Assembly: GCF_000316665.1 (NCBI RefSeq)
Contig: NC_019678.1
Location: 1,054,001-1,118,000 of the forward strand
Source of the DNA: Rivularia sp. PCC 7116
GTDB taxonomy: Bacteria; Cyanobacteriota; Cyanobacteriia; Cyanobacteriales; Nostocaceae
DNA length: 64,000 nt
Direction: 5' to 3'
In this document: positions 1 through 64,000 of the stretch, piece by piece
How the letters are laid out: each line of letters begins with the position of its first letter
Numbering within the stretch: position 1 is the first letter of the stretch
The notes under the pieces: model-generated
Database searches by the model: none
Seen by the model: the letters and a program-made list of their open reading frames with translations, nothing else
What the model was told of the DNA's origin: nothing
Made by a program: the position numbers and the translations under genes

Positions 1-67
1 CAGAAAACGGGTATAGTGTCAGCAATTTGATATTTTTAACTCTATCTATTAGGAATGTTTAGTCCTA

Positions 68-601
68 TCAGTTTAATATTTGCTTGTAAGCTACTAATCT
101 TTGTGTTTCTCTCCAGGCACCGGGAGTATTTTTATAGTAATTACGAAACTGACAGTAGAAATGATTCATATTTTGATAGCCTATATCAAAAGCAATCCGT
201 TCAATAGAAAGGTCAGTTTCTAAAAGCAAGCGTCTTGCTTCGGCTATTCGACGTTCGATAATCCAATTATTCACAGTTTTCCCGGTAAGTCTTCGCACTA
301 AGTTCGTTAAGTAAGCCGAGGAATAACCGACTGCTTGGGCTACTTCTTTTAGTCCAATATTTTGATGATAGTTCAGTTCAATAAAATCAAAAACTTGATG
401 CAGCCGGGGAATAGATGGAAATAAAAATCTAGAAGTATTTGATTTTTTAGTTTCAGTGGTGGTATAAAATTCTCTATCTGCAAACTGAAACCTAATCAGA
501 CCATTTTGTTTGCTAATAATCTTAAATCCTGCTGTTTCCAAGCACTTGATTAAAAGGTTTTTGGTTTCAGGATTTTCATCTTTAACTAAAACATTAATCA
601 T
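68..601 (-). CDS. AraC-family regulator with a shrunken receiver domain
   Basis: The C-terminal ~100 of 177 residues form an AraC/XylS DNA-binding domain with two helix-turn-helix motifs (segments EVAQAVGYSSAYLTNLVRR and IERIAFDIGYQNMNHFYCQF). The N-terminal ~40 residues (NVLVKDENPETKNLL...) resemble the first strand and helix of a response-regulator receiver, but the phospho-acceptor strand and the rest of the fold are missing, and the protein passes straight into the linker before the HTH. It is therefore probably a receiver-AraC regulator with an internal deletion. The start is placed at ATG 601 because AGGAAAGAG lies just upstream; an in-frame ATG at 631 would add ten residues and has no better ribosome site. 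A DNA-binding role is well supported; target genes are unknown. Confidence 0.85.
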   Translation of the reverse strand: MINVLVKDENPETKNLLIKCLETAGFKIISKQNGLIRFQFADREFYTTTETKKSNTSRFLFPSIPRLHQVFDFIELNYHQNIGLKEVAQAVGYSSAYLTNLVRRLTGKTVNNWIIERRIAEARRLLLETDLSIERIAFDIGYQNMNHFYCQFRNYYKNTPGAWRETQRLVAYKQILN

Positions 602-928
602 TCTCTTTCCTAATTTACAAGATAAATTCAAGCTTCTTCTAATGTTTACTACTTATGAACAAGCTTATTTATGCAAAATTTGGAAGATTTTTAACAAAAG
701 TTTATGAAAGTGTTGTAGCTGATGGAGCTATAATATATATTCACTATTTAGCTAAGATACGAACAAATATTTTCTAGTTAGAAATCGAATAGTACTGCAT
801 TTTTAGGCAGTATTTTTAATTTTCGAGGTGGGAATACGAATGTTAACAATAGTAATATTATCAATAGATCGGGCTACTCTTTGAGTAACCCGACATCATC
901 ATCACTGTTGAAAAAAGTATATATGCCC
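602..928. other. Intergenic region with two hairpins
   Basis: No gene is seen. Two inverted repeats are present. TACTGC/GCAGTA at 793-798/807-812 is followed by TTTTT and looks like a plus-strand terminator without an obvious gene before it. An imperfect 11-bp stem (TCGGGCTACTC/GAGTAACCCGA) lies at 869-879/883-893. Either could belong to a small RNA, but no promoter was identified. Confidence 0.4.
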
Positions 929-1141
929 TTACAAAAATGTTCGTCTTTCTAAAAAGTATTTAGCCTCTACTTGATGCTGTTTCTCCAAAAAACTTTCTTG
1001 CTGTTTTCGATTTACTTTATCTATATTTAATTCATCATCAGGTTTTGACTCTCTTTTTCCATAATCAAATTTGGGGTATTTTGAGAATTCAGATGAACGA
1101 ACGTAGAGAAATAAGATTACAAAGGCTATTTGATTAATCAT
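929..1141 (-). CDS. Possible small membrane-anchored hypothetical protein
   Basis: A 70-codon frame starts with a hydrophobic segment (INQIAFVILFLYV) followed by a charged, lysine/glutamate-rich tail, the pattern of a small membrane-anchored protein. No family is recognised. The start context (AGAGAATGATTAAT) closely matches that of the AraC-type gene at 601, which could be coincidence or an old duplication of the upstream region. The frame may be non-coding. Confidence 0.25.
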   Translation of the reverse strand: MINQIAFVILFLYVRSSEFSKYPKFDYGKRESKPDDELNIDKVNRKQQESFLEKQHQVEAKYFLERRTFL

Positions 1142-1609
1142 TCTCTGACCTTAATAATTTTGAACGAATTGGTAATAAGTAATTTTTCAGCAGAAAATGA
1201 TGTGTTGACTTTCAAGCGATCGCAACACTTACAGCAATTTTTCAGCCCACAATGGTAGAATCTATTTAATGAGCGTCTCTACCTCTATAGGATGCGAGTT
1301 TGATAATTATTAACAAAGGCAAAATTTCCTCCTTCAATCATCTGTGCAGCGGTTAATAAGGTAGAAAATCAGCAACGGTAAACGAGAAAGTCGCCGGTTT
1401 TATCTACCTAATATCTTGAATCCCTGTATATATATAGCAAAATAAACCTAACAGTGCAACACTTTTAGGTTAAATATAGAATATTCAATTGTAAGTAAAT
1501 TTATGTTCGGCGGTTCAATAATTAAAATTAATATAGCCGACAACTTTCTCGTTTCATATATATGATAGACAGGAATTAATTAAATGTCAATATGCGACTT
1601 CGGTTTTTT
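1142..1609. other. Intergenic region, no gene seen
   Basis: AT-rich sequence with a HIP1 octamer near 1217 and no convincing frame, RNA or terminator. Confidence 0.4.
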
Positions 1610-1993
1610 TTAACGACGCGATTGATTACGATTGAATTGACGACTGAATGCAATAAAACCAACTCCAAATATAAGTAATGATAAGTTTGTGAGTAGTTGT
1701 AGCAGCATTGAAAACTGAGCGTACTGCTGTGGACTGAAATTTCTCGCTAAAACGAAAGAAAATATTGCAGCAGATGGTATGTAGCAGACTAAAAACATAC
1801 TACTACCAATCAGCAAGCACCAACTGTACCACTTAGACACCCGTCTCACAACGATAAACGAACCTACGATCAATAGGATTCGCACAGCTAAGTTAAATAA
1901 TGTTTGTAAAACAAGAAAGATTAAAATTATCAGAAATGGTGTTGAATTCAAGCTCTCCACAGTGGCAATTTTAGATAGCAACGAACAATACAA
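1610..1993 (-). CDS. Hypothetical four-TM membrane protein
   Basis: The 127-residue product has about four hydrophobic segments (around residues 18-32, 35-50, 57-80 and 95-117) separated by short polar loops, and ends in a basic tail (RQFNRNQSRR), suggesting an inner-membrane protein with a cytoplasmic C terminus. No family is recognised. The start is uncertain: the frame opens with TTG at 1993, and a GTG twelve codons in (1960) is an alternative; neither has a strong ribosome site. It is transcribed in the same direction as the lyase gene upstream (2068-2610), 74 bp away. Confidence 0.5.
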   Translation of the reverse strand: MYCSLLSKIATVESLNSTPFLIILIFLVLQTLFNLAVRILLIVGSFIVVRRVSKWYSWCLLIGSSMFLVCYIPSAAIFSFVLARNFSPQQYAQFSMLLQLLTNLSLLIFGVGFIAFSRQFNRNQSRR

Positions 1994-2067
1994 ACTTTAA
2001 CCTATCCAAGGGAATATTTTAGATAAAGTTAAAGCTTGGATTGACACTATTGACAATTTTTCACTCT

Positions 2068-2610
2068 TCATCCTTCAATTCGCGTTTCCAAAGCTTGTCC
2101 AATCATCGTCTGTTCCCCAGCACAAGTTCTCACTGTTTGACGAGTACGGTATTTGTCTCCAATCAACTTTAACTCCTCCTCAAACACCAAATCGTTATAC
2201 TCGGTATGCAAACATAAAGTTTTAGCATTTGGTAAATAGTACTCAGCTGTAACTGGTTTGGATGTGTCGTAACCGAAGTCGCGATACAGTCTATTTCCTA
2301 AAGCGCCGAATAAAGTCGAACCTTGGGATTGTTTTTTACCAGTCACCGTATTGGTGCTTTCCCAAGTCACTTGCGTACCGCAAATCAAGCTTTCTTGATT
2401 AGATAAGCCATGTATCTGAGCCAGACGCAGTAATTCATCGCATCCCGCTTCTAAAAATTTAACTGCGATCGCGCTTTCAAATTCTTTGATTTCTCCATCC
2501 GGCAAAGTGTAGAAGCGCCGCTCGGAACTCCATTCACCAACTGATTCCCGAAAAAAATCAGTAATAAAGCTAGATTCAGCTATTTGTATCAGTTTTTTTA
2601 CAGATGTCAC
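2068..2610 (-). CDS. CpcS/CpeS-superfamily phycobiliprotein lyase
   Basis: The family consists of lipocalin-like lyases that attach bilin chromophores to cysteines of phycobiliproteins. The 180-residue length is normal. The diagnostic N-terminal helix (FFRESVGEWSSERRFYTLP) and the C-terminal strand pair (RTRQTVRTCAGEQTMIGQ, then ALETRIEG) match the family pattern of a W-x-S-x-R segment and a final strand reading MIGQ...E-x-R. No phycobiliprotein structural gene lies nearby, so the substrate subunit cannot be inferred from context. The family has several subclasses (CpcS, CpcU, CpcV, CpeS) that I cannot separate by eye, so no symbol is given. Confidence 0.8.
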   Translation of the reverse strand: MTSVKKLIQIAESSFITDFFRESVGEWSSERRFYTLPDGEIKEFESAIAVKFLEAGCDELLRLAQIHGLSNQESLICGTQVTWESTNTVTGKKQSQGSTLFGALGNRLYRDFGYDTSKPVTAEYYLPNAKTLCLHTEYNDLVFEEELKLIGDKYRTRQTVRTCAGEQTMIGQALETRIEG

Positions 2611-3165
2611 TGGTTGATTTCCTCATTCAGTTGGAAGTAATTACACTATGTAGACTGTAAATACCAGATTATGTTACATCTCTTAAGGTTAACTTTATAT
2701 TTTGTAAAATACTGATATGTAGGATACAGTGTAGCGCATTTAAATGTTGCTAGAGAATTATCTTTGTAGTCTTCCAGGGGATTTAGGTTCAATTTATAGT
2801 TACCCTTTGATCTTTCGTGAATGTAGGTTGTTAGAAGACGAGAATTTTATATCTTTAGGCAGATTATAGGTTCAAGAAAAGATTAACTACCTAATACTCG
2901 GTTTATAATTACATCTGGTGTATAAAAGAATGTGCAGGTGAATCTTATAAAAGTATAGAAATATATTTTTTAACGGAAAATATTTGTATTTGATTTGCTG
3001 GTGTTTGAGATTATGTAGGTAGAATTTCCTGCTTAATTATGCATGACTTTTGAATCATTTTTTATTTGTATAGGCAGTCATGTATTTTTTTATTACTACT
3101 ACGGTGGTTTACAAGTTTTTGTGAATCAGGAATGCAGGTCGAGTTAAATTATAAATTAGGAAATA
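2611..3165. other. AT-rich intergenic region upstream of the RND pair
   Basis: No gene is seen in 555 bp between the divergent lyase and efflux-adaptor genes. It must hold both promoters; no specific operator was identified. An AGGA ribosome site lies just before the adaptor ATG at 3166. Confidence 0.4.
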
Positions 3166-4566
3166 ATGTACAATCAAAGACAGCATTTCAAGATTGCGAA
3201 AAAGTCTATTCAAAAAGATAGTAGAACTTCCCAAGATGTTTGTGAAAAAATAAATATATTTACAAGCCAGTTATTAATAAAAACTAAGAAAAATTTATTA
3301 CGTTCTAGCTCAATTTTCTGTGCGTTTCCTTTAACTATTAGTTTATTAATTGCAGGTTGTGATTCAGCACCCAAAGAAACCGCTCAAGCCACATCTAAGC
3401 GTCGTGGTGGTGCAACTGCCGTAGATACAGCTATTGCTAAAAAAGCACAATTAGACAAGCAAATATCTTATATCGGAACCACCCTGCCATACCGCAAAAT
3501 ATCGGTGCGATCGCAAATAGAAGGGCAGTTATTAGCGTTGAATGTAGACGTAGGGGTAATGGTTTCTAAAGGTTATATTATCGGATTAATTGATGATTCC
3601 TTGCTCAATAGTTCGTTAAATCAAGCAGAAGCGGAACTTGCAGCCCTAAATTCAGAAGTAGCCAGAGCAAATACTCAAGTTAGTAACGCTTTGACAGAAG
3701 TAGAAAGAGCGCGATTGCAATTGCAGCAAGCTCAATCGGATGCTCAAAGACAGCAAAAGTTGCTTTCTGAAGGCGCAATTGCTCAACAAATAGCCGAACA
3801 AAGCCGTACCGAAGCTCAAACAGCAGCAAAAGCGCTGCGTTTAGCAGAAAAAAGAGTGCAAACAGAGCGTCAAGCAGTCGCTGCTGCCAAAGGAAGAGTA
3901 GTCGCACAGCAAGCGGTAGTGGCTCAAGCAAAAGAACGTAAAAGTTACGCTAAATTAACATCTCCAATTGCAGGTGTAGTTTTAGAAAAAATTATTGAAC
4001 CGGGTAACTTAGTTCAACCCGGTAATGAAATTATTAAGATAGGCGATTTTAGTAAGGTAAAAATAGAAATTCAAGTTTCAGAGTTAGAGTTAGGAAAACT
4101 TGAAGTTGGACAATCCGTAGAAGTTTTATTAGATGCTTTTCCCAACCAAGAATATATAGGTACTTTAAAACGCATTTCTCCAGCAGCAAATTCAACGGCT
4201 CGTTTAATACCTGTAGAAGTAGTAATTCCCAATGTTGAGAATAAAATTGGTAGTGGTTTATTAGCAAGAGCCAACTTTCAGAATACAGCTAATCAGCAAA
4301 TTGTCGTACCATTCAGAGCAATTCAAACAGAAGATAAATTAGGTTCAAATCTTCAAGGTAAAATATTTACTGTTGTAGAAGATGGTAATAAGAATAAAGT
4401 AAAAGTCAGAAGCGTCACATTAGGGAAAAAAGCAGACGGGAAAGTAGAAATTTTATCGGGATTGCAGCCGGGAGAATCCTATGTAGTCAGAAGTAGCAAA
4501 CCTTTAAAAGACGGTGAAAATGTACGTTTGTCCATTCTTTCGGAAACAGTGAACAGTGAGCAGTGA
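3166..4566 (+). CDS. RND efflux periplasmic adaptor (HlyD/MFP family lipoprotein)
   Basis: This is the membrane-fusion subunit that would link the permease encoded next (4674-7907) to an outer-membrane channel. The 466-residue protein has a basic N-terminal region, a hydrophobic segment ending in a lipobox (LLIAGC, cysteine near residue 65), a biotinyl-lipoyl-like half motif (VRSQIEGQLLALNVDVGVMV), a long alpha-helical hairpin rich in Ala/Gln/Glu (about residues 150-265), the second lipoyl half (SPIAGVVLEKIIEPGNLV) and beta-barrel/membrane-proximal domains. The N-terminal extension before the lipobox is unusually long, but AGGAAATA precedes this ATG. The last codons (SETVNSEQ, stop) are written in a CAGTGAACAGTGAGCAG-type intergenic repeat, so the C terminus appears repeat-derived. 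Confidence 0.9.
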   Translation: MYNQRQHFKIAKKSIQKDSRTSQDVCEKINIFTSQLLIKTKKNLLRSSSIFCAFPLTISLLIAGCDSAPKETAQATSKRRGGATAVDTAIAKKAQLDKQISYIGTTLPYRKISVRSQIEGQLLALNVDVGVMVSKGYIIGLIDDSLLNSSLNQAEAELAALNSEVARANTQVSNALTEVERARLQLQQAQSDAQRQQKLLSEGAIAQQIAEQSRTEAQTAAKALRLAEKRVQTERQAVAAAKGRVVAQQAVVAQAKERKSYAKLTSPIAGVVLEKIIEPGNLVQPGNEIIKIGDFSKVKIEIQVSELELGKLEVGQSVEVLLDAFPNQEYIGTLKRISPAANSTARLIPVEVVIPNVENKIGSGLLARANFQNTANQQIVVPFRAIQTEDKLGSNLQGKIFTVVEDGNKNKVKVRSVTLGKKADGKVEILSGLQPGESYVVRSSKPLKDGENVRLSILSETVNSEQ

Positions 4567-4668
4567 GCAGTCAGCAGTTATAAGTAGCGAGTAGGGATGA
4601 GTAGTAAGTAGTAGATTAATAGCTCCTCTCCCCCTCTTCCCCCTCTCCCCCCTCTTCCCCCTCTCCAA
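4546..4668. repeat. CAGTGA-type and pyrimidine-rich short tandem repeats
   Basis: A run of CAGTGA/CAGTCA-type heptamers covers the adaptor stop codon, followed by GTAG-rich repeats and a CTCTTCCCC-type pyrimidine tract up to the permease start. Similar CAGTGAACAGT repeats occur at 37692-37772 and, inverted, at 42958-43035. Confidence 0.75.
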
Positions 4669-4673
4669 TTTCT

Positions 4674-7600
4674 ATGTCTATCAGCACAATTTCCATCCGC
4701 AGACACATCGGCACTCTCATGTTAACCTTGGCAGTGATTGTTTTAGGTGTGTTTTTTATTGTTAGATTGCCAGTAGATTTACTACCATCAATTACCTATC
4801 CACGTATTGGCGTGCGGGTAGAAATCCCTGGAGTTTCTCCAGAAGTAGCGATTGACGAAGTTACTAAACCCTTAGAATCAGCTTTTGCTGCCACCGAAGG
4901 AGTCATACAGGTTTATACCCAAACTCGTGAAGGCAGAATTAGCTTAAATTTATATTTTCAACCGGGGGGAAATATCGACCAAGCCCTTAACGATACCACT
5001 GCGGCATTTAATCGGGCTAGAGGTAGACTACCAGATACTATTGAATCGCCGCGCATATTTAAGTTCGATCCTTCTCAATCACCAGTTTATGAATTCGCTT
5101 TAACTTCACCTTCAAAGCAGGGAGTTGATTTAAGAGTATTTGCAGAAGAAGAATTAGGAAGAGAGTTAGGGGTAGTAGCAGGAGTTGCGGGGGTTGATGT
5201 TTCCGGTGGAGTTGAGGAAGAAATAAGAATAAACGTCGATTTAAATAGGTTGCAGGCTTTGGGTATAGGTTTGAGTGACGTACTCGATGAATTAAGAAAT
5301 CGCAATCAGGATATTTCTGGGGGAAGAATTTTAGGAGAGAATTCCGAAGCTTTGACTCGTACAGTTGGACGTTTTCAAAATGCTGAAGAAATTAGAAATC
5401 TGGCTTTTGGGGTAAATTCTCCTAACGGCGATATTTCTCAAACTATTTACCTGCGAAACTTTGCCAGAGTTATTGATGATACGGAGCGACAAAGAATTTC
5501 CGTTTTGTTAAACAAGCAGCCAGCAGTCAAAATCAGCATTCAGAAACAGCCCGATGCTAATACTATAAGTGTTGTTGATGGGGTTAAAAAACAAATTGCA
5601 GAACTTAAAAAATCCGGAATTATCCCCGAAGCAACTCTTTTGACAACAACTTTAGATGAATCGCAATTTATCCGTAATTCCATAAATAACGTGACTGCAT
5701 CGGGATTAATTGGTACTTTACTAGCTGCGATCGCGGTATTACTATTTTTAGGCTCGCTCAGACAAACTTTTATTATCGTAATTGCAATTCCTTTGGCAAC
5801 TTTAGCTGCAATTATTTTAATGGGGGTATTTGGTTTATCCTTAAATGTTTTTAGTTTGGGTGGTTTGGCATTAGGAGTTGGTATCGTCGTAGATAACTCC
5901 ATCGTCATGCTGGAGAATATTGCCAAAGGCATGAATTTTGGGAATGGGGAATTGGGGATGGGGCATGGGGAAACAAGGATACAAGGAGATAATTTAGAAT
6001 CCTTAACTCCTAACTCCTCACTATTAACTCCTAACTATTTAACTCCAATGCCCGATGCCCCATCTCCAATGCCCAATTTTTTAAAGCAAGCTGAAGAAAG
6101 CAGTCGGGAAGTTGAATCTGCTTTAATTGCTTCTACCAGTACTAACTTAGTTGTAGTATTACCGTTTTTACTAGTTGGTGGATTGATTTCGCTGCTATTT
6201 AACGAATTAATTCTTACTATCAGCTTTGCGGTAGCGGCTTCTATATTAATTGCGGTGACTGTGGTGCCGATGATGACTTCCAGGATGCTGGCATGGCGTT
6301 ATTCTAGTAAGGTTAATCAACTTTGGTTTATCAAAGAATTTAATCATCGTTTTGAGGCAGCCACAAGAGCATACGGCAATTTTTTGCGTAATATAGTCCA
6401 GTTTCGGTTGCTGACTATTGTTGTAACGATTCTGTTTCTCAGCGGTAGTTGTTTGTGGATGATACCGCAAATACCCAAAGAGATTTTACCCCGGATTAAT
6501 ACCGGCAGGGCTATTTTATTCGCTTCTTTTCCTCCCGGTACAACTTTAGAAACTAATCAGAAAGTAATGGTTGCTGTTGACGATATTCTTCTCAAACAGC
6601 CCGAAACTGAATATGTATTTTCAACTGTCGGTGGTTTTATATTCAGCAGCACTACTATAGAAAATCCTTTAAGAAGTTCTAGCAATATTACTTTAAAATC
6701 GGGTACGGATATAGAAGCTTATGTAGAGAAAGTAAATCAAGAATTTAACAAGCTGAATTTAGCCGGAATTCGTCTGCGTCTTTTCCCCGGTAGAGTGCGG
6801 GGTTTAATTCTAAATAATTCACCAGTGCGTGGTGCCGATATCGATATTATTCTGCAAGGGGAAAACCAAGAAATTTTAGAAAAAGCTGGCGAGCAGGTAC
6901 TTGAAGCTTTAGACGAACAAGTAAAATCTGCGAGATTTCGTCCCGATGCCGATAAACCGCAACCGGAAATTCAAATTCGTCCCGATTGGCTCAGAGTCGC
7001 AGCGCTACGTTTAACAACTGAAGATATTGGAGATACCATCGCTACGGCGATTCAAGGAAGTATCCCCACTCAATTGCAGCGAGGTAATCGTTTAGTAGAT
7101 GTACGAGTGCAGTTGGATGAAGCATCCGTGCAAACAACTTCACAACTGGAAAGACTGCCTTTATTTGTTAATGATAATTATCAAGTGCGTTTGAGTGATG
7201 TGGCAAGTATTGTTAAAGATAAGGCACCGGGAGAAATTCAACGCATAAATCAGCGTCAAGTATTTATTATTGCCGGTAATTTGAGTGAAGGAGCAAATTT
7301 AAGTCAAGCCTTAGCTCAAGTTAATAACGTTATCGAAAATTTGGAATTACCTTCAGGGGTGCGCGTTTTACCTAGTTATAGCGCTCAATCCAATCAGCAA
7401 TTACAAAATTCCCTGTGGTTGTTGGGGGGATTAGCCGTGTTTTTAGTCTTTGTAGTTATGGCAGTACAATATAATTCCCTTGTTGACCCCTTGGTTATTA
7501 TGTTTACCATGCCTCTCGCTTTAGCTGGGGGTATTTTCGGTCTTTATATTACTCAAACAGCTATCGGTGCAACGGTGATAGTTGGTGCAGTTTTACTCGT

Positions 7601-7907
7601 AGGAATTGTAGTTAATAACGCTATTGTGATGGTGGAATTAGCAAATCAAATTCGTCAAAGCCAAAACAGCGATCGCGCGACAGCCATATTAAAAGCCGCA
7701 CCGCAAAGATTGCGTCCCATATTAATGACTACAATCACCACAGTTTTGGGAATGTTTCCCTTGGCGTTGGGAATTGGTGAAGGTTCGGAATTCTTACAGC
7801 CTTTAGGCGTTGTCGTTTTTTCAGGTTTATCTTTAGCAACAGCAGTGACTTTATTTATTATTCCTTGTTTTTATATTTCCCTACACGATTTGTTTGCTGG
7901 GAAGTAA
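4674..7907 (+). CDS. RND-family efflux permease (AcrB/CusA/MdtB-like)
   Basis: This is a proton-driven inner-membrane exporter of 1077 residues, about 50 longer than typical. It has the expected N-terminal TM1 (residues 12-30), porter domain 1, TM2-6 with the proton-relay segment in TM4 (GIVVDNSIVMLEN), a second porter domain and TM7-12 with a second relay-like segment (GIVVNNAIVMVEL). The second copy has Asn where Asp is common, as in many family members. The first part (RRHIGTLMLTLAVIVLGVFF, then RLPVDLLPSITYPRI) is classic RND. Between TM4 and TM5, residues ~421-468 are replaced or extended by a low-complexity stretch encoded by intergenic-type repeat (see 5936-6078), without breaking the frame. 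It lies 107 bp after the adaptor gene and forms an efflux operon with it; the substrate is unknown. Confidence 0.93.
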   Translation: MSISTISIRRHIGTLMLTLAVIVLGVFFIVRLPVDLLPSITYPRIGVRVEIPGVSPEVAIDEVTKPLESAFAATEGVIQVYTQTREGRISLNLYFQPGGNIDQALNDTTAAFNRARGRLPDTIESPRIFKFDPSQSPVYEFALTSPSKQGVDLRVFAEEELGRELGVVAGVAGVDVSGGVEEEIRINVDLNRLQALGIGLSDVLDELRNRNQDISGGRILGENSEALTRTVGRFQNAEEIRNLAFGVNSPNGDISQTIYLRNFARVIDDTERQRISVLLNKQPAVKISIQKQPDANTISVVDGVKKQIAELKKSGIIPEATLLTTTLDESQFIRNSINNVTASGLIGTLLAAIAVLLFLGSLRQTFIIVIAIPLATLAAIILMGVFGLSLNVFSLGGLALGVGIVVDNSIVMLENIAKGMNFGNGELGMGHGETRIQGDNLESLTPNSSLLTPNYLTPMPDAPSPMPNFLKQAEESSREVESALIASTSTNLVVVLPFLLVGGLISLLFNELILTISFAVAASILIAVTVVPMMTSRMLAWRYSSKVNQLWFIKEFNHRFEAATRAYGNFLRNIVQFRLLTIVVTILFLSGSCLWMIPQIPKEILPRINTGRAILFASFPPGTTLETNQKVMVAVDDILLKQPETEYVFSTVGGFIFSSTTIENPLRSSSNITLKSGTDIEAYVEKVNQEFNKLNLAGIRLRLFPGRVRGLILNNSPVRGADIDIILQGENQEILEKAGEQVLEALDEQVKSARFRPDADKPQPEIQIRPDWLRVAALRLTTEDIGDTIATAIQGSIPTQLQRGNRLVDVRVQLDEASVQTTSQLERLPLFVNDNYQVRLSDVASIVKDKAPGEIQRINQRQVFIIAGNLSEGANLSQALAQVNNVIENLELPSGVRVLPSYSAQSNQQLQNSLWLLGGLAVFLVFVVMAVQYNSLVDPLVIMFTMPLALAGGIFGLYITQTAIGATVIVGAVLLVGIVVNNAIVMVELANQIRQSQNSDRATAILKAAPQRLRPILMTTITTVLGMFPLALGIGEGSEFLQPLGVVVFSGLSLATAVTLFIIPCFYISLHDLFAGK
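5936..6078 (+). repeat. Intergenic-type repeat inserted in frame in the RND permease
   Basis: A G-rich arm (GGGGAATTGGGGATGGGGCA-type, 5937-5970) and a C-rich arm (CCAATGCCCGATGCCCCATC-type, 6045-6076) flank AACTCCTAACTCC repeats. The arms are roughly inverted and could fold as a long hairpin in the mRNA. The same repeat units occur in intergenic DNA at 22006-22085, 40358-40490 and 62880-63010. Here they are translated as Gly/Leu/Pro/Ser-rich sequence in the cytoplasmic loop between TM4 and TM5. Confidence 0.85.
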
Positions 7908-7917
7908 TATCATTTCT

Positions 7918-7962
7918 GTGAGAATTGGTAATTGGTAATTGGTAATTGGTAGTAGATAATGG
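7918..7962. repeat. GGTAATT tandem heptamers
   Basis: About four copies of a GGTAATT-type heptamer (AATTGGTAATTGGTAATTGG) lie just after the permease stop, before a degenerate TAGTAGATAATGGGC tail. They belong to the same short-repeat class as elsewhere in the window. Confidence 0.7.
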
Positions 7963-8096
7963 GCAATCAAAAATTCATTATGTTTGTTTTTATTTATTAA
8001 AATCTTGAACTATTTTTCAAAATGGGATGTTTCTAAGGGTTATAAAAAGTTCGGTTGAGAACTTACTATATAACCCCGAGCTATCACAAATTGTTA

Positions 8097-9200
8097 TTAC
8101 CTATTACCAATCCCCAGAGAGATTTGAGGATTTTTAATTTGAACTTGTGCTAACTCTTGATAAACAGCCAACGTTTCTTGATGCACTCGGTTAACATGCA
8201 AACGCTCTATATTTTGACTGGCTCTATTTTTCCAATCCTTCAAAGTAGTTGAATCATTAAGCAATTTTGCAAGGGTATCTGCTAAAGCCTGACTATCGTT
8301 TACCGGTACCAAAAGCCCAGCCTTGCCATAATCCAAAGCTTCGGGAATCCCATCAACATTAGTAGCAATAATTGCACAGCCTGCTTGACGTGCTTCAGAA
8401 ATTACTAACGGGCAGGGGTCGCGCAAAGAAGCTAAAATAAAAACATCACAAGAGTTTAAATAACGTTGCGGCTGCGGTTGATAACCTTCAAAATGAATGC
8501 GATTTGCAGTATTTAACTTTTTTGCTTGTGCCTCAAAAACTTCTTTGTCCGGGCCATTTCCTACAATATAAAGATGATACTGGGGAAATAAGTCAGCAAT
8601 TCTATCAAAAGCGTCAATCAAGTCAGCAATACCTTTACGTTGATACATCCCCGCCACAGTTACAATTGCTGGGTGCGGTAACTGCAAGTATTGCCCTTGC
8701 TCTTCTTCAGGCTTGCGGGGACTCCCTAAAGTTCCATTGCAGATAACCCGTAACTTTTGGGATGCCACGCCTTTGTTTGCCATACTTTGGGCAACAGCTT
8801 GGCTGACAGCAATTACCCGATCGGCTAAACCCATTAATATACTTTCGCGCTTAAATTCGTTATGTACCGTTGAAACTAAACCATAATTATTTATAACTTT
8901 TAAAAGACTCGCTAATACTATTCCTGTCATCATATGAGCATGAACGATATCTGGCTGAAAATCTGTGATAATCCTCCTATAAATCATTCCTGCTTTTAAA
9001 ATATTCAACGGTGTTCTTCTTTGATTTAGGTGATAATGCTTAACGCCATATTTGCTTAACAGTATGGAATATTCTCCACCATCAGAAGCCACAGCAACAT
9101 CGTGACCATTTTTAGCTTGCAAGCAAGCAATATCTACAGCAACATTGACAATGCCGTTACCTATTTCACGAACATCGTTTAAAACATGTAGGATTTTCAT
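8097..9200 (-). CDS. Glycosyltransferase family 4 (GT-B fold)
   Basis: The 367-residue GT-B enzyme probably transfers a sugar from a nucleotide-sugar donor to a cell-surface glycan. The N-terminal domain begins MKILHVLNDVREIGNGIVNV with the glycine-containing loop. The C-terminal domain starts near residue 175 (AIVTVAGMYQRKGIADLI) and contains the E-x7-E donor-binding motif region (CPLVISEARQAGCAIIATN, then GIPEALDYGKAGLLV). There is no transmembrane segment. The last residues (LGIGNR, stop) are encoded by GGTAATAGGTAAT-type repeat, so the natural C terminus may have been replaced. A second glycosyltransferase lies upstream on the same strand (9761-10786). Acceptor and product are unknown. 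Confidence 0.88.
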   Translation of the reverse strand: MKILHVLNDVREIGNGIVNVAVDIACLQAKNGHDVAVASDGGEYSILLSKYGVKHYHLNQRRTPLNILKAGMIYRRIITDFQPDIVHAHMMTGIVLASLLKVINNYGLVSTVHNEFKRESILMGLADRVIAVSQAVAQSMANKGVASQKLRVICNGTLGSPRKPEEEQGQYLQLPHPAIVTVAGMYQRKGIADLIDAFDRIADLFPQYHLYIVGNGPDKEVFEAQAKKLNTANRIHFEGYQPQPQRYLNSCDVFILASLRDPCPLVISEARQAGCAIIATNVDGIPEALDYGKAGLLVPVNDSQALADTLAKLLNDSTTLKDWKNRASQNIERLHVNRVHQETLAVYQELAQVQIKNPQISLGIGNR

Positions 9201-9760
9201 TAATATACAGCGAACTGGGAGTAAATATCTGAGATTATTTTAAGTGTATTTCTTTATATAGCAAATAATCATCTCAGAGATTTTACTAATACTTTAATAG
9301 TGAATATAGATACTTGTATGTTTTTTATTAAGATACAATACTGCTGGCATTCAGCAAACATCTGATTATATTGCCAAAATATTCGATTATTGAGCAAATA
9401 GAATCATACTTATGCTTAATTTTTATCCCTAGAAATGCTTTACTTCAACTTTATAAACTTAGGAAAATATATCTTTTAGCATATTTATATTTATACAAGG
9501 AAAAATCATGAATAAGCTGATATGCGATTAAACTATATAACTAAAGAGGATAAATACAAATAATCGTAGTATAGACCTCACAGACAGCTTGCGGTTTAAA
9601 AATAATCAGGTTGAGATAATTACTTAACATAGGGCTAAGGATTAAAATACTTTCTTGAATTCATTACCCATCCTTACAGATATCATAAATATTCCAGCTA
9701 AAGCGATACTAGATAGTCAAAAGCTTAATTAAAAACTGTTTCATCAATAATGATTCCCCG
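9201..9760. other. Intergenic region between the two glycosyltransferases
   Basis: 560 bp of AT-rich sequence with no convincing frame, RNA gene or strong terminator. The gap makes co-transcription of the two glycosyltransferases uncertain. Confidence 0.4.
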
Positions 9761-10786
9761 TCAGGAATAATTGTTGATTAAATAGTTATAAATAGCATCA
9801 AAGAAATTCAGTTTTTTTTTAACTGATTCAATCAAAACAATTTTTCGCAAATTAGGGCTGTCTAAAGTGCCACGACGCGCTAAAGCTGAAGCTAGTAGAA
9901 GCCTCCAAGCAGTTAAAGATAAAACAGAAGTATCTGCAAGCTTGAGGAAATTTTTTATCTTCTTCTGCTTGAGGGCAACTAAAGCCCAATGTAGTTTCAG
10001 GTAGCTTTTGATGTCATCAAAAGCTGGAATTTGAGAGCGGTGCTGTTCGTCAACCAAAGCATAAATCTTTTCCTTCATGGAAATATTCGTACTCAAACGT
10101 TTTTTGAGAAAGATTTTTTGGTCGTATCCTCCAGACCAAATTGTTCGATAAGCCAAGCATTCATTGATGAAGATAGCATCTCCAAACTGAGCAATGCGAA
10201 TCCAAGAATCAATATCATCGCAGCCACTCAATCTAATATCCCATCCACCACTTTTTAAGAAAGCTTCGCGAGTGCAAGCAACCTGAACCGGCGTACCAAA
10301 TGGTAGTCTTTCCAAAAGCATCCCGAAATGAATATCTGCTTGAGGAATATAAAAGGCTTTACCAGGACCTAAAGTTGGTGTACGTCTAACTTCGACCTCC
10401 AATTCATCCACTTGAGCCGCAACACAGGAGCAGATGACCGCATTCCCACAAAGCGCGATCGCCTTTTGCATTTCCTCAAGACAATTAGGAGCTAGATAAT
10501 CGTCATCATCTAAAAATTTAATCCACTCACCTTGAGCTAACGCGATCCCAGCATTTACCGTAGCAGCATGACCGGAATTAGAATTGTTACAAGTGTAAAC
10601 TAATCGCTGCTGTTGCTGTGCTGGTAGCTGTTTCCGAAAATTTTTTACATACTCACAAGTCCCATCAGAAGAACAATCATCAGCAACTATCACTTCGCAC
10701 TCAAGAGTTTGATTAAGGGCAGAATTAATTGCTCGTTTGAGTAAATCTAAACGGTTATAGGTTGCAATCACAACGCTAAATTTCAT
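9761..10786 (-). CDS. Glycosyltransferase family 2 (GT-A fold)
   Basis: The 341-residue inverting GT2-type enzyme has a canonical start (MKFSVVIATYNRLDLLKRAI), the nucleotide-binding Asp pair in VIVADDCSSDGT, and the metal-binding DXD region in WIKFLDDDDYLAPN. A later acidic stretch (GCDDIDSWIRIAQFG) fits the catalytic/acceptor region. The C-terminal ~90 residues are helical and basic, possibly membrane-associated, but no clear TM helix is seen. It probably works in exopolysaccharide or lipopolysaccharide synthesis together with the GT4 gene downstream; this is inferred from proximity only. Confidence 0.88.
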   Translation of the reverse strand: MKFSVVIATYNRLDLLKRAINSALNQTLECEVIVADDCSSDGTCEYVKNFRKQLPAQQQQRLVYTCNNSNSGHAATVNAGIALAQGEWIKFLDDDDYLAPNCLEEMQKAIALCGNAVICSCVAAQVDELEVEVRRTPTLGPGKAFYIPQADIHFGMLLERLPFGTPVQVACTREAFLKSGGWDIRLSGCDDIDSWIRIAQFGDAIFINECLAYRTIWSGGYDQKIFLKKRLSTNISMKEKIYALVDEQHRSQIPAFDDIKSYLKLHWALVALKQKKIKNFLKLADTSVLSLTAWRLLLASALARRGTLDSPNLRKIVLIESVKKKLNFFDAIYNYLINNYS

Positions 10787-11032
10787 ACACTTAATACTCT
10801 AAATACAGCCCCACGAACTACCGAACATAAAAATAAATTCTGCTTCATACATAAAAATCTTGCAATATCTCAAATAATGATTTTAAATTAGTGGACTAAA
10901 TCATCGATATTGATTTATTATTAGCGATCGTGAGATTTGAACACAACCCATAGCGATCGGCATCAAAATCGGCAGGTCGTTTCTTATCCCGAACTTTAAT
11001 ATCGGGCTTGCAAACAAAGTAGAGAATTTGAA

Positions 11033-11395
11033 ATGAACGTACAGCAAATAATCCGCGATATAGAATCGGAACAACTAAAAACCGACCTACCAGTAATTTA
11101 CGTGGGCGATACCGTAAGAGTTGGAGTCAAAATCAAAGAAGGCGAAAAGTTTCGCGTACAACCCTACGAAGGAGTTGTGATTTCTATGCGTAATGGTGGA
11201 ATTAACGAAACTATTACAGTTCGCAAAGTGTTTCAAGGTGTTGGTGTAGAAAGAGTTTTTCTTTTACATTCCCCCCGAATCGACAATATTAAAGTAATGC
11301 GTCGCGGTAAAGTACGCCGCGCTAAACTTTACTATCTCCGCAACCGCGTCGGTAAAGCTACCCGGATTCAGCAACGCTTTGACCGTTCTTTGTAA
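11033..11395 (+). CDS. rplS: 50S ribosomal protein L19
   Basis: L19 lies at the 30S-50S interface. At 120 residues the protein is full-length, with the family signatures near [39 protein letters not shown] and the C-terminal block [32 protein letters not shown]. It is followed by about 275 bp without a gene and then tRNA-Trp and the secE-nusG-ribosomal cluster, a common cyanobacterial neighbourhood. Two HIP1-like GCGATCG sites lie upstream in the presumed promoter region. Confidence 0.97.
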
Positions 11396-11671
11396 GGTTA
11401 CGAATTGTCCGCTCCCAATGAAACAGCATTTACCAAAAGCGGTGTCTTCTTATGTCCTCAGGGCAAGCTGCGAAGATAGCCAGTCAAGTTGGGGAAAAGA
11501 AATCTTTCCCCAAACTGAGCGGCATTCTAGGCTCGGAAGAAAGAAAAATCTCGATGCTAGCCCTGCCTTTTCGGCGACCGTTGGTAAATTTCCATAAAAA
11601 ATGGATCTTAAATGACATAATTGAGTTAAAATAAATTAAGACTGATTTAAACAAGTCATCAAAAAGCTTGT

Positions 11672-11744
11672 GCGCTCTTAGTTCAGTTGGTAGAACGCAG
11701 GTCTCCAAAACCTGATGTCGGGGGTTCGAGTCCTCCAGGGCGCG
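11672..11744 (+). tRNA. trnW: tRNA-Trp (CCA anticodon)
   Basis: A complete 73-nt cloverleaf. The acceptor stem is GCGCTCT (11672-11678) with AGGGCGC (11737-11743). The D arm is GTTC/GAAC. The anticodon stem CAGGT/ACCTG encloses loop CTCCAAA with anticodon CCA at 11705-11707, and the T arm contains GGTTCGAGTCC. The discriminator is G, and the 3' CCA is not encoded. The gene sits directly upstream of secE-nusG, a conserved bacterial arrangement. Confidence 0.97.
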
Positions 11745-11759
11745 CTCAAAAATAAAGTG

Positions 11760-11830
11760 CAGCCCGGAAGCTTTGCAGTAGTTACTGCAATGTCAGTAGT
11801 AACTGATAGTTTCGGGTTGATTTTATTTTT
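11760..11830 (+). terminator. Multi-hairpin rho-independent-type terminator after tRNA-Trp
   Basis: An outer stem (CAGCCCGGAA 11760-11769 with AGTTTCGGGTTG up to 11819) encloses two small hairpins, TTGCAGTA/TACTGCAA and TCAGT/ACTGA, and is followed by TTTTATTTTT (11821-11830). This fits termination of the tRNA transcript, or a structured leader before secE. Confidence 0.65.
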
Positions 11831-11945
11831 ATAGCAGCTTTATATATCTGAATTATAAATAATGCTCAAATTTAAAGCTGTTACTATTAATGGAGGGAAA
11901 CCTTCGGTGTAACAACAATGTAAGGATAGGGGAGAGGTTCATACC

Positions 11946-12170
11946 GTGGCCAAAAAAAACGAAGCACAAATGCAAGAATTAGATAGCGGGTTTAGTCTAG
12001 GCAACTTCTTTAAAGGAACTAGAGAAGAGTTTGAGAAAGTCGTTTGGCCAAGTCGAAAACAGCTCGTCAGTGAATCCGCAGCCGTGCTGTTGATGGTATC
12101 CCTTTCCGCTACAGTAATATTTTTTGTAGATAAATTCTTTGCTTGGGCAGCAACAGTGATATTCAAATGA
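11946..12170 (+). CDS. secE: Protein translocase subunit SecE
   Basis: SecE is the essential single-helix clamp subunit of the SecYEG channel. The 74-residue product has the short bacterial form: a charged N terminus, the conserved amphipathic segment GTREEFEKVVWPSRKQLVSES, and one TM helix (AAVLLMVSLSATVIFFVDKFF). Translation starts at GTG 11946, supported by an AGGGGAGAGG ribosome site about eight bases upstream. The stop overlaps the nusG start (ATGA), so the two are translationally coupled. Confidence 0.95.
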   Translation: MAKKNEAQMQELDSGFSLGNFFKGTREEFEKVVWPSRKQLVSESAAVLLMVSLSATVIFFVDKFFAWAATVIFK

Positions 12171-12808
12171 ATTCTGCAACAGACGAAGATCGTAATTCGC
12201 CGTTGCAGTCAGAGGAAACAGATGCACCATCAAATAATGGCGTTAAGTCATCTCGTTGGTATGCAGTACAAGTAGCCTCTGGCTGCGAGAAGCGTGTAAA
12301 AACAAACTTGGAGCAGCGTATTCAAACTTTTGATGTCGCTGATAAAATTATCCAAGTAGAAATTCCGCACACGCCAACAGTCAAGATTCGTAAAGATGGC
12401 AGTCGCTACAGTACAGAAGAAAAGGTATTTCCTGGCTATGTACTGGTAAAAATGCAAATGGAAGATGATATATGGCAGGTAGTGCGAAACACTCCCCATG
12501 TAATCAACTTCGTAGGCGCAGAACAAAAGCGAGGTACTGGTAGAGGTCGCGGTCATGTGAAACCGCTGCCACTTTCTCATAGTGAAGTAGAAAGAATCTT
12601 TAAGCAAGCTACCGAACAACAGGAAGTAGTCAAGGTTGACATGGCTACTGGTGATAAGATAGTCGTGCTTTCAGGTCCATTTAAAGATTTTGAAGGTGAA
12701 GTTATCGAAGTCAGTCCGGAAAGAAGCAAGCTTAAAGCATCGCTTTCGATTTTCGGAAGAGAAACGCCAGTAGAATTGGAATTTAATCAAGTAGAGAAAC
12801 AAAGCTAG
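12167..12808 (+). CDS. nusG: Transcription termination/antitermination protein NusG
   Basis: NusG binds RNA polymerase and links it to Rho or the ribosome. The 213-residue product has a low-complexity acidic N terminus (about 35 residues), the NGN domain (SSRWYAVQVASGCEKRVKTN, then KVFPGYVLVKMQMEDDIWQVV, TPHVINFVG) and a C-terminal KOW domain (GDKIVVLSGPFKDFEGEVIEV). The ATG at 12167 overlaps the secE stop by four bases and is preferred over an upstream TTG at 12143 that lies inside secE. It is followed six bases later by rplK. Confidence 0.96.
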   Translation: MNSATDEDRNSPLQSEETDAPSNNGVKSSRWYAVQVASGCEKRVKTNLEQRIQTFDVADKIIQVEIPHTPTVKIRKDGSRYSTEEKVFPGYVLVKMQMEDDIWQVVRNTPHVINFVGAEQKRGTGRGRGHVKPLPLSHSEVERIFKQATEQQEVVKVDMATGDKIVVLSGPFKDFEGEVIEVSPERSKLKASLSIFGRETPVELEFNQVEKQS

Positions 12809-12814
12809 TAAGCA

Positions 12815-13240
12815 ATGGCGAAGAAAGTAACAGCGATTATTAAACTGGCTCTGCAAGCAGGGAAAGCTAACCCAGCACCGCCAGTGGGACCTGCTTTAGG
12901 TCAGCACGGTGTTAACATCATGATGTTCTGTAAGGAGTACAACGCCAAAACAGCCGATAAAGCTGGAATGGTGATTCCTGTCGAAATTTCGGTTTTTGAA
13001 GACCGGAGTTTTACATTTATCTTAAAAACTCCTCCTGCGTCGGTGTTAATTACTAAAGCAGCCAAAATTGACAAAGGTTCGGCCGAACCACAAAAAGTTA
13101 AAGTTGGTTCCATAACAAAAGACCAATTGCGAGAAATCGCTGAAACAAAAATGCCCGATTTGAACGCCAACGATATTGAAGCGGCGATGAAAATTATTGC
13201 GGGTACCGCTCGCAATATGGGTGTGACGGTAAGTGACTAA
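12815..13240 (+). CDS. rplK: 50S ribosomal protein L11
   Basis: L11 forms the GTPase-associated stalk base with 23S rRNA. At 141 residues it is full-length, starting [20 protein letters not shown] with the [14 protein letters not shown] motif and the C-terminal RNA-binding domain ([40 protein letters not shown]). It begins six bases after nusG in the secE-nusG-rplK run. The usual tight spacing to rplA is broken by 195 bp of short repeats. Confidence 0.97.
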
Positions 13241-13241
13241 T

Positions 13242-13390
13242 TCAGTTATGAGTTATGAGTTAGGAGTTATGAGTTATCAATTAACAACTAACAACTATCA
13301 CGGATTAAATGGATTTCACTGATTTCACTGATTGAGCGATCGCTAACTAATAGCAACTAACCACTAACCGCTAACAACTAATAGAAATTT
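13242..13390. repeat. Short repeats separating rplK from rplA
   Basis: GAGTTATGAGTTAGGA-type repeats are followed by CAACTAACAACT-type repeats, two TTTCACTGA units, a HIP1 octamer and further ACTAACCACTAACCG repeats. The units match intergenic repeats elsewhere (26409-26506, 53107-53205, 54895-54928). They enlarge the rplK-rplA gap within an otherwise compact operon. Confidence 0.75.
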
Positions 13391-13435
13391 ATTGGGGGAG
13401 AGAATGAATCTCGCTAATTACCCCTGGAGTAAAAA

Positions 13436-14146
13436 ATGGCAAAAAATAAATTATCGCGTCGCATGAAGACGCTGCTTGAGAAAGTCGAAGATAAAGACTA
13501 CGAACCGATAGAAGCATTGAGTTTGCTCAAGGAGACAGCAACAGCAAAATTTCCCGAAGCTGCTGAAGCGCATATTCGTTTGGGAATCGATCCCAAGTAT
13601 ACAGACCAGCAGTTGCGGACAACGGTAGTACTGCCAAAAGGAACCGGACAAACTATTAGAGTGGCAGTAATTGCACGGGGTGAGAAAGTTGCAGAAGCGA
13701 CAAATGCCGGTGCTGATGTAGTAGGTTCGGAAGAATTAATTACCGAAATTCAGCAAGGAAGAATGGATTTCGACAAGTTGATTGCGACTCCCGACGTAAT
13801 GCCACAGGTAGCAAAACTTGGTAAATTATTAGGTCCTCGTGGTTTGATGCCGTCTCCTAAAGGTGGAACCGTAACAACCGACTTAGCCGCAGCAATTGAA
13901 GAATTTAAAGCTGGTAAATTAGAATTCCGAGCCGACCGTACTGGCATTGTTCATGTTATGTTTGGTAAGGTTTCTTTCACTCCAGAAGATTTATTAGTAA
14001 ATTTGAAGGCGTTACAGGAAAGCATTGACCGTAACCGTCCTTCGGGAGCAAAAGGTCGCTACTGGCGTACTGTTTACGTATCCGCCACGATGGGGCCATC
14101 AATTCGGGTTGATACCAACGCTTTACGCGATATTAAGATGGCTTAA
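13436..14146 (+). CDS. rplA: 50S ribosomal protein L1
   Basis: L1 builds the mobile L1 stalk that helps release deacylated tRNA, and in many bacteria it represses its own operon. The 236-residue product is full-length, with landmarks [38 protein letters not shown] and [18 protein letters not shown] purine-rich tract (GGGGGAGAGAATG) lies upstream, but the base just before the ATG is an A-rich run, so the ribosome site is only moderate. It is followed by 446 bp that contain the L10 leader. Confidence 0.97.
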
Positions 14147-14261
14147 GCCATTTAACAGCAACTCGAAAAAATAATAGTTGACTTTAACTCATTTTGAGTT
14201 ATGATTTGTGAGTTATGAATTTTAGTGAAGTGGTGAATTTAATTTGCTGCTACACAATTAA

Positions 14262-14279
14262 AGTCCGGCGAGTCGGACT
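14262..14279 (+). repeat. Small hairpin repeat after rplA
   Basis: AGTCCG/CGGACT separated by GCGAGT forms a compact palindrome about 115 bp after the rplA stop. Palindromes of this kind are common intergenic repeats in cyanobacteria. There is no T-run, so a terminator role is doubtful. Confidence 0.45.
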
Positions 14280-14350
14280 AACTAGGATAGGAATTTATTT
14301 TAATTCCAGAATAATCCTTTAATTCTTAACTCTTAACTGAATAATTAACA

Positions 14351-14556
14351 GCCAGAGACAGCAGGTGTTTTAATAAAAGCTTAATTTCCTGCCTAGGTTT
14401 ACTCATCATTTGCTTTGCTTTTTCACCTCCAGTAGTGAGATGACAGACGGCAAAAGAGATTTATTTGTAAAAGCGTAGAGAAACGTTTTTGTAGATATCA
14501 AAACCTAGATAAATCTTGGATAAACCCTGGCTTTTACAGTCAGGGTTTTGTTGTTT
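14351..14556 (+). promoter_or_regulatory. Ribosomal protein L10 leader (autoregulatory RNA)
   Basis: Upstream of rplJ lies an L10-leader-like sequence: GCCAGAGACAGCAGGTG (14351-14367) pairs with the CCTGCCTAGGT element near 14388-14398. A second structured section follows and then a terminator-like hairpin at 14523-14547. In characterised bacteria the L10-(L12)4 complex binds this kink-turn-containing RNA to repress rplJL. Position directly before rplJ and the motif pair support the call; a covariance-model search was not possible. Confidence 0.75.
14523..14556 (+). terminator. Attenuator hairpin before rplJ
   Basis: AACCCTG (14523-14529) pairs with CAGGGTT (14541-14547), followed by TTGTTGTTTT. 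A rho-independent hairpin between the L10 leader and rplJ suggests premature termination as the regulatory output rather than only translational repression. Confidence 0.7.
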
Positions 14557-14592
14557 TAAAGGTCGATAAAAACGGAAAGGAGGTGATATGAG

Positions 14593-15171
14593 ATGGGTAG
14601 AACCCTAGCGAATAAAAAAGAGATAGTCGCCGATCTCAAAGAACTTTTAAATAAATCTTCCTTAGCGATAGTAATTGACTATGAAGGTTTAAGCGTATCG
14701 CAAATTACCGATTTGCGTAATAAAATGCGTCCTACTGGTACGGTTTGTAAAAGAACCAAAAATACCTTGATGCGTATTGCTGTTGAGGAAGATACTCAAT
14801 GGCAGCCAATGACGCAGTATCTTCAGGATTCTTCTGTCTTCTTGCTGGTTGAAGAAGAATTAAAAGACGCTATTAAGGCTTACGAAGATTTCCAGAAAGC
14901 CACCAAGAAAACAAAAATCCGTGGTGGAGTGCTTGAAGGGCAGGCATTAACTGTAGATGAAGTTAAAGCACTTAAGGAATTGCCTTCCAAGCAAGAGCTT
15001 ATGGCTCGCATTGCTGGTGGTATAAATGCAGTTGCCACCAGATTGGCAGTAGGAGTCAACCAAGTACCTACAAAATTGGCAACTGGTATCAACGAAGTAC
15101 CAAATTCTTTGGCACGCGCTCTTCAAGCAGTATCCCAGAAAGAAGATGGTGGAGATTCTGGGGATTCCTAG
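14593..15171 (+). CDS. rplJ: 50S ribosomal protein L10
   Basis: L10 anchors L7/L12 dimers to the ribosomal stalk. The product is 192 residues with an N-terminal rRNA-binding domain (MGRTLANKKEIVADLKELLN, then IVIDYEGLSVSQITDLRNKM), the conserved RTKNTLMRIAVE segment, and a C-terminal L12-binding helix rich in Val/Ala repeats (INAVATRLAVGVNQVPTKLA). The start ATG 14593 follows a near-perfect AAGGAGGTGAT ribosome site; an ATG five bases upstream is out of frame. The C-terminal helix shows an internal near-repeat of about 11 residues, as expected for binding several L12 dimers. Confidence 0.97.
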   Translation: MGRTLANKKEIVADLKELLNKSSLAIVIDYEGLSVSQITDLRNKMRPTGTVCKRTKNTLMRIAVEEDTQWQPMTQYLQDSSVFLLVEEELKDAIKAYEDFQKATKKTKIRGGVLEGQALTVDEVKALKELPSKQELMARIAGGINAVATRLAVGVNQVPTKLATGINEVPNSLARALQAVSQKEDGGDSGDS

Positions 15172-15263
15172 AATTTTGGGTTTGTAGTAAAGGCTGAAGC
15201 CCTGACTACGAATCGAAATAAGAAAATAACAATTACAACAACAGTAACAACAGGAGTAGAATT

Positions 15264-15671
15264 ATGTCTGCAAAAACTGATGAAATCATGGAAAGCTTGA
15301 AGACTTTGAGCTTGCTTGAAGCTTCCGAATTGGTTAAGCAAATTGAAGAAGTATTTCAGGTAGATGCTTCCGCTTCTGGTGGTGGTGGCATGGTGATGAT
15401 GCCTGGAATGATGCCTGGAGCCGCTGGTGGTGCTGCTGCTGAGCCTGAAGAAGAGAAGACTGAATTTGACGTAGTACTTGAAGACGTACCTGCTGATAAG
15501 AAGATTGCGATTCTTAAGGTTGTACGCGGTATCACCGGTTTAGGTTTGAAAGAAGCAAAAGAAATGGTAGAATCTGCGCCTAAAGCAATCAAAGAAGCTA
15601 TGGCTAAAGAAGCCGCTGAAGATGCTAAGAAGCAGCTTGAAGAAGCTGGTGCAAAAGTATCTGTTAAATAA
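15264..15671 (+). CDS. rplL: 50S ribosomal protein L7/L12
   Basis: This is the multi-copy stalk protein that recruits translation factors. The 135-residue product has the N-terminal dimerisation domain ([20 protein letters not shown]), a flexible Gly/Met/Ala-rich hinge (residues ~37-60) and the C-terminal factor-binding domain ([39 protein letters not shown]). It lies 92 bp after rplJ and is the last gene of the block, followed by a strong terminator. Confidence 0.97.
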
Positions 15672-15725
15672 TATTAACTGGATATTGTCTGGTTCCCAGT
15701 CTCTGGCTGGGAAACCATATCTCAG

Positions 15726-15765
15726 GGCTGCTGCCTACACTATAGAAAGAAGGCAGAGCCTTTTT
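15726..15765 (+). terminator. Rho-independent terminator of the ribosomal operon
   Basis: GGCT-(G)-CTGCCT (15726-15736) pairs with AGGCAG-AGCC (15751-15760), followed by TTTTT. Just before it, CCCAG/CTGGG forms another hairpin (around 15696-15710). Position 55 bp after rplL fits the end of the operon. Confidence 0.8.
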
Positions 15766-15830
15766 AAATGCATTACAAGGTAGAACCTTGTAACGAGATT
15801 TCGTGAAATTCTTCCCATTTCCAATTCACA

Positions 15831-17639
15831 TTAATGTAAATCCGCATCCCAAACGGCAATGTAAACTCTACCTTCGTTATTGCGTTGTATTGTTCCTTTT
15901 AAATTTCGGGTTTGAAAAGAATATTTATTAGCTTGGCGCTGATACACTCGCTGCAATCCTTGTTGAATGTCGCCATTCATATTACCTTTTAACATTCCTT
16001 GTAAAGTGTTTTGCATTGCCTTTGCTCCTACAGATTGAGCTAAGCTAGCTTCTGTTTGTCGTAGTTTTCCAGATTGTCGGTCAAATAATAAACCTAAGTC
16101 TACTTGATTTGGCTGTAGTTTATAAAGATAGGCTCTGGTATTCCATAAACCTCGGGAAACTTTTGTTGGTTTCCCTAAAGTTGCTTTGACGTTGCTTTCG
16201 GAGCTACCTGTAGGAAATACGGGAAAACTAACGTTTGCAGGATTATTATTCTCTGGTTTTTCAGCTTTTGGTGGTGTGGAAGCTATGGGAGTAGGTGTAG
16301 CAGTTGGGATAGGGGTAGGAGTAGAAAATATTTGCGGTTGGGGTTGTGGTGTAAATATAGGTTTCGGTTGTGTATTTTCAGGTATGGGTTCTGGTGTAGG
16401 TTGGATAATTTGTTCTGGCTGCGGTTGTGGTGGAGCAATTTGTGGTTGTGGTGGAGGTTGAATTTCTGGGGTTGCGGTTGGTTGGATTTTGCCCAAAGTT
16501 GGCTTGGGAGAAGGAATTACACTATTATCATTATCAATAGGTGGTGGGGGAGTTTGAGAAATTACAATTTCTTCTTCTGGTTGCTGGTTATTGAAATTAG
16601 CGATCGCTATTCCTCCAATTAATCCAGCGCCAAGTAAACCACCGAAAATTAAACCGGGTTTTAACCAATTTGGGGAAGTTGAAGAATTTGAATTTGAATT
16701 TGAATTTGAATTTATATGTTTTTGGGGAATTCCTACTGCGGGAGATACTGCAACTGTTTTTTGAGTGTTTTGAGTATTTAGAGTATTTGATATAGGTTGA
16801 GTAGCATTAGTTTGTGTATTTGACTGCAAAGCATAAAGCATTTTGCTTGCCGTGCTGTAGCGACTATCGATATTAGAATTAATTGCTTTGTTAATTACTG
16901 TTTTTAAAGAAGTAGAAATTTCTTGAGCGTAAATTTCCCATAAGATTTTACCAGTTTGGGGATTAGTTTCTAATTCTTGCGGATGTTTCCCAGTTAATAA
17001 GTAAATTGCCGTTAAGCCTAAACTGTAAATATCCGTAGCGAAAACCGCACGCCCTATTGCCTGTTCGATTGGCATATATCCTGGAGTTCCAATCACCATC
17101 GATTGCGTGGGATTTCCCGAAGAATTGATTGCAGTACGAATGGTTTCTTTTACCGCACCAAAGTCAATTAAAACAGGTTTTTTATTAGAACTACGCAGGA
17201 TTATATTATCGGGTTTGATATCGCGGTGAATTATTCCTTTTGAATGGACGTATTCTAAAACCGGTAGCAAACTGAGTAAAATTTCTCTCACAGCTTGTTC
17301 GTTCAAACATCCTTGATTTTCAACAATATCCGTTAAAGTTTTTCCTTGAATCCACTCTTGAACTAAATAAAATAAACCGTCTTCCGAAAAATAGGCAAAA
17401 AGATTGGGAATTTGCTCGCTACCTTCACCGAGAAATTCTAAAGTTGCTGCCTCTCGTTCAAATTTTTGCTGAATCTTTTGATAGGTTTTTGGTTCGTCTG
17501 CTAATGGTTTGAGTTGCTTAATAACGCAACGTCGGCGAGAAGGAAGATGAGTATCTTCAGCTAAAAAGGTTTCGCCAAACCCACCAGCACCTAACACCTG
17601 GATAACTTGATAACGATTATTCAGTAACTTTGTTGTCAT
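15831..17639 (-). CDS. Membrane-anchored Ser/Thr protein kinase
   Basis: A Hanks-type kinase of 602 residues. The kinase domain (about 10-275) shows the glycine loop LGAGGFGETF, the VAIK-type lysine in CVIKQL, the catalytic loop IHRDIKPDN, the DFG motif in LIDFGAVKE and the APE-equivalent in GTPGYMPIEQ. It is followed by a Ser/Asn repeat (about 312-322), one TM helix (WLKPGLIFGGLLGAGLIGG), a Pro/Gln/Thr-rich linker of ~110 residues and a ~115-residue C-terminal domain (SFPVFPTGSSESNVKATLG onward) common on cyanobacterial kinases. The linker and terminal domain probably lie outside the cytoplasmic membrane. The ligand and substrates are unknown. Confidence 0.92.
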   Translation of the reverse strand: MTTKLLNNRYQVIQVLGAGGFGETFLAEDTHLPSRRRCVIKQLKPLADEPKTYQKIQQKFEREAATLEFLGEGSEQIPNLFAYFSEDGLFYLVQEWIQGKTLTDIVENQGCLNEQAVREILLSLLPVLEYVHSKGIIHRDIKPDNIILRSSNKKPVLIDFGAVKETIRTAINSSGNPTQSMVIGTPGYMPIEQAIGRAVFATDIYSLGLTAIYLLTGKHPQELETNPQTGKILWEIYAQEISTSLKTVINKAINSNIDSRYSTASKMLYALQSNTQTNATQPISNTLNTQNTQKTVAVSPAVGIPQKHINSNSNSNSNSSTSPNWLKPGLIFGGLLGAGLIGGIAIANFNNQQPEEEIVISQTPPPPIDNDNSVIPSPKPTLGKIQPTATPEIQPPPQPQIAPPQPQPEQIIQPTPEPIPENTQPKPIFTPQPQPQIFSTPTPIPTATPTPIASTPPKAEKPENNNPANVSFPVFPTGSSESNVKATLGKPTKVSRGLWNTRAYLYKLQPNQVDLGLLFDRQSGKLRQTEASLAQSVGAKAMQNTLQGMLKGNMNGDIQQGLQRVYQRQANKYSFQTRNLKGTIQRNNEGRVYIAVWDADLH

Positions 17640-17818
17640 GCTGCTTTAAAACGAGTGAACAGTATTTCAATCGATGACGCGAGCCAATATTTAATTTATC
17701 TCAAATCTGCTGACGTTGTTGGCAGTCGAATTTATCCCTCTAACCGTTTTTGATTATTCTTTGGAGAAAGGAAATACTGTATATTGTTATTTAGCTAAAA
17801 AACCCTAGTGATAGAGTT

Positions 17819-18256
17819 ATGGTTGGAACAACCCAAGCGGCTCAACTGCTGAAGATTTGTGCTCAACGAGTCAGACAGTTGCTTTATGAAGGGAGAATTG
17901 TCGGAGCAAAAAAAGTTGGTAGATTCTGGCAGATTCCTTTATTTAAGGGGATGCCTAAAGTAAAAGTTGGTAAACGAGGTCCTAAAGGAACTTGGCGAAA
18001 GAGATTAAGCTCGATACCAACTCTGATTCACGTAAATTCTCACAAGATAAGAAGTAATAGTAATAATGGGACTAATGAACCTGTAATTGTTGTTAGATCG
18101 GGTTCGCGAAAGATTGAGGCTCATCACGTGAAAATAAATGGGAGTTGTGAAGTGATTTACAGTCGCGATCGCCCTCTTGATTGTGGAGCTAAGGTTTTGA
18201 TTCAAGTTGATTCGGATGTGGTAGTCAAACCTTGTGTTTTTGCTGATATGAGCTAG
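17819..18256 (+). CDS. Excisionase-like helix-turn-helix protein
   Basis: The N-terminal ~45 residues (TTQAAQLLKICAQRVRQLLY, then EGRIVGAKKVGRFWQIPL) match the winged HTH used by excisionases and MerR-type proteins: a recognition helix, then a wing that reads G-R-x-W-x-I-P. A basic stretch follows (KVKVGKRGPKGTWRKR), then a ~70-residue C-terminal domain of unknown type. The 145-residue product is probably DNA-binding. No phage or integrase gene lies beside it, so an excision role is not implied; regulation of nearby genes is possible. Confidence 0.7.
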   Translation: MVGTTQAAQLLKICAQRVRQLLYEGRIVGAKKVGRFWQIPLFKGMPKVKVGKRGPKGTWRKRLSSIPTLIHVNSHKIRSNSNNGTNEPVIVVRSGSRKIEAHHVKINGSCEVIYSRDRPLDCGAKVLIQVDSDVVVKPCVFADMS

Positions 18257-18592
18257 CTTAAATTACAAAAAATACTTTTATTCAATCTAAATTTTGAAAT
18301 TATCAGCTTAATACAGTTCAATAATTATAGCTATTTGGCAATAAATAAATTGTAAGAAAGTATTGAGAAACTCTTTTAGCACGAGCTTCTTTGAGCATAT
18401 ATCCCGTTTTTATTTTCTGATTATTATTTACTCAGGGAAAATTAAAATCGTTTTTATCGACTTGAGTTAGGTATGATTCAATATCTTTTGTTAGAGAATT
18501 GAATCAAAGGTCATTATCAACCTACCTGGGACTGCAAGTCCCAGTCTAATAGCATAAGTCCATTAAAATGGACTAATTTATCTTTTTCTATT
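18257..18592. other. Intergenic region with a perfect palindrome
   Basis: No gene is seen. CTGGGACT/AGTCCCAG (18526-18533/18537-18544) forms a perfect 8-bp stem with a 3-nt loop and looks like one of the small palindromic cyanobacterial repeats. It lies in the open frame leading into the pentapeptide-repeat fragment. Confidence 0.45.
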
Positions 18593-18826
18593 TTGGTAAA
18601 AACCAATTTTAGATTAGCTAATTTACAAGGAGCGTTGCTGCAAGAAACAGCTTTAGTTGATGTGATTTTTGAAGAAGCTAACTTTACAAACGCCGAACTT
18701 GCTATGTGTTCTATTGTAGGAAGCAATTTTAGAGGAGCAATCTTTGATAATACCTCCTGCATCGAATGCCTATGTCGGGATACTATCTGGTGTGATGGAA
18801 AAATCATTGATGATTCCACAATTTAA
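18593..18826 (+). pseudogene. Pentapeptide-repeat protein fragment
   Basis: The frame encodes A(N/D)LXX-type repeats (FRLANLQGALLQETALVDVI, then FEEANFTNAELAMCSIVGSN, FRGAIFDN), which build a right-handed quadrilateral beta-helix. Only about nine repeats are present, and no in-frame ATG exists: the frame opens at TTG and stays open upstream to ~18503 through a palindromic repeat. It looks like the 3' end of a longer pentapeptide gene that lost its start, though a short functional protein cannot be excluded. Confidence 0.5.
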
Positions 18827-19059
18827 AAGTCATAATACGATCCAAAATTGCCTCAAGTATTTTTAAGACAGGCGGAGCCTCCTTTCACTGTATTCCTTCC
18901 CAGAGAAAAGGAACAAGATATTCGTTGCTCCTAAAAAGACATACCCTAAAATTATCAATATCTCTCTCCACCTCTTTTCTTTGCGCTCTTTGCGTCCTCT
19001 GCGGTTTATAAAAATCAACAATTTGAATCTTTGATAGTAATGCAGTACTACTGTAGATT
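18827..19059. other. Intergenic region before the clpC terminator
   Basis: No gene. It includes TTTGCGCTCTTTGCGTCCTC-type sequence (around 18980), a common repeat in this group of cyanobacteria. Confidence 0.4.
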
Positions 19060-19101
19060 CAAAACAAAAAAACGGTAGAGAAACTTAATTCCCTACCGTT
19101 T
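19060..19101 (-). terminator. Terminator of clpC
   Basis: On the minus strand a 9-bp stem AAACGGTAG/CTACCGTTT (19093-19101 with 19070-19078) is followed by a T-rich run ending TTTTTGTTTT. It lies 43 bp after the clpC stop. Confidence 0.85.
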
Positions 19102-19143
19102 AATAATTCTCAAAATTCTAGATAACTACTACCTAAAACTTAA

Positions 19144-21639
19144 TTATCCTTCAACAGCTTGAGGCAAAGCATCATCTTGTCCGCTGTCGCTTTCTTCCTC
19201 AGTCTTTTGAGAATGAACGAGGATATTTCCACCTTCATCCACGTCAACAATGGCTGTATCACCTTCACCGATGCGTCCGGAAAGTATTTCTTCGGCCAGA
19301 CTATCCTCTAACAAGCGCATAATTGCCCTACGTAAAGGTCTTGCACCGTAACTCGGGTTATAACCTTCTTGCAGCAATCGCTCTTTGAAGCGATCGCTTA
19401 CTTCTAGTTTGATACCTTTCTCGGTGAGTCGTCCGAATACTTCCTTGAGCATGATATCGGCAATCAACATTACCTCTTCACGGTTCAACTGACGGAAGAC
19501 GATAATTTCATCCAGACGGTTGAGGAATTCAGGACGGAAGTACTGCTTGAGTTCTTCGTTAACCAAAGACTTAATGCGGTTGTACTGAGACTCGCTAGCA
19601 TCTTCGGCAAACTCGAAACCGATTCCGCCGCCACCTTTTTCAATTACCTTAGAACCGATATTAGAAGTTAATATCAGCAAAGTATTTTTGAAATCTACAG
19701 TACGTCCCTTAGCATCAGTTAATCTACCGTCTTCAAGAATTTGAAGCAGCATATTAAATACATCGGGGTGCGCTTTTTCGATTTCGTCGAATAGCACTAC
19801 CGTATAAGGTCTGCGTCTGACAGCTTCAGTTAGCTGACCGCCTTCGTTGTATCCAACATAACCAGGAGGCGAACCAATCAGCTTGCTGACGGTGTGACGC
19901 TCCATAAATTCGGACATATCGAGACGAATCATTGCTTCTTCCGAACCGAAGAAGTAAGATGCCAATGATTTAGCTAATTCAGTTTTACCTACACCAGTAG
20001 GACCGGAGAAGACAAAGCTAGCAATTGGTCGGTTGGGATTCTTCAAACCAACGCGAGCGCGACGAATAGCACGGGAAACTGCTTTTACAGCATCTTCTTG
20101 ACCAATCAAACGCTGGTGCAAGGTGTCTTCCATATGCAGCAATTTCTCGGATTCGGATTCGGTGAGTTTGTTCACCGGAACGCCAGTCCAAGAAGCTACG
20201 ATATGGGCAATATCTTCCTCTGTAACTACAGGTTCTTCACCATTAGCACCAGAAGTACCGGCTTTGCTTTGAGCAATAGCGCGAATTTCTGCTTTGATTT
20301 CCATCTCGCGATCGCGAAGTTCGCCAGCTTTGTCAAAGTCTTGGGAACGTACTGCATCATCCTTCTCTTTGAGGATTTTACGCAGTTCCTTGTCTAACTC
20401 TTTGGCTGCGGGTGGCAGCTGAGAGTTAATCAAACGTACCCGAGAACCAGCTTCGTCAATTAAATCAATTGCTTTATCTGGAAGGTAGCGATCGCTAATA
20501 TATCGGTCGGATAATTTAGCCGCCGCTAACACCGCTTCATCAGAAATTTTTAATTTATGATGTTGTTCGTAACGGTCGCGTAAACCGTATAAAATTTCAA
20601 TAGTTTCATCTACTGAAGGTTCACCTACCATAACTGGTTGGAAACGACGCTCAAGGGCGGCATCTCGTTCGATGTGCTTGCGGTATTCATCGAGCGTTGT
20701 TGCGCCGATACACTGCAATTCACCACGAGCTAAAGCAGGTTTTAGTATATTAGCTGCATCAATAGCGCCTTCTGCCGCACCAGCACCGATTAAGGTGTGT
20801 ACTTCATCAATTACTAAAATTACATTTCCCGCCTGACGGATTTCATCCATAATCTTTTTCAGGCGTTCTTCAAATTCACCCCGATACTTGGTACCTGCAA
20901 CAAGCAAACCAATATCAAGAGTTACTACACGTTTTTCTTCTAAGATGTCAGGAACATCTTTGTTTCCAATACGCTGTGCCAGTCCTTCAGCAATAGCTGT
21001 TTTACCAACACCAGGTTCACCAATTAATACAGGGTTATTTTTTGTACGACGACCCAAAATTTGGATTACTCGCTCAATCTCCTTAGCACGTCCAACCACG
21101 GGGTCAAGCTTGCCATCTAATGCCATTTGGGTCAAATTAGAACCAAATTCATCCAGAGTCGGAGTTTTATTGCGTCCAGATTGACCGGTAGCCGTAACTT
21201 CAGCGGTTTCACCAAGCATACGAATAACTTGGGTTCTGACTTTAGATAAGTCAACACCAAGATTTTCGAGTACTCTTGCTGCTACGCCTTCTCCTTCGCG
21301 GATTAAGCCCAACAGCAAATGCTCGGTACCAATATAATTGTGTCCTAACTGGCGAGCTTCTTCTAAAGATAGTTCCAGAACTCGCTTTGCCCGTGGGGTA
21401 AACGGAATTTCCACGGCAACAAAGCCCGAGCCTCGACCTATAATTTTTTCGACCTCGATTCTGGCATCTTTAAGGTTAACGCCCATTGATTTGAGCACCT
21501 TAGCCGCCACGCCAGTTCCCTCGCCAATCAGACCTAAAAGAATCTGTTCGGTGCCAACAAAATTATGCCCAAGACGGCGAGCCTCTTCTTGAGCAAGCAT
21601 TATTACCTTGATGGCTTTTTCTGTGAAGCGTTCAAACAT
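19144..21639 (-). CDS. clpC: Clp protease ATP-binding subunit ClpC (Hsp100)
   Basis: ClpC is an AAA+ unfoldase that feeds substrates to ClpP/ClpR. The 831 residues are the normal length for cyanobacterial ClpC. Domains in order: two Clp-N repeats ([20 protein letters not shown] and the homologous block near residue 80), the first AAA domain with Walker A GEPGVGKT, a UVR-like middle domain ([20 protein letters not shown]), the second AAA domain with GPTGVGKT, and the C-terminal small domain ([20 protein letters not shown]). The final ~30 residues are acidic. It is monocistronic, with its own terminator, and is expected to be essential. Confidence 0.97.
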
Positions 21640-22005
21640 AAGGCATTATTCCCATCGCCTGCGTCGTGCCGGTACGCTGATTTTAGCACAGGCAAATTCT
21701 ATGGGTGCCGCCAGAAACTTGTTAGACATCCAAATATCAGGAACCCACTTCCGAGATTGAAGTTACATATTATTTGCTACTTTTTTGTAGTCACTGTACT
21801 GAGGAGCTTAATTGAGTATGCTATTTATCTTGACTACGACCCGCACACACTTAGATTGACACTTTTACGCTCATATTTTCCAATCATCACTATTATCATT
21901 TTTATGCATTTTCGTCAAGAAGATTATGAACTTTATAAAAATTCTTTATAGTTAGATAAAATATTATTTAATTATTAAGACTTATGAGTTTTAAGCATAT
22001 TTTAA
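21640..22005. other. Intergenic region upstream of clpC
   Basis: No gene is supported; it holds the clpC promoter region. Short frames on the plus strand lack ribosome sites and family signatures. Confidence 0.4.
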
Positions 22006-22085
22006 GGGGATTGGGAATTGGGCATGGGGGATTGGGCATTGGGAATTGGGAATTGGGGATTGGTAATTGGTAATTGGTAGTTGGT
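22006..22085. repeat. GGGCATTGGGAATTGG-type repeat cluster
   Basis: About ten degenerate 7- to 8-bp units (GGGAATTG, GGGCATG, GGGGATTG, GGTAATT) in tandem. The cluster runs up to the 3' end of rimI, whose last codons (SATSSE) read through ACCAGTAGCGAGTAA, itself similar to repeat sequence at 4581-4600. Confidence 0.8.
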
Positions 22086-22098
22086 TAATCCCTGCTTA

Positions 22099-22668
22099 TT
22101 ACTCGCTACTGGTTGCTGAATACTGTTCTCGTTTCCAGCCAGATTTGTTTAAGCCTTGGTTAACAAAAGTTTCCCAGTTGGCTAAAGTTTGGGCAAATTC
22201 TGGTTTATGTATACCGCTAAGCCAAAGAATTAAAGCATCTTCGCCATTATCTTTGTAATAACGTCTTCTTCTCCCCGCTGTTTTGAAGCCAAATTTTTCG
22301 TATAAAGAAATTGCACTTTGATTAGAAGCTCTTACTTCTAAGGTTGCTCTTTCCAAATTGCGATCGCGAGCGGTGTTGAGGAGAGAGTAAAGTAAAGCGG
22401 CACCCATACCTTGACGATGATATTGAGGATCTATTGCCAAAATAGTAATGTGGGCTTCTTCTAATATTGACCAAAAACAGCCCATACCTAACAGCCTTTC
22501 GCCGGTTTTCTGAGAAAATAAACCTTGTATCTCGCTGTTTGGGCTATCAAGTTCTCTTTGATAAGCTTCTTTAGACCATAAGCCGTTAAAGCAGGTTTTA
22601 TCTAGCTCCACTATCAAAGATAGATGTTCTTGTGACAGAGATTTAATTTTTAGCTCAAATAAGTTCAC
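22099..22668 (-). CDS. rimI: Ribosomal-protein-S18-alanine N-acetyltransferase RimI
   Basis: A GNAT-fold enzyme; family members acetylate the N-terminal alanine of S18. The 189-residue protein has the acetyl-CoA loop in ILAIDPQYHRQGMGAALLYS (Q/R-x-x-G-x-G/A) and the C-terminal strand ERATLEVRASNQSAISLYEK followed by FGFKTAGRRRRYYKDNGEDA, which is typical of RimI. Translation starts at GTG 22668. The last ~25 residues are not family-like and end in repeat-derived codons. It is divergent from lysA, 89 bp apart, as in other cyanobacteria. Confidence 0.9.
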   Translation of the reverse strand: MNLFELKIKSLSQEHLSLIVELDKTCFNGLWSKEAYQRELDSPNSEIQGLFSQKTGERLLGMGCFWSILEEAHITILAIDPQYHRQGMGAALLYSLLNTARDRNLERATLEVRASNQSAISLYEKFGFKTAGRRRRYYKDNGEDALILWLSGIHKPEFAQTLANWETFVNQGLNKSGWKREQYSATSSE

Positions 22669-22757
22669 TTTTATTGGTTATGGTACATCGCCCTTTGTAC
22701 ACTGGGTAACGGGAGACAAATGTCGCCCTAAGGTAAACGTAAATAACTTGTATCGTT

Positions 22758-24176
22758 ATGGTATCGACTCACCCGGCTGGGATTCAAGCCAATGGCAGTA
22801 AATATATACTATCGAGCAATCAAAGGGAAGGCATTTCGCCAAATCAATCACTTCTACCTTTGAGTGCAAAAGTTAATCAAAATGACAATTTAGAAGTGGG
22901 GGGTTGTGACGTAACGACGCTGGTAAAGCAGTTTGGCTCTCCGCTATATATTCTAGACGAAGAAAGCTTGCGAACTGCTTGCTGTCAGTATCGCGATAGT
23001 TTTAAGCAGTACTATAAAGGCGAATCCCAAGTATTATACGCTTCTAAAGCCTGGAATTGTTTGGCTGTATGCGCGATTGTAGCATCTGAAGGTTTGGGAA
23101 TAGATGTAGCTTCTGGTGGCGAATTGTATACTGCGATTACAGCTGGTGCGGATGCCGATAAGATTTATCTTCATAGCAATAACAAGTCTCGGGATGAATT
23201 GATTTTTGCTGTGGAATCCGGCTGCACAATTGTTGTAGATAACTGGTACGAACTAAATACTTTGGTAGAACTAGCTCAAGAAAATAGTTTTTCGAGTTAT
23301 GCACCGTACCGAATTATGCTACGCCTAACTCCTGGAATTGATTGTCATACCCACGATTACATCCGCACGGGACAATTAGATAGTAAATTTGGTTTCGATC
23401 CTAACGCCCTTGATGATGTATTTGCTTTTGCGATCAAAAATCAAGCTTCGCTTAATTGTGTTGGAGTACACGCTCATATTGGTTCGCAAATTTTTGAGCG
23501 TCAACCCCATCAAGACTTAGCTGCTCTGATGGTAGAATGGTTGAAAAAAGCTGCTACTTATGGTATAGAAATTACGGAATTAAACGTTGGTGGTGGTTTA
23601 GGAATCAGATATATTGAATCCGATGACCCACCGAGTATAGAAGAGTGGGTAAAGCCAATTTGCGAAGTAGTTGAAAAAGCTTGTGGAGAGGCGAATATTT
23701 CCTTACCAAAAATATTATGCGAACCGGGACGTTCTTTGATTGGTACAACCTGCGTTACTGCATATAGTGTTGGTGCATCGAAAGAAATTCCCGGAATACG
23801 TAAATACATTGCCGTAGATGGAGGAATGTCGGACAACCCGCGTCCAATAACTTACGAGTCAATTTATCGAGCAGTGGTAGCGAATAAAATGTCGGCACCA
23901 CTAACCGAACAAGTCACGATTGCTGGTAAACATTGCGAATCGGGAGATATTCTAATTAAAGATGCCCAACTTCCTTCAACTTCGGAGGGAGATATTCTCG
24001 TAGTAATGGGAACGGGTGCGTATAATTACAGTATGTCATCCAATTACAACCGTTTGCCTCGACCGGCAGCAGTTTTAGTTGGTAATGGTGAAGCAAGTTT
24101 AATCCTGCAACGCGAGTCATATCAAGATTTGATTCGTCAGGATTGCTTACCAGAAAGACTGAAGAAAAATGAGTAA
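22758..24176 (+). CDS. lysA: Diaminopimelate decarboxylase
   Basis: This PLP enzyme of fold type III converts meso-diaminopimelate to L-lysine. The 472 residues carry an N-terminal extension of ~45. The PLP lysine lies in VLYASKAWNC; the phosphate-binding glycines in LNVGGGLGIRY; the HAHIGSQ segment (GVHAHIGSQIFE) and the EPGRSLIG motif are present; and the catalytic cysteine of the second subunit is in KHCESGDIL. The terminal DGGMSDNPRP segment is also canonical. It starts a rimI-divergent run with cdaA and uppS downstream (163 bp to cdaA). Confidence 0.97.
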   Translation: MVSTHPAGIQANGSKYILSSNQREGISPNQSLLPLSAKVNQNDNLEVGGCDVTTLVKQFGSPLYILDEESLRTACCQYRDSFKQYYKGESQVLYASKAWNCLAVCAIVASEGLGIDVASGGELYTAITAGADADKIYLHSNNKSRDELIFAVESGCTIVVDNWYELNTLVELAQENSFSSYAPYRIMLRLTPGIDCHTHDYIRTGQLDSKFGFDPNALDDVFAFAIKNQASLNCVGVHAHIGSQIFERQPHQDLAALMVEWLKKAATYGIEITELNVGGGLGIRYIESDDPPSIEEWVKPICEVVEKACGEANISLPKILCEPGRSLIGTTCVTAYSVGASKEIPGIRKYIAVDGGMSDNPRPITYESIYRAVVANKMSAPLTEQVTIAGKHCESGDILIKDAQLPSTSEGDILVVMGTGAYNYSMSSNYNRLPRPAAVLVGNGEASLILQRESYQDLIRQDCLPERLKKNE

Positions 24177-24339
24177 TTAAGTATAATGTCGGCAAAGTAG
24201 TATGTTGCATGAAGACTAAAAAAATCAAGTTTATGCTCCATACTTCATGCTACTATGCTGGGAAGTTGCCCATAAGGCATCTATATTATTTAAAATTTGA
24301 GCAATATATCCTTCAAACAAAGCGCGTAATCCAGATGTC

Positions 24340-25260
24340 ATGGGGAATTTATGGAAACAATGGCTGGCAAACCTGGGATGGTCGCAGCCCTTGTTAAAGA
24401 CTCTGGATATCATGTTAGTGCTAGGGCTGACTTACATGATGCTAGTAATAATCAGCGAACGTCGCACTCTATGGATGGTGCGGGGTTTTATTCTATTGAT
24501 GCTAGCTTCTGCTGTTAGTGGCTTCTTGCAGCTACAACTATTAAATTTTGTTTTACAAAGCCTGGTGTATGGTTGTGCTGTAGCGATGGCGATAACTCTT
24601 CAGTCAGAGTTCCGCCGTTTTCTAGAACAATTAGGGCGTGGTGAATTTCGGCAGTTGTTCCAGACTTCGAGTTTAGCGGTGCCGAAATCCTATAGTGTAA
24701 TTGATGAAATTGTTGATGCGGTTAGAGAACTCTCAAAAAACCGGATTGGTGCTTTGGTGATTATCGAAACCACGGGTCCAATTGACGAGCGTGATTTTTC
24801 CGTACCGGGAGTTAAGTTGAATGCTGAAGTTTCCAAGGAACTACTGCAAACAATTTTTCAGCCAAAAACTCTTTTGCATGATGGTGCAACATTGATACGT
24901 GGTTCTCGGATTGTATCTTCGGGTATAATTTTACCGCTTTCGGGACGTACTGCTTCCCGTCAGTTGGGAACGCGCCATCGAGCAGCTATGGGAATTACTG
25001 AGCGTGTGGAAAATTGTATTTGCGTCGTTGTGTCGGAAGAAACAGGTTCTATTTCTCTTGCGGAAAGGGGAACTTTAAATAGACCATTAACAATCACGAA
25101 GTTGAGAGATTCCTTAGAGACTTTATTTTCTCCTACAGTGGATCGCGAGGCTGTAGCCCCTGGTTTGCTTAGTTTGGGTCGTCAAATTCGTGGTAAATCT
25201 ATGGCATTAATTTCACGTTTACTCGGTTTACCATCGACCGCTTCTCGGGATAAAAAATGA
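24340..25260 (+). CDS. cdaA: Diadenylate cyclase CdaA (c-di-AMP synthase)
   Basis: CdaA makes the second messenger c-di-AMP from two ATP. The 306-residue protein has three N-terminal TM helices (residues ~18-40, 44-62, 65-85), a short coiled segment, and the DAC domain with the catalytic DGA motif ([14 protein letters not shown]) and the RHR motif ([12 protein letters not shown]). The C-terminal ~50 residues are extra and family-variable. It overlaps uppS by four bases (ATGA), so c-di-AMP and undecaprenyl phosphate synthesis are translationally coupled. In cyanobacteria c-di-AMP affects osmolyte and potassium transport. Confidence 0.94.
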
Positions 25261-26006
25261 CAGCACAATCAACAAATCTAGAATATTTGCCAAGCGATTT
25301 AGAGAGGGAGCTATTACCGCATCACGTTGCGGTAATCATGGATGGCAATGGTCGATGGGCTAAACGTAGGGGTTTGCCTCGGATTATGGGGCACAAGCGG
25401 GGAACTGATATTCTCAAGGATTTACTTCGTTGCTGTAAAGATTGGGGAATAAAAGTTTTAACAGTCTATGCTTTTTCTACTGAAAACTGGGGTAGACCGC
25501 AAGAAGAAGTTGATTTTTTGATGACTTTGTTCCAGCGAGTTTTACGTCAAGAACTCCGGGAGATGTTAAAAGAGAACGTCAGAATTGGTTTTGTTGGAAA
25601 TTTAAAAGCTTTGCCAAGTGCTTTGCAAGCAGAAATTGGTCGTTCGATGAAAGAAACCAAAGACAATCGCGGCATTGATTTTAATGTTGCCACTAACTAT
25701 GGTGGCAGACAAGAAATTATTCAAGCTTGTCAGGCGATCGCCGAAAAGGTAGATAAGGGATTAATACAGCCCCACGAAATTGATGAAGCGACATTTGAAC
25801 ATCATCTTTATACTGCAAGACACTGCGACCCGGATTTAATTATTCGCACCAGTGGAGAAATGCGCTTGAGCAATTTTCTCTTGTGGCAAGCAGCTTATTC
25901 AGAAATATATTTCACCGATACATTGTGGCCAGATTTCGACCGCAGCGAATTTCGCAAAGCATTATTAGCCTATCAGCAAAGAGATAGAAGGTTTGGGAAA
26001 GTTTAA
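25257..26006 (+). CDS. uppS: Isoprenyl (undecaprenyl) diphosphate synthase
   Basis: A cis-prenyltransferase that makes the C55 lipid carrier for peptidoglycan and polysaccharides. The 249-residue protein has all family motifs: [20 protein letters not shown] with the catalytic Asp, [18 protein letters not shown], the [12 protein letters not shown] segment, and the Asp/Arg/Ser terminal block [20 protein letters not shown]. It starts within the cdaA stop codon (ATGA). It has no membrane segment and acts at the cytoplasmic face. Confidence 0.97.
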
Positions 26007-26087
26007 TTAATTGGGAATTGGTGAAACACTGCGTTGCGGAGGTTCCCTCCGTTATAGCAAGTGTTGAACCCGAAGGGTAATTGCATT

Positions 26088-26140
26088 TCTTCTCCCTCAC
26101 TCCCTCACTCTCTCACTCCCTCACTCCCTCACTCCCTATG
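26088..26140. repeat. CTCCCTCA tandem octamers
   Basis: Six near-perfect copies of an 8-bp unit (CTCCCTCA) lie between the convergent uppS and DUF3143 genes, preceded by the short palindrome-rich stretch near 26030-26075. Confidence 0.85.
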
Positions 26141-26408
26141 GTCCGCAGAAAACTGCTTCTTCTACATCTTTACGACTTAAAGAATATTTAAATGAGCGCT
26201 GGATGTCTTCTTCATTTTCTCCGGCATTTAGATATCTCACGGTGATTTCTTCAATATCAAGCCAGATTTCGGCTTCCCAAGCAGGTCGCTGTATTCGCCA
26301 TAAATGCAAACATTTTGGGTCTTGCTGACAGCCAAGATTTTCTAGCCATTGCTCAATTTGAGGAAGGGGATGATTGTATAGCGGAGTTTCTGAATTTAGA
26401 AGATACAT
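26136..26408 (-). CDS. DUF3143 domain protein
   Basis: The 90-residue protein matches the small cyanobacterial DUF3143 family: an N-terminal LYNHPLPQIEQWLENLGCQQ block, then a beta-rich core with the tryptophans of LHLWRIQRPAWEAEIWLDIE and a C-terminal helix (DIQRSFKYSLSRKDVEEAVF). The function is unknown. It lies downstream of a J-domain membrane protein on the same strand (about 100 bp, filled by repeats). Confidence 0.8.
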   Translation of the reverse strand: MYLLNSETPLYNHPLPQIEQWLENLGCQQDPKCLHLWRIQRPAWEAEIWLDIEEITVRYLNAGENEEDIQRSFKYSLSRKDVEEAVFCGP

Positions 26409-26506
26409 AAAGTTTAGTTGTTAGTTATTAGTTGTTAGTTGTTAGTTGTTAGTTGTTAATCTTCTTATCCCATGCCCAATGCCCCATCCCCCATGCCCGA
26501 CTCTAG
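26409..26506. repeat. TTAGTTGT and CCCAATGCCCC-type repeats
   Basis: Several tandem copies of TTAGTTGT are followed by a CCCATGCCCAATGCCCCATC-type cluster, between the J-domain and DUF3143 genes. Confidence 0.75.
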
Positions 26507-27046
26507 TTAATTATTAAATCTATTTACAATATTTGATTGATTTGAATTCATTACCTGTCGTTGTAATATAATATCTGGCTGTCCTATATTTGTTTGAAAA
26601 GCAGCTTCACCCCTAGTTAAACCTACAGCTATTACTAGCAATAAGCATCCTAAAAAAGTTAACCCCAGGATAAACAAGGCGAAAATCTCACCAGCTGAAA
26701 GGGGGCGATCGGTAGGATCGAGGTAAGCGGATCTAGATGTATAACGGTTACGATTTACCGGACGATTTAAGTCGGAGGGTGGTTGAATAACTCCAAACCG
26801 AGAATAACCGATTTTAAGGTCGTAAGTTAAACGTTTTTGGGGATTGCTCAGTGTTGCATATGCTTCATTAAGTTTTTGGAATTTCACGGTAGCAAGTCCA
26901 GTGGGTAAATCTGTAGTATCGGGATGATAGCATTTGCTAAGTTCTCGATAAGCACGGCGGATTTCGATTGCTGAAGCTGCTGGATGCAGACCTAACAAGG
27001 AATAGTAGGTCGAAGTGCGGCTTAGTTTTGTCCCATCTTGGTTCAC
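26507..27046 (-). CDS. J-domain membrane protein
   Basis: The N-terminal ~70 of 179 residues form a J domain (TYYSLLGLHPAASAIEIRRA, HPD in ELSKCYHPDTTDLPTG, and KLNEAYATLSNPQKRLTYDL), the part that stimulates ATP hydrolysis by a DnaK. A linker follows, then one TM helix (EIFALFILGLTFLGCLLLVI) and a ~35-residue Asn-rich tail. Translation starts at GTG 27046. It sits immediately downstream of the dnaJ and dnaK genes, so it probably recruits the DnaK at a membrane; that partnership is inferred from position. Confidence 0.88.
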   Translation of the reverse strand: MNQDGTKLSRTSTYYSLLGLHPAASAIEIRRAYRELSKCYHPDTTDLPTGLATVKFQKLNEAYATLSNPQKRLTYDLKIGYSRFGVIQPPSDLNRPVNRNRYTSRSAYLDPTDRPLSAGEIFALFILGLTFLGCLLLVIAVGLTRGEAAFQTNIGQPDIILQRQVMNSNQSNIVNRFNN

Positions 27047-27273
27047 GGCTGTGTTCGTTACCTTGCAAACAGTTTTTCCTAATATTTTAAAACTATCTTT
27101 TTATCGCAAGGTATGGAAATCTTAAATCCATAAATATTTGTAAATTCAATTGGATACTCTACGAAGGTTAAAATAACGCTACAGAGCTATTTTATTGGCA
27201 TAAAATCAATCTATAGAGGGATTTATCAATCAAAAATTCAAGATTAATTAAGGTTAGCTTTTAATTTATTTAA

Positions 27274-28269
27274 TTATCTCAGCAAATCTTTACGAGGTTT
27301 AAAAGTTTCAATCTCTCGCAATTTTTCGTAAAGTTGGCGTTCTTCAGAACTAATATTCTTTGGACTGGGAGTAATGATTTGAATTTCTACGAGTTGATTT
27401 CCCCGCTTTCCTTTTTCGTTGGGATACCCTTTACCTTCTAAACGCAATCTTTGACCGGATCTAACTCCTGGAGGAATTGTCATTTTGACTAATCCATCTA
27501 GGGTTGGTGCTTCTACTTGCCCTCCTAAAACTGCTTCGCAGGGAGTAATCGGTACTTGGCAGTAAATATCGTTACCGTCAAGTTTAAATATATGATGGGT
27601 TTGTACGGTAATTTTTAAGTATAAATCGCCGCCACCAATACCTTGATTGCGTAAGCGAATTGTTTGTCCCGTTACCATTCCTGGAGGCATATTAACTTCT
27701 AAGGAGCGCCCATCTTCAAGACGAATTCTTTCTAAGCCACCTTGATAGGCTTTCTCTAAGGGTAAAGTTAATCTTGCTTCTATATCCCGACGAGTTTGGC
27801 GGGCATTTGGGCTATAGGAAACTTTTGTTCTGGGAGTGCGAAACGGGTCGGTGTTTGGAGTATTGGCAGAAGCAGTAGAAGATTTATTGCCTTTATTTTT
27901 GACACCAAATACTTGGTCGATAAAGGTATCAAAGTTATCGTATTTACCGGGGTTTACATCACTAGAAGTACGACCACCGTTGCCTTGATTCCAGGCTTTA
28001 CGGGGGGAAGATTTAGAACCAGCAAAGCCATTTTGTTTCCAAAAAACGCTAAATTGGTCGTACTGAGCGCGTTTTCCGGGGTCGCTTAAAATTTCGTAAG
28101 CTTCATTTACATCTTTAAATTTTTCCTCTGCGGCTTTATTACCGGGATTTAAATCTGGATGGTATTGACGTGCTAATCGGCGATAACTTTTTTTAATTTC
28201 ATCGTTTGGGGCATCTTTAGATACTCCTAAAATCTCGTAGTAATCGCGAAAATTCTGCAAGTTTTGCAT
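27274..28269 (-). CDS. dnaJ: DnaJ-type chaperone without zinc finger (CbpA-like)
   Basis: A type B J-protein of 331 residues: J domain (residues ~7-70, HPD in [19 protein letters not shown]), a Ser/Asn/Gly-rich linker (about 78-155), and DnaJ C-terminal substrate-binding domains ([20 protein letters not shown], then [19 protein letters not shown]). The CxxCxGxG zinc repeats of classical DnaJ are absent. It lies next to dnaK on the same strand (419 bp apart), an arrangement recalling the cyanobacterial dnaK3-dnaJ pair. Confidence 0.93.
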
Positions 28270-28688
28270 AGTGAGTTGTTTAACTTTCGATTTGTAAGTA
28301 GGAGTAGGTAATGAATAATAGGTAATTCGGAGTTAGTAATATCAATAAATGATTTTTATTTTATTTTATTTTTAGTTTTCCTCATATATAGTAAGTTGTT
28401 CGGGCAGGAGTTCGACTCGGATATTTTGCATCAAAGGGATGAAAGAATAAGATTTTCTTTGTAGTTGATGCTTTCTGCTTAATAATTTTACTCAGTCAAA
28501 AAGATGAAATGTGCTTTTTAAAGGCTGAGAAGAAAGCGTTTGTATGCTTAGTTTTTACTCTTTGTGTTTACTATTACTTATCTTAAAAGCCGGATTATTT
28601 CATAAGTATATTGTTAAATAACTAGGAGCGGGGTTAACCGCCCGTATATTCACTTAGTTTGACTCACAAAAAGCTGCTTTAAGCGACT
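28270..28688. other. Intergenic region between dnaK and dnaJ
   Basis: No gene. A small palindrome GCGG/CCGC with GGTTAA between (around 28628-28641) and a weak hairpin just after the dnaK stop (AAAG..GC/GC..CTTT, around 28668-28693, followed on the minus strand by TTTTT) may mark partial termination. Confidence 0.4.
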
Positions 28689-30962
28689 TTAGAGCCAATC
28701 ATCATCTTCGTCATCCCAGTTATCTTGGTAGCTGGGTTTAGATGGTTTACGGGAGGAATAACCTTTGTCTCTGGCATCGTAGGAAGAAGGATAGCTGTTG
28801 TCTCTTCCGTAGCTCCTGTCGTTATCTCTTCCGTAACCTCGATCGGATTCTCCACCGTAACCTCGATCGGATTCGCCACCGTAACCTCTATCTGGTTCTC
28901 TTCCATAACCCCGATCTGGTTCTCTGCCGTAACCTCGTCTATCGGCATCCCTACCGTAAGCTCCTCTGTCATAGTCTTTGCCGTAGCCCCGGTCATAATC
29001 TCTATCGCCGTAACCACGGTCGTAGTCTCTACCGTAGCCTTTATCGGAACCTTTACCAATACCTCTATCGTAGAAATCGTCATCATCTTTATCGCCGATA
29101 AAGATGTCGCGGATGGTACCGAATAAATCATCTTCTTCGTCGTCGGCATAGTACTGGCGTACTTCTTTATTTAAATCGGATAAGGCATCTTGCAAATCGG
29201 CGTAAGCTTGGTCAATACCTCTATCGTCATCTTGCTTCAAACTATCGCGTAAATCTCGGCAAATATTATCAATTCGCTGACGACGATTGCGAGCAAACTG
29301 CATTCCGAAATCTAGGGCGACTTCTCGAAGTTGTCTTTCTGCCTGTAAAATTAATGCTTCGGAGCGGGTGCGTTTTTCGACTTTTTCTTTGCGCTGTCTG
29401 TCAACGTCGGCAAATTTTTCTGCATCCTTAATTGCTTTCTGAATATCGGCTTCACTTAAATTAGAAGCACCTTGAACTGTAATACTTTGTTCTCTGCCGG
29501 TGGTTCTATCTAAAGCAGTTACCTGTAATATGCCGTTAGCATCAATATCAAAAGATACTTGTATTTGCGGAATTCCCCGAGGTGCGGGAGGTATTCCATA
29601 TAGTTTAAATCTTCCCAGAGATTTGTTATCGGCAGCCATTTCCCGCTCGCCTTGGGCTACGTGTACTTCTACAGTGTTTTGATTGTTTTCGGAGGTGGAG
29701 AAAATATCGGAACGGCGAACTGGGATTGTAGTGTTGCGAGGAATCAACTTTTTCATGACTCCGCCAATAGTTTCTAAACCAATTGATAAAGGAGTTACGT
29801 CAAGCAGCAATACATCTTTTAATTCGCCACCAAGAATACCAGCTTGTACGGCAGCACCAACGGCTACAACTTCATCGGGGTTCACATTTTGGTTGGGCTG
29901 CAAACCAATCATTGCTTCTACCAATTTTTCAACAATTGGCATTCTGGTTGAACCACCCACGAGTACAACTTCTTCAATATCTCGGGGAGTCATCCCGGCA
30001 TCACGCAGCGCTCTTTTAACGGGAACTCGCAATCTACCCAACAAATCGTCGCACATCGCTTCAAACTGCGAACGAGTCAAACGAGTTTCTAAATGTTTTG
30101 GTCCATCTTGGTCGGCAGTAATAAAAGGTAAATTAATATCGGTAACGCTAACCGCCGAAAGTTCGATTTTTGCCTTTTCCGCAGCTTCCATTAAACGTTG
30201 TAAAGCTTGTCTATCCTTTCTTAAATCGACACCTTCATCTTCCAAAAACTTTTCGGCTAACCAATCAACAATCCTTTTATCAAAATCGTTTCCACCTAAT
30301 TGAGTATCGCCACTGGTTGCTTTAACTTCAAATACACTGTCGCCAACTTCCAATATAGATACATCAAAAGTTCCACCACCCAAGTCAAATACCAAAATAA
30401 CTTCGCTCTGGGCTTTCTCCAAGCCGTAAGCTAAAGCAGCAGCAGTTGGTTCGTTAAGAATTCTCAATACTTCTAAACCCGCGATTCTACCCGCATCTCT
30501 GGTAGCTTGTCGCTGAGCATCATTAAAATAAGCGGGAACGGTAATTACTGCCCCAGTAACAGGTTCGCCTAAATACTTACTGGCATCATCGGCTAATTTT
30601 CTCAAAATCATCGCCGAAACTTCTTCCGGTGCAAAGTTCTTCTTTACACGGGGACATACAATATTGATATCACCAAGTTCGCTTTTACGCACCGTATAAG
30701 GAACCCGCTTCGATTCCGGAGTTAATTCCGAATATTTGCGCCCCATAAACCGCTTGATAGCAAAAAAGGTATTTTGAGGATTGAGGACAGTTTGTCTTCT
30801 TGCCATCTGCCCAACAACCTTTTCGCCGTCTTTACTAAAGCCAACAACCGATGGAGTGGTTCGCATTCCTTCCGCATTGGCAATAACCACCGGCTTGCCA
30901 CCTTCCATAACGGCGACTACAGAGTTTGTTGTACCCAAGTCGATGCCTACTACCTTGCCCAT
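28689..30962 (-). CDS. dnaK: Hsp70 chaperone DnaK with long Gly/Tyr/Arg-rich tail
   Basis: An ATP-dependent Hsp70. Residues 1-~380 form the nucleotide-binding domain ([35 protein letters not shown]-type phosphate loop, [16 protein letters not shown]). Residues ~390-505 form the substrate-binding beta domain ([20 protein letters not shown]), followed by a helical lid to ~620. The last ~130 residues, beyond the usual Hsp70 length, are low complexity: repeated [15 protein letters not shown] units ending in an acidic DDEDDDWL. The length (757) and the adjacent dnaJ fit the cyanobacterial DnaK3 class, reported as membrane-associated; the class assignment is inference. There is no CIRCE operator upstream. 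Confidence 0.95.
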
Positions 30963-31233
30963 GCCCTACGCTTCTCCTAGTATGTCTTATAAATATATGT
31001 TTAGAAGTAATGCTTGATTTATTGTATCTTGCAGTTGAGAAATACATTGTCAACTAAGTTATCAATAATCAACTCTCAAGTTTGAAATAATTGAATTAAT
31101 CCATCAAAGTCGCCATTAACAGTTAAAATCCATTTTTGCCTTTGGTGGGTAATAAATTTACTTGAAAAAACAAATCGTTTTTCACTGCTTATCTGAGTTT
31201 TATCCTTTATCCTTCATAGTTCCTAGTTAATCC

Positions 31234-32088
31234 GTGGATTTAAAAAAACAACTCGAAACCCATCTTATCCAGATAGCACGAGAACGCGATGCTTATTTAG
31301 CAACAGCAGGACATTTCTTTGTTCAAGAATACATTCGTGCTGATTTTTCACAATGGGGAAGTGTGGAAATCCACACCTTTGAAGTTGGTAGTAAAGTCTG
31401 TGAAAATCTCATCTTGAATTTACCTTCAGATTTTAAAACTGGAAAGGACAATTTATCACCAATTTTAATTGCGGCTCATTATGATGGGGTTCCGGGAACT
31501 CCAGCAGCCGATGATAATGCTAGTGGTGTGGCAGTTTTATTAGAATTAGCCAGAATTTTTGCCACGCAGCCAACTAAGTATCCTATACGACTAGTGGCTT
31601 TTGATATGGAAGAGGCTGGTTTATTGGGGAGTAAGGATTATGTAAATGAGTTGGTAAAGAAGAAGCAGAAGCTGCGGTTGATGATGTCTTTGGAAATGTT
31701 AGGGTACTGCGATCGCAATCCGGGAACGCAAGAATATCCGGCTCCGGTGTTGAAGTCGTTTTATCCCGATACTGGGGATTTTATTGCTTTGATTGGTAAT
31801 TTGAAGACGCTGCCGGATTTATTTCGGCTTCGCAATAGTTTTCGGAAATCGGGGACAAAAAGTGAATTTTTACCAGTTCCCAATAATGGAAAGATGGTGG
31901 CTGATACTAGAAGAAGCGACCATTCACCGTTTTGGGATGCTGGATATCGAGCAATGATGGTAACTGATACTTCATTTATGCGGAATCCTCATTATCACAA
32001 GCCTAGTGACAAAATTGAAACTTTGGATTTGGATTTTTTGACTGGGGTTTGTCGGGGGTTGGAAGCGGGGATTAGGAAGTTGATGTAG
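31234..32088 (+). CDS. M28-family zinc aminopeptidase
   Basis: The 284-residue protein has the di-zinc ligands of M28 peptidases: His in LIAAHYDGVPGTP, the bridging Asp in ADDNASGVAVLLELARI, the catalytic Glu/Glu pair in AFDMEEAGLLGSKDYV, and a C-terminal His in NPHYHKPSD. There is no signal peptide, so it is probably cytoplasmic. Translation starts at GTG 31234. It is divergent from dnaK across a ~270-bp gap. The substrate is unknown; M28 members remove N-terminal residues or act on modified glutamine. Confidence 0.85.
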   Translation: MDLKKQLETHLIQIARERDAYLATAGHFFVQEYIRADFSQWGSVEIHTFEVGSKVCENLILNLPSDFKTGKDNLSPILIAAHYDGVPGTPAADDNASGVAVLLELARIFATQPTKYPIRLVAFDMEEAGLLGSKDYVNELVKKKQKLRLMMSLEMLGYCDRNPGTQEYPAPVLKSFYPDTGDFIALIGNLKTLPDLFRLRNSFRKSGTKSEFLPVPNNGKMVADTRRSDHSPFWDAGYRAMMVTDTSFMRNPHYHKPSDKIETLDLDFLTGVCRGLEAGIRKLM

Positions 32089-32301
32089 ACAGATGCTTAG
32101 TACCGCTTATCGAGAAGGAATATGTCAGAAAAATAATGACCGGTCAAACTTAATGCTTTTGAGTACTAGCGCTTCGTCCTATTAGTTGTACTAGTTTATA
32201 TTTAAACTGTATGCTATTTAAATCAAGGGTTTTAACAATATATAAACTCCTGATAATTGATGGGGTAAAGCATTAGAAAATTTCAAAAACTCTTAAGAAT
32301 A

Positions 32302-33963
32302 ATGACTGACTTTAATTTCCTGAAAGCATATCTCAACTTTGTTAATGAAACTCCAGAAGAAATTATTTTTCATCGCTTTGAAAATAAGAAAATAAATACA
32401 TATACTTGGGGTCATCTTCACGAAGAAGTTTGTAAAATAGCAGCTTATATCGAAAGCCTAAAACTTCCTCAAAAATCGAACATCGGGATTTTTTCTTCTA
32501 ACCATCCCGAATGGATTATAACCGACCTTGCGATTATGTTAGCTGGACATGTTTCAGTTCCAATATATCCATTAATAGGGAAAGCTGCTTTACGAGATAT
32601 ATTAGCTGATGCAGAACTAAAACTATTATTTTTGGGTACAACATTGCATGAAAATATCATCGATAAATTTGCTCAAAATTTACCTGTAGTACATTTTAGT
32701 CATTATCAAGGTGGAATAGGAACTTCTTTTCACGACATTTTGAAAGCCGATTTAAGCTTTAGTGCTTCTTACCATCCACAACCAAACGACCTTTTAACCA
32801 TCATTTACACATCAGGAACAACGAACAAATCAAAAGGCGTAATGCATAGTTTGGCAAGTATGTCAGGCTTAGGAAAAGATTTATTAAATGGACCAGTTAG
32901 TCCAACCAAAAAAGATAGACTATTTGCTTACGGAACTTTTGCTCATATCTCTGAAAGAATTGGTATCGAACTTTCATGCTTTTATACAGGTTGTAGTGTA
33001 TATTTTGCTGAATCGCGAGAAACAATCTTAGCTGATTTAGTGCAGACGAAACCAACAATTCTCTTTGGTAATCCGATGTTTTGGCAAAGGCTAAAAGCAG
33101 GTATTTTAAGCAAATGTCCCCAAAATATTATCAATGAAAAACTCAAAAATGAAGGCGAATCTTTTCAGAAGAGCTTACGTCAATTACTTGGCTTAGATTG
33201 TGCTAGACATGTATATGTCGGTGCTAGTGCTATTGAACCAAAAATTTTGCAGTGGTTCCATGATTATTTAGGATTATCAATTAAACAGGTGTATGGTTCG
33301 ACAGAAGGCTTAGGTATTTGCTCTATAAATTATGCAGCTTCTACAGATTTCGGCTGTGTTGGCGAGCCTTTATCGGGGATAGATATTAGTATTGGTGAAA
33401 ATGATGAAATACTTTATAAAAGTCCATCTCTAACAATTGGTTATTACCAAAATCCTCAAGCAACATCAGAAATATTTACTGCCGATGGTTTTTTTAAGTC
33501 AGGTGATAGTGGCTACATTAAAAATGGTCAGTTATTTATAAAAGGTCGCATCCAGGAAAACTTCAAAACAGCACGTTCTAATATGGTTTTCCCAAACCGG
33601 ATTGAGTGTATGCTAACTGCCAATGGATTATTAGAAAATGTTTGTGTTTTGGGTGAGGGACGTATGCAACCATTTGCAGTCGCTACTTTAGCAACTAATT
33701 GGCAGGATAAGTTTGGTAATCTAGAATTAGTTGAAGAATTGAAAGATTGTGTTGCACAAGTTAATTCACAATTGCAGGAGCGCGAGCATATTGATAGACT
33801 TTTTGTTACTGATTTTGAATGGAATCAGGATAATGGTTTCTTGACTTCGACAATGAAAATTGCTCGTCGCAATATTGCCAAATATTTTCAAAAAGTTGAA
33901 GTTAGCGAACAATTGCAAATTGAATGGAAGCAAAAACATCAAATCTTTCCTGTAGCTACTTAA
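32302..33963 (+). CDS. AMP-dependent acyl-CoA synthetase/ligase-like enzyme
   Basis: An ANL-superfamily enzyme of 553 residues that would activate a carboxylate as an acyl-adenylate. Motifs: P-loop-like A3 (LLTIIYTSGTTNKSKGVMHS), the aromatic A5 region (KQVYGSTEGLGICSINYA), the A7/A8 hinge region (FFKSGDSGYIKNGQLFIKGR) and a C-terminal Lys in STMKIARRNIAKYF. The GRIQEN segment after the hinge resembles long-chain fatty-acyl ligases (AMP-forming). The substrate is unknown. It is followed by a decayed hybrid-kinase tail, so no operon is implied. Confidence 0.88.
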   Translation: MTDFNFLKAYLNFVNETPEEIIFHRFENKKINTYTWGHLHEEVCKIAAYIESLKLPQKSNIGIFSSNHPEWIITDLAIMLAGHVSVPIYPLIGKAALRDILADAELKLLFLGTTLHENIIDKFAQNLPVVHFSHYQGGIGTSFHDILKADLSFSASYHPQPNDLLTIIYTSGTTNKSKGVMHSLASMSGLGKDLLNGPVSPTKKDRLFAYGTFAHISERIGIELSCFYTGCSVYFAESRETILADLVQTKPTILFGNPMFWQRLKAGILSKCPQNIINEKLKNEGESFQKSLRQLLGLDCARHVYVGASAIEPKILQWFHDYLGLSIKQVYGSTEGLGICSINYAASTDFGCVGEPLSGIDISIGENDEILYKSPSLTIGYYQNPQATSEIFTADGFFKSGDSGYIKNGQLFIKGRIQENFKTARSNMVFPNRIECMLTANGLLENVCVLGEGRMQPFAVATLATNWQDKFGNLELVEELKDCVAQVNSQLQEREHIDRLFVTDFEWNQDNGFLTSTMKIARRNIAKYFQKVEVSEQLQIEWKQKHQIFPVAT

Positions 33964-34037
33964 TTTTGATAAAATATAGCTCTTTTATAAATAGGAAGTT
34001 TATTCAAACTTACGTACTTAGATAGGTTAAACAATAA

Positions 34038-34478
34038 TTGAATCTGCTCCCTATTTATGCAAATTCTATAACCAAAACTTCGGTTAATGCAGATAAAAAA
34101 TTAATTATGTCTCTAGGATGCGATGATTTTATTAGCAAGCTATTCCAGGAAAATATTTTGCTGGAAAAAATTGCTTATCATTTAGGGGTTAAATATATTT
34201 ACAGCAACGAACACCAGGATTTAGCATCACAATAGTGTCATCATCGATTTACTTCAGAATCGTTAAAAATCATGTCTGCCCAATGGCGATCGCAACTTTT
34301 TCAAGCTGCTAGTATTTGAAATAGAAAATTTGTACTATAACTGCTTATGGAAATACCTGAAGGTAATAATAGCCTCATCAAACAGTATCTAATAAATTTA
34401 ACTGAGAAATTTGATTTTGCTAAAAGAATTGATTTAATCAAATTATCTGAAGTCGTAAATTTTAGCAGCCAAAATTAA
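34038..34478 (+). pseudogene. Tail of a hybrid histidine kinase, receiver end plus C-terminal domain
   Basis: One frame reads as the end of a receiver domain (LIMSLGCDDFISKLFQENIL, then LEKIAYHLGVKYIY) and continues, after TAG at 34233, into the C-terminal domain usual for Nostocales hybrid kinases (MSAQWRSQLFQAAS, LLMEIPEGNNSLIKQYLINL, TEKFDFAKRIDLIKL). Three in-frame stops (34233 TAG, 34317 TGA, 34338 TAA) break it before the natural TAA at 34476. The otherwise invariant Lys-Pro of the receiver is Lys-Leu. The sensor and kinase parts are absent. It is a degraded remnant, and no frameshift is needed to read it. Confidence 0.8.
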
Positions 34479-34567
34479 ATGATTATGGAAGTAACCTTCC
34501 CCTCTCCCCAAAGCATCGGATGGGGTTTCTCGTATCCAACAAAGCCATCGCAATGTGTTAAGGTATT

Positions 34568-34600
34568 AACCCGGTTTTTTAACAAAATCGGGTTTGTTTA
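34568..34600 (+). terminator. Rho-independent terminator after the kinase remnant
   Basis: AACCCGGTTTT (34568-34578) pairs with AAAATCGGGTT (34584-34594; one G-T wobble), loop TTAAC, followed by TGTTTA. It probably served the ancestral kinase gene. Confidence 0.7.
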
Positions 34601-35102
34601 TGTTGCAGCCTCAAAAATTTAAGCTTTTGCTAAGCTGCTATGCATATAACTTATATCTGAATTTGGTATTGCTTAATGTCTACAGCCCCTGCCCCTTATT
34701 GCTTTCGCACAACACCTTATCGCTTATTCTTGCTGCTTGAGTCTAAGAAGAATCTGGACAAACCAACCTCACTTTTACCCGAATCCTTAACTTTATATTA
34801 ATTTCTTCCTGCCTTTTCGTTAAATATTTCCATAAATATTCTCTTGTAAAATCAATAATTGGCGGTGATTTAGTATATAGACATCTACCAACAGTAGCAA
34901 TTATAATGAATCTTCAGATGGAATTAGAAAATATTTTGATGTAGTTTTCTGGTTCGACAAATACTACTTACATCAACAAGCGAGTGAAAGCTTAGGCTTT
35001 ACGGTGTAATAATTGTGTTTCAATTAATGTTTCCTGTTTCTTAACTTAGCTAGTAGGTTCGTACATAAAAGACCAAATTTGTTTAATGTCAACAATATAA
35101 AT
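34601..35102. other. Intergenic region before the response regulator
   Basis: No gene is seen in ~500 bp. An earlier stretch (34499-34530) carries a CCCCTCTCCCC-type repeat fragment. Confidence 0.4.
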
Positions 35103-35687
35103 ATGACGACAATATTACAAACATTAGGTTGCAAAGGCAATATTCTTGTAGTTGATGACGAACCAGATAATTTAGAAGTTTTATCTATTATTCTTGAATC
35201 GGAAGGTTATCAAGTTAGACAAGCGATAAATGCTAATATCGCCCTTAAAACTATCAAGCTTAAATTACCGGAATTGATTTTGCTAGACATCAAAATGCCA
35301 GAAATTGATGGATATCAATTATGTCAGAAACTAAAATCAAACTCGGAGACTAAAGATATTCCAGTTATATTTTTAAGCGGTTTGGCGAGAGATATTGATA
35401 AATGTAAAGGATTTGAAGTTGGTGCTGTAGATTTTATTATTAAGCCCTTTCACTTACAAGAAACTTTAGCTAGAGTTAAACATCAGTTAACTATTCGCAA
35501 ATTGGAGCTTGAATTACAGCAAAGAAATCACGAACTTAGTCAGCAAAACAATCGCTTAGAAACTGAAGTCTATATTCGTCAGCAGGCAGAAAACGAATTA
35601 GAAAGCTGCAAACTTTTATTGGAAGCTAAAAATCGCCAGATTCAGACTATATTTGATAATTGTCATAGTTTGCAAGCGCATTCTTAA
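35103..35687 (+). CDS. Response regulator with C-terminal coiled coil
   Basis: A 194-residue protein. The receiver domain (about residues 10-128) is complete: acidic pocket in ILVVDDEPDNLEVL, phospho-acceptor Asp in LILLDIKMPEIDGYQLCQKL, the conserved Ser/Thr in VIFLSGLAR and Lys-Pro in DFIIKPF. A coiled-coil segment follows (residues ~130-185, Gln/Glu/Leu-rich) with no output domain. In related proteins such a coiled coil leads into PAS or histidine-kinase domains, so this may be a truncated hybrid or a stand-alone regulator. ATG 35103 is preferred over a TTG eight codons upstream; no clear ribosome site is seen for either. Confidence 0.85.
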   Translation: MTTILQTLGCKGNILVVDDEPDNLEVLSIILESEGYQVRQAINANIALKTIKLKLPELILLDIKMPEIDGYQLCQKLKSNSETKDIPVIFLSGLARDIDKCKGFEVGAVDFIIKPFHLQETLARVKHQLTIRKLELELQQRNHELSQQNNRLETEVYIRQQAENELESCKLLLEAKNRQIQTIFDNCHSLQAHS

Positions 35688-36089
35688 AGCATTACCAATT
35701 TAAGATTGCTCTATATAAGTAAGTCAGCATAAATGAACCGAATCATGTAACAGAATGTTAATTGCGTTGCCAGTGATTTTACATTACTTTACATAGTTCG
35801 ATTTATTTGCACCTATCCACCTATGTAACAGAATATAACAGAATTCAAAAATCATAGAACCGTTACAATTAGCCGCTGCTTAGGTAGCGGTTATACTTAT
35901 AAATTAGCGCAGACTTTCTGGTAGCGAACGAATTAAATATTAATTGAGCGGTCTAGATTAAATTCTACAACCAGAGGAATTTGAGCGATGTATCTGCTGT
36001 ATTAAAAGTTAAACTTTTTACTTCAAAAAAATAGTTTGTGTAACAATAACGATATCTTTCTAACACAGGCTTCAAGGAGTAAAAGAACT
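35688..36089. other. Intergenic region with direct repeats
   Basis: No gene. ATGTAACAGAAT occurs twice (near 35746 and 35823), and a small CCGCT/AGCGG hairpin lies at about 35873-35890. AAGGAG just upstream of 36090 marks the next start. Confidence 0.4.
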
Positions 36090-37691
36090 ATGGCTGACTA
36101 TAAGTTGGATAATGTAGTCGCTTCGATGGGATTGACGGAAGAACAGAAAAAGCAAATTATCGAGCAATCAATTAAAGAAGAAAGAGAAGAGATTGTTAAT
36201 CAAGCTTTAAATTTCATTGAAAATATCTACGTTCATTTACCTTTGAAACGCGCTAGAAATGCTATCGATCCAGTACAACGTTTGAAGCTGCTGAAGTATC
36301 GGTTGGTGAAAATGAGCGAACTTAATTTTCAGCAGGAAATGATTGGCATATTTACAGAGCTTAGGGATTTGCATACAGTTTATCTCCCTCCGATGCCTTA
36401 TCAGTCTATTAATTTTGTTTTACCTTTTATGATTGAAGAATTTTATGAAAACAATCAAAGGTATTACATTGTTTCTCATGTAAACGAGGATTTTGAGCAT
36501 GAAAGTTTAGAAAAAGGGGTGATAGTAACTCATTGGAATGGTGTGCCCATCGAGCGCGCTATTGAGTTAAATGGTTTGCAAACTTATGCTAATAACGAAC
36601 ATGCTTGTCGAATTCATGGTTTAAATTCTTTAACTTTGCGATCGGGGAGTAAATATTTAGTTCCAGATGAAGAATGGCTATACATTTCTTATATTACGAA
36701 AAACCAAGAGCATTACGAACATCGTTTTCAATGGCAAACTTGGAATTTACCGGAAAATCAAGCTCAATCAAATAGTCAAGCTGTTCCCAACTCAAGAGCT
36801 TATGGTTCTTTAGGAGTTGATTTTGAAGCTTCTAAATTGCAGAAAATTAAAAAAAGTTTGTTTGCTTCAACTACCCAAGAAAATCAAATATTTTATGAAA
36901 CCGATTTTCAATGGAGTATTTGCAGTACTACTCATGGTGAATTTGGATATATCCGAATCCACAGCTTTATGATTTATGATAGACAAAAATTTATTCAAGA
37001 TTTGATTCGTATTTTAGAACAGTTACCCAAAGACGGTTTAATAATCGATATTCGCGGAAATAGTGGTGGATATATTGAAGCTGCTGAAATGATGCTTCAG
37101 TTATTTACCGCAAATAAAATTCAACCAGAATTATTTCAATTTTTAAATACACCAACAACTTTCAAAGTAGCTCCGGAGCCTTGGAAAAGTTCGATTGAAT
37201 CTTCGATAGATACTGGCGCTGTTTATTCTTTAGGATTCCCTATTGGCGGACATTCCTATTATCTAGATGAGATTAATCAATACGGAAGAAAATATTTTGG
37301 TCCCACAATTTTGATTACCGATGCTTTATGCTATAGCAGTACAGAGATTTTTGCGGCGGGATTCCAAGATAATAATATAGGGGTTATTCTTGGAACTAAT
37401 GAAAGCACCGGTGCTGGTGGTGCAAATATTTGGGAATATTACGATTTATTCCATCCTTTGGGTTATTCTCCTTTACCAAGAAATGCACAGATGAGAATGG
37501 CTGTTAAACGTGCTATGCGTGTAGGAGATAAAAACGGTTTTCCTTTAGAAGATTCTGGAGTTATTCCCGATTATATTCATAATATGACTCGCAATGATGT
37601 TTTAAATGGGAATGTAGATTTGATTGAAAAAGCCGCTAGTCTTTTGGCAAATATGAAAGGATTGCATCATTTACCTTTAGAAGTATTTTAA
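36090..37691 (+). CDS. S41-family serine peptidase
   Basis: A tail-specific-protease-like enzyme of 533 residues. The conserved core reads LIIDIRGNSGGYIEAAEMML (substrate-cradle Gly-Asn/Asp block), and the nucleophile region is ITDALCYSSTEIFAAGFQDN with the candidate serine near residue 416-417. The usual downstream Lys of the Ser-Lys dyad is not evident: the corresponding loop reads TNESTGAGGANIWEYY, so the catalytic base differs or lies elsewhere. There is no PDZ domain or signal peptide in view. ATG 36090 has AAGGAG nine bases upstream and is preferred over a TTG 18 codons earlier. Substrate unknown. Confidence 0.8.
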   Translation: MADYKLDNVVASMGLTEEQKKQIIEQSIKEEREEIVNQALNFIENIYVHLPLKRARNAIDPVQRLKLLKYRLVKMSELNFQQEMIGIFTELRDLHTVYLPPMPYQSINFVLPFMIEEFYENNQRYYIVSHVNEDFEHESLEKGVIVTHWNGVPIERAIELNGLQTYANNEHACRIHGLNSLTLRSGSKYLVPDEEWLYISYITKNQEHYEHRFQWQTWNLPENQAQSNSQAVPNSRAYGSLGVDFEASKLQKIKKSLFASTTQENQIFYETDFQWSICSTTHGEFGYIRIHSFMIYDRQKFIQDLIRILEQLPKDGLIIDIRGNSGGYIEAAEMMLQLFTANKIQPELFQFLNTPTTFKVAPEPWKSSIESSIDTGAVYSLGFPIGGHSYYLDEINQYGRKYFGPTILITDALCYSSTEIFAAGFQDNNIGVILGTNESTGAGGANIWEYYDLFHPLGYSPLPRNAQMRMAVKRAMRVGDKNGFPLEDSGVIPDYIHNMTRNDVLNGNVDLIEKAASLLANMKGLHHLPLEVF

Positions 37692-37772
37692 TCAGTGAAC
37701 AGTTAACAGTTAGCAGTGAACAGTGAACAGTGAACAGTTACCAGTTAGCAGTGAACAGTTAACAGTTATCAA
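37692..37772. repeat. CAGTGAACAGTTAACAGT-type tandem heptamers
   Basis: About eleven 7-bp units (CAGTGAA, CAGTTAA, CAGTTAG) directly after the S41 peptidase stop codon. It is the same family as 4546-4600 and the inverted cluster at 42958-43035. Confidence 0.85.
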
Positions 37773-37799
37773 GTATTTTATAAGCGATAGCTGGTGTAG

Positions 37800-37820
37800 A
37801 GACGTAGCAGTGCTACGTCT
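37800..37820. repeat. GTAGAGACGTAGC palindromic repeat
   Basis: AGACGTAGC/GCTACGTCT with a 3-nt loop. This is the small palindrome (GTAGAGACGT...ACGTCTCTAC type) found widely in cyanobacterial genomes; a degenerate relative lies near 62206. It could also terminate the S41 transcript, but only TT follows. Confidence 0.65.
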
Positions 37821-37920
37821 TTCGATCTACCTAAAGAATGATGTCTGTAGAATGATGCTTTTTTATTACATTACTTAAAATAGTTCTGTAAGAAAACTAA
37901 TAAATCAAGAATTAAAAAAC

Positions 37921-38136
37921 ATGAGCAACGAATTTAAAGAAGGCGATAAAGTACAGTGGAATACTGCTGGTGGTAAGACAACTGGTGAAGTCAAAAAGAA
38001 GTTGACTTCTGAAACAGAGATTAAAGGACATCATGTTGCAGCTTCTAAAGATAATCCAGAATATTTAGTTGTAAGTGAGAAAAGTGGTAAAGAAGCGGCT
38101 CATAAACCAGAGTCTTTAGATAAAGTTAATGATTAA
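37921..38136 (+). CDS. DUF2945 (Tudor-like) small protein
   Basis: A 71-residue protein matching the DUF2945 / hypervirulence-associated Tudor-like family: FKEGDKVQWNTAGGKTTGEV, then EIKGHHVAASKDNPEYLVVS and GKEAAHKPESLDKV. It is a compact beta-barrel, probably cytoplasmic. The function is unknown; homologues are widespread in bacteria and fungi. Confidence 0.88.
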   Translation: MSNEFKEGDKVQWNTAGGKTTGEVKKKLTSETEIKGHHVAASKDNPEYLVVSEKSGKEAAHKPESLDKVND

Positions 38137-38254
38137 TTTTAGAATCTGTTAAACCTAGGATTATTTATTAATTTTAACGAAAATTTTTAGAGGTTTAATG
38201 CACCAACCGAGATTAACGATTTAATATCATCTTGGGTTATTTATCTAATTAACA

Positions 38255-38325
38255 TGGTGCGTTACGGTATTAACAAAGATGTTTATGAACTCGCAAAATT
38301 TTTGTTACCGTAACACACCCTACAG
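38255..38325 (-). repeat. MITE-like inverted repeat (GTAGGGTGTGTTACG family), copy 1
   Basis: GGTGCGTTACGGTA (38256-38269) pairs with TACCGTAACACACC (38306-38319) around an AT-rich centre, bordered by CCTAC on the right. Two copies in the opposite orientation occur at 45328-45396 and 46355-46426. Confidence 0.75.
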
Positions 38326-38333
38326 ATTAATAA

Positions 38334-39389
38334 CTACAAAGCATCAAAAAAATTAATTCCTGGTAATTCTCGCTGCTGAAGTTTACAGTTAATGTGTTCG
38401 GCTGCTGCAATTCCGGAAAGTATTGCACTTTCGATGAGATTTCCACCACACCAATCTCCACAACATACTAAAGGTAAAGATGTTTCTGCTGGTAAACAAG
38501 TTTGTTGCAATGGTGTTTTGGGAAATGCATATCTCCAACGGTGTACTTGCATCCATTGGGGATTATTTAACCAAGGTAAGTTTACCCCCGAAGCGGCATT
38601 GTGTAATATTTCTCTTCCAACTTGCTCTAAATCTTCCGATTCAAAATTTTTATGGGCAAAGTCGGCGCTGCTATGAATGACAAAATGAGGTTGAGTGGGA
38701 TTTTTTCTTTTACTGCTATCTAACCCAATCCATCCCAATACAGAATTTTGCGTAAATGTAATTGCTTTCCATTCAGGTTGTGCTGATGATTCGGTATATC
38801 CTGCCATTACGGTAATAGCTGGGTAATATTCAACACCTCGTAATTTCTCTAGGAAATTATTATCTAATAAATTTTGAGCAAATGATTCCAATATCATTAC
38901 AGCTTGAGGTGCTGGAATAGCAACAACTAAAGAAGAAGCTGTAAATTCTTGATTAGTTTGGCTAGTTAAATGCCATTGATTTTGAAAATTAAGGTCAATT
39001 TTTTTAACACGTTCTCCGCGATTTATTTGTAATCCTTGTGCCAGAAATTTAGCTATAACATTCATTCCTTCTGGTGCGGTGTAGGGAAGAGATGATTGCA
39101 AGTTAGCCGTAAGAGATGAAGAATTTTCTTGAACGTGAAGAGTGTCAGTCCAAACTTCTAAATCGCCCTTTTGAGAAAGTAAAGTTACCAAACGTTGTGA
39201 AAATTCACCTTTTGGTTTGAGATAACAAGCACCATGATCCGCTTTTGTTTCAAATAAACGTCTTGTGGCAACTCTTCCACCCACTCCACGGGATTTATCT
39301 ATTATCTTTACCGAATATCCGACTTGGGTTAATTGTTGAGCGCAAACTAAACCCGCGATTCCGGCACCAATTACAGTAATATCAGTCAT
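38334..39389 (-). CDS. FAD-dependent oxidoreductase (renalase-like)
   Basis: A 351-residue flavoprotein. The N-terminal dinucleotide-binding fold is canonical (DITVIGAGIAGLVCAQQLTQ, then VKIIDKSRGVGGRVATRR with the GGR motif of the amine-oxidase superfamily). The C-terminal FAD-contacting block reads CCGDWCGGNLIESAILSGIA. The central domain is short, as in renalase-like proteins of bacteria. There is no signal peptide. The substrate is unknown. Confidence 0.87.
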   Translation of the reverse strand: MTDITVIGAGIAGLVCAQQLTQVGYSVKIIDKSRGVGGRVATRRLFETKADHGACYLKPKGEFSQRLVTLLSQKGDLEVWTDTLHVQENSSSLTANLQSSLPYTAPEGMNVIAKFLAQGLQINRGERVKKIDLNFQNQWHLTSQTNQEFTASSLVVAIPAPQAVMILESFAQNLLDNNFLEKLRGVEYYPAITVMAGYTESSAQPEWKAITFTQNSVLGWIGLDSSKRKNPTQPHFVIHSSADFAHKNFESEDLEQVGREILHNAASGVNLPWLNNPQWMQVHRWRYAFPKTPLQQTCLPAETSLPLVCCGDWCGGNLIESAILSGIAAAEHINCKLQQRELPGINFFDAL

Positions 39390-39490
39390 CAGTCAATAGT
39401 TCGTAGTATAGAGTTGTTAGTTTTCAGCTATCGTACAAAGCATTACTCATGAGTGCCGAAAGCTAATAGTAGAATAAGGTACGGGAAAAA

Positions 39491-40357
39491 ATGTACGTTT
39501 GGGAGAAAGGGAAATTGGATGAATTAAGGGCAGCGCTAGAATTAGCTACCGAAGAAGAATTACAGGATTTGACTGCAATTTTATTTAGTCGTAAGTTTAA
39601 TCCTTTGGATTACCTGCAAACACCAGAACCTATAGAAGTACAAAGCCAAAATCGTCAGGCTTGGCTGGATGCGATTGAAGAACGTTTTTGCTTTTTGGCA
39701 GCCGATGGAATGACAGTATTGCGGGGGCGCAGCCAGCAGATTACTTACCGCGAGGCTTTGATTGGGGTATGTAAATATTTAAAAATTTCTTATGCTGATG
39801 ACTTGACAACCGTTGATTTAGAAGCTGAAGTATTTTTGCATCTTTTAGGAAAAGTTTGGAAAAAATTACCAGCCGGTGAGAAAAGAAAGTTAACTAATAA
39901 AGTACGACAGCATTTAATAAAATCCGAACTTAACGAACCCTTACCTTTAGCTTTACAAAAAGACCCTTTAGGTTTAATTTTTAAAGGCGGCAGTGCAATA
40001 GCCGTAACTTCGGTTATTCAGCCAATGTTGCTCAAACAAATTACCCGTCAATTTGCAACTCATTTCGCTACTTATCAAGTTGCAAAACAAGCAGCAATTA
40101 CAGGTAGTAATGCTGCGGCAAAACAGTTTGGGGGTTATGCAACCTCACAAATTGCCCGTCGAGGTATGGCGGTAAGTGCAGCCCGTTATGGTGCTGTCAG
40201 AAGCTTATTTGCATTTGTCGGTCCGATGATGTGGGCTTGGTTTTTCGCCGACTTAGGATGGAGAGCGATCGCTACAAATTACGGACGAATTATTCCGACT
40301 ATTTTCGCGTTGGCGCAAATTCGTCTGACTCGCGATGAATGTTGGGAAATGGCATAG
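39491..40357 (+). CDS. YaaW-family (UPF0174) protein
   Basis: The 288-residue protein has the order expected for the YaaW/UPF0174 family: an N-terminal helical segment (LRAALELATEEELQDLTAIL), a central domain (YREALIGVCKYLKISYADDL, LHLLGKVWKKLPAGEKRKLT) and a C-terminal hydrophobic glycine/alanine-rich region (residues ~165-285) with one or two possible membrane helices. The function is unknown. It is followed by a repeat cluster and the O-antigen-ligase-like gene. Confidence 0.75.
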   Translation: MYVWEKGKLDELRAALELATEEELQDLTAILFSRKFNPLDYLQTPEPIEVQSQNRQAWLDAIEERFCFLAADGMTVLRGRSQQITYREALIGVCKYLKISYADDLTTVDLEAEVFLHLLGKVWKKLPAGEKRKLTNKVRQHLIKSELNEPLPLALQKDPLGLIFKGGSAIAVTSVIQPMLLKQITRQFATHFATYQVAKQAAITGSNAAAKQFGGYATSQIARRGMAVSAARYGAVRSLFAFVGPMMWAWFFADLGWRAIATNYGRIIPTIFALAQIRLTRDECWEMA

Positions 40358-40490
40358 TTTTGGGCATTGGGGATTGGGCATTGGGGATTGGGCATTGGGA
40401 AGAGATGATTAATTTACTCTCATTAGTCGCTACTAACTTCTGAGTCTGAACTATTCTCCATGCCGTATGCCCCATGCCCATTTATAGCTA
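40358..40490. repeat. GGGCATTGGGGATTGG- and CCCATGCCC-type repeats
   Basis: Tandem GGGCATT/GGGGATT heptamers at 40364-40400 and an inverted CCGTATGCCCCATGCCCAT cluster at 40460-40481, separated by unique sequence. The two arms can pair. Confidence 0.8.
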
Positions 40491-40497
40491 ATAATCT

Positions 40498-41790
40498 ATG
40501 AAAAAAATATGGTCGTATTTACGACATCCAGATCCTAAGTTAAGATTTTCGTGGTATTGCTTGCAATTAGGGATATTTATCTTTCCTTTGTTTCCAGCTT
40601 TGGCTGCTATAGGTTTATTACTAAGTGCTTTAATTCCTTTTGGGCAAAATTTTCGTAAAATTATTAAATATCCTTTGTATCGAGGATTTATTTTTTTAAG
40701 TATATTTTTGCTAATAACCGTTGTTTTCGCTGCGGATAAAATCACGGCTTTTTTTGGTTTATTTAATTTACTACCCTTCTTTTTCTTATTCGCTGGTTTG
40801 AGTAACTTAATTCAAACAACTTGGCAATTACAACGCATTTCCTGGATTTTAAGTATAAATTCTCTACCTATCGTATTTATCGGTATCGGACAATTATTTT
40901 TAGGATGGAGTAGTTCAGAATTATGGAATAGTATCTTCGGTTGGAACCTCCTAGCTGGAGGAAACCCACCTAACCGCATGGCTTCTGTTTTTATGTACGC
41001 CAATATTTTAGCCGGTTATTTAGCCATAGTTTTTATATTAAGTTTGGGTTTATGGCTGCAAGAATGGCGAAGATTTAGAAGAAAACAAGGAGACAAAGAA
41101 GAATTTTCTCCCCCCACTCTCCTCTTCCTCACCTTCGCGGTAATAACCAACTTCGCAGGATTAATCCTAACTAATTCTCGTAATGCATGGGTAATAGCTT
41201 TGGTTGCTTGTTTGGCTTATGCTTTGTACCAAGGTTGGCGGTTAATTGTAGCTTTTGTAATGGGGATTGCTGGTAGCGTGATTTTGGCTGCTTTTGCTCC
41301 TTCACCAATTGCAGAGTTATTTCGTAAGATTGTTCCGGCTTTCTTCTGGGCGCGTTTCAACGACCAATTACACCCAGATCGACCTGTAGCTTTAATGCGT
41401 ACCACTCAATGGAATTTTGCCTGGGATTTAACCTTACAGCGTCCTTTCACCGGTTGGGGGTTACGTAGTTTCTCCCAGATATATGAGACTAAAATGAATC
41501 TTTGGCTTGGTCATCCCCACAACTTATTTTTAATGCTGTCTGCCGAAACTGGATTGATTGCAACGCTGTTATTTTGCAGTTTACTGGGCTGGATATTTAT
41601 TAAAGGTATTTATTTGCTCCGAGTGATTCCCGAGCAAGACAAATTAATCTTTTTTAGTTATTTACTAGTATTTATCGGCTGGATACTTTTCAATACCGTT
41701 GATGTAACGCTGTTTGATTTTCGCTTAAATACTGTTTCCTGGTTAATCTTGGGTGCGATTTATGGAGTTAGCATTGGGCATAGGGCATAG
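40498..41790 (+). CDS. O-antigen-ligase-like polytopic membrane protein
   Basis: A 430-residue protein with about ten hydrophobic segments and the signature large loop of the Wzy_C/O-antigen-ligase family: RTTQWNFAWDLTLQRPFTGW, then GLRSFSQIYETK and LWLGHPHNLFLMLSAETGLI, where the conserved H-N lies. Members ligate or polymerise lipid-linked glycans at the periplasmic face. The last residues (VSIGHRA, stop) are encoded by GGGCATAGGGCATAGG repeats, so its end is repeat-derived. The specific glycan is unknown. Confidence 0.85.
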   Translation: MKKIWSYLRHPDPKLRFSWYCLQLGIFIFPLFPALAAIGLLLSALIPFGQNFRKIIKYPLYRGFIFLSIFLLITVVFAADKITAFFGLFNLLPFFFLFAGLSNLIQTTWQLQRISWILSINSLPIVFIGIGQLFLGWSSSELWNSIFGWNLLAGGNPPNRMASVFMYANILAGYLAIVFILSLGLWLQEWRRFRRKQGDKEEFSPPTLLFLTFAVITNFAGLILTNSRNAWVIALVACLAYALYQGWRLIVAFVMGIAGSVILAAFAPSPIAELFRKIVPAFFWARFNDQLHPDRPVALMRTTQWNFAWDLTLQRPFTGWGLRSFSQIYETKMNLWLGHPHNLFLMLSAETGLIATLLFCSLLGWIFIKGIYLLRVIPEQDKLIFFSYLLVFIGWILFNTVDVTLFDFRLNTVSWLILGAIYGVSIGHRA

Positions 41791-41815
41791 GGCATGGGGC
41801 ATAGGGCATAGGATA
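41770..41815. repeat. GGGCATA tandem heptamers over a gene end
   Basis: About six GGGCATA/GGGCATG units run through the last codons and stop of the O-antigen-ligase-like gene. Confidence 0.85.
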
Positions 41816-42198
41816 ATGTGATGATGATTTTTTATTTTCTTCCTCTCTACCGCCTCAAACTACTAAAAAACTTAATAAAAATCATCCGGAAAATTAGAAA
41901 TTATTTAAATCTAACTATTCAAAAGAATAGATTCATTCATAGTGTTTGTGACAGATTAAAAAGAGTCTACCTAAATATTTTTCAGGCTAATTTGTGGAAA
42001 CATTTTTTTCGCTTATTAGTCATGTAAAGATTGTTTTTTAAGCAAGATTGGAATCGTAAAATCGTAAAATATTTATATACGAGGATTTCCAGAGTTGTAA
42101 GTAACAAATTAACAATTGCAGCGATAAATTTTGGAACCTTTTAACTCGTTTTTCGACTATGAATGTAAAAGCAACCTGCACTATATTTGGTGACAATT

Positions 42199-42732
42199 AT
42201 GAAACGCTTTATTAAGTCTTGTCTTACAATTTCAGCATTCTCTTCTTTATTAATAGCTCCTATTGTTTTATCCGCTGGTGAGGCTTCTGCACAGCCTAGA
42301 AGAAGTTGCGATTACACCTATGTTGGTGGTGGTATTGGCGCTCAAGTAACTAACGGTGGACAGGATAACGATGCTGCTAATGTTGGCGGTAATATCCAAG
42401 GTAGTTTACCAGTTGGCGGTACACCAATCGACGTTAAGACAAAGGTTCTATGGAACAACGATGCAACCGCTATCAACCCTGAAGTTGCAGCCGGTACATG
42501 TTTAGGTTCCCGTACAAAAGTATATGGTGCTGTTGGTTATTCTTTCGTAGAGCAAGATGGTAAATCAACTCCTTTAGGCAACAAAGATTCTGTCACCGCA
42601 AGTGTTGGTGTTGAATCTCAAGTTAAAAAAGGAATTGTTGTTTACAGTAATGCAACTGTAGCGCTTGATGGTTACGAGAATACCAGTGCTATACCTGTTA
42701 ACGTTGGTGGTGGTGTTGGCTTCAATTGGTAA
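42199..42732 (+). CDS. Secreted hypothetical protein, possibly outer-membrane barrel
   Basis: The 177-residue product has a clear signal peptide (basic MKRFIK, hydrophobic core to IVLSAG, cleavage near EASAQP). The mature part is short-strand and glycine-rich (YVGGGIGAQVTNGGQ, AVGYSFVEQDGK, VPVNVGGGVGFNW), and the last residues end in an aromatic (NW), as in beta-barrel outer-membrane proteins. Two Cys (RRSCDYTYV and GTCLGSRT) could form a disulfide. No family name is certain. ATG 42199 is chosen over a TTG four codons upstream. Confidence 0.7.
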   Translation: MKRFIKSCLTISAFSSLLIAPIVLSAGEASAQPRRSCDYTYVGGGIGAQVTNGGQDNDAANVGGNIQGSLPVGGTPIDVKTKVLWNNDATAINPEVAAGTCLGSRTKVYGAVGYSFVEQDGKSTPLGNKDSVTASVGVESQVKKGIVVYSNATVALDGYENTSAIPVNVGGGVGFNW

Positions 42733-42910
42733 TAGTACTAGTTATTTTGTAGCTAAAATTTTCCCAACAATTTGAGTCAGTAATTTTCGCCGATCTAAAC
42801 TGGCGATATTACTGAAATAAAAAAGCAAATGACTCGTAGTCTTATCGTACTCAAGCATATTCTTTGAACCCACAGTTTATTTGCTTGAATGTACCTATAG
42901 AACTCAAAAA

Positions 42911-42953
42911 AAACTCAGTTTCTCGGCATATTTGTTGAGAAGCTGAGTTTTTA
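42911..42953. terminator. Strong bidirectional terminator-like hairpin
   Basis: AAACTCAGTTTCTC (42911-42924) pairs with GAGAAGCTGAGTTT (42937-42950), 14 bp with one wobble. It is followed by TTAT on the plus strand and by a longer T-run on the minus strand. It lies about 180 bp after the secreted-protein gene. Confidence 0.75.
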
Positions 42954-42957
42954 TCAG

Positions 42958-43035
42958 TTAACAGGCTCACTGCTAACTGCTCACTGTTCACTGCTCACTG
43001 TTCACTGCTCACTGCTCACTGCTCACTGCTCACTG
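42958..43035. repeat. CACTGCTCACTGTT tandem heptamers
   Basis: About ten 7-bp units (CACTGCT, CACTGTT), the inverse of the CAGTGAACAGT family at 37692-37772 and 4546-4600, upstream of sir. Confidence 0.88.
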
Positions 43036-43369
43036 TTAAGTCTTGCTTCAATCAAGAATGGGGCTTCCTTTTTGCGTGATAAAATCAGGTTATTCCCCTT
43101 AATTCCGATCGGAATAGTGGGAATATACTTAGCCGAAAGGATGCATCTTTATCAGTGAGCAGTTGTCATTTATCAGTGAGTAGTAATTAGTAATATCGTT
43201 TAATCTGTTTGTTATCAACATCTTCAACTTTTTCCAAGGTCAAATTGGTATTAGAGATGAAGGTGTTATTTTAATCGGTGTTATTAAAACGATGACTGGT
43301 AATTGAAATACTGTTTATTGGCTGCTTCGGCGATGTAGGTAGTCACTACGAGAACACAATACCACTGTA
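43036..43369. other. Upstream region of sir
   Basis: No gene. It contains another scattered CAGTGAGCAG unit near 43154 and must hold the sir promoter; no regulator site was identified with confidence. Confidence 0.4.
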
Positions 43370-45283
43370 ATGGTTAAGTCCGCTCCTCCCGAAAACACAA
43401 ACCGTAAATCTTCTAAGCTTGAAGGAATCAAGGAACGCAGCAATTTTCTGCGCGAACCTGTTGCTACTGAGATTCAGGAAGATACTAATCGCTTTAGTGA
43501 AGAAGCGATACAGATTCTCAAGTTTCACGGTTCTTATCAGCAAGATAATCGCGATAATCGCGCTCCTGGACAAGAAAAAGATTATCAAATGATGCTGCGA
43601 ACCCGGAATCCGGGGGGGTTTATTCCACCGCAGTTGTATTTAACTTTAGATAAGCTTTCGGATGATTACGGAAACCACACGATGCGGATAACGACTCGTC
43701 AAGGTTTCCAACTGCACGGAATTTTAAAGAAGAATCTCAAAGCAACTATTGCCGCGATTGTCAAAAACATGGGTTCCACTTTAGGTGCTTGTGGAGACTT
43801 GAATCGTAACGTGATGGCACCTGCGGCTCCTTTTAAAAATAAACCAGAATATCAATACGCTATCGAGTACGCGGATAAAATAGCCGATTTACTTACACCG
43901 CAAACTGGCGCTTATTACGAAATTTGGCTCGATGGTGAAAAGGCTATCAGCGCTGAAGAAAGTCCGGAGGTAAAAGCCGCACGCGATCGCAACGGTACGG
44001 GAACGATTTTTCACGATTCTCCCGAACCGATTTACGGTACCCATTACATGCCGCGCAAGTTTAAAATTAGCGTTACGGTACCTGGTGATAATAGCATTGA
44101 CCTTTATACTCAAGATTTATCGTTGGTGGTAATTACCGATGATAATTCACAGTTGCAGGGTTTCAATGTTTTTTGTGGTGGTGGTTTGGGAAGAACTCAC
44201 AACAAGGAAGAAACTTTTGCTAGAAAAGCTGATGAGATTGGTTATGTCTCTAAAGAAGACGTTTACGATTTAGTTAAAGCTATTGTTGCTACTCAAAGAG
44301 ATTATGGTGACAGAGTTCAAAGAAGACACGCTCGTCTGAAGTATTTAATTAATGATTGGGGTGTAGACAAATTCCGTTCCAAGGTTGAGGAATATTTTGG
44401 TAAGTCTGTTGAACCTTTTAGACAATTACCTGATTTTAAATATTACGACTATCTCGGTTGGAACGAACAAGGCGATGGAAAACTGTTTTTAGGAATTTCC
44501 ATCGAAAACGGTAGAGTTAAAGATGAAGGCTCCTTCCAACTCAAAACTGCACTGCGAAAAATAGTTGAGCAATTCAATTTAGATATTCGATTGACAGCCA
44601 ATCATAATCTGATATTCCTCGATATTGAACCAGATAAAAAATCAGCTATCGAAGAAATACTGCAAAATCACGGTATTAATAGCGACCCCGAAAAAATTGA
44701 ACCACTGGTACGCTATGCAATGGCTTGTCCCGCACTTCCCACCTGTGGATTAGCGATCGCTGAATCTGAGAGAGCAATTCCCGGCATTCTGGATAGAATT
44801 CGTAAACTTTTAAATAGTTTAGGTTTACAAAAAGAGAGTTTTGTGGTGAGGATGACCGGCTGTCCCAACGGTTGCGCTCGCCCTTACATGGCAGAATTAG
44901 GCTTCGTTGGTAGCGCACCGGATACATATCAGTTGTGGTTGGGAGGTTGTCCAAATCAAACTCGGTTAGCACAGCCATATATGCAGAAATTGAAAGCTGA
45001 AGAATTAGAAAAGCAGCTAGAGCCTATGTTTGCTTACTTTAAAGAAAGTAAAGAGACAGAAGAGAGTTTTGGAGACTTTTGCAATCGAGTTGGATTTGAT
45101 GCAATTCGCGAATATGCCGGGAGCTATAAACCGAAAAGTAGCACTATTGGCAAGAAATTGAGACATAGAGTCACCGTAAGAGACGACGTTTACGACAAAC
45201 TCAAACAAGCATCTGAGAGTCAGGGTAAACCCATGACTGAGATGGTGAATGAAGCGATAAAGGCTTACTTGGAAGCTGAGTAA
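43370..45283 (+). CDS. sir: Ferredoxin-sulfite reductase with an RHH-like tail
   Basis: A siroheme/[4Fe-4S] enzyme that reduces sulfite to sulfide with six electrons from ferredoxin. The 637 residues include two ferrodoxin-like repeats ([20 protein letters not shown] in the first; siroheme-facing residues in [16 protein letters not shown]) and the cluster cysteines: Cys453 and Cys459 in [19 protein letters not shown], and Cys498 and Cys502 in [20 protein letters not shown]. The last ~45 residues ([39 protein letters not shown]) are beyond the catalytic domains and resemble a ribbon-helix-helix unit: one beta strand, two helices and a basic patch. The enzyme is cytoplasmic. Downstream repeats separate it from an Rpn-type gene. 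Confidence 0.96.
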
Positions 45284-45285
45284 AC

Positions 45286-45321
45286 CTCACCCCCAGCCCC
45301 TCTCCTTGTTAAGGAGAGGGG
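45286..45321 (+). repeat. CCCCTCTCCTT palindromic repeat
   Basis: A perfect 11-bp stem CCCCTCTCCTT/AAGGAGAGGGG (45297-45307/45311-45321) with a 3-nt loop, preceded by CCTCACCCCCAG. It is a common cyanobacterial repeat that may also terminate sir. A relative is at 63911-63938. Confidence 0.8.
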
Positions 45322-45327
45322 AGTTAT

Positions 45328-45396
45328 GTAGGGTGTGTGACGACATTAGACGATATCAAATATACGAATTAATTTGAATTTGTCGTCACGCACCAT
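45328..45396 (+). repeat. MITE-like inverted repeat, copy 2
   Basis: GGTGTGTGACGACA (45332-45345) pairs with TGTCGTCACGCACC (45381-45394) across ~35 bp containing AATTTGAA. It has the same design as 46355-46426 and, inverted, 38255-38325. Confidence 0.78.
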
Positions 45397-45430
45397 TTTA
45401 TTGAAAATATAATTCTATCTAAGTTAGTAG

Positions 45431-45458
45431 GTTGGGTGGAGCGATAGCAAAACCCAAC
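45431..45458. repeat. GTTGGGT/ACCCAAC palindromic repeat
   Basis: GTTGGGT (45431-45437) pairs with ACCCAAC (45452-45458) around GGAGCGATAGCAAA, a recurrent cyanobacterial intergenic palindrome. It lies just beyond the 3' end of the Rpn-type gene and could terminate it. Confidence 0.7.
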
Positions 45459-45475
45459 ATTACATTAGTTATTTG

Positions 45476-46306
45476 TTAGGAATTGTTATCCAACCAGCTG
45501 GTTAAATCGTTTTGGCTGGTAAAATCTAACAGTGCTTCTCCTAAGTCTTCTAATTGAGTTGTAGATAAAGCATTTATTCGCTGTTGAATTTCTGAATTCA
45601 AGTTACTAATACGACGGGTAAGTAGGCGTGTAATTAGTTGCAGCGCTTCTTGTTTCTTCCCCCGTTGCTCTCCTCTTTGAATAATATCCTGATAAATCAC
45701 TGATTCTTGCATAATTTCCTCTCTAAATAGTTGATTGATTAAACTTCTGTCAAATCGTAATCCGGCTAAGATTTGGGTGCAGGCTGATATATTTTTTTGT
45801 TCTTCGCTTTCCTCAATCATATCTACCGCATTTGCAACTTGCTGTAATAAGCTTTCGGGTGAATTGCTTTTTGCTAGTGCTGCGAGCGGTAGAAGTGCGG
45901 GATTATTTAATAAAGGTGCGGAATCTTCTTCCCATAAGCGAATTACTCGATATTTGTGACGGGTATTTTTGTCTACATATTCTGTCTTGAAAACCATTTC
46001 CGAATTGCTCGGTTGTAAGAAAACAATTACTTGTTCGATGTCACACCCATATTGTTTTTTGAGTATGACGTAGTAGCTGAGCATTCGGAAATCGAGAGGA
46101 GGTGTTGATTGTGGTTGGGTTTGAAATTCAATGTGTAAAATTTGGTTGGAAGTTTGCAGGAATGTAACCGAATCAGCGCGGATTGGTTCGAGGTTAAGTT
46201 CGGTTTTGAGTACTTGGATATTTGAGGTATCGGTAGAGAGCAGCCATTTAGCGAACTCTTCGGGGTAGGTTTCCGCGAGGTATTTGCAGGTGTTGTCGTA
46301 AGCCAA
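45476..46306 (-). CDS. Rpn-family nuclease / DUF4351 protein
   Basis: A 276-residue protein of the widespread cyanobacterial Rpn/PD-(D/E)XK transposase-like family. The N-terminal part holds candidate nuclease residues (RADSVTFLQ, then ILHIEFQTQ with the E-x-Q pattern of PD-(D/E)XK enzymes). The middle has RLWEEDSAPLLNNPALLPLA, and the C-terminal ~60 residues (ALQLITRLLTRRISNLNSEI) match DUF4351, preceded by a charged RGEQRGKKQE segment. Members of this family act as recombination-promoting nucleases in E. coli; activity here is inference. The gene is bracketed by two same-orientation MITE-like repeats. Confidence 0.82.
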   Translation of the reverse strand: MAYDNTCKYLAETYPEEFAKWLLSTDTSNIQVLKTELNLEPIRADSVTFLQTSNQILHIEFQTQPQSTPPLDFRMLSYYVILKKQYGCDIEQVIVFLQPSNSEMVFKTEYVDKNTRHKYRVIRLWEEDSAPLLNNPALLPLAALAKSNSPESLLQQVANAVDMIEESEEQKNISACTQILAGLRFDRSLINQLFREEIMQESVIYQDIIQRGEQRGKKQEALQLITRLLTRRISNLNSEIQQRINALSTTQLEDLGEALLDFTSQNDLTSWLDNNS

Positions 46307-46354
46307 AGTTCAATTAACAATTATCAATGAACAATTATTAATATTTCATGTTTT

Positions 46355-46426
46355 GTAGGGTGCTGTGACGGTTACGATAATTTATCATCCGTAAAGAAAT
46401 AATTTGAAATTACCGTCACGCACCAT
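46355..46426 (+). repeat. MITE-like inverted repeat, copy 3
   Basis: GGTGCTGTGACGGT (46359-46372) pairs with ACCGTCACGCACC (46412-46424; one bulged base), with a TAATTTGAAAT core shared with copy 2. It lies 49 bp upstream of the Rpn-type start. Confidence 0.75.
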
Positions 46427-46534
46427 TTTTTAAAAGTATTATTACTTGCAACTGAGTAATTTTCCGAAAGTTTAAACGATGCGACTGAATACTTGTCATA
46501 GTAACTTTATTTGCCCTTTGACTTGTATCTACCT

Positions 46535-48340
46535 ATGAACCAACAGCGCTGGGATGCTTACCTCAATTTGATTCAACAATTGCTGAGTTGTACAAATGGG
46601 AAAGAAGGAGAAATATTACGGGAAAATCAAGATTTACTTGATGCTAAGTTTTTGCAGGTCATGGAAGCTGTTGCAAGGGTGATGTCGGAGGAAGGAAATG
46701 AAGATACTGCCAACTATTTAAGGAATTTAGGAAATAAGTTGGTGGAAGGATTCAACCTTAGTTATAATCTTCCTTATACTACACAAAAAAATGAAATTAC
46801 ACAGAGTGTAATCGATACCTATTTAGGATTTTTACTTGAAGTGCTGCAAGCAATGGAGGAAAGTAAAGGTAATAAAGATGTCCTTTACCCTTTGTTGATA
46901 GCAAATACAGATAAACTTGATAACAAATTTGCTGAAATATTGTGGCGGTGGTGTACTGTAACCCTCATCCTTGAACGCGATTCTAAAACTATCTTCCCCC
47001 CAAATATAGTTACCCAAATAGAACAACTCCGAGACGAAATAGCCAAAGGACAATACAAAATCCAAAACAGCACATCCGAAAATCCTACAGCTTTAGCCCA
47101 ACAACTTCAGGAATTACGACAACAGAAGAAGAATTTAGAAGATAAATATTTACCCGTTGGCTCAGGTTTCAGTTTCAAAGAATTCCAAAAAAAATTAGAC
47201 CGAAATAAAGCAGTTATTGAATGGTACATTACCAATACAGGCTTAGAGACTTTTATTATTACCTCCGATAATCTTCAAAGATTTAACTCATCTACATCCA
47301 CTGGTAATTTAAAAGCTTTTACCGATTGGAATTTCAATTATTTGGATGCATATTACAGTAATAAAGATGAATGGAAAGACAATCTCTTTTCTCGTCTCAA
47401 TCAACTTGCTCAAATTTTAAATATAGAAGAAATTCTCCAGCTAGTTCCAAACAATTGCTCTCACCTAACTCTAATTCCCCATCGCTACCTACATTTATTA
47501 CCACTCCACGCATTACCTTTATCCGATAGTAGCTTTTTATGCGATAAATTCGCCGATGGTGTAAGTTATGCTCCCAGTTGCCAACTTCTACAACAACTGA
47601 ATTTACGACAAAGAGTTGATTTTAATTCCCTATTCGCAATCCAAAACCCTACAGAAGATTTAGATTACACCGATTTAGAAGTAGAAACGATTTCATCGCT
47701 ATTTACTGACAAAGAAATACTATCGAAAAAACAAGCTACTCAAACAGCTTTATCTCAAGCTTCATCACAAATACAACAAGCGAATTATCTCCACTTTTCC
47801 TGTCACGGTACGTTTAACCTAGAAACACCACAAAATTCTTGTTTACTCTTAGCTGGTGCAGATGAAAATGATAAATTAGATTTAAAGAAATGCTTAACTT
47901 TAGGTAAATTATTTGAACGAGATTTTAATCTTAGTCAATGTCGTCTTGTCGTTCTTTCAGCTTGTGAAACTGGTTTAATTGATTTCCAGAATACCAGCGA
48001 CGAATACATCGGTTTACCCAGCGGTTTCCTATATGCTGGGAGTTCGAGCGTAGTTAGTAGTTTATGGACGGTAAATGATTTATCAACGTCTTTTTTAATG
48101 ATAAAATTTATTCAAAATCTCAAGAATATAGAAAATATTTCGGTACCAGTTGCTTTAAATCAAGCTCAAACTTGGTTAAGGGAAGCAACAAAAGAAGATT
48201 TACAGGAATGGACGAGCAATTTACAATTAAATAATTTGCGACAAGTACAGTTAATGCTATTCTTCAAGCAAATAGAAGCAAACAGTAAACCTTTTCAATC
48301 ACCATTCTATTGGGCTGCATTTACTGCTGTTGGTAATTAG
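46535..48340 (+). CDS. CHAT-domain cysteine peptidase
   Basis: A caspase-like (clan CD) protein of 601 residues. The N-terminal ~90 residues (LIQQLLSCTNGKEGEILREN, then LDAKFLQVMEAVARVMSEEG) form a helical module often found before CHAT domains, followed by a helical/coiled region to ~residue 210. The CHAT domain occupies about 290-600, with the catalytic His424 in YLHFSCHGTFN and Cys477 in LVVLSACETGLIDF, plus the GLPSGFLYAGSSSVVSSLW block. ATG 46535 is preferred over a TTG eight codons upstream. It starts a tight operon with the 119-aa gene (10 bp) and the membrane protein (15 bp), which are likely partners or substrates. Confidence 0.92.
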   Translation: MNQQRWDAYLNLIQQLLSCTNGKEGEILRENQDLLDAKFLQVMEAVARVMSEEGNEDTANYLRNLGNKLVEGFNLSYNLPYTTQKNEITQSVIDTYLGFLLEVLQAMEESKGNKDVLYPLLIANTDKLDNKFAEILWRWCTVTLILERDSKTIFPPNIVTQIEQLRDEIAKGQYKIQNSTSENPTALAQQLQELRQQKKNLEDKYLPVGSGFSFKEFQKKLDRNKAVIEWYITNTGLETFIITSDNLQRFNSSTSTGNLKAFTDWNFNYLDAYYSNKDEWKDNLFSRLNQLAQILNIEEILQLVPNNCSHLTLIPHRYLHLLPLHALPLSDSSFLCDKFADGVSYAPSCQLLQQLNLRQRVDFNSLFAIQNPTEDLDYTDLEVETISSLFTDKEILSKKQATQTALSQASSQIQQANYLHFSCHGTFNLETPQNSCLLLAGADENDKLDLKKCLTLGKLFERDFNLSQCRLVVLSACETGLIDFQNTSDEYIGLPSGFLYAGSSSVVSSLWTVNDLSTSFLMIKFIQNLKNIENISVPVALNQAQTWLREATKEDLQEWTSNLQLNNLRQVQLMLFFKQIEANSKPFQSPFYWAAFTAVGN

Positions 48341-48350
48341 GAGTTAAAAT

Positions 48351-48710
48351 ATGTCATTTGCAGAACAAAATTTATCAGCTTTTATCGATTTACTCGAAAA
48401 TCAACCTGGTTTATTTTCTCAAGACAATATTACTAATTTAAAAGAGTTTATTCGCAATATACCCGACGATACCGAAAAACTATCAGATGCTGTTGCTACT
48501 TGGTATCAGAAACATTCTAAAATTCTTGATGCTCAATTAACTATTTTAAATAAATCTTCTTCAAAAACTGAAAGAGGACCTGGTAGCGCTAAACTTAATT
48601 CTAATATCTCTGAATATCAGCTTGATAAAAAGGCTTTACTTAATGCTATTCAACAAAGTTCTATAAAGGGTAAGGGTAAGGGTAAAGATAAAAATAATAG
48701 CAGAGGTTGA
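48351..48710 (+). CDS. Small protein of the CHAT cassette
   Basis: A 119-residue protein of unknown family. The first ~60 residues form a compact helical module (FIDLLENQPGLFSQDNITNL, then PDDTEKLSDAVATWYQKHSK). The rest is Lys/Ser-rich and probably disordered, ending in a KGKGKGKDKNN tail encoded by a GGGTAA repeat. It has its own AGGAG ribosome site and lies 10 bp after the CHAT gene and 15 bp before the membrane protein. It may be an adaptor or the peptidase substrate; that is inference from context. Confidence 0.65.
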   Translation: MSFAEQNLSAFIDLLENQPGLFSQDNITNLKEFIRNIPDDTEKLSDAVATWYQKHSKILDAQLTILNKSSSKTERGPGSAKLNSNISEYQLDKKALLNAIQQSSIKGKGKGKDKNNSRG

Positions 48711-48725
48711 TTTTTATTTTTCATA

Positions 48726-50078
48726 ATGAATTATTCAACAGAAAAGGTAGCCTATCCCAAACTTACCCTCTACGCTTTTCATCTATACAAAAATCTAGCT
48801 GACGATTCTAAACCTGTCAAAAATTCGACTCATTTATGGAAAAAGTGTCAAGAAATTGGTAAAAAGTTGGGTATTCCTAAATTAGAAAGTTTATCAACAT
48901 CGGAAAATCAACAAGTATCAAACGAAGATTTCATAAAATTCACAGCTATTAAGCATCAAGATAATCATCTAAACGGAGAAATTAACCGTTTACTAATTCA
49001 CGATACCTACGCTCTCGATTTAACTTTCCGCTATCCACAGAAAGAAGTAGTACTTACCGATTTAACAGGATTAAATCAAGATAATTGTTTGCTTGCAAGT
49101 AATATAAATGCTTCCCTCGGACAAACTTTAGTTTTCTTTGCTCAACCTGTAGGAATAATTAACGATGAGAAAGCTTTTGCTGATGCTTGTGTAAAAGCTT
49201 TAATATCGGAATCTGAATTTAATAAATTAAACCTTTCGTGTCAGGGAAAAGGCAAATTATTAAATAGTTCGATATTTGAATATAATAATAATTCCGATTC
49301 TCCTCAAGAACAGTGTCATATCCTAATTTGGTTAAATACAAACCAAGAAACTACAGACTTAGAAAATTATGGAGAATATTATTATCCTTTAATTGAACTG
49401 TTAAATTGTCGTCATAAAATTATTTATGCTCGTTCGGAATCTCGTTGGTGTTATCAACAAGCTAGGAAAAAGTACAGTAATTTAGAAGAAAAAGTAAATC
49501 TATTTAATAATTTAAAAGACAATCCTGCTGATTCTAAATTAAAAGAATTTAATCAATGGTTAAACGAAATACCAGCAATCTCTTTTGAATACTCTCGCTA
49601 TTTAAGAGATTTGGAATTACAGAGAAATACTATTCAAACTAACCTAAGAAACTATAAAATATATCTCGAAAAACTAAAAGCAATTTGGATTAAAGATGAT
49701 TTAGAATTTTTATCAAGCTTCTCAGAATTAGCTGAAGATACTTTTATAGAACAAATTAATACAGACTTAGCTTATCTTACACCCGCACAAAGCCTTTTTG
49801 AGCAGCTAATTGAGTCAATTCGCGGTATCGTCGAAATCGAACAAACTAAACGCGATCGCAATCTCAACACTACAATAAACACTCTCGGTATCGGCTTCGG
49901 TGGTGGTGCAATTATTTCCGGTGTGGTTGTACAACATATCGATAAAATTAAACAACCTGTAGATTTATCTCTATCTGTTAATAAACCACTACATCCATTT
50001 TACGCTTCCTTATTCATCAGTATTGCTGCAACTTTATGCTTCTGTTTTATAGGTTGGCTAATTTCTAGAAGAAGGTAG
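48726..50078 (+). CDS. Membrane protein of the CHAT cassette (CorA-like layout)
   Basis: A 450-residue protein. About 340 soluble residues come first, with mixed alpha/beta sequence (TLVFFAQPVGIINDEKAFAD) and a long helical stalk (EYSRYLRDLELQRNTIQTNL). Two TM helices close the protein: one in LGIGFGGGAIISGVVVQHI and one in FYASLFISIAATLCFCFIGW, with a basic end (SRRR). The soluble-stalk-two-TM layout is like CorA-type channels, but the GMN motif is absent. The residues between the helices (DKIKQPVDLSLSVNKPLHP) would face the periplasm. It may be a membrane effector or an anchor for the peptidase; this is inference. Confidence 0.7.
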   Translation: MNYSTEKVAYPKLTLYAFHLYKNLADDSKPVKNSTHLWKKCQEIGKKLGIPKLESLSTSENQQVSNEDFIKFTAIKHQDNHLNGEINRLLIHDTYALDLTFRYPQKEVVLTDLTGLNQDNCLLASNINASLGQTLVFFAQPVGIINDEKAFADACVKALISESEFNKLNLSCQGKGKLLNSSIFEYNNNSDSPQEQCHILIWLNTNQETTDLENYGEYYYPLIELLNCRHKIIYARSESRWCYQQARKKYSNLEEKVNLFNNLKDNPADSKLKEFNQWLNEIPAISFEYSRYLRDLELQRNTIQTNLRNYKIYLEKLKAIWIKDDLEFLSSFSELAEDTFIEQINTDLAYLTPAQSLFEQLIESIRGIVEIEQTKRDRNLNTTINTLGIGFGGGAIISGVVVQHIDKIKQPVDLSLSVNKPLHPFYASLFISIAATLCFCFIGWLISRRR

Positions 50079-50296
50079 TATTTATCCAACTACTTAAATT
50101 AAAAGCAGGTAATCAATTTTATTTATCGATTTATAAATTGAAATAATAAGGGTTTTCAGGCAATAATTTTTTCTATGCGCGATCGCAAATATAAGAAATT
50201 GACTTAATTTAACTTGTATAAATATGTTGTTAGGTTGCTGCATAATTCCCCTATATCAATCTACCAATAATATAAGGATGCCTTCATATTTAAATT

Positions 50297-51139
50297 ATGA
50301 CTACCATAAAAACATCAAATAAACTGACAGTAAAATTCCTTCCTTGGTTTATCTGGGCAATGGCTGGATTCTTTACTGTTGTTATCTTACCTATGCTGAT
50401 GACTACGTTTTTACAGTCGATTCCTAAAAAGCTCACCTGTAAAAGAGAGAAATCAACACAGATAAATTGCCAGTTGCAAAATTCAATATTATCATCGACA
50501 GCAGTTGCAGTTGAAGGTTTGCAAGGTGCTAGATTCCAAACCAAAGCTTACAATCACAACAAAAATCAAAACCAAAGTCGAAATCGCATCCCCTATGAGA
50601 TACAAAAAATATTCTTGCTAACTAAAAAGGGAGAAGTAGTTTTCTTGTCTCATCAAGCTTATAGCCCTGAATATACAACACAGAAGATGTTGTCATGGGA
50701 ATCCCAAATTAATGCTTTTGTTAGTAATCCCAATCAGCAATATTTAAAACTGCAAACTGCTAATACTGAACCTACATGGTTTGTGATGACTCCATCCCGA
50801 TGGATTATTATTGGTGCCATTTTTAATGGTATATTGGTAATAACTATTATGGGTGAAGTTAGTATTTGTGAATTTGACCTTAGTAGTGGTTATATGACAA
50901 GAAAACGCCGTTGGCTATTTCTATTTACCAAAAAAACTAAACATTCACTACAAGAGATTAAAGACGTACAAGTAGAGTGGGAAAAACACAAAACTAATGT
51001 TTATCGCATCACTCTTACTCTTGCTTCTGGAAAACAATTACCCTTGAGTACCTATTACGCTAATTATTTAAAACCTGCGGAAAAGATAAAAACAACAACA
51101 GATGAAATCAGAAATTTTCTCTCTTTACCAAGCCACTAA
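50297..51139 (+). CDS. Hypothetical two-TM membrane protein
   Basis: A 280-residue protein. TM helix 1 is near the N terminus (FLPWFIWAMAGFFTVVILPM), TM helix 2 is around residues 172-190 (WIIIGAIFNGILVITIMGEV). About 125 residues lie between the helices, with two Cys (KLTCKREKSTQINCQLQ) that could form a disulfide. The last ~85 residues are soluble with PH-like beta strands (FDLSSGYMTRKRRWLFLF, ITLTLASGKQLPL). No family is recognised. It is 218 bp after the CHAT cassette and is probably a separate unit. Confidence 0.6.
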   Translation: MTTIKTSNKLTVKFLPWFIWAMAGFFTVVILPMLMTTFLQSIPKKLTCKREKSTQINCQLQNSILSSTAVAVEGLQGARFQTKAYNHNKNQNQSRNRIPYEIQKIFLLTKKGEVVFLSHQAYSPEYTTQKMLSWESQINAFVSNPNQQYLKLQTANTEPTWFVMTPSRWIIIGAIFNGILVITIMGEVSICEFDLSSGYMTRKRRWLFLFTKKTKHSLQEIKDVQVEWEKHKTNVYRITLTLASGKQLPLSTYYANYLKPAEKIKTTTDEIRNFLSLPSH

Positions 51140-51282
51140 GGATTTTTACTAAAAATACCTATCCAAAGACTGACTTATTTAGCCTTAACTTAAAATTAAT
51201 TCTCTCTCTAGTTCAGCTTAATATTAATTAACTTTCTTTACAATAAAAGTTACTTTAGTATTACGCCAATGGTGGAATTAAC

Positions 51283-52320
51283 ATGCTGCTATTTATTAAA
51301 AATTTTAGTCGTTGGGGTAAGCTTAAGTTAACCGAATTGTGGAACAGTAACAGCGGTGATTGGCATTGGTTAGCAGAGAAGCCCATGCCTATAGCTGGGA
51401 TTAACCGCAAGTTATGGAGAGGTGCTGTACCGTCGTTAACTTTCTATACTTTGCTAGCTTTATCGGGGATTATATCAACTTTTGGACTATTAGCAAATAG
51501 TGCAGCCACTATAATTGGTGCGATGATTATTGCTCCTTTAATGGGACCGATAATTGCGATCGCTTACAGTATTGTATCGGGAAACCAGCGTTTATTAAAG
51601 CGTTCGGGTTTTACTTTGTTCAAAGGTGTATTGCTGACAGTTGGTATTTCTATAGTTATTACAAAATTAGTCGGTATCAGAACTTTTGGCTCTGAAATTA
51701 TGGGACGTACCAGCCCTACATTATTAGATTTAGGTGTAGCATTAGCAGCAGGAGCTGCCGGTGGTTTTGCTCTAACCAGACGCAGTATTGCCAATGCTTT
51801 ACCGGGAGTTGCCATCTCTGTAGCTTTAGTTCCACCTTTGAGTGTTGTAGGAATTGGTTTGGGTATGAATTCAAATTCCGTTGCTGCTGGCTCCGGGCTT
51901 TTGTTTCTCGCCAACTTAGCTGGTATTATCTTTAGTGGCTCTTTAATATTTTTAGCTCACAATTACGGTTCTTTTGAAAAAGCTCGCCACGGATTAGTAA
52001 TATCGGTATTCTCTTTGATTATGCTTGGTTTACCATTGGGTTTATCCTTAGAAAAGTTTTTAGTTAAAGAACATACCCGTCGCAGCATCGAATATCTACT
52101 TTTCCGTCAAACCGAAACTTTTTCACGTTCGGATATTAGAAGAATTAAAGTTGAGCAAGATGGAGAGAAGCTTTTAGTATATATGGAAATAACCGCTCCA
52201 TTAAATTCCTTTTCACAACAACAGGTACAGTTAGTTAAACAAATTTTGGAAGATGATTTAAATAAGCCCCTAACTTTAAACGTAAAGGTAATTCCCACTC
52301 AGGAATATATCGCTAATTAA
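51283..52320 (+). CDS. DUF389 / TIGR00341 membrane protein
   Basis: A 345-residue polytopic protein of the DUF389 family. The core signature is ATIIGAMIIAPLMGPIIAIA following the TM helix LALSGIISTFGLLANSA, and ALPGVAISVALVPPLSVVGI with the Val-Pro-Pro turn. There are five to six TM helices to ~residue 250, then a ~90-residue soluble domain (RIKVEQDGEKLLVYMEITAP). The function is unknown; the family is found in many bacteria and archaea. Confidence 0.9.
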   Translation: MLLFIKNFSRWGKLKLTELWNSNSGDWHWLAEKPMPIAGINRKLWRGAVPSLTFYTLLALSGIISTFGLLANSAATIIGAMIIAPLMGPIIAIAYSIVSGNQRLLKRSGFTLFKGVLLTVGISIVITKLVGIRTFGSEIMGRTSPTLLDLGVALAAGAAGGFALTRRSIANALPGVAISVALVPPLSVVGIGLGMNSNSVAAGSGLLFLANLAGIIFSGSLIFLAHNYGSFEKARHGLVISVFSLIMLGLPLGLSLEKFLVKEHTRRSIEYLLFRQTETFSRSDIRRIKVEQDGEKLLVYMEITAPLNSFSQQQVQLVKQILEDDLNKPLTLNVKVIPTQEYIAN

Positions 52321-52383
52321 GTAATGAGTAATGAGTAACGAGTAATGAGTAAGAAATATTTGACTTTTTCACTCCCTCACTCC
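52320..52383. repeat. GAGTAATGAGTAAC-type heptamers and CTCCCTCACTCC tract
   Basis: Five GAGTAAT/GAGTAAC units begin at the DUF389 stop codon, followed by a CACTCCCTCACTCC tract, up to the rsmE start. Confidence 0.75.
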
Positions 52384-52403
52384 TTCTACCCTTTATAAAA
52401 AAC

Positions 52404-53105
52404 GTGCAACGCATCACCATCAACCCCAATCAAATTCAAGATAAGCTAGTAACTTTAACTTCACCACAACAGCATTATCTATATAGAGTATTGCGGTTGC
52501 AAAAAGGTGACAAATTTATTGCAATGGATGGCATGGGTAAATGGTGGCTATCTCAACTCAATACTACTGACGCACAAATATTACAGGAAATAACTGTCGA
52601 TAATGAATTACCAATAGCCGTAAACCTTATAGTAGCCTTACCCAAAGGAAACGGCTTTGATGATATCGTCCGTTGTTGTACTGAATTAGGAGTAACCTGT
52701 ATTGCACCAGTAATCGGCGATCGCACCTTATTAAAACCCAGTTCCCAAAAACTCCAACGGTGGAAAAGAATCGCTTCTGAAGCCGCAGAGCAATCGGAAA
52801 GAACTAAAATACCTGAGATTTTAGAGCCAGTTGATTTTAAACAAAGTTTGTCATCATTTCAGAATCTAGAAAAATACATTTGCGTAGCTCGTGGAGATTC
52901 CCCTCATTTACTCCATTACTTGCAAAATCACGACAATAAAGAAGTAGTAATTGCCACAGGTACTGAAGGCGGATGGACTGAAAAAGAAATTGAAATAGCT
53001 CTAGGAAATGGTTTCAAAACAGCTTCATTAGGAAATCGCATCCTCCGCGCTGTTACAGCACCTATTTTTGCTATGTCCCTAATTTCTGGGGTAAGTGAAG
53101 TATAA
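52404..53105 (+). CDS. rsmE: 16S rRNA m3U1498 methyltransferase
   Basis: A SPOUT-fold methyltransferase of 233 residues that methylates N3 of U1498 in 16S rRNA. The N-terminal PUA-like domain includes HYLYRVLRLQKGDKFIAMDG. The SPOUT knot is visible in VVIATGTEGGWTEKEIEIAL and LGNRILRAVTAPIFAMSLIS (L-x-x-R-I-L-R-x-E/V-T). The central ELGVTCIAPVIGDRTLLKPS and RIASEAAEQSERTKIPEI blocks are also canonical. Translation starts at GTG 52404. A repeat tract separates it from the DUF389 gene. Confidence 0.95.
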   Translation: MQRITINPNQIQDKLVTLTSPQQHYLYRVLRLQKGDKFIAMDGMGKWWLSQLNTTDAQILQEITVDNELPIAVNLIVALPKGNGFDDIVRCCTELGVTCIAPVIGDRTLLKPSSQKLQRWKRIASEAAEQSERTKIPEILEPVDFKQSLSSFQNLEKYICVARGDSPHLLHYLQNHDNKEVVIATGTEGGWTEKEIEIALGNGFKTASLGNRILRAVTAPIFAMSLISGVSEV

Positions 53106-53106
53106 C

Positions 53107-53205
53107 GGAATTGGGAATTGGGGAATAGGGCATTGGGCATTGGGCATTGGTAATGGAAAAATTTTAACCTTTAACCTTAGTTAACTCCTAACTCCTAACT
53201 TTTTT
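53107..53205. repeat. GGGCATTGGGCATTGG and AACTCCTAACT repeats
   Basis: Four to five GGGAATT/GGGCATT units are followed by a short spacer and CCTTAGTTAACTCCTAACTC, between rsmE and the TPR gene. Confidence 0.75.
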
Positions 53206-53225
53206 AATTTAAAATTCAAAATATT

Positions 53226-54296
53226 ATGATTGACAAAGTTGCATCTGCATTTGAAAAAAAAGATTATCGTACAGCAGCTAATTTATTAAAACAATTATTA
53301 AAAGAATCTCCAGATAACCTCCAGGTACAGCTTTATGTGGGGAAATTACACGAAGTATCCGGCAAACATGACAAAGCTGAAAAAATTTACCGTCAACTAT
53401 TGCGCGATAGTACAAATAATAAAATAATTACCCAAGCACGTCAGGGTTTGCAGCGATTAGAAGAAATTGAAAAGCAGCAAAAACAAGACGCGATCGCAAA
53501 GGCAACATCCAACCCCGAAAATCAAGAAGCTGCTGTATTAATTTTTGAACCTATTACTAACGAGTTGAAAAAATCAGCAGCACAAAAATTAGCCAGCATT
53601 ATCGGAATAGATACTTATACTGCTAGATTATCATTACCCAGTCGCGGTTGGCGGTTGTATCGTAGCGGCGCTTTCGGAGAATTACAATATTACGCAGAGC
53701 AGTTATTAAATTCCGGTATTCCCTGCTTTTACAGTACCTTAGCTCAAATTAACAAAATCGAAGTTTTTCAAGTTCATTATTTCCAAGATTTTGCGAATCG
53801 TGTTACCGCAGTATGTGAAAATCAAGATAAGCAACTTGGTTCCTTAGAATTCAAATGGTCGGAAGTTACCGCACAAGTACAAGGATTGTTACCAATTTTT
53901 GAAGAAGTTGTAGATTTAAACTTTAGAGGTAAATTACAGCGCAAAACCCAAACTCAAGATTATTTCCATTTCTGCGATTTACATATACCTGGTAGAAACT
54001 GTATTTTAAGGATTTACGACAACGGTTATAACTTTAACAAGGGAGTCGCAATCTCTCCTCAAAACAGCCAAAACACAATTAGAATTAACTGGAATAATTT
54101 ACTCAACTATCTCAAAACTAAATTACCACAAGTCAAAATTTGGTCGGATTTTACCCCCTTCGCCGAAACATGCATCGATCAAACCGACGTTTTCAACAAA
54201 ATTCAATCCCATATTTACATAATTCGCAGAGAAAAAACTAATTGGGATACAGCTTTTCAACTATACAGTGGTTTGATTTTTACCAAAGGTGAGTAG
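53226..54296 (+). CDS. TPR-containing protein
   Basis: A 356-residue protein. The first ~75 residues carry two tetratricopeptide-like helix pairs (ASAFEKKDYRTAANLLKQLL, then LQVQLYVGKLHEVSGKHDKA), typical protein-binding modules. A Lys/Gln-rich helix (residues ~78-100) leads into a ~250-residue domain (LASIIGIDTYTARLSLPSRG, then GWRLYRSGAFGELQYYAEQL) seen in cyanobacterial TPR proteins but of unknown function. There is no signal peptide. The repeat array follows directly. Confidence 0.82.
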   Translation: MIDKVASAFEKKDYRTAANLLKQLLKESPDNLQVQLYVGKLHEVSGKHDKAEKIYRQLLRDSTNNKIITQARQGLQRLEEIEKQQKQDAIAKATSNPENQEAAVLIFEPITNELKKSAAQKLASIIGIDTYTARLSLPSRGWRLYRSGAFGELQYYAEQLLNSGIPCFYSTLAQINKIEVFQVHYFQDFANRVTAVCENQDKQLGSLEFKWSEVTAQVQGLLPIFEEVVDLNFRGKLQRKTQTQDYFHFCDLHIPGRNCILRIYDNGYNFNKGVAISPQNSQNTIRINWNNLLNYLKTKLPQVKIWSDFTPFAETCIDQTDVFNKIQSHIYIIRREKTNWDTAFQLYSGLIFTKGE

Positions 54297-54375
54297 TGCG
54301 TAATATCAAATCCGTTGGCATCTGAATTATATATTGTTTACCGGAATTGATATAAGCTATAAACTCTGCTTTATA

Positions 54376-54890
54376 TTAAATAATCTAAATTTCGATAAAA
54401 CCGTACAACCGAAATCCATCTGGTTTAATTCCGACTCCTATATAACCTGTGAAATACAGCTTTAATTTTATTCTTCCCCACCCTTATATATAGAAGCCGT
54501 CAAAAACAACTTTCAATTGTGAATTGAATTAAATAATCTAGATTTCGATAAACCCGTACAATCGAAATCCACCTGGTTTAATTCCGACTCCTATATAACC
54601 TGTGAAATACAGCTTTAATTTGATTCTCCCACCCTTATATATAAAGTCGTCAAAAACAACTTTCAATTGCGAGTTAAATTAAATAATCTAGATTTCGATA
54701 TTCCCGTACAATCGAAAAACAGATATTCAAATTCTACCTTGAATATTAGATGTAGAATACAGCTTTAATTTGATTCTCTCCACCCTTATATATATAAACC
54801 CGTCAAAAACAACTTTCAATTGTGAATTGAATTAAATAATCTAGATTTCGATAAACCCGTACAACCGAAAAATAGATATTCAAATTAAAA
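54376..54890. repeat. Array of ~152-bp non-coding tandem repeats (3.4 copies)
   Basis: Unit starts (TTAAATAATCTA) are at 54376, 54529, 54679 and 54832, giving periods of 153, 150 and 153 bp. Each full unit holds an ATTTCGAT..ATCGAAAT inverted repeat around CCCGTACA, a CTTTAATTT box, a TATATA box and a CGTCAAAAACAACTTTCAAT block. Copy 3 differs in its middle (ATTCAAATTCTACCTTGAAT). No frame is conserved across copies, so the array is probably non-coding: a small-RNA array, binding-site array or satellite. Confidence 0.88.
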
Positions 54891-54894
54891 TTTA

Positions 54895-54928
54895 GAACTA
54901 ACAACTAACAACCAACAACTAACAACTA
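54895..54928. repeat. AACTAACAACTAACAACC repeat abutting a start codon
   Basis: Four to five AACTAACA-type units end exactly at the ATG of the CrtISO-like gene, occupying the place of a ribosome site; no Shine-Dalgarno is visible there. Confidence 0.75.
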
Positions 54929-56452
54929 ATGGAAGTAATAATAATCGGAAGCGGGATTGGGGGTTTAAGCTGTGCGGGATTGTTGGCGAGATACGGTTGC
55001 AAAGTAACAGTTTGTGAAAGTCATTCAATTCCTGGAGGTGCGGCACATTCTTTTAGTTATAAAGGTTATAAATTTGATTCTGGGCCATCATTATATTCAG
55101 GTTTATCCTATAGCCCTTCAAATAATCCTTTACGACAGGTATTAGATGCAATTGGGGAAGATTGCGAATGGGCTAATTACGATACTTGGGGTTGTTTTCT
55201 TCCCGAGGGAGATTTTAACACTTCCGTAGGTGCGGAACAATTTTGTGAAGTACTTTTACGATTGCGGGGGGAAAAAGCAGTTAAGGAATGGCGGGAGTTG
55301 CAGCGAGTTATGGCTCCTTATGCCGATGCTGCGATCGCGATACCTTCGGCGGCTATACGTTATGATTTTGGTGCTTTGCAAACAACGGGTAAATTTGCAC
55401 CAAGTTTACTAAAACATTTTTTCAACGTTTCTAAATTAACTGGGGCTTTTAGTTCGATTATGGATGAAGTGGTTACGGATAATTTTATTCGTAACTGGTT
55501 GAATATGTTGTGTTTTCTGCTTTCAGGATTACCAGCAGATGGTACTTCTGCTGCGGAAGTTGCGTTTATGTTCGCTGATTGGTATCGTCCTAATGTTAAA
55601 TTGGATTATCCGGTGGGTGGTGCAGCGGCTTTGGTGGATGCTTTGGTAAGGGGATTTGAGAAACATGATGGCAAATTACTGTTAAAAAGTCATGTTGAAG
55701 AAATTATTGTTGAAAATAAACGTGCTGTTGGGGTTAAGTTGAGGGGTGGTGAGGAATTAAGAGCGGATATAGTGATTTCCAATGCTTCTGTATGGGATAC
55801 TTTGAAGTTAGTTCCTGCTGATTCGGTACCGCAACAGTTTTTTGATAAACGCAAAGCAACACCTGAATGTGAAAGTTTTATGCATCTGCATTTAGGAATT
55901 GACGCTTCTAATATTCGTTCAGATTTGCATTGTCACTATATTTTCGTTAAGGATTGGGAGTTAGGAATTACTGCTCCTCAGAATTTAGTATTGATATCAA
56001 TTCCTTCAGTTTTGGATTCTTCTTTAGCACCACCGGGGAAACATGCGATTCACGTTTACACTCCTGGAAACGAGCCTTACGATTTATGGCAGGGAATGGA
56101 TAGGAATAGCGAAGAGTATTTACAGCAGAAACAAAAACGCGCTGAAGTTATGTGGGAAGCTTTAGAGAAAGTAATTCCAGATATTCGCTCTCGTTGCGAA
56201 GTCACTTTAATTGGTACACCTTTAACTCACGAACGTTATTTAAGAAGGAATCGCGGTTCTTACGGCCCAGCAATTCGTGCGGGTTCGGGCTTATTTCCCG
56301 GTGCGAATACTCCCTTGAAAGGTTTAATGTGTTGCGGTGATTCGACTTTCCCCGGAATTGGTTTACCGGCAGTTGCAGCTTCTGGAATGATTGCTGCTAA
56401 TACGATTGCTCCGGTAGAGAAGCATTTGCAAATGTTGTCAGAAGTGATTTGA
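54929..56452 (+). CDS. CrtISO-like FAD-dependent oxidoreductase
   Basis: A 507-residue flavoprotein of the carotene isomerase/phytoene desaturase group. The FAD-binding fold opens the protein (EVIIIGSGIGGLSCAGLLAR, VCESHSIPGGAAHSFSYKGY, KFDSGPSLYSGLS), and the C-terminal FAD-closing block is GLMCCGDSTFPGIGLPAVAA with a Gly-rich turn. The sequence is CrtISO-like rather than a canonical desaturase, so the substrate (a polyene or another isoprenoid) is uncertain. It is directly preceded by the repeat array and AACTAACA units. Confidence 0.85.
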   Translation: MEVIIIGSGIGGLSCAGLLARYGCKVTVCESHSIPGGAAHSFSYKGYKFDSGPSLYSGLSYSPSNNPLRQVLDAIGEDCEWANYDTWGCFLPEGDFNTSVGAEQFCEVLLRLRGEKAVKEWRELQRVMAPYADAAIAIPSAAIRYDFGALQTTGKFAPSLLKHFFNVSKLTGAFSSIMDEVVTDNFIRNWLNMLCFLLSGLPADGTSAAEVAFMFADWYRPNVKLDYPVGGAAALVDALVRGFEKHDGKLLLKSHVEEIIVENKRAVGVKLRGGEELRADIVISNASVWDTLKLVPADSVPQQFFDKRKATPECESFMHLHLGIDASNIRSDLHCHYIFVKDWELGITAPQNLVLISIPSVLDSSLAPPGKHAIHVYTPGNEPYDLWQGMDRNSEEYLQQKQKRAEVMWEALEKVIPDIRSRCEVTLIGTPLTHERYLRRNRGSYGPAIRAGSGLFPGANTPLKGLMCCGDSTFPGIGLPAVAASGMIAANTIAPVEKHLQMLSEVI

Positions 56453-57238
56453 GTAGAGGGGGAAGAGTGGGGAGAAATCATTAATCAACTATCGTTTCTA
56501 AACCTAGATTTATTGATTATATTTTTATACTTAATTAAAGTATTTTCAGTGTAATTATAGATAAAACATCGATGTTTTACTTTTATGTAAAGTTATAATT
56601 AATACTTTAATCTTTCCGCTGCTTGTTAACAACTAACCGTTTATGTCGGAATTATTTATAATTTTTTCTGCGGTTTTTTAATCATTCCGATGCAACCGGA
56701 ATTAATATCCCTCACTTCCCTTATCCCCTTCCTCCCAGAAATACAAAGAACATTTTTAACTCATATAAAATATGTATTGTCAATATCCGTATATTTCAAG
56801 GCTAATTTAAGTATTTTGAATCACAATAAAATTATTATTGCTTCATATAAACATTGAGGCGATCGCCTTGATTTACTCTACTTTTTATTTTTTGTAGTAT
56901 GTCAATAAAGCAAATATCAAGTTAGTTAGTACATTTAATTAAGAAATGTAATTAAAAAAATGTCAAAAATTAAAAATTAGTTTTACTGCTTCCCTCAGGA
57001 TACAAACCCCATATTACATCAAAATGGCTTGTAATCTCGTGGGCTAATTGAGAAATTTGTCATTAACAAAGAGATTGTAAACAAGAGTAAAGAGATGATT
57101 GCGGAATATGAATACAAGATTTAAATCACTGATTAGTTAATAAATGACTGCTGCTTATGAATGATTGAAAAATATCGTTCTATTAATATAGATTTGAGAT
57201 CAAATCTTAGGAGAATTTTGAGCTATTAGTTGCTAACT
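56453..57238. other. AT-rich intergenic region, no gene seen
   Basis: 786 bp with one HIP1 octamer near 56860 and no convincing frame, RNA gene or terminator. It lies between the CrtISO-like gene and the dead restriction-modification locus. Confidence 0.45.
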
Positions 57239-57735
57239 TTAAAGTCCTAATTCTCGCTTAATTATTTCCTTGATTAATTGAGGAATTGGTTTTTCAAGAC
57301 TGGTTGCTCTTTGTTTGAGGATTTCGTAGACATTTACATCTTCTCCTTTCCATTGAAGATCCACCCTTCTAACCTGCCGCATTGCAATATGCTCGTAATT
57401 TTCTGGATATGCCCTTTTCTGGCTCAAAATCTGGTTCGCCATCTACCTCGAAAGGAACGCGATGGTCGATTTGTAATTCGCGCTCGCTGAGGACTTCTAG
57501 ACAAATAAAACACTTGCTCCCATGAGTAAGAATTAATTCGTTTTTTATCTGCTTTGATAAACCTGTTCTACCAGATGCTCTGGAAAATCTAGCTTTATTG
57601 ACATCTCCAAATCTATAGGCAGCTATTTTTCTTCCATCGCTTCCTGTTACACCGAAAAAGTAGCGGGAGAATGGTAGCCCCGTATTTTTAAATCGGGGCG
57701 GAAATTCGACACGGGCGAATTTATTCGCCATTAGT

Positions 57736-58155
57736 TTAGTAATGATGTGGGTCGTTAATATAGTCTTGAATGACGGCACTACTTACCTTGCCGGTAGTGT
57801 CATAAAAGTACGCATGAGTCCACAAAGCGGGGATTTTTAACAAGTGCGGAAACTCCTTGCGTAAAATTCTGCTCGACCTGCCTTTTAATGCCTTTACGAT
57901 TTGGTTAATTGCTGTACTTGGGTCGTGTTCTACCAACATATGTACGTGGTCTGGTGCAATCTCTAGCGCCTTAATGAACCACCCCTTCTCAGCAGTAACT
58001 TCAGTCAGAATCTGGTAGAGTCGCTGCTTAACCTCTCCCACTAATACCGGCTTTCGCCGCTTCGGTATCCAGACCAAATGAACCGTTGCACTCCCAACTG
58101 AGTGATTATTATGACGGTACTCCCTACTGGCTAATTGCTTAGTTACAGGTTTCAT
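57736..58155 (-). CDS. tnpA: IS200/IS605 transposase TnpA (Y1 HUH)
   Basis: A single-strand-specific tyrosine transposase of 139 residues. It shows the HUH metal motif (EIAPDHVHMLVEH), the family start (HSVGSATVHLVWIPKRRKPV) and the C-terminal catalytic Tyr region (SAVIQDYINDPHHY). Family members dimerise and recognise the subterminal hairpins. ATG 58155 is preferred over an upstream start at 58188 that lies in the inter-gene hairpin. It is full-length and may be active. Confidence 0.92.
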   Translation of the reverse strand: MKPVTKQLASREYRHNNHSVGSATVHLVWIPKRRKPVLVGEVKQRLYQILTEVTAEKGWFIKALEIAPDHVHMLVEHDPSTAINQIVKALKGRSSRILRKEFPHLLKIPALWTHAYFYDTTGKVSSAVIQDYINDPHHY

Positions 58156-58243
58156 AAAGAATTGTATATAGCCACTACCTGTTGACAAAAATAGTATAGC
58201 AAGATACTATTTTTATAGGTTGAGAGAAAAAGCGTTACTAGGT

Positions 58244-59794
58244 ATGACGAAAGCAAAAACGTCCTCGTTCATCACAGAAGTTCCCTTGGTAGTTGACAGC
58301 TTCTTAGAACGTAAGCTTGAAGCGCGTTTTCAAGCAGCACGTCAACTCTACAATGCTTGTCTTAACGAAGCATTAAGAAGACTTGAGCGAGTAAGGAAGT
58401 CTACGCCATACCTAAGAGCAAGAGAACTCAGTAAAACTAAGAAAAAGGAGCGACGGGAGCTATTTAAGCAGGCAAGAGATGGCGCTCAATTTAGTGAGTA
58501 TAGTCTCCATCGCTTTGCAACTGTTACCGCCAAACAAAGTAAGTGGATAGCCAAGAACGTTGATTCCAACACGCAACAAAGACTTGCTACTAGAGCATTT
58601 CAAGCTGCTCATAAGATACTCTTGGGTCTAAGTAGTAAGGTGCGATTTAAAGTCCCCTCTCGCTTTCGCTCAGTTGAAGGAAAGTCAAACAAACAAGGAC
58701 TTTGCTGGAAGGAAGAACAAGTACAATGGTGTGGACTTACTTTAGAGCCAATCATTGATTGGAGCAATCGAGTTGTAACTCATGGACTCCGCTCCAAGAT
58801 AAAATACTGCCGTCTTCTCTGGCGCAACTTAAACGGTAAAAAGCGCTGGTTTGTACAGCTTGTAAACGAAGGTTTACCATATCAAAAGCCACAAAACTAC
58901 GTAACTAAAGGCGTAGTAGGACTTGACGTTAACATTTCCAATGTAGCCTTTGTGGCTGACGAACAAGCAGGACTCCTACCTTTTGCTGATAAGGTTCCTA
59001 CCTATGAGCGCGAGATTAAAGTCTTACAGCGTAAAATGCAGCGCTCAATGAGGAGCAACAATCCTGATAATTTTGAGCCTGACTTTGATAAGAAAGTTGG
59101 AAACCGAGTCGTCACAAAGAAGGGTAAGGTTCTAAAAGGTAGAAGACCGTGGAAAAGGACAAAGAATTATCGCACACTTGCTCTCCACAAAGCAGAGCTT
59201 GAACGACGCAAGGCAAGTTATGCTAAGTGCCAGAACCGTAGGCTTGTAAATGAAATCTTACGGCATGGCAACGAAATCAAAACTGAAAAAGTTAGTATCA
59301 AGGGATGGCAGAAGCGTTATGGAAAAGCGATAGCTGCTAAGTCTCCTGGCTTTTTTCAATCAGAAATCAAACGCAAAGCCGAAAATGCTGGCGGTTGTTT
59401 TCTCCAGTTTTCTACTCAGACAACAGCACTCTCACAAACCCACCTTGATGGCACTCGCATAAAAAAATCTCTCTCAGAGCGAGTTCATCGAGATGTTACC
59501 GGGGTTACAATGCATCGTGACTTGTTCTCCGCATTTCTGAGTAGATACGTGTATGGCGATCAGCTTTCATTGCAAGATGCTCTACGCGAGTATCCAAGGG
59601 CGGAGCCGCTCTTAGTGGACGCATGGAAGCGAAGTCTGGTGGGGGAAGTTTCCCCCACCGAGCTTCGGCAATATCAACAAACTGCAAGGCAAGTAGGCGC
59701 GTCCGAACGCAAGAACTACCATAGTTCCTCTGAGCAGTTGTCCACCCAAGTGCTAACCTCTAACCAGATAACCACAAAAGCGGTGAAAAGTTAG
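58244..59794 (+). CDS. tnpB: TnpB RNA-guided nuclease-like protein, zinc-finger cysteines absent
   Basis: The 516-residue protein has a RuvC-type triad: Asp228 in GVVGLDVNISNVAF, Glu348 in IKTEKVSIKGWQ and Asp426 in HRDLFSAFLS. The family zinc-finger region between the second and third blocks reads ALSQTHLDGTRIKKSLSERV, then HRDVTGVTMHRDLFSAF, without the CxxC pairs. The length is about 100 more than many TnpBs, with a long linker (residues ~240-310) and an extra C-terminal ~80 residues. ATG 58244 follows an AGG and is preferred over a TTG at 58220. The 3' end overlaps likely guide-RNA (omega RNA) structure, e.g. GGTGGGGGAA/TTCCCCCACC at 59638-59659. Confidence 0.9.
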   Translation: MTKAKTSSFITEVPLVVDSFLERKLEARFQAARQLYNACLNEALRRLERVRKSTPYLRARELSKTKKKERRELFKQARDGAQFSEYSLHRFATVTAKQSKWIAKNVDSNTQQRLATRAFQAAHKILLGLSSKVRFKVPSRFRSVEGKSNKQGLCWKEEQVQWCGLTLEPIIDWSNRVVTHGLRSKIKYCRLLWRNLNGKKRWFVQLVNEGLPYQKPQNYVTKGVVGLDVNISNVAFVADEQAGLLPFADKVPTYEREIKVLQRKMQRSMRSNNPDNFEPDFDKKVGNRVVTKKGKVLKGRRPWKRTKNYRTLALHKAELERRKASYAKCQNRRLVNEILRHGNEIKTEKVSIKGWQKRYGKAIAAKSPGFFQSEIKRKAENAGGCFLQFSTQTTALSQTHLDGTRIKKSLSERVHRDVTGVTMHRDLFSAFLSRYVYGDQLSLQDALREYPRAEPLLVDAWKRSLVGEVSPTELRQYQQTARQVGASERKNYHSSSEQLSTQVLTSNQITTKAVKS

Positions 59795-59841
59795 ATGGCT
59801 ATGCCTGAATCCGCGTCAATTTATTGCGCGGAGTGGCTCAA
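59638..59841 (+). ncRNA. Candidate TnpB guide RNA (omega RNA/reRNA) region
   Basis: In IS200/IS605 elements the guide RNA overlaps the tnpB 3' end and runs to the right end, with the adjoining host bases as guide. Here a 10-bp hairpin (GGTGGGGGAA/TTCCCCCACC), smaller stems and the right-end hairpin at 59810-59832 fit. The guide would be host DNA from 59842 (GAAAAGTTTCTAAAGG) and the adjacent-motif candidate is TTACAC. The 5' boundary is a guess. Confidence 0.5.
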
Positions 59842-60319
59842 GAAAAGTTTCTAAAGGAATACCACGTTCTCGAACATCTCTAGCGGCTCTTGGAGGGTGA
59901 TTATAGCCATAGGTTTCTTTTAAATCTTCAGTGGTTATATAACCGTGTTGGAGAATATGCTCAATGACTGCTTTAGGTCTTTTTGCTGTTACTGACTTAC
60001 AAAGTCGAATAAATTCATCGGGTAATTCTTGAGAACTATCCATACTTTTACCAAAGAGTTAATTGTTTGGGTGCTTTGTTAGAGCAGCTTGACAACTTGA
60101 GGAGTCTTTCATTTAATAAGTTTGGCGACAGGTATAAAGACTCAATAGTTGTTTCCTTCCTACCTAAAAGCGTCGATTGTGATGAACGTCCAACCTGGAT
60201 TTCAATATGTTGAAGTTCGAGGCTTTTAGGTAGTAATTTACCGAAGGTTTTATTGCCAAGTTTACCATCGTAACTAAGTGCAAATGCTATTCCTCTTTGA
60301 TTTAGTTTTTCAAGAGCTA

Positions 60320-61508
60320 AGCTGCTACGCAGCTAAATTGAATAAACAGCGTTACCTTTATTTTTAATCTTGCGGTCCCACTTAATAATAAGACCTCCTT
60401 GATTTAACAATTTATTTAATAATTCTTCAAGCTGTTCTACTGATTCAAATAATCTATGAGCTATATATTCTTTCGCTGAGTGCCAAACTAATTCAATTAA
60501 ATTATAATCTGGACTATATGGTGGTAAGAATTCCAAAATTATATTTGGCATTTCTTTTTCAATTTTCTCTAAAATATCTTTTCTTTTATGAAAGCTGGCA
60601 TTATCTAAAATAATCACTATTTTAGCTGCATAATCATTAAAATATTCAATTTTATTTCCTTTTTCTACCCATTCTTGTAAAATAAAACTATACAAAAGAG
60701 TAAGTTGTTCATAGAATACATCCGCGTCTCCTTTTTTGATGACGAAATTCATTCTTTTTTTATCGTGATAACGTAATCCTCCCATGATATTTACTCTTCC
60801 TCTTCTTCTTTGACCGGTTACTTTTTTTCTATGACCTTTTTTACCCCATGTTTTTCTTCTTATAACCCTCAAACTGAATCCGCTTTCATCCCAAAACCAT
60901 ACCTGCAAACGTTCTGGGGTTTCTTTTGTTATTTTTAAATATTCGGATAATTTCTCTTTAAATATCTTACGCTTCTCAGGATTTTGTTTATCCTCCAAGC
61001 TATATTTTGCCCACAGGTAAACGAACTTTTTTCTTGATAATATTCTCCTGACTTGAGAGCCACTTAACTTAATTCCTGTTAACTTTTCAAGATAAGTTGC
61101 TAATCGAGCAGATGTCCATCGACCAAATTCATATCCATACTCTGACGGTTCTTTATCAACTATTTCTAATAATAAGTCTTCATATTCTTTAGTTGCTTTA
61201 CGGAAATTACCCTCTCTTCTTCCATCTAACAAACTATCTAAGTTGTCTGGGTCGCCATGAACTGCCCAGTATGCAACTGTTCCATATGCAATATTTAAAA
61301 AATCACTAATCTCTTGATATGTTTTTCCATCATTCATCAATAATAAAATTAGAATTTTTTCTCTTACATAAGGGTTCTCATACTCTTTGAGGGCTTTTAG
61401 CAGTCGTTCTCTCTGCTCCTTAGAAAGATGATTTTTGGCTGGCATATCTAAATGGCGATCGCACCCGTTACTGATTTTTGTATTATACAATCAAGCTGCG
61501 TAGCAGCT
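60320..61508. mobile_element. IS630/Tc1-mariner-type insertion sequence
   Basis: A 1189-bp element with TA target duplication (60318-60319 and 61509-61510), diagnostic for IS630/Tc1-mariner. Terminal inverted repeats begin AGCTGCTACGCAGCT at both ends, with a further ~11 imperfectly matching bases; the terminal 15 bases are themselves palindromic (AGCTGC/GCAGCT). It carries one transposase gene on the minus strand. Confidence 0.93.
60333..61445 (-). CDS. IS630-family DDE transposase
   Basis: The 370-residue protein has an N-terminal HTH (MNDGKTYQEISDFLNIAYGT) and a DDE catalytic core: the first Asp in VWFWDESGFSLR, the second in KIVIILDNASFHKRK, and the Glu in SPDYNLIELVWHSAKEYIA, in the D-D-E spacing of IS630. 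ATG 61445 is used; the frame is open upstream to a TTG in the terminal repeat. The stop (60333) lies inside the left terminal repeat. The gene is intact, so the element may still be mobile. Confidence 0.92.
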   Translation of the reverse strand: MPAKNHLSKEQRERLLKALKEYENPYVREKILILLLMNDGKTYQEISDFLNIAYGTVAYWAVHGDPDNLDSLLDGRREGNFRKATKEYEDLLLEIVDKEPSEYGYEFGRWTSARLATYLEKLTGIKLSGSQVRRILSRKKFVYLWAKYSLEDKQNPEKRKIFKEKLSEYLKITKETPERLQVWFWDESGFSLRVIRRKTWGKKGHRKKVTGQRRRGRVNIMGGLRYHDKKRMNFVIKKGDADVFYEQLTLLYSFILQEWVEKGNKIEYFNDYAAKIVIILDNASFHKRKDILEKIEKEMPNIILEFLPPYSPDYNLIELVWHSAKEYIAHRLFESVEQLEELLNKLLNQGGLIIKWDRKIKNKGNAVYSI

Positions 61509-62219
61509 TAGAACCAAATTGTCAAATTCAATTCCACAAAAATATCTTCGATCTCTAGTTCCGCATACACCTTGATAAGGTGGGTCTATGTAAACAAAAT
61601 CATCATTCCTAACTTCAGCTAATACTTGTTGGTAATCCAAATGTGTAAATTGACATTTTCCTTTCAAAAAATGAGAAACCCCCTCTATGTTTTTTCTCAT
61701 AGTTATAGGTTGTGTTCCTTTCCGTCTTTTATCAGGACTTTGATTAAATAGACCTTCCGAATTATAGCGGACAGCACCTTTTACACATCGTGCTAATAAG
61801 TATAAAAATAAGCTTGGATCTTTTGTTTGATTAAATCTTGTTCTAACTTCAAAATAGTGACCTACCGAATCATGATGTTGCTCGTTCCATATATTTAAAT
61901 AAATATCCGCGATATAGCTTGGGTTTTCTATAATTAACTCAAGCAATTGTATAAGCGGCTTATTCAGATCGTTCAACCAAAAATTATTGCTAATTTGATT
62001 CGCAGCAGCAGCTATGCTAATTGCACCAGTTCCAGCAAAAGGCTCTACCAACCTATTTATTTTACTAGGGAAAAAACTTAGAATCCTTGATGCAAGGTTT
62101 CTCTTACTACCTTGGTATTGAACGGGATGAGGTAGATTGGTCATTATCGAGAAAGAACAGATAATTTCATCGCATTTTACCATGAGATTATCTTGAAATA
62201 AAAATGTAGAGACGTGGTT

Positions 62220-62271
62220 TATTCCGTCTCCATCAATTACCGATTCCCAATGCCCAATTCCCAATTCCCAA
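62220..62271. repeat. CCCAATTCCCAATGCCC-type repeat
   Basis: Five degenerate units lie between the methyltransferase relic and the GNAT gene; the last touches the GNAT stop codon. On the minus strand it reads TTGGGAATTGGGCATTGGGA. Confidence 0.8.
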
Positions 62272-62805
62272 TCAAAAATAATCTGGCTGCCAATTTTCGC
62301 GGAGAATGGAATAGTAAACTACGTCAGTTTTGTAGAAATGGGCATCTTTTTCGTAAACTAAGCCAGCTTTCTCCATAACTCGGCGAGAAGCAATATGTTT
62401 TGGAGATGCGATCGCGACAATTTTATAGAGTTTGGCAGACTCGAAACCGTAGTTGATAGCAGCTTTTGCGGCTTCAGTAGCAATACCTTGATTCCAGTAA
62501 TTTTGGTCGAAACGGTAAATAACTTCGATATCGGGAGTATTAGGTAGACAATTAAGTCCGCAATGACCGATTAATTTTCTACTAGTTTTTTCGATAACAG
62601 CCCATACACCGAAGCCGTATTTTTCCCAATGTTCGATGAAATATTCTAAAATTTCCCGAGTAACTTGTTTTTCCTTTCCTTTGGGAATGACTCCTCTAGG
62701 AGAATACTTCATAACTTCGGGATTGCTCAAAATTACAGATAATTTATCCACATCATCCAAAGTATAAGGTCTGAGTCGCAGTCTTGCAGTTTCGATTTCT
62801 GCCAT
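62272..62805 (-). CDS. GNAT acetyltransferase (RimJ/RimL type)
   Basis: A 177-residue GNAT protein of the Acetyltransf_3 type. It starts TARLRLRPYTLDDVDKLSVI; the acetyl-CoA motif is VIYRFDQNYWNQGIATEAAK (Q-G-x-A/G-T-E); and the final strand-helix block is VAIASPKHIASRRVMEKAGL. Family members acetylate N-termini of ribosomal proteins or small molecules; the substrate here is unknown. Its stop TGA abuts a repeat cluster. Confidence 0.9.
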   Translation of the reverse strand: MAEIETARLRLRPYTLDDVDKLSVILSNPEVMKYSPRGVIPKGKEKQVTREILEYFIEHWEKYGFGVWAVIEKTSRKLIGHCGLNCLPNTPDIEVIYRFDQNYWNQGIATEAAKAAINYGFESAKLYKIVAIASPKHIASRRVMEKAGLVYEKDAHFYKTDVVYYSILRENWQPDYF

Positions 62806-62879
62806 AATTTACTCAAATTATCCTTCTATCCAGTTACAAGTTTCACGTAAATTAAATCTTGTCCGGTTTTTTGGGAAGA

Positions 62880-63010
62880 GGGTTTTGGGGGAGAGGGGGA
62901 GGGAGGGAGAGAGGGAGGGAGTGAGGGAGGGAGTGAGGGGGAAGAATAAATTCCCAATTACCAATGCCCAATGCCCAATGCTCCATGCCCAATGCCCCAT
63001 CCCCAATTCC
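62880..63010. repeat. GGGAGGGAGTGA minisatellite plus CCCAATGCCCC repeats
   Basis: A G-rich tract (GGGAGGGAGAGAGGGAGGGA, then GTGAGGGAGGGAGTGAGGGG) is followed by TTCCCAATTACCAATGCCCA-type units. At least four GGG runs are spaced to allow a G-quadruplex. Together they fill the gap between the oxygenase and GNAT genes. Confidence 0.85.
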
Positions 63011-63016
63011 TAATTA

Positions 63017-63853
63017 TTAACTCCAATAAGTTAAAGGTTCTTCTTGATTGCGATATCCGATAAACATGGACATAGAAACTCTAGGACCACCATGAGAAGC
63101 TCTGACTGCATGAACTCTTGCAGAATCAAATAAAATTAATTCTCCGATTTGGGGTTTAATAACTGCTGTTGCTGATGGTAAAATGCTGCGGTCGATGATT
63201 CCTTCGTATTTATATTCTTTGTCGTGAATTTCTGGTTGTTTGGTTGCTGCTGGTTTGACGTTCCAAATTTCTAATTCTCCGCCAAATTTGGGGGTGCGTA
63301 AGTAGATATTGCTGCTGAGTTGAGTTACTAAGTTGGAGAAGGGATAGGTAGGATAAATAGGAGCGTCTAATACATCCCTTGCCAAAATGTCTTGATGGGG
63401 TGGAAGTTCAAAGTTATCTTCAAATACTCTACCAATTCCGGCTAACATAGTGCGATTGTGAACGTTTTCTATGCAGGCACCAGCTAACCACATATCTCCT
63501 AATTCTAATCTTAATTTGTCGATGGGGGAAAGAAAAGGAGAGCAGGTGTAGCGGATATTTTTGTTGCAAGCTGGAGCTTGTTGGTAATAACGTTCGAGCA
63601 TTTCTATATTGCCATTGGTTTCAAAGAAGGTAATTCCAGTTCTTTGTACTCCTACATCTGGCGCTCGATGATATCTTTCTAAACTGTCTTGCTCGATTAA
63701 TTCTTCACTAATTTTTTGAGCTTGTTCGTGGTGGTAGTAGTTGGGAATTCGTAAGGCAAGTAGTTTACCGTGCAATAAATCCAGTAAATCGGTAATTATC
63801 AGATTTTGAGAAATTTTTACCAAGGTGTTTTGTTGCTGTTGAATTAATTGCAT
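63017..63853 (-). CDS. 2-oxoglutarate/Fe(II)-dependent oxygenase-like protein
   Basis: A 278-residue protein with a cupin-type 2OG-Fe(II) oxygenase pattern: the HxD iron ligands in ELPPHQDILARD, and the distal His and 2OG-binding Arg in FDSARVHAVRASHGGPRVSM, followed by SMFIGYR. The double-stranded beta-helix strands are NIYLRTPKFGGELEIWNV and KPQIGELILFD. ATG 63853 has AAAGGAAC eight bases upstream and is preferred over a longer frame. The substrate is unknown; many relatives hydroxylate amino acids or small peptides. Confidence 0.87.
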   Translation of the reverse strand: MQLIQQQQNTLVKISQNLIITDLLDLLHGKLLALRIPNYYHHEQAQKISEELIEQDSLERYHRAPDVGVQRTGITFFETNGNIEMLERYYQQAPACNKNIRYTCSPFLSPIDKLRLELGDMWLAGACIENVHNRTMLAGIGRVFEDNFELPPHQDILARDVLDAPIYPTYPFSNLVTQLSSNIYLRTPKFGGELEIWNVKPAATKQPEIHDKEYKYEGIIDRSILPSATAVIKPQIGELILFDSARVHAVRASHGGPRVSMSMFIGYRNQEEPLTYWS

Positions 63854-63910
63854 ACAATTGTTCCTTTGTAATTTCAATGTTTTTGATTGGCGTGAGTTCG
63901 ATAACTTTTC

Positions 63911-63938
63911 TCTAACCCCTCTCCGAGTCGGAAAGGGG
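63911..63938. repeat. CCCCTCTCCGAGTCGGAAAGGGG palindromic repeat relative
   Basis: CCCCT (63916-63920) pairs with AGGGG (63934-63938), with an inner CCG/CGG pairing. It resembles the 45286-45321 repeat and begins with the same TCTAACCCC type of sequence. Confidence 0.7.
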
Positions 63939-64000
63939 AAGAAAATGAAGGTTTTACAATTTGTCGAATTCACGTGCTTATTGCTGAAGAGGTAAATAAC

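Follow-up and report, generated by a model that had tools for sequence, protein, structure and literature searches.

The permease locus

The window analysed here is a 64,000-nucleotide stretch of the genome of Rivularia sp. PCC 7116 (8.73 Mb, three contigs), and positions are given relative to its first base. It contains an RND permease gene together with its adaptor gene and several repeat arrays, one of which lies inside the permease reading frame (Table 1). A profile search matched permease residues 4-1070 to Pfam ACR_tran (PF00873) with 967 bits against a cut-off of 28, and the presence of this domain over the whole chain identifies the protein as an RND permease of the AcrB/AcrD/AcrF kind. 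Comparison with solved RND pumps using Foldseek returned a best E of 2.3e-58. Assignment to the NCBIfam multidrug efflux subfamily RND_permease_2 was not obtained, with 646.6 bits against a cut-off of 1250. The adaptor was recognized by TIGR01730 RND_mfp (178.9 bits, cut-off 94.9), and an AGTGAGC-type heptad array at 4542-4581 forms the last codons and the stop codon of this gene. The closest permease relatives that were fetched came from Rivularia sp. MS3 (93%, best segment) and Richelia sp. UBA3308 (86%).

Table 1. Genes and repeat features of the permease locus (window positions).
Feature	Position	Strand	Evidence
RND periplasmic adaptor gene, directly 5' of the permease	3166..4566	+	ORF list; NCBIfam TIGR01730
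CCCCCTCT-type repeat cluster, just 5' of the permease start codon	4629..4665	+	repeat scan
RND (AcrB-type) permease gene, intact, 1077 aa	4674..7907	+	ORF list, Pfam ACR_tran, Foldseek
In-frame repeat insert, residues about 421-468, TM4-TM5 loop	5936..6078	+	sequence, inverted repeat, frame, 12-mer, structure and alignment tests
G-rich GGGNATN heptad block, 5' arm of the hairpin	5940..5970	+	sequence; inverted repeat; paired in RNA fold
Two ACAAGGA units	5973..5989	+	sequence
Interrupted TAACTCC heptad block	6004..6046	+	sequence; direct repeat; whole-insert frame test
C-rich AATGCCC/GATGCCC heptad block, 3' arm of the hairpin	6047..6078	+	sequence; inverted repeat
GGTAATT heptad array, just 3' of the permease stop codon	7918..7958	+	lag-7 scan

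The insert is made of repeats dispersed between genes

An earlier note on this DNA had proposed that a repeat of intergenic type sits in frame within the RND permease, and this was confirmed. The insert is built of heptanucleotide repeats, a composite like those scattered through the intergenic DNA of the host genome. Its lag-7 self-match was 0.56 (z 8.0 against 500 mononucleotide shuffles), which gives it the tandem 7-nt unit of STRR sequences, and its two 28-nt arms (5943-5970 and 6051-6078) show 86% complementarity. GACAAGG units between a G-rich and a C-rich block, as in the insert, were also found at loci L093 and L116. Coverage of the insert by 12-mers frequent outside ORFs was 38.5%, a value equalled by none of 7388 coding windows, which kept a distance of 150 nt or more from ORF ends and excluded the neighbourhood of the insert. 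Chance resemblance to the repeats is ruled out by this coding-window control. The same coverage was reached by 92 of 2128 same-size intergenic windows, which come from the DNA that supplied the 12-mer set. A lookup in the host genome with the insert returned at least 46 matches including the insert itself (at least 45 others), a lower bound because scoring covered 40 of the 502 first-look candidates. Repeat clusters were surveyed over 2.064 Mb (100 stretches of 20 kb plus the window) using ORFs and not annotated genes. This yielded 536 clusters, non-heptad repeats included, of which 484 lay mostly outside ORFs of at least 100 codons, 38 wholly within ORFs and 12 in ORF interiors. The repeats of the insert thus also share with STRR sequences a dispersed, mainly intergenic distribution in the same genome.

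Repeat composites around TAACTCC showed strand polarity in the 100 sampled stretches of the host genome plus the window. Across 39 TAACTCC arrays, insert included, G-type heptads lay upstream 11 times and downstream once, and C-type heptads lay downstream 8 times and upstream once, for a total of 19 versus 2 (17 versus 2 without the insert, binomial p 0.0007). Both flanks occurred together in two of the 39, one being the insert. The block order of the insert is that of intergenic composite L003 and in part that of L007. In the same sample, 13 TAACAAC arrays between co-directional genes lay on the coding strand and one lay on the opposite strand, a bias singled out after six repeat families had been inspected.

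The reading frame is kept open across the insert

The coding frame runs through the insert without a stop codon, in agreement with the earlier note that the frame is preserved and stop-free. The other two sense frames have 3 and 4 stops, and the three antisense frames have 2, 6 and 1. Three consecutive TAACTCC units place a stop in every frame by arithmetic because 7 is no multiple of 3. The TAACTCC block of the insert is broken by interruptions, and the insert as a whole is open in the coding frame alone. Ten intergenic TAACTCC arrays (at least 2 TAACTCC units each, 28-109 nt) had one open frame in 30, and intergenic repeat clusters of at least 80 nt had 14 open frames in 132, open frames being less rare among repeats of other kinds. 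That the coding frame alone is open, when one in 30 frames of the intergenic arrays is, is a sign of selection for translation, clearest in the TAACTCC part, and the insert is predicted to be translated in vivo. About 48 residues (421-468) are encoded by repeats as had been suggested, although the net gain in loop length is 32 residues (65 versus 33 in the commonest class). Judged from the alignment, this net gain indicates either that an older loop was partly replaced or overwritten, or that a shorter loop was entered.

The insert lengthens a loop that is short in most orthologues

Loop lengths were measured from N415 to E481 in an alignment of 81 orthologues (80 fetched loci and the permease), since a regular expression missed 27 of 118 loci, seven of which (L002-L008) were non-RND. 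The loop was 23-34 residues in 72 of the 81, with 33 the commonest class and a total range of 23-119. Long loops were found here (65), in Rivularia MS3 (75) and in Richelia UBA3308 (69), in two Symploca (81 and 119) and in four other orthologues (42-58). The comparison with insert-free permeases that had been called for therefore shows the short loop to be the rule, and a loop of 65 residues here argues for insertion and not for an ancient loop, a reading excluded by the lengths in this alignment. The same loop sequence in many genera, named beforehand as the finding that would overturn the insertion, was not seen among the fetched orthologues, in which the loop is short, contains other repeats or is of different sequence. 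Internal insertions of at least 4 residues, scored relative to alignment columns occupied in 70% or more of the rows, occurred at just two places in the 81 proteins, the TM4-TM5 loop and after residue 251. This second variable site carries serine-rich runs or heptads, for example CAGTCAA in L051.

A homologue of the insert is present in Rivularia sp. MS3, which is an independent assembly. Amino acid identity between the two inserts was 71% over 42 aligned codons with 22 of 64 columns gapped, compared to 95.6% identity and 2 gapped codons in the rest of the permease. Changed codons were nonsynonymous:synonymous 12:5 in the insert and 45:165 elsewhere (Fisher p 5e-5), a contrast based on 17 changed insert codons and one genome pair. 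This comparison indicates that amino acid constraint is relaxed in the insert relative to the rest of the permease, the insert changing quickly as protein with its frame kept. The segment GDNLE.LTPNSSL was kept in both Rivularia genomes, which could reflect local constraint.

Structural comparison placed the insert in the same loop. Among the 60 solved RND chains listed, the best matching stretch stopped at query residue 420-431 or started at 472-478, and the top chain matched in two stretches, 5-426 and 475-1070. From AcrB topology we take the 426-475 gap to be the place of the TM4-TM5 cytoplasmic loop. AlphaFold2 modelled residues 421-466 as coil between helices 392-420 and 467-505. pLDDT was lowest in the chain at 421-460, with blocks from 421 of 29, 26, 27 and 33, followed by 39. 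The loop is probably disordered, although the model was modest overall (mean pLDDT 63.6, pTM 0.51) and low loop pLDDT in such a model is weak evidence of disorder.

A predicted hairpin differs between relatives

The earlier note had suggested that the two arms could form a hairpin in the mRNA. RNA folding of 5936-6085 gave -50.9 kcal/mol (z -4.63) and the 143-nt insert gave z -3.5, and as a prediction for this sequence the hairpin held. A hairpin maintained in the clade is not supported, since the corresponding loop RNA of the two nearest relatives folded weakly or not at all beyond expectation (Rivularia MS3, z -1.7; Richelia UBA3308, z 0.1) and so gave no sign of its upkeep. Elsewhere, the RNA of repeat-bearing loops folded well in G246 (z -4.1), G277 (-5.5), G174 (-4.9) and G211 (-6.0) and poorly in G204 (0.8) and G283 (-1.0), and the stable folds were unlike one another in shape and sequence. 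These predictions support the RNA structure being a by-product of palindromic repeats.

Different repeats occupy the same loop in other lineages

The TM4-TM5 loop carries repeats of other kinds in other cyanobacteria. The loop of Symploca SIO2C1 (G204, L116) contains a long ATTCCCA array (lag-7 z 22.9), that of Symploca SIO1C2 (G246, L093) contains GGGGACG, GACAAGG and TTCCCAA units (z 6.5), and that of G277 contains further heptads running to the contig end (z 11.6). The loop of G283 appeared repeat-built by eye with a lag-7 z of just 1.3. In these Symploca-like genomes repeat status was judged from heptads in the loop itself; almost all frames of the Symploca loops are open, so an open frame proves little for them. 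Unrelated palindromic repeats were found in the loops of G069, G092 and G174 (family f5, genus g70), whose own genomes contain no fewer than 57, 47 and 42 matches, the locus itself counted, and in G069 they form 42-nt tandem units. Richelia UBA3308 carries a different block with at least 51 own-genome matches including itself, all of them in its first 50 bases save the full-length self-match. Yet another repeat, with at least 45 own-genome matches including itself, occupies the loop of G211, where the gene looks broken. Long loops of UBA11153 (z 0.7) and R. intracellularis (z 0.8) showed no heptad signal, and the idea that all long loops are repeats was rejected. These two were excluded from the count of changes described below, and the long loops of L099 and L109 fall outside the heptad test.

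The repeat label, present on 12 of 101 rows, was placed on a quick tree made with no mixture model and with the two variable loops of the protein excluded. It needs five changes, and starred branches force three. Both the 12 rows and the five changes include G211, whose place in the tree is unsure, and G227, which is just a loop piece at a contig start; without them the evidence for recurrence comes from the Rivularia clade, the Symploca-like genomes and, within f5, genus g70. The three forced changes could be one gain and two losses, and separate gains are argued from the difference in repeat families and not from the tree alone. The sample was not a census, as 220 of 291 genomes were matched and the 24 closely examined were chosen by eye. 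In family f15, 15 of 20 genomes were matched and five had repeats (G204, G246, G277, G283 and G227), a count that leaves out some loops (G152, G179, G236, G256 and G297). Contigs end inside loop repeats in L183 (G227), L194 (G277) and L199 (G069), and draft assemblies may therefore under-report the insert.

Repeats are also found in frame inside other genes

Six of the 12 interior clusters were taken as lying within supported genes. Heptads were found in the permease, L203 and L240, C/T-rich units in L146 and L217, and a hairpin repeat in L215; clusters L124, L125, L141, L245 and L249 were doubtful and L259 lies outside the scan. L146 is a beta-ketoacyl-ACP synthase (616.7 bits, cut-off 455), L217 is UreD and L215 is a kinase, and in all three, as in L203 and L240, the interior repeat is in frame. 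L203 resembles an O-succinylbenzoate-CoA ligase, its best NCBIfam score of 617 bits being below the cut-off of 640, and it matched Pfam AMP-binding with 107 bits (cut-off 29.9). An RND paralogue in the host genome (L169:3013 onward; G000:C1:5610519-5613782) has repeats in a different loop, GGGAGCA units plus a hairpin repeat. They lie between Pfam positions 496 and 529, where 109 codons separate the matched stretches.

L240 had no family match and is presumably lipid-A-disaccharide-synthase-like. Relatives were found in 28 of the 31 genomes searched, its own counted. Inspected by eye, their loop contains, depending on the genome, ACCAATT, GGGGAAGA, GGGGAGCA or CCGTGTC/GGGACGC units or palindromes, and plain short loop sequence in other genomes. 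One loop, at L240:12796-12830 and in relatives L264-L293, thus has varied repeat units across cyanobacteria. On this comparison L240 appears to be a second gene of the host genome with the permease-loop pattern, and the permease loop would not be unique. The claim that such repeats can enter and persist in coding sequence is upheld by the insert-free orthologues, by the insert shared with MS3 and by these other in-frame cases.

Comparison with known repeat systems

The accessible parts of the published work describe several related systems. Rickettsia palindromic elements (RPEs) are repeats inserted in frame into unrelated conserved genes (PMC10969869). The insert resembles them as short, dispersed palindromic repeat DNA placed in frame in a conserved gene, its complementary arms and stable predicted fold making it a palindromic element. 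RPEs form families of about 150 bp with a conserved encoded peptide (PMC10969869), whereas the insert consists of heptad arrays with no fixed length or peptide, as the varying loop content and the gapped columns against MS3 show. Also unlike RPEs, one loop takes different repeats in different lineages. By analogy the insert would work like an RPE without being a member of the group.

In Nostoc sp. PCC 7120, GGGGA(T/C)T heptamers are 68% intergenic with an intragenic share above that of xanthomonads, and lpxB is named as a repeat-associated gene (PMC4692102). The insert is like the STRR sequences and heptamers of Nostoc and other cyanobacteria in being built of 7-nt tandem units that are dispersed and mostly intergenic (PMC4692102), and intragenic heptads as such are therefore already known. 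The accessible sections of that paper do not discuss reading frame, protein loops or repeat-free orthologues, the matters considered here. TAACTGA heptads in Beggiatoaceae and cyanobacteria are likewise heptad arrays and mostly intergenic, and in forward orientation they introduce stops into coding sequence, so that just some places would tolerate them (PMC4679880). The TAACTCC units of the insert differ in being kept open mid-gene by interruptions. REPINs and other small dispersed repeats, found in Nostoc punctiforme too, are short, palindromic and mobile-like (PMC3116915); the insert differs in being heptad arrays and not REP doublets. No title or abstract found in the open-licence literature describes repeats in an RND loop. 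Relative to these precedents, what appears new is recurrence, the same loop carrying different repeats across lineages.

Interpretation

We consider it probable that the insert is a tolerated, translated repeat passenger under selection for frame, and that the loop is a recurrent repeat sink. An STRR-type heptanucleotide composite would have entered the permease gene before this organism and Rivularia sp. MS3 diverged. Its block order matches the polarity seen over the 39 TAACTCC arrays, which suggests that the composite was copied in ready-made and did not grow in place. Translation of the insert would lengthen the cytoplasmic TM4-TM5 loop by a disordered segment, and the insert would persist, presumably neutrally, as this loop tolerates extra and fast-changing sequence, with selection purging versions that break the frame or bring in a stop codon. 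The loop would serve as a recurrent sink, receiving other repeats in other lineages.

The insert may instead have been co-opted, giving an mRNA hairpin or G-rich tract, or else the peptide loop, a role in regulating or modifying the pump. The strong predicted hairpin, the in vitro formation of G-quadruplexes by such G-rich heptads (PMC4692102) and the short segment kept between the two Rivularia genomes are consistent with this, and we retained co-option as a rival since several unrelated repeat-bearing loops (G246, G277, G174 and G211) also fold well. However, folding is weak in MS3, UBA3308, G204 and G283, the stable folds differ, and the insert has diverged to 71% amino acid identity with a third of its codon columns (22 of 64) gapped against MS3. 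Palindromic repeats fold well anywhere, so a stable fold would be expected without function, and we regard co-option as unlikely.

Two further readings concern the nature of the sequence itself. An old lineage-specific low-complexity loop that is repeat-like by composition alone would fit the natural variation in loop length, from 23 to 119 residues, and the long loops without heptad signal in UBA11153 and R. intracellularis. It is made very improbable by exact 12-mer sharing with intergenic repeats above that of all 7388 coding windows and by a block order like that of intergenic composites L003 and, in part, L007. A decaying permease pseudogene, or a repeat produced by assembly error, has a parallel in G211, where the repeat-bearing loop lies in a broken-looking gene with an in-frame TAA and a best ORF of just query 184-681. 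The permease here has 1077 open codons and, outside the insert, 165 synonymous versus 45 nonsynonymous changed codons, and the homologous insert in the independent MS3 assembly speaks against assembly error; we give this explanation hardly any credence.

The passenger and sink interpretation can be extended, tentatively and with some doubt, to the proposal that certain conserved cyanobacterial protein loops are recurrent sinks for the active repeat family of a lineage, so that intergenic repeats would be a standing source of new disordered protein, an older repeat perhaps attracting or templating the next. The permease is a clean natural example of non-coding repeat DNA that seems to have turned into protein with its frame kept, and some orthologues carry the repeat DNA and others lack it. 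The Rickettsia precedent thereby reaches cyanobacteria and arrays of heptanucleotides, and two unrelated proteins each have one loop rewritten by different repeats across lineages. Together these data open two questions to testing: at which sites proteins accept new sequence, and by what means heptad repeats spread.
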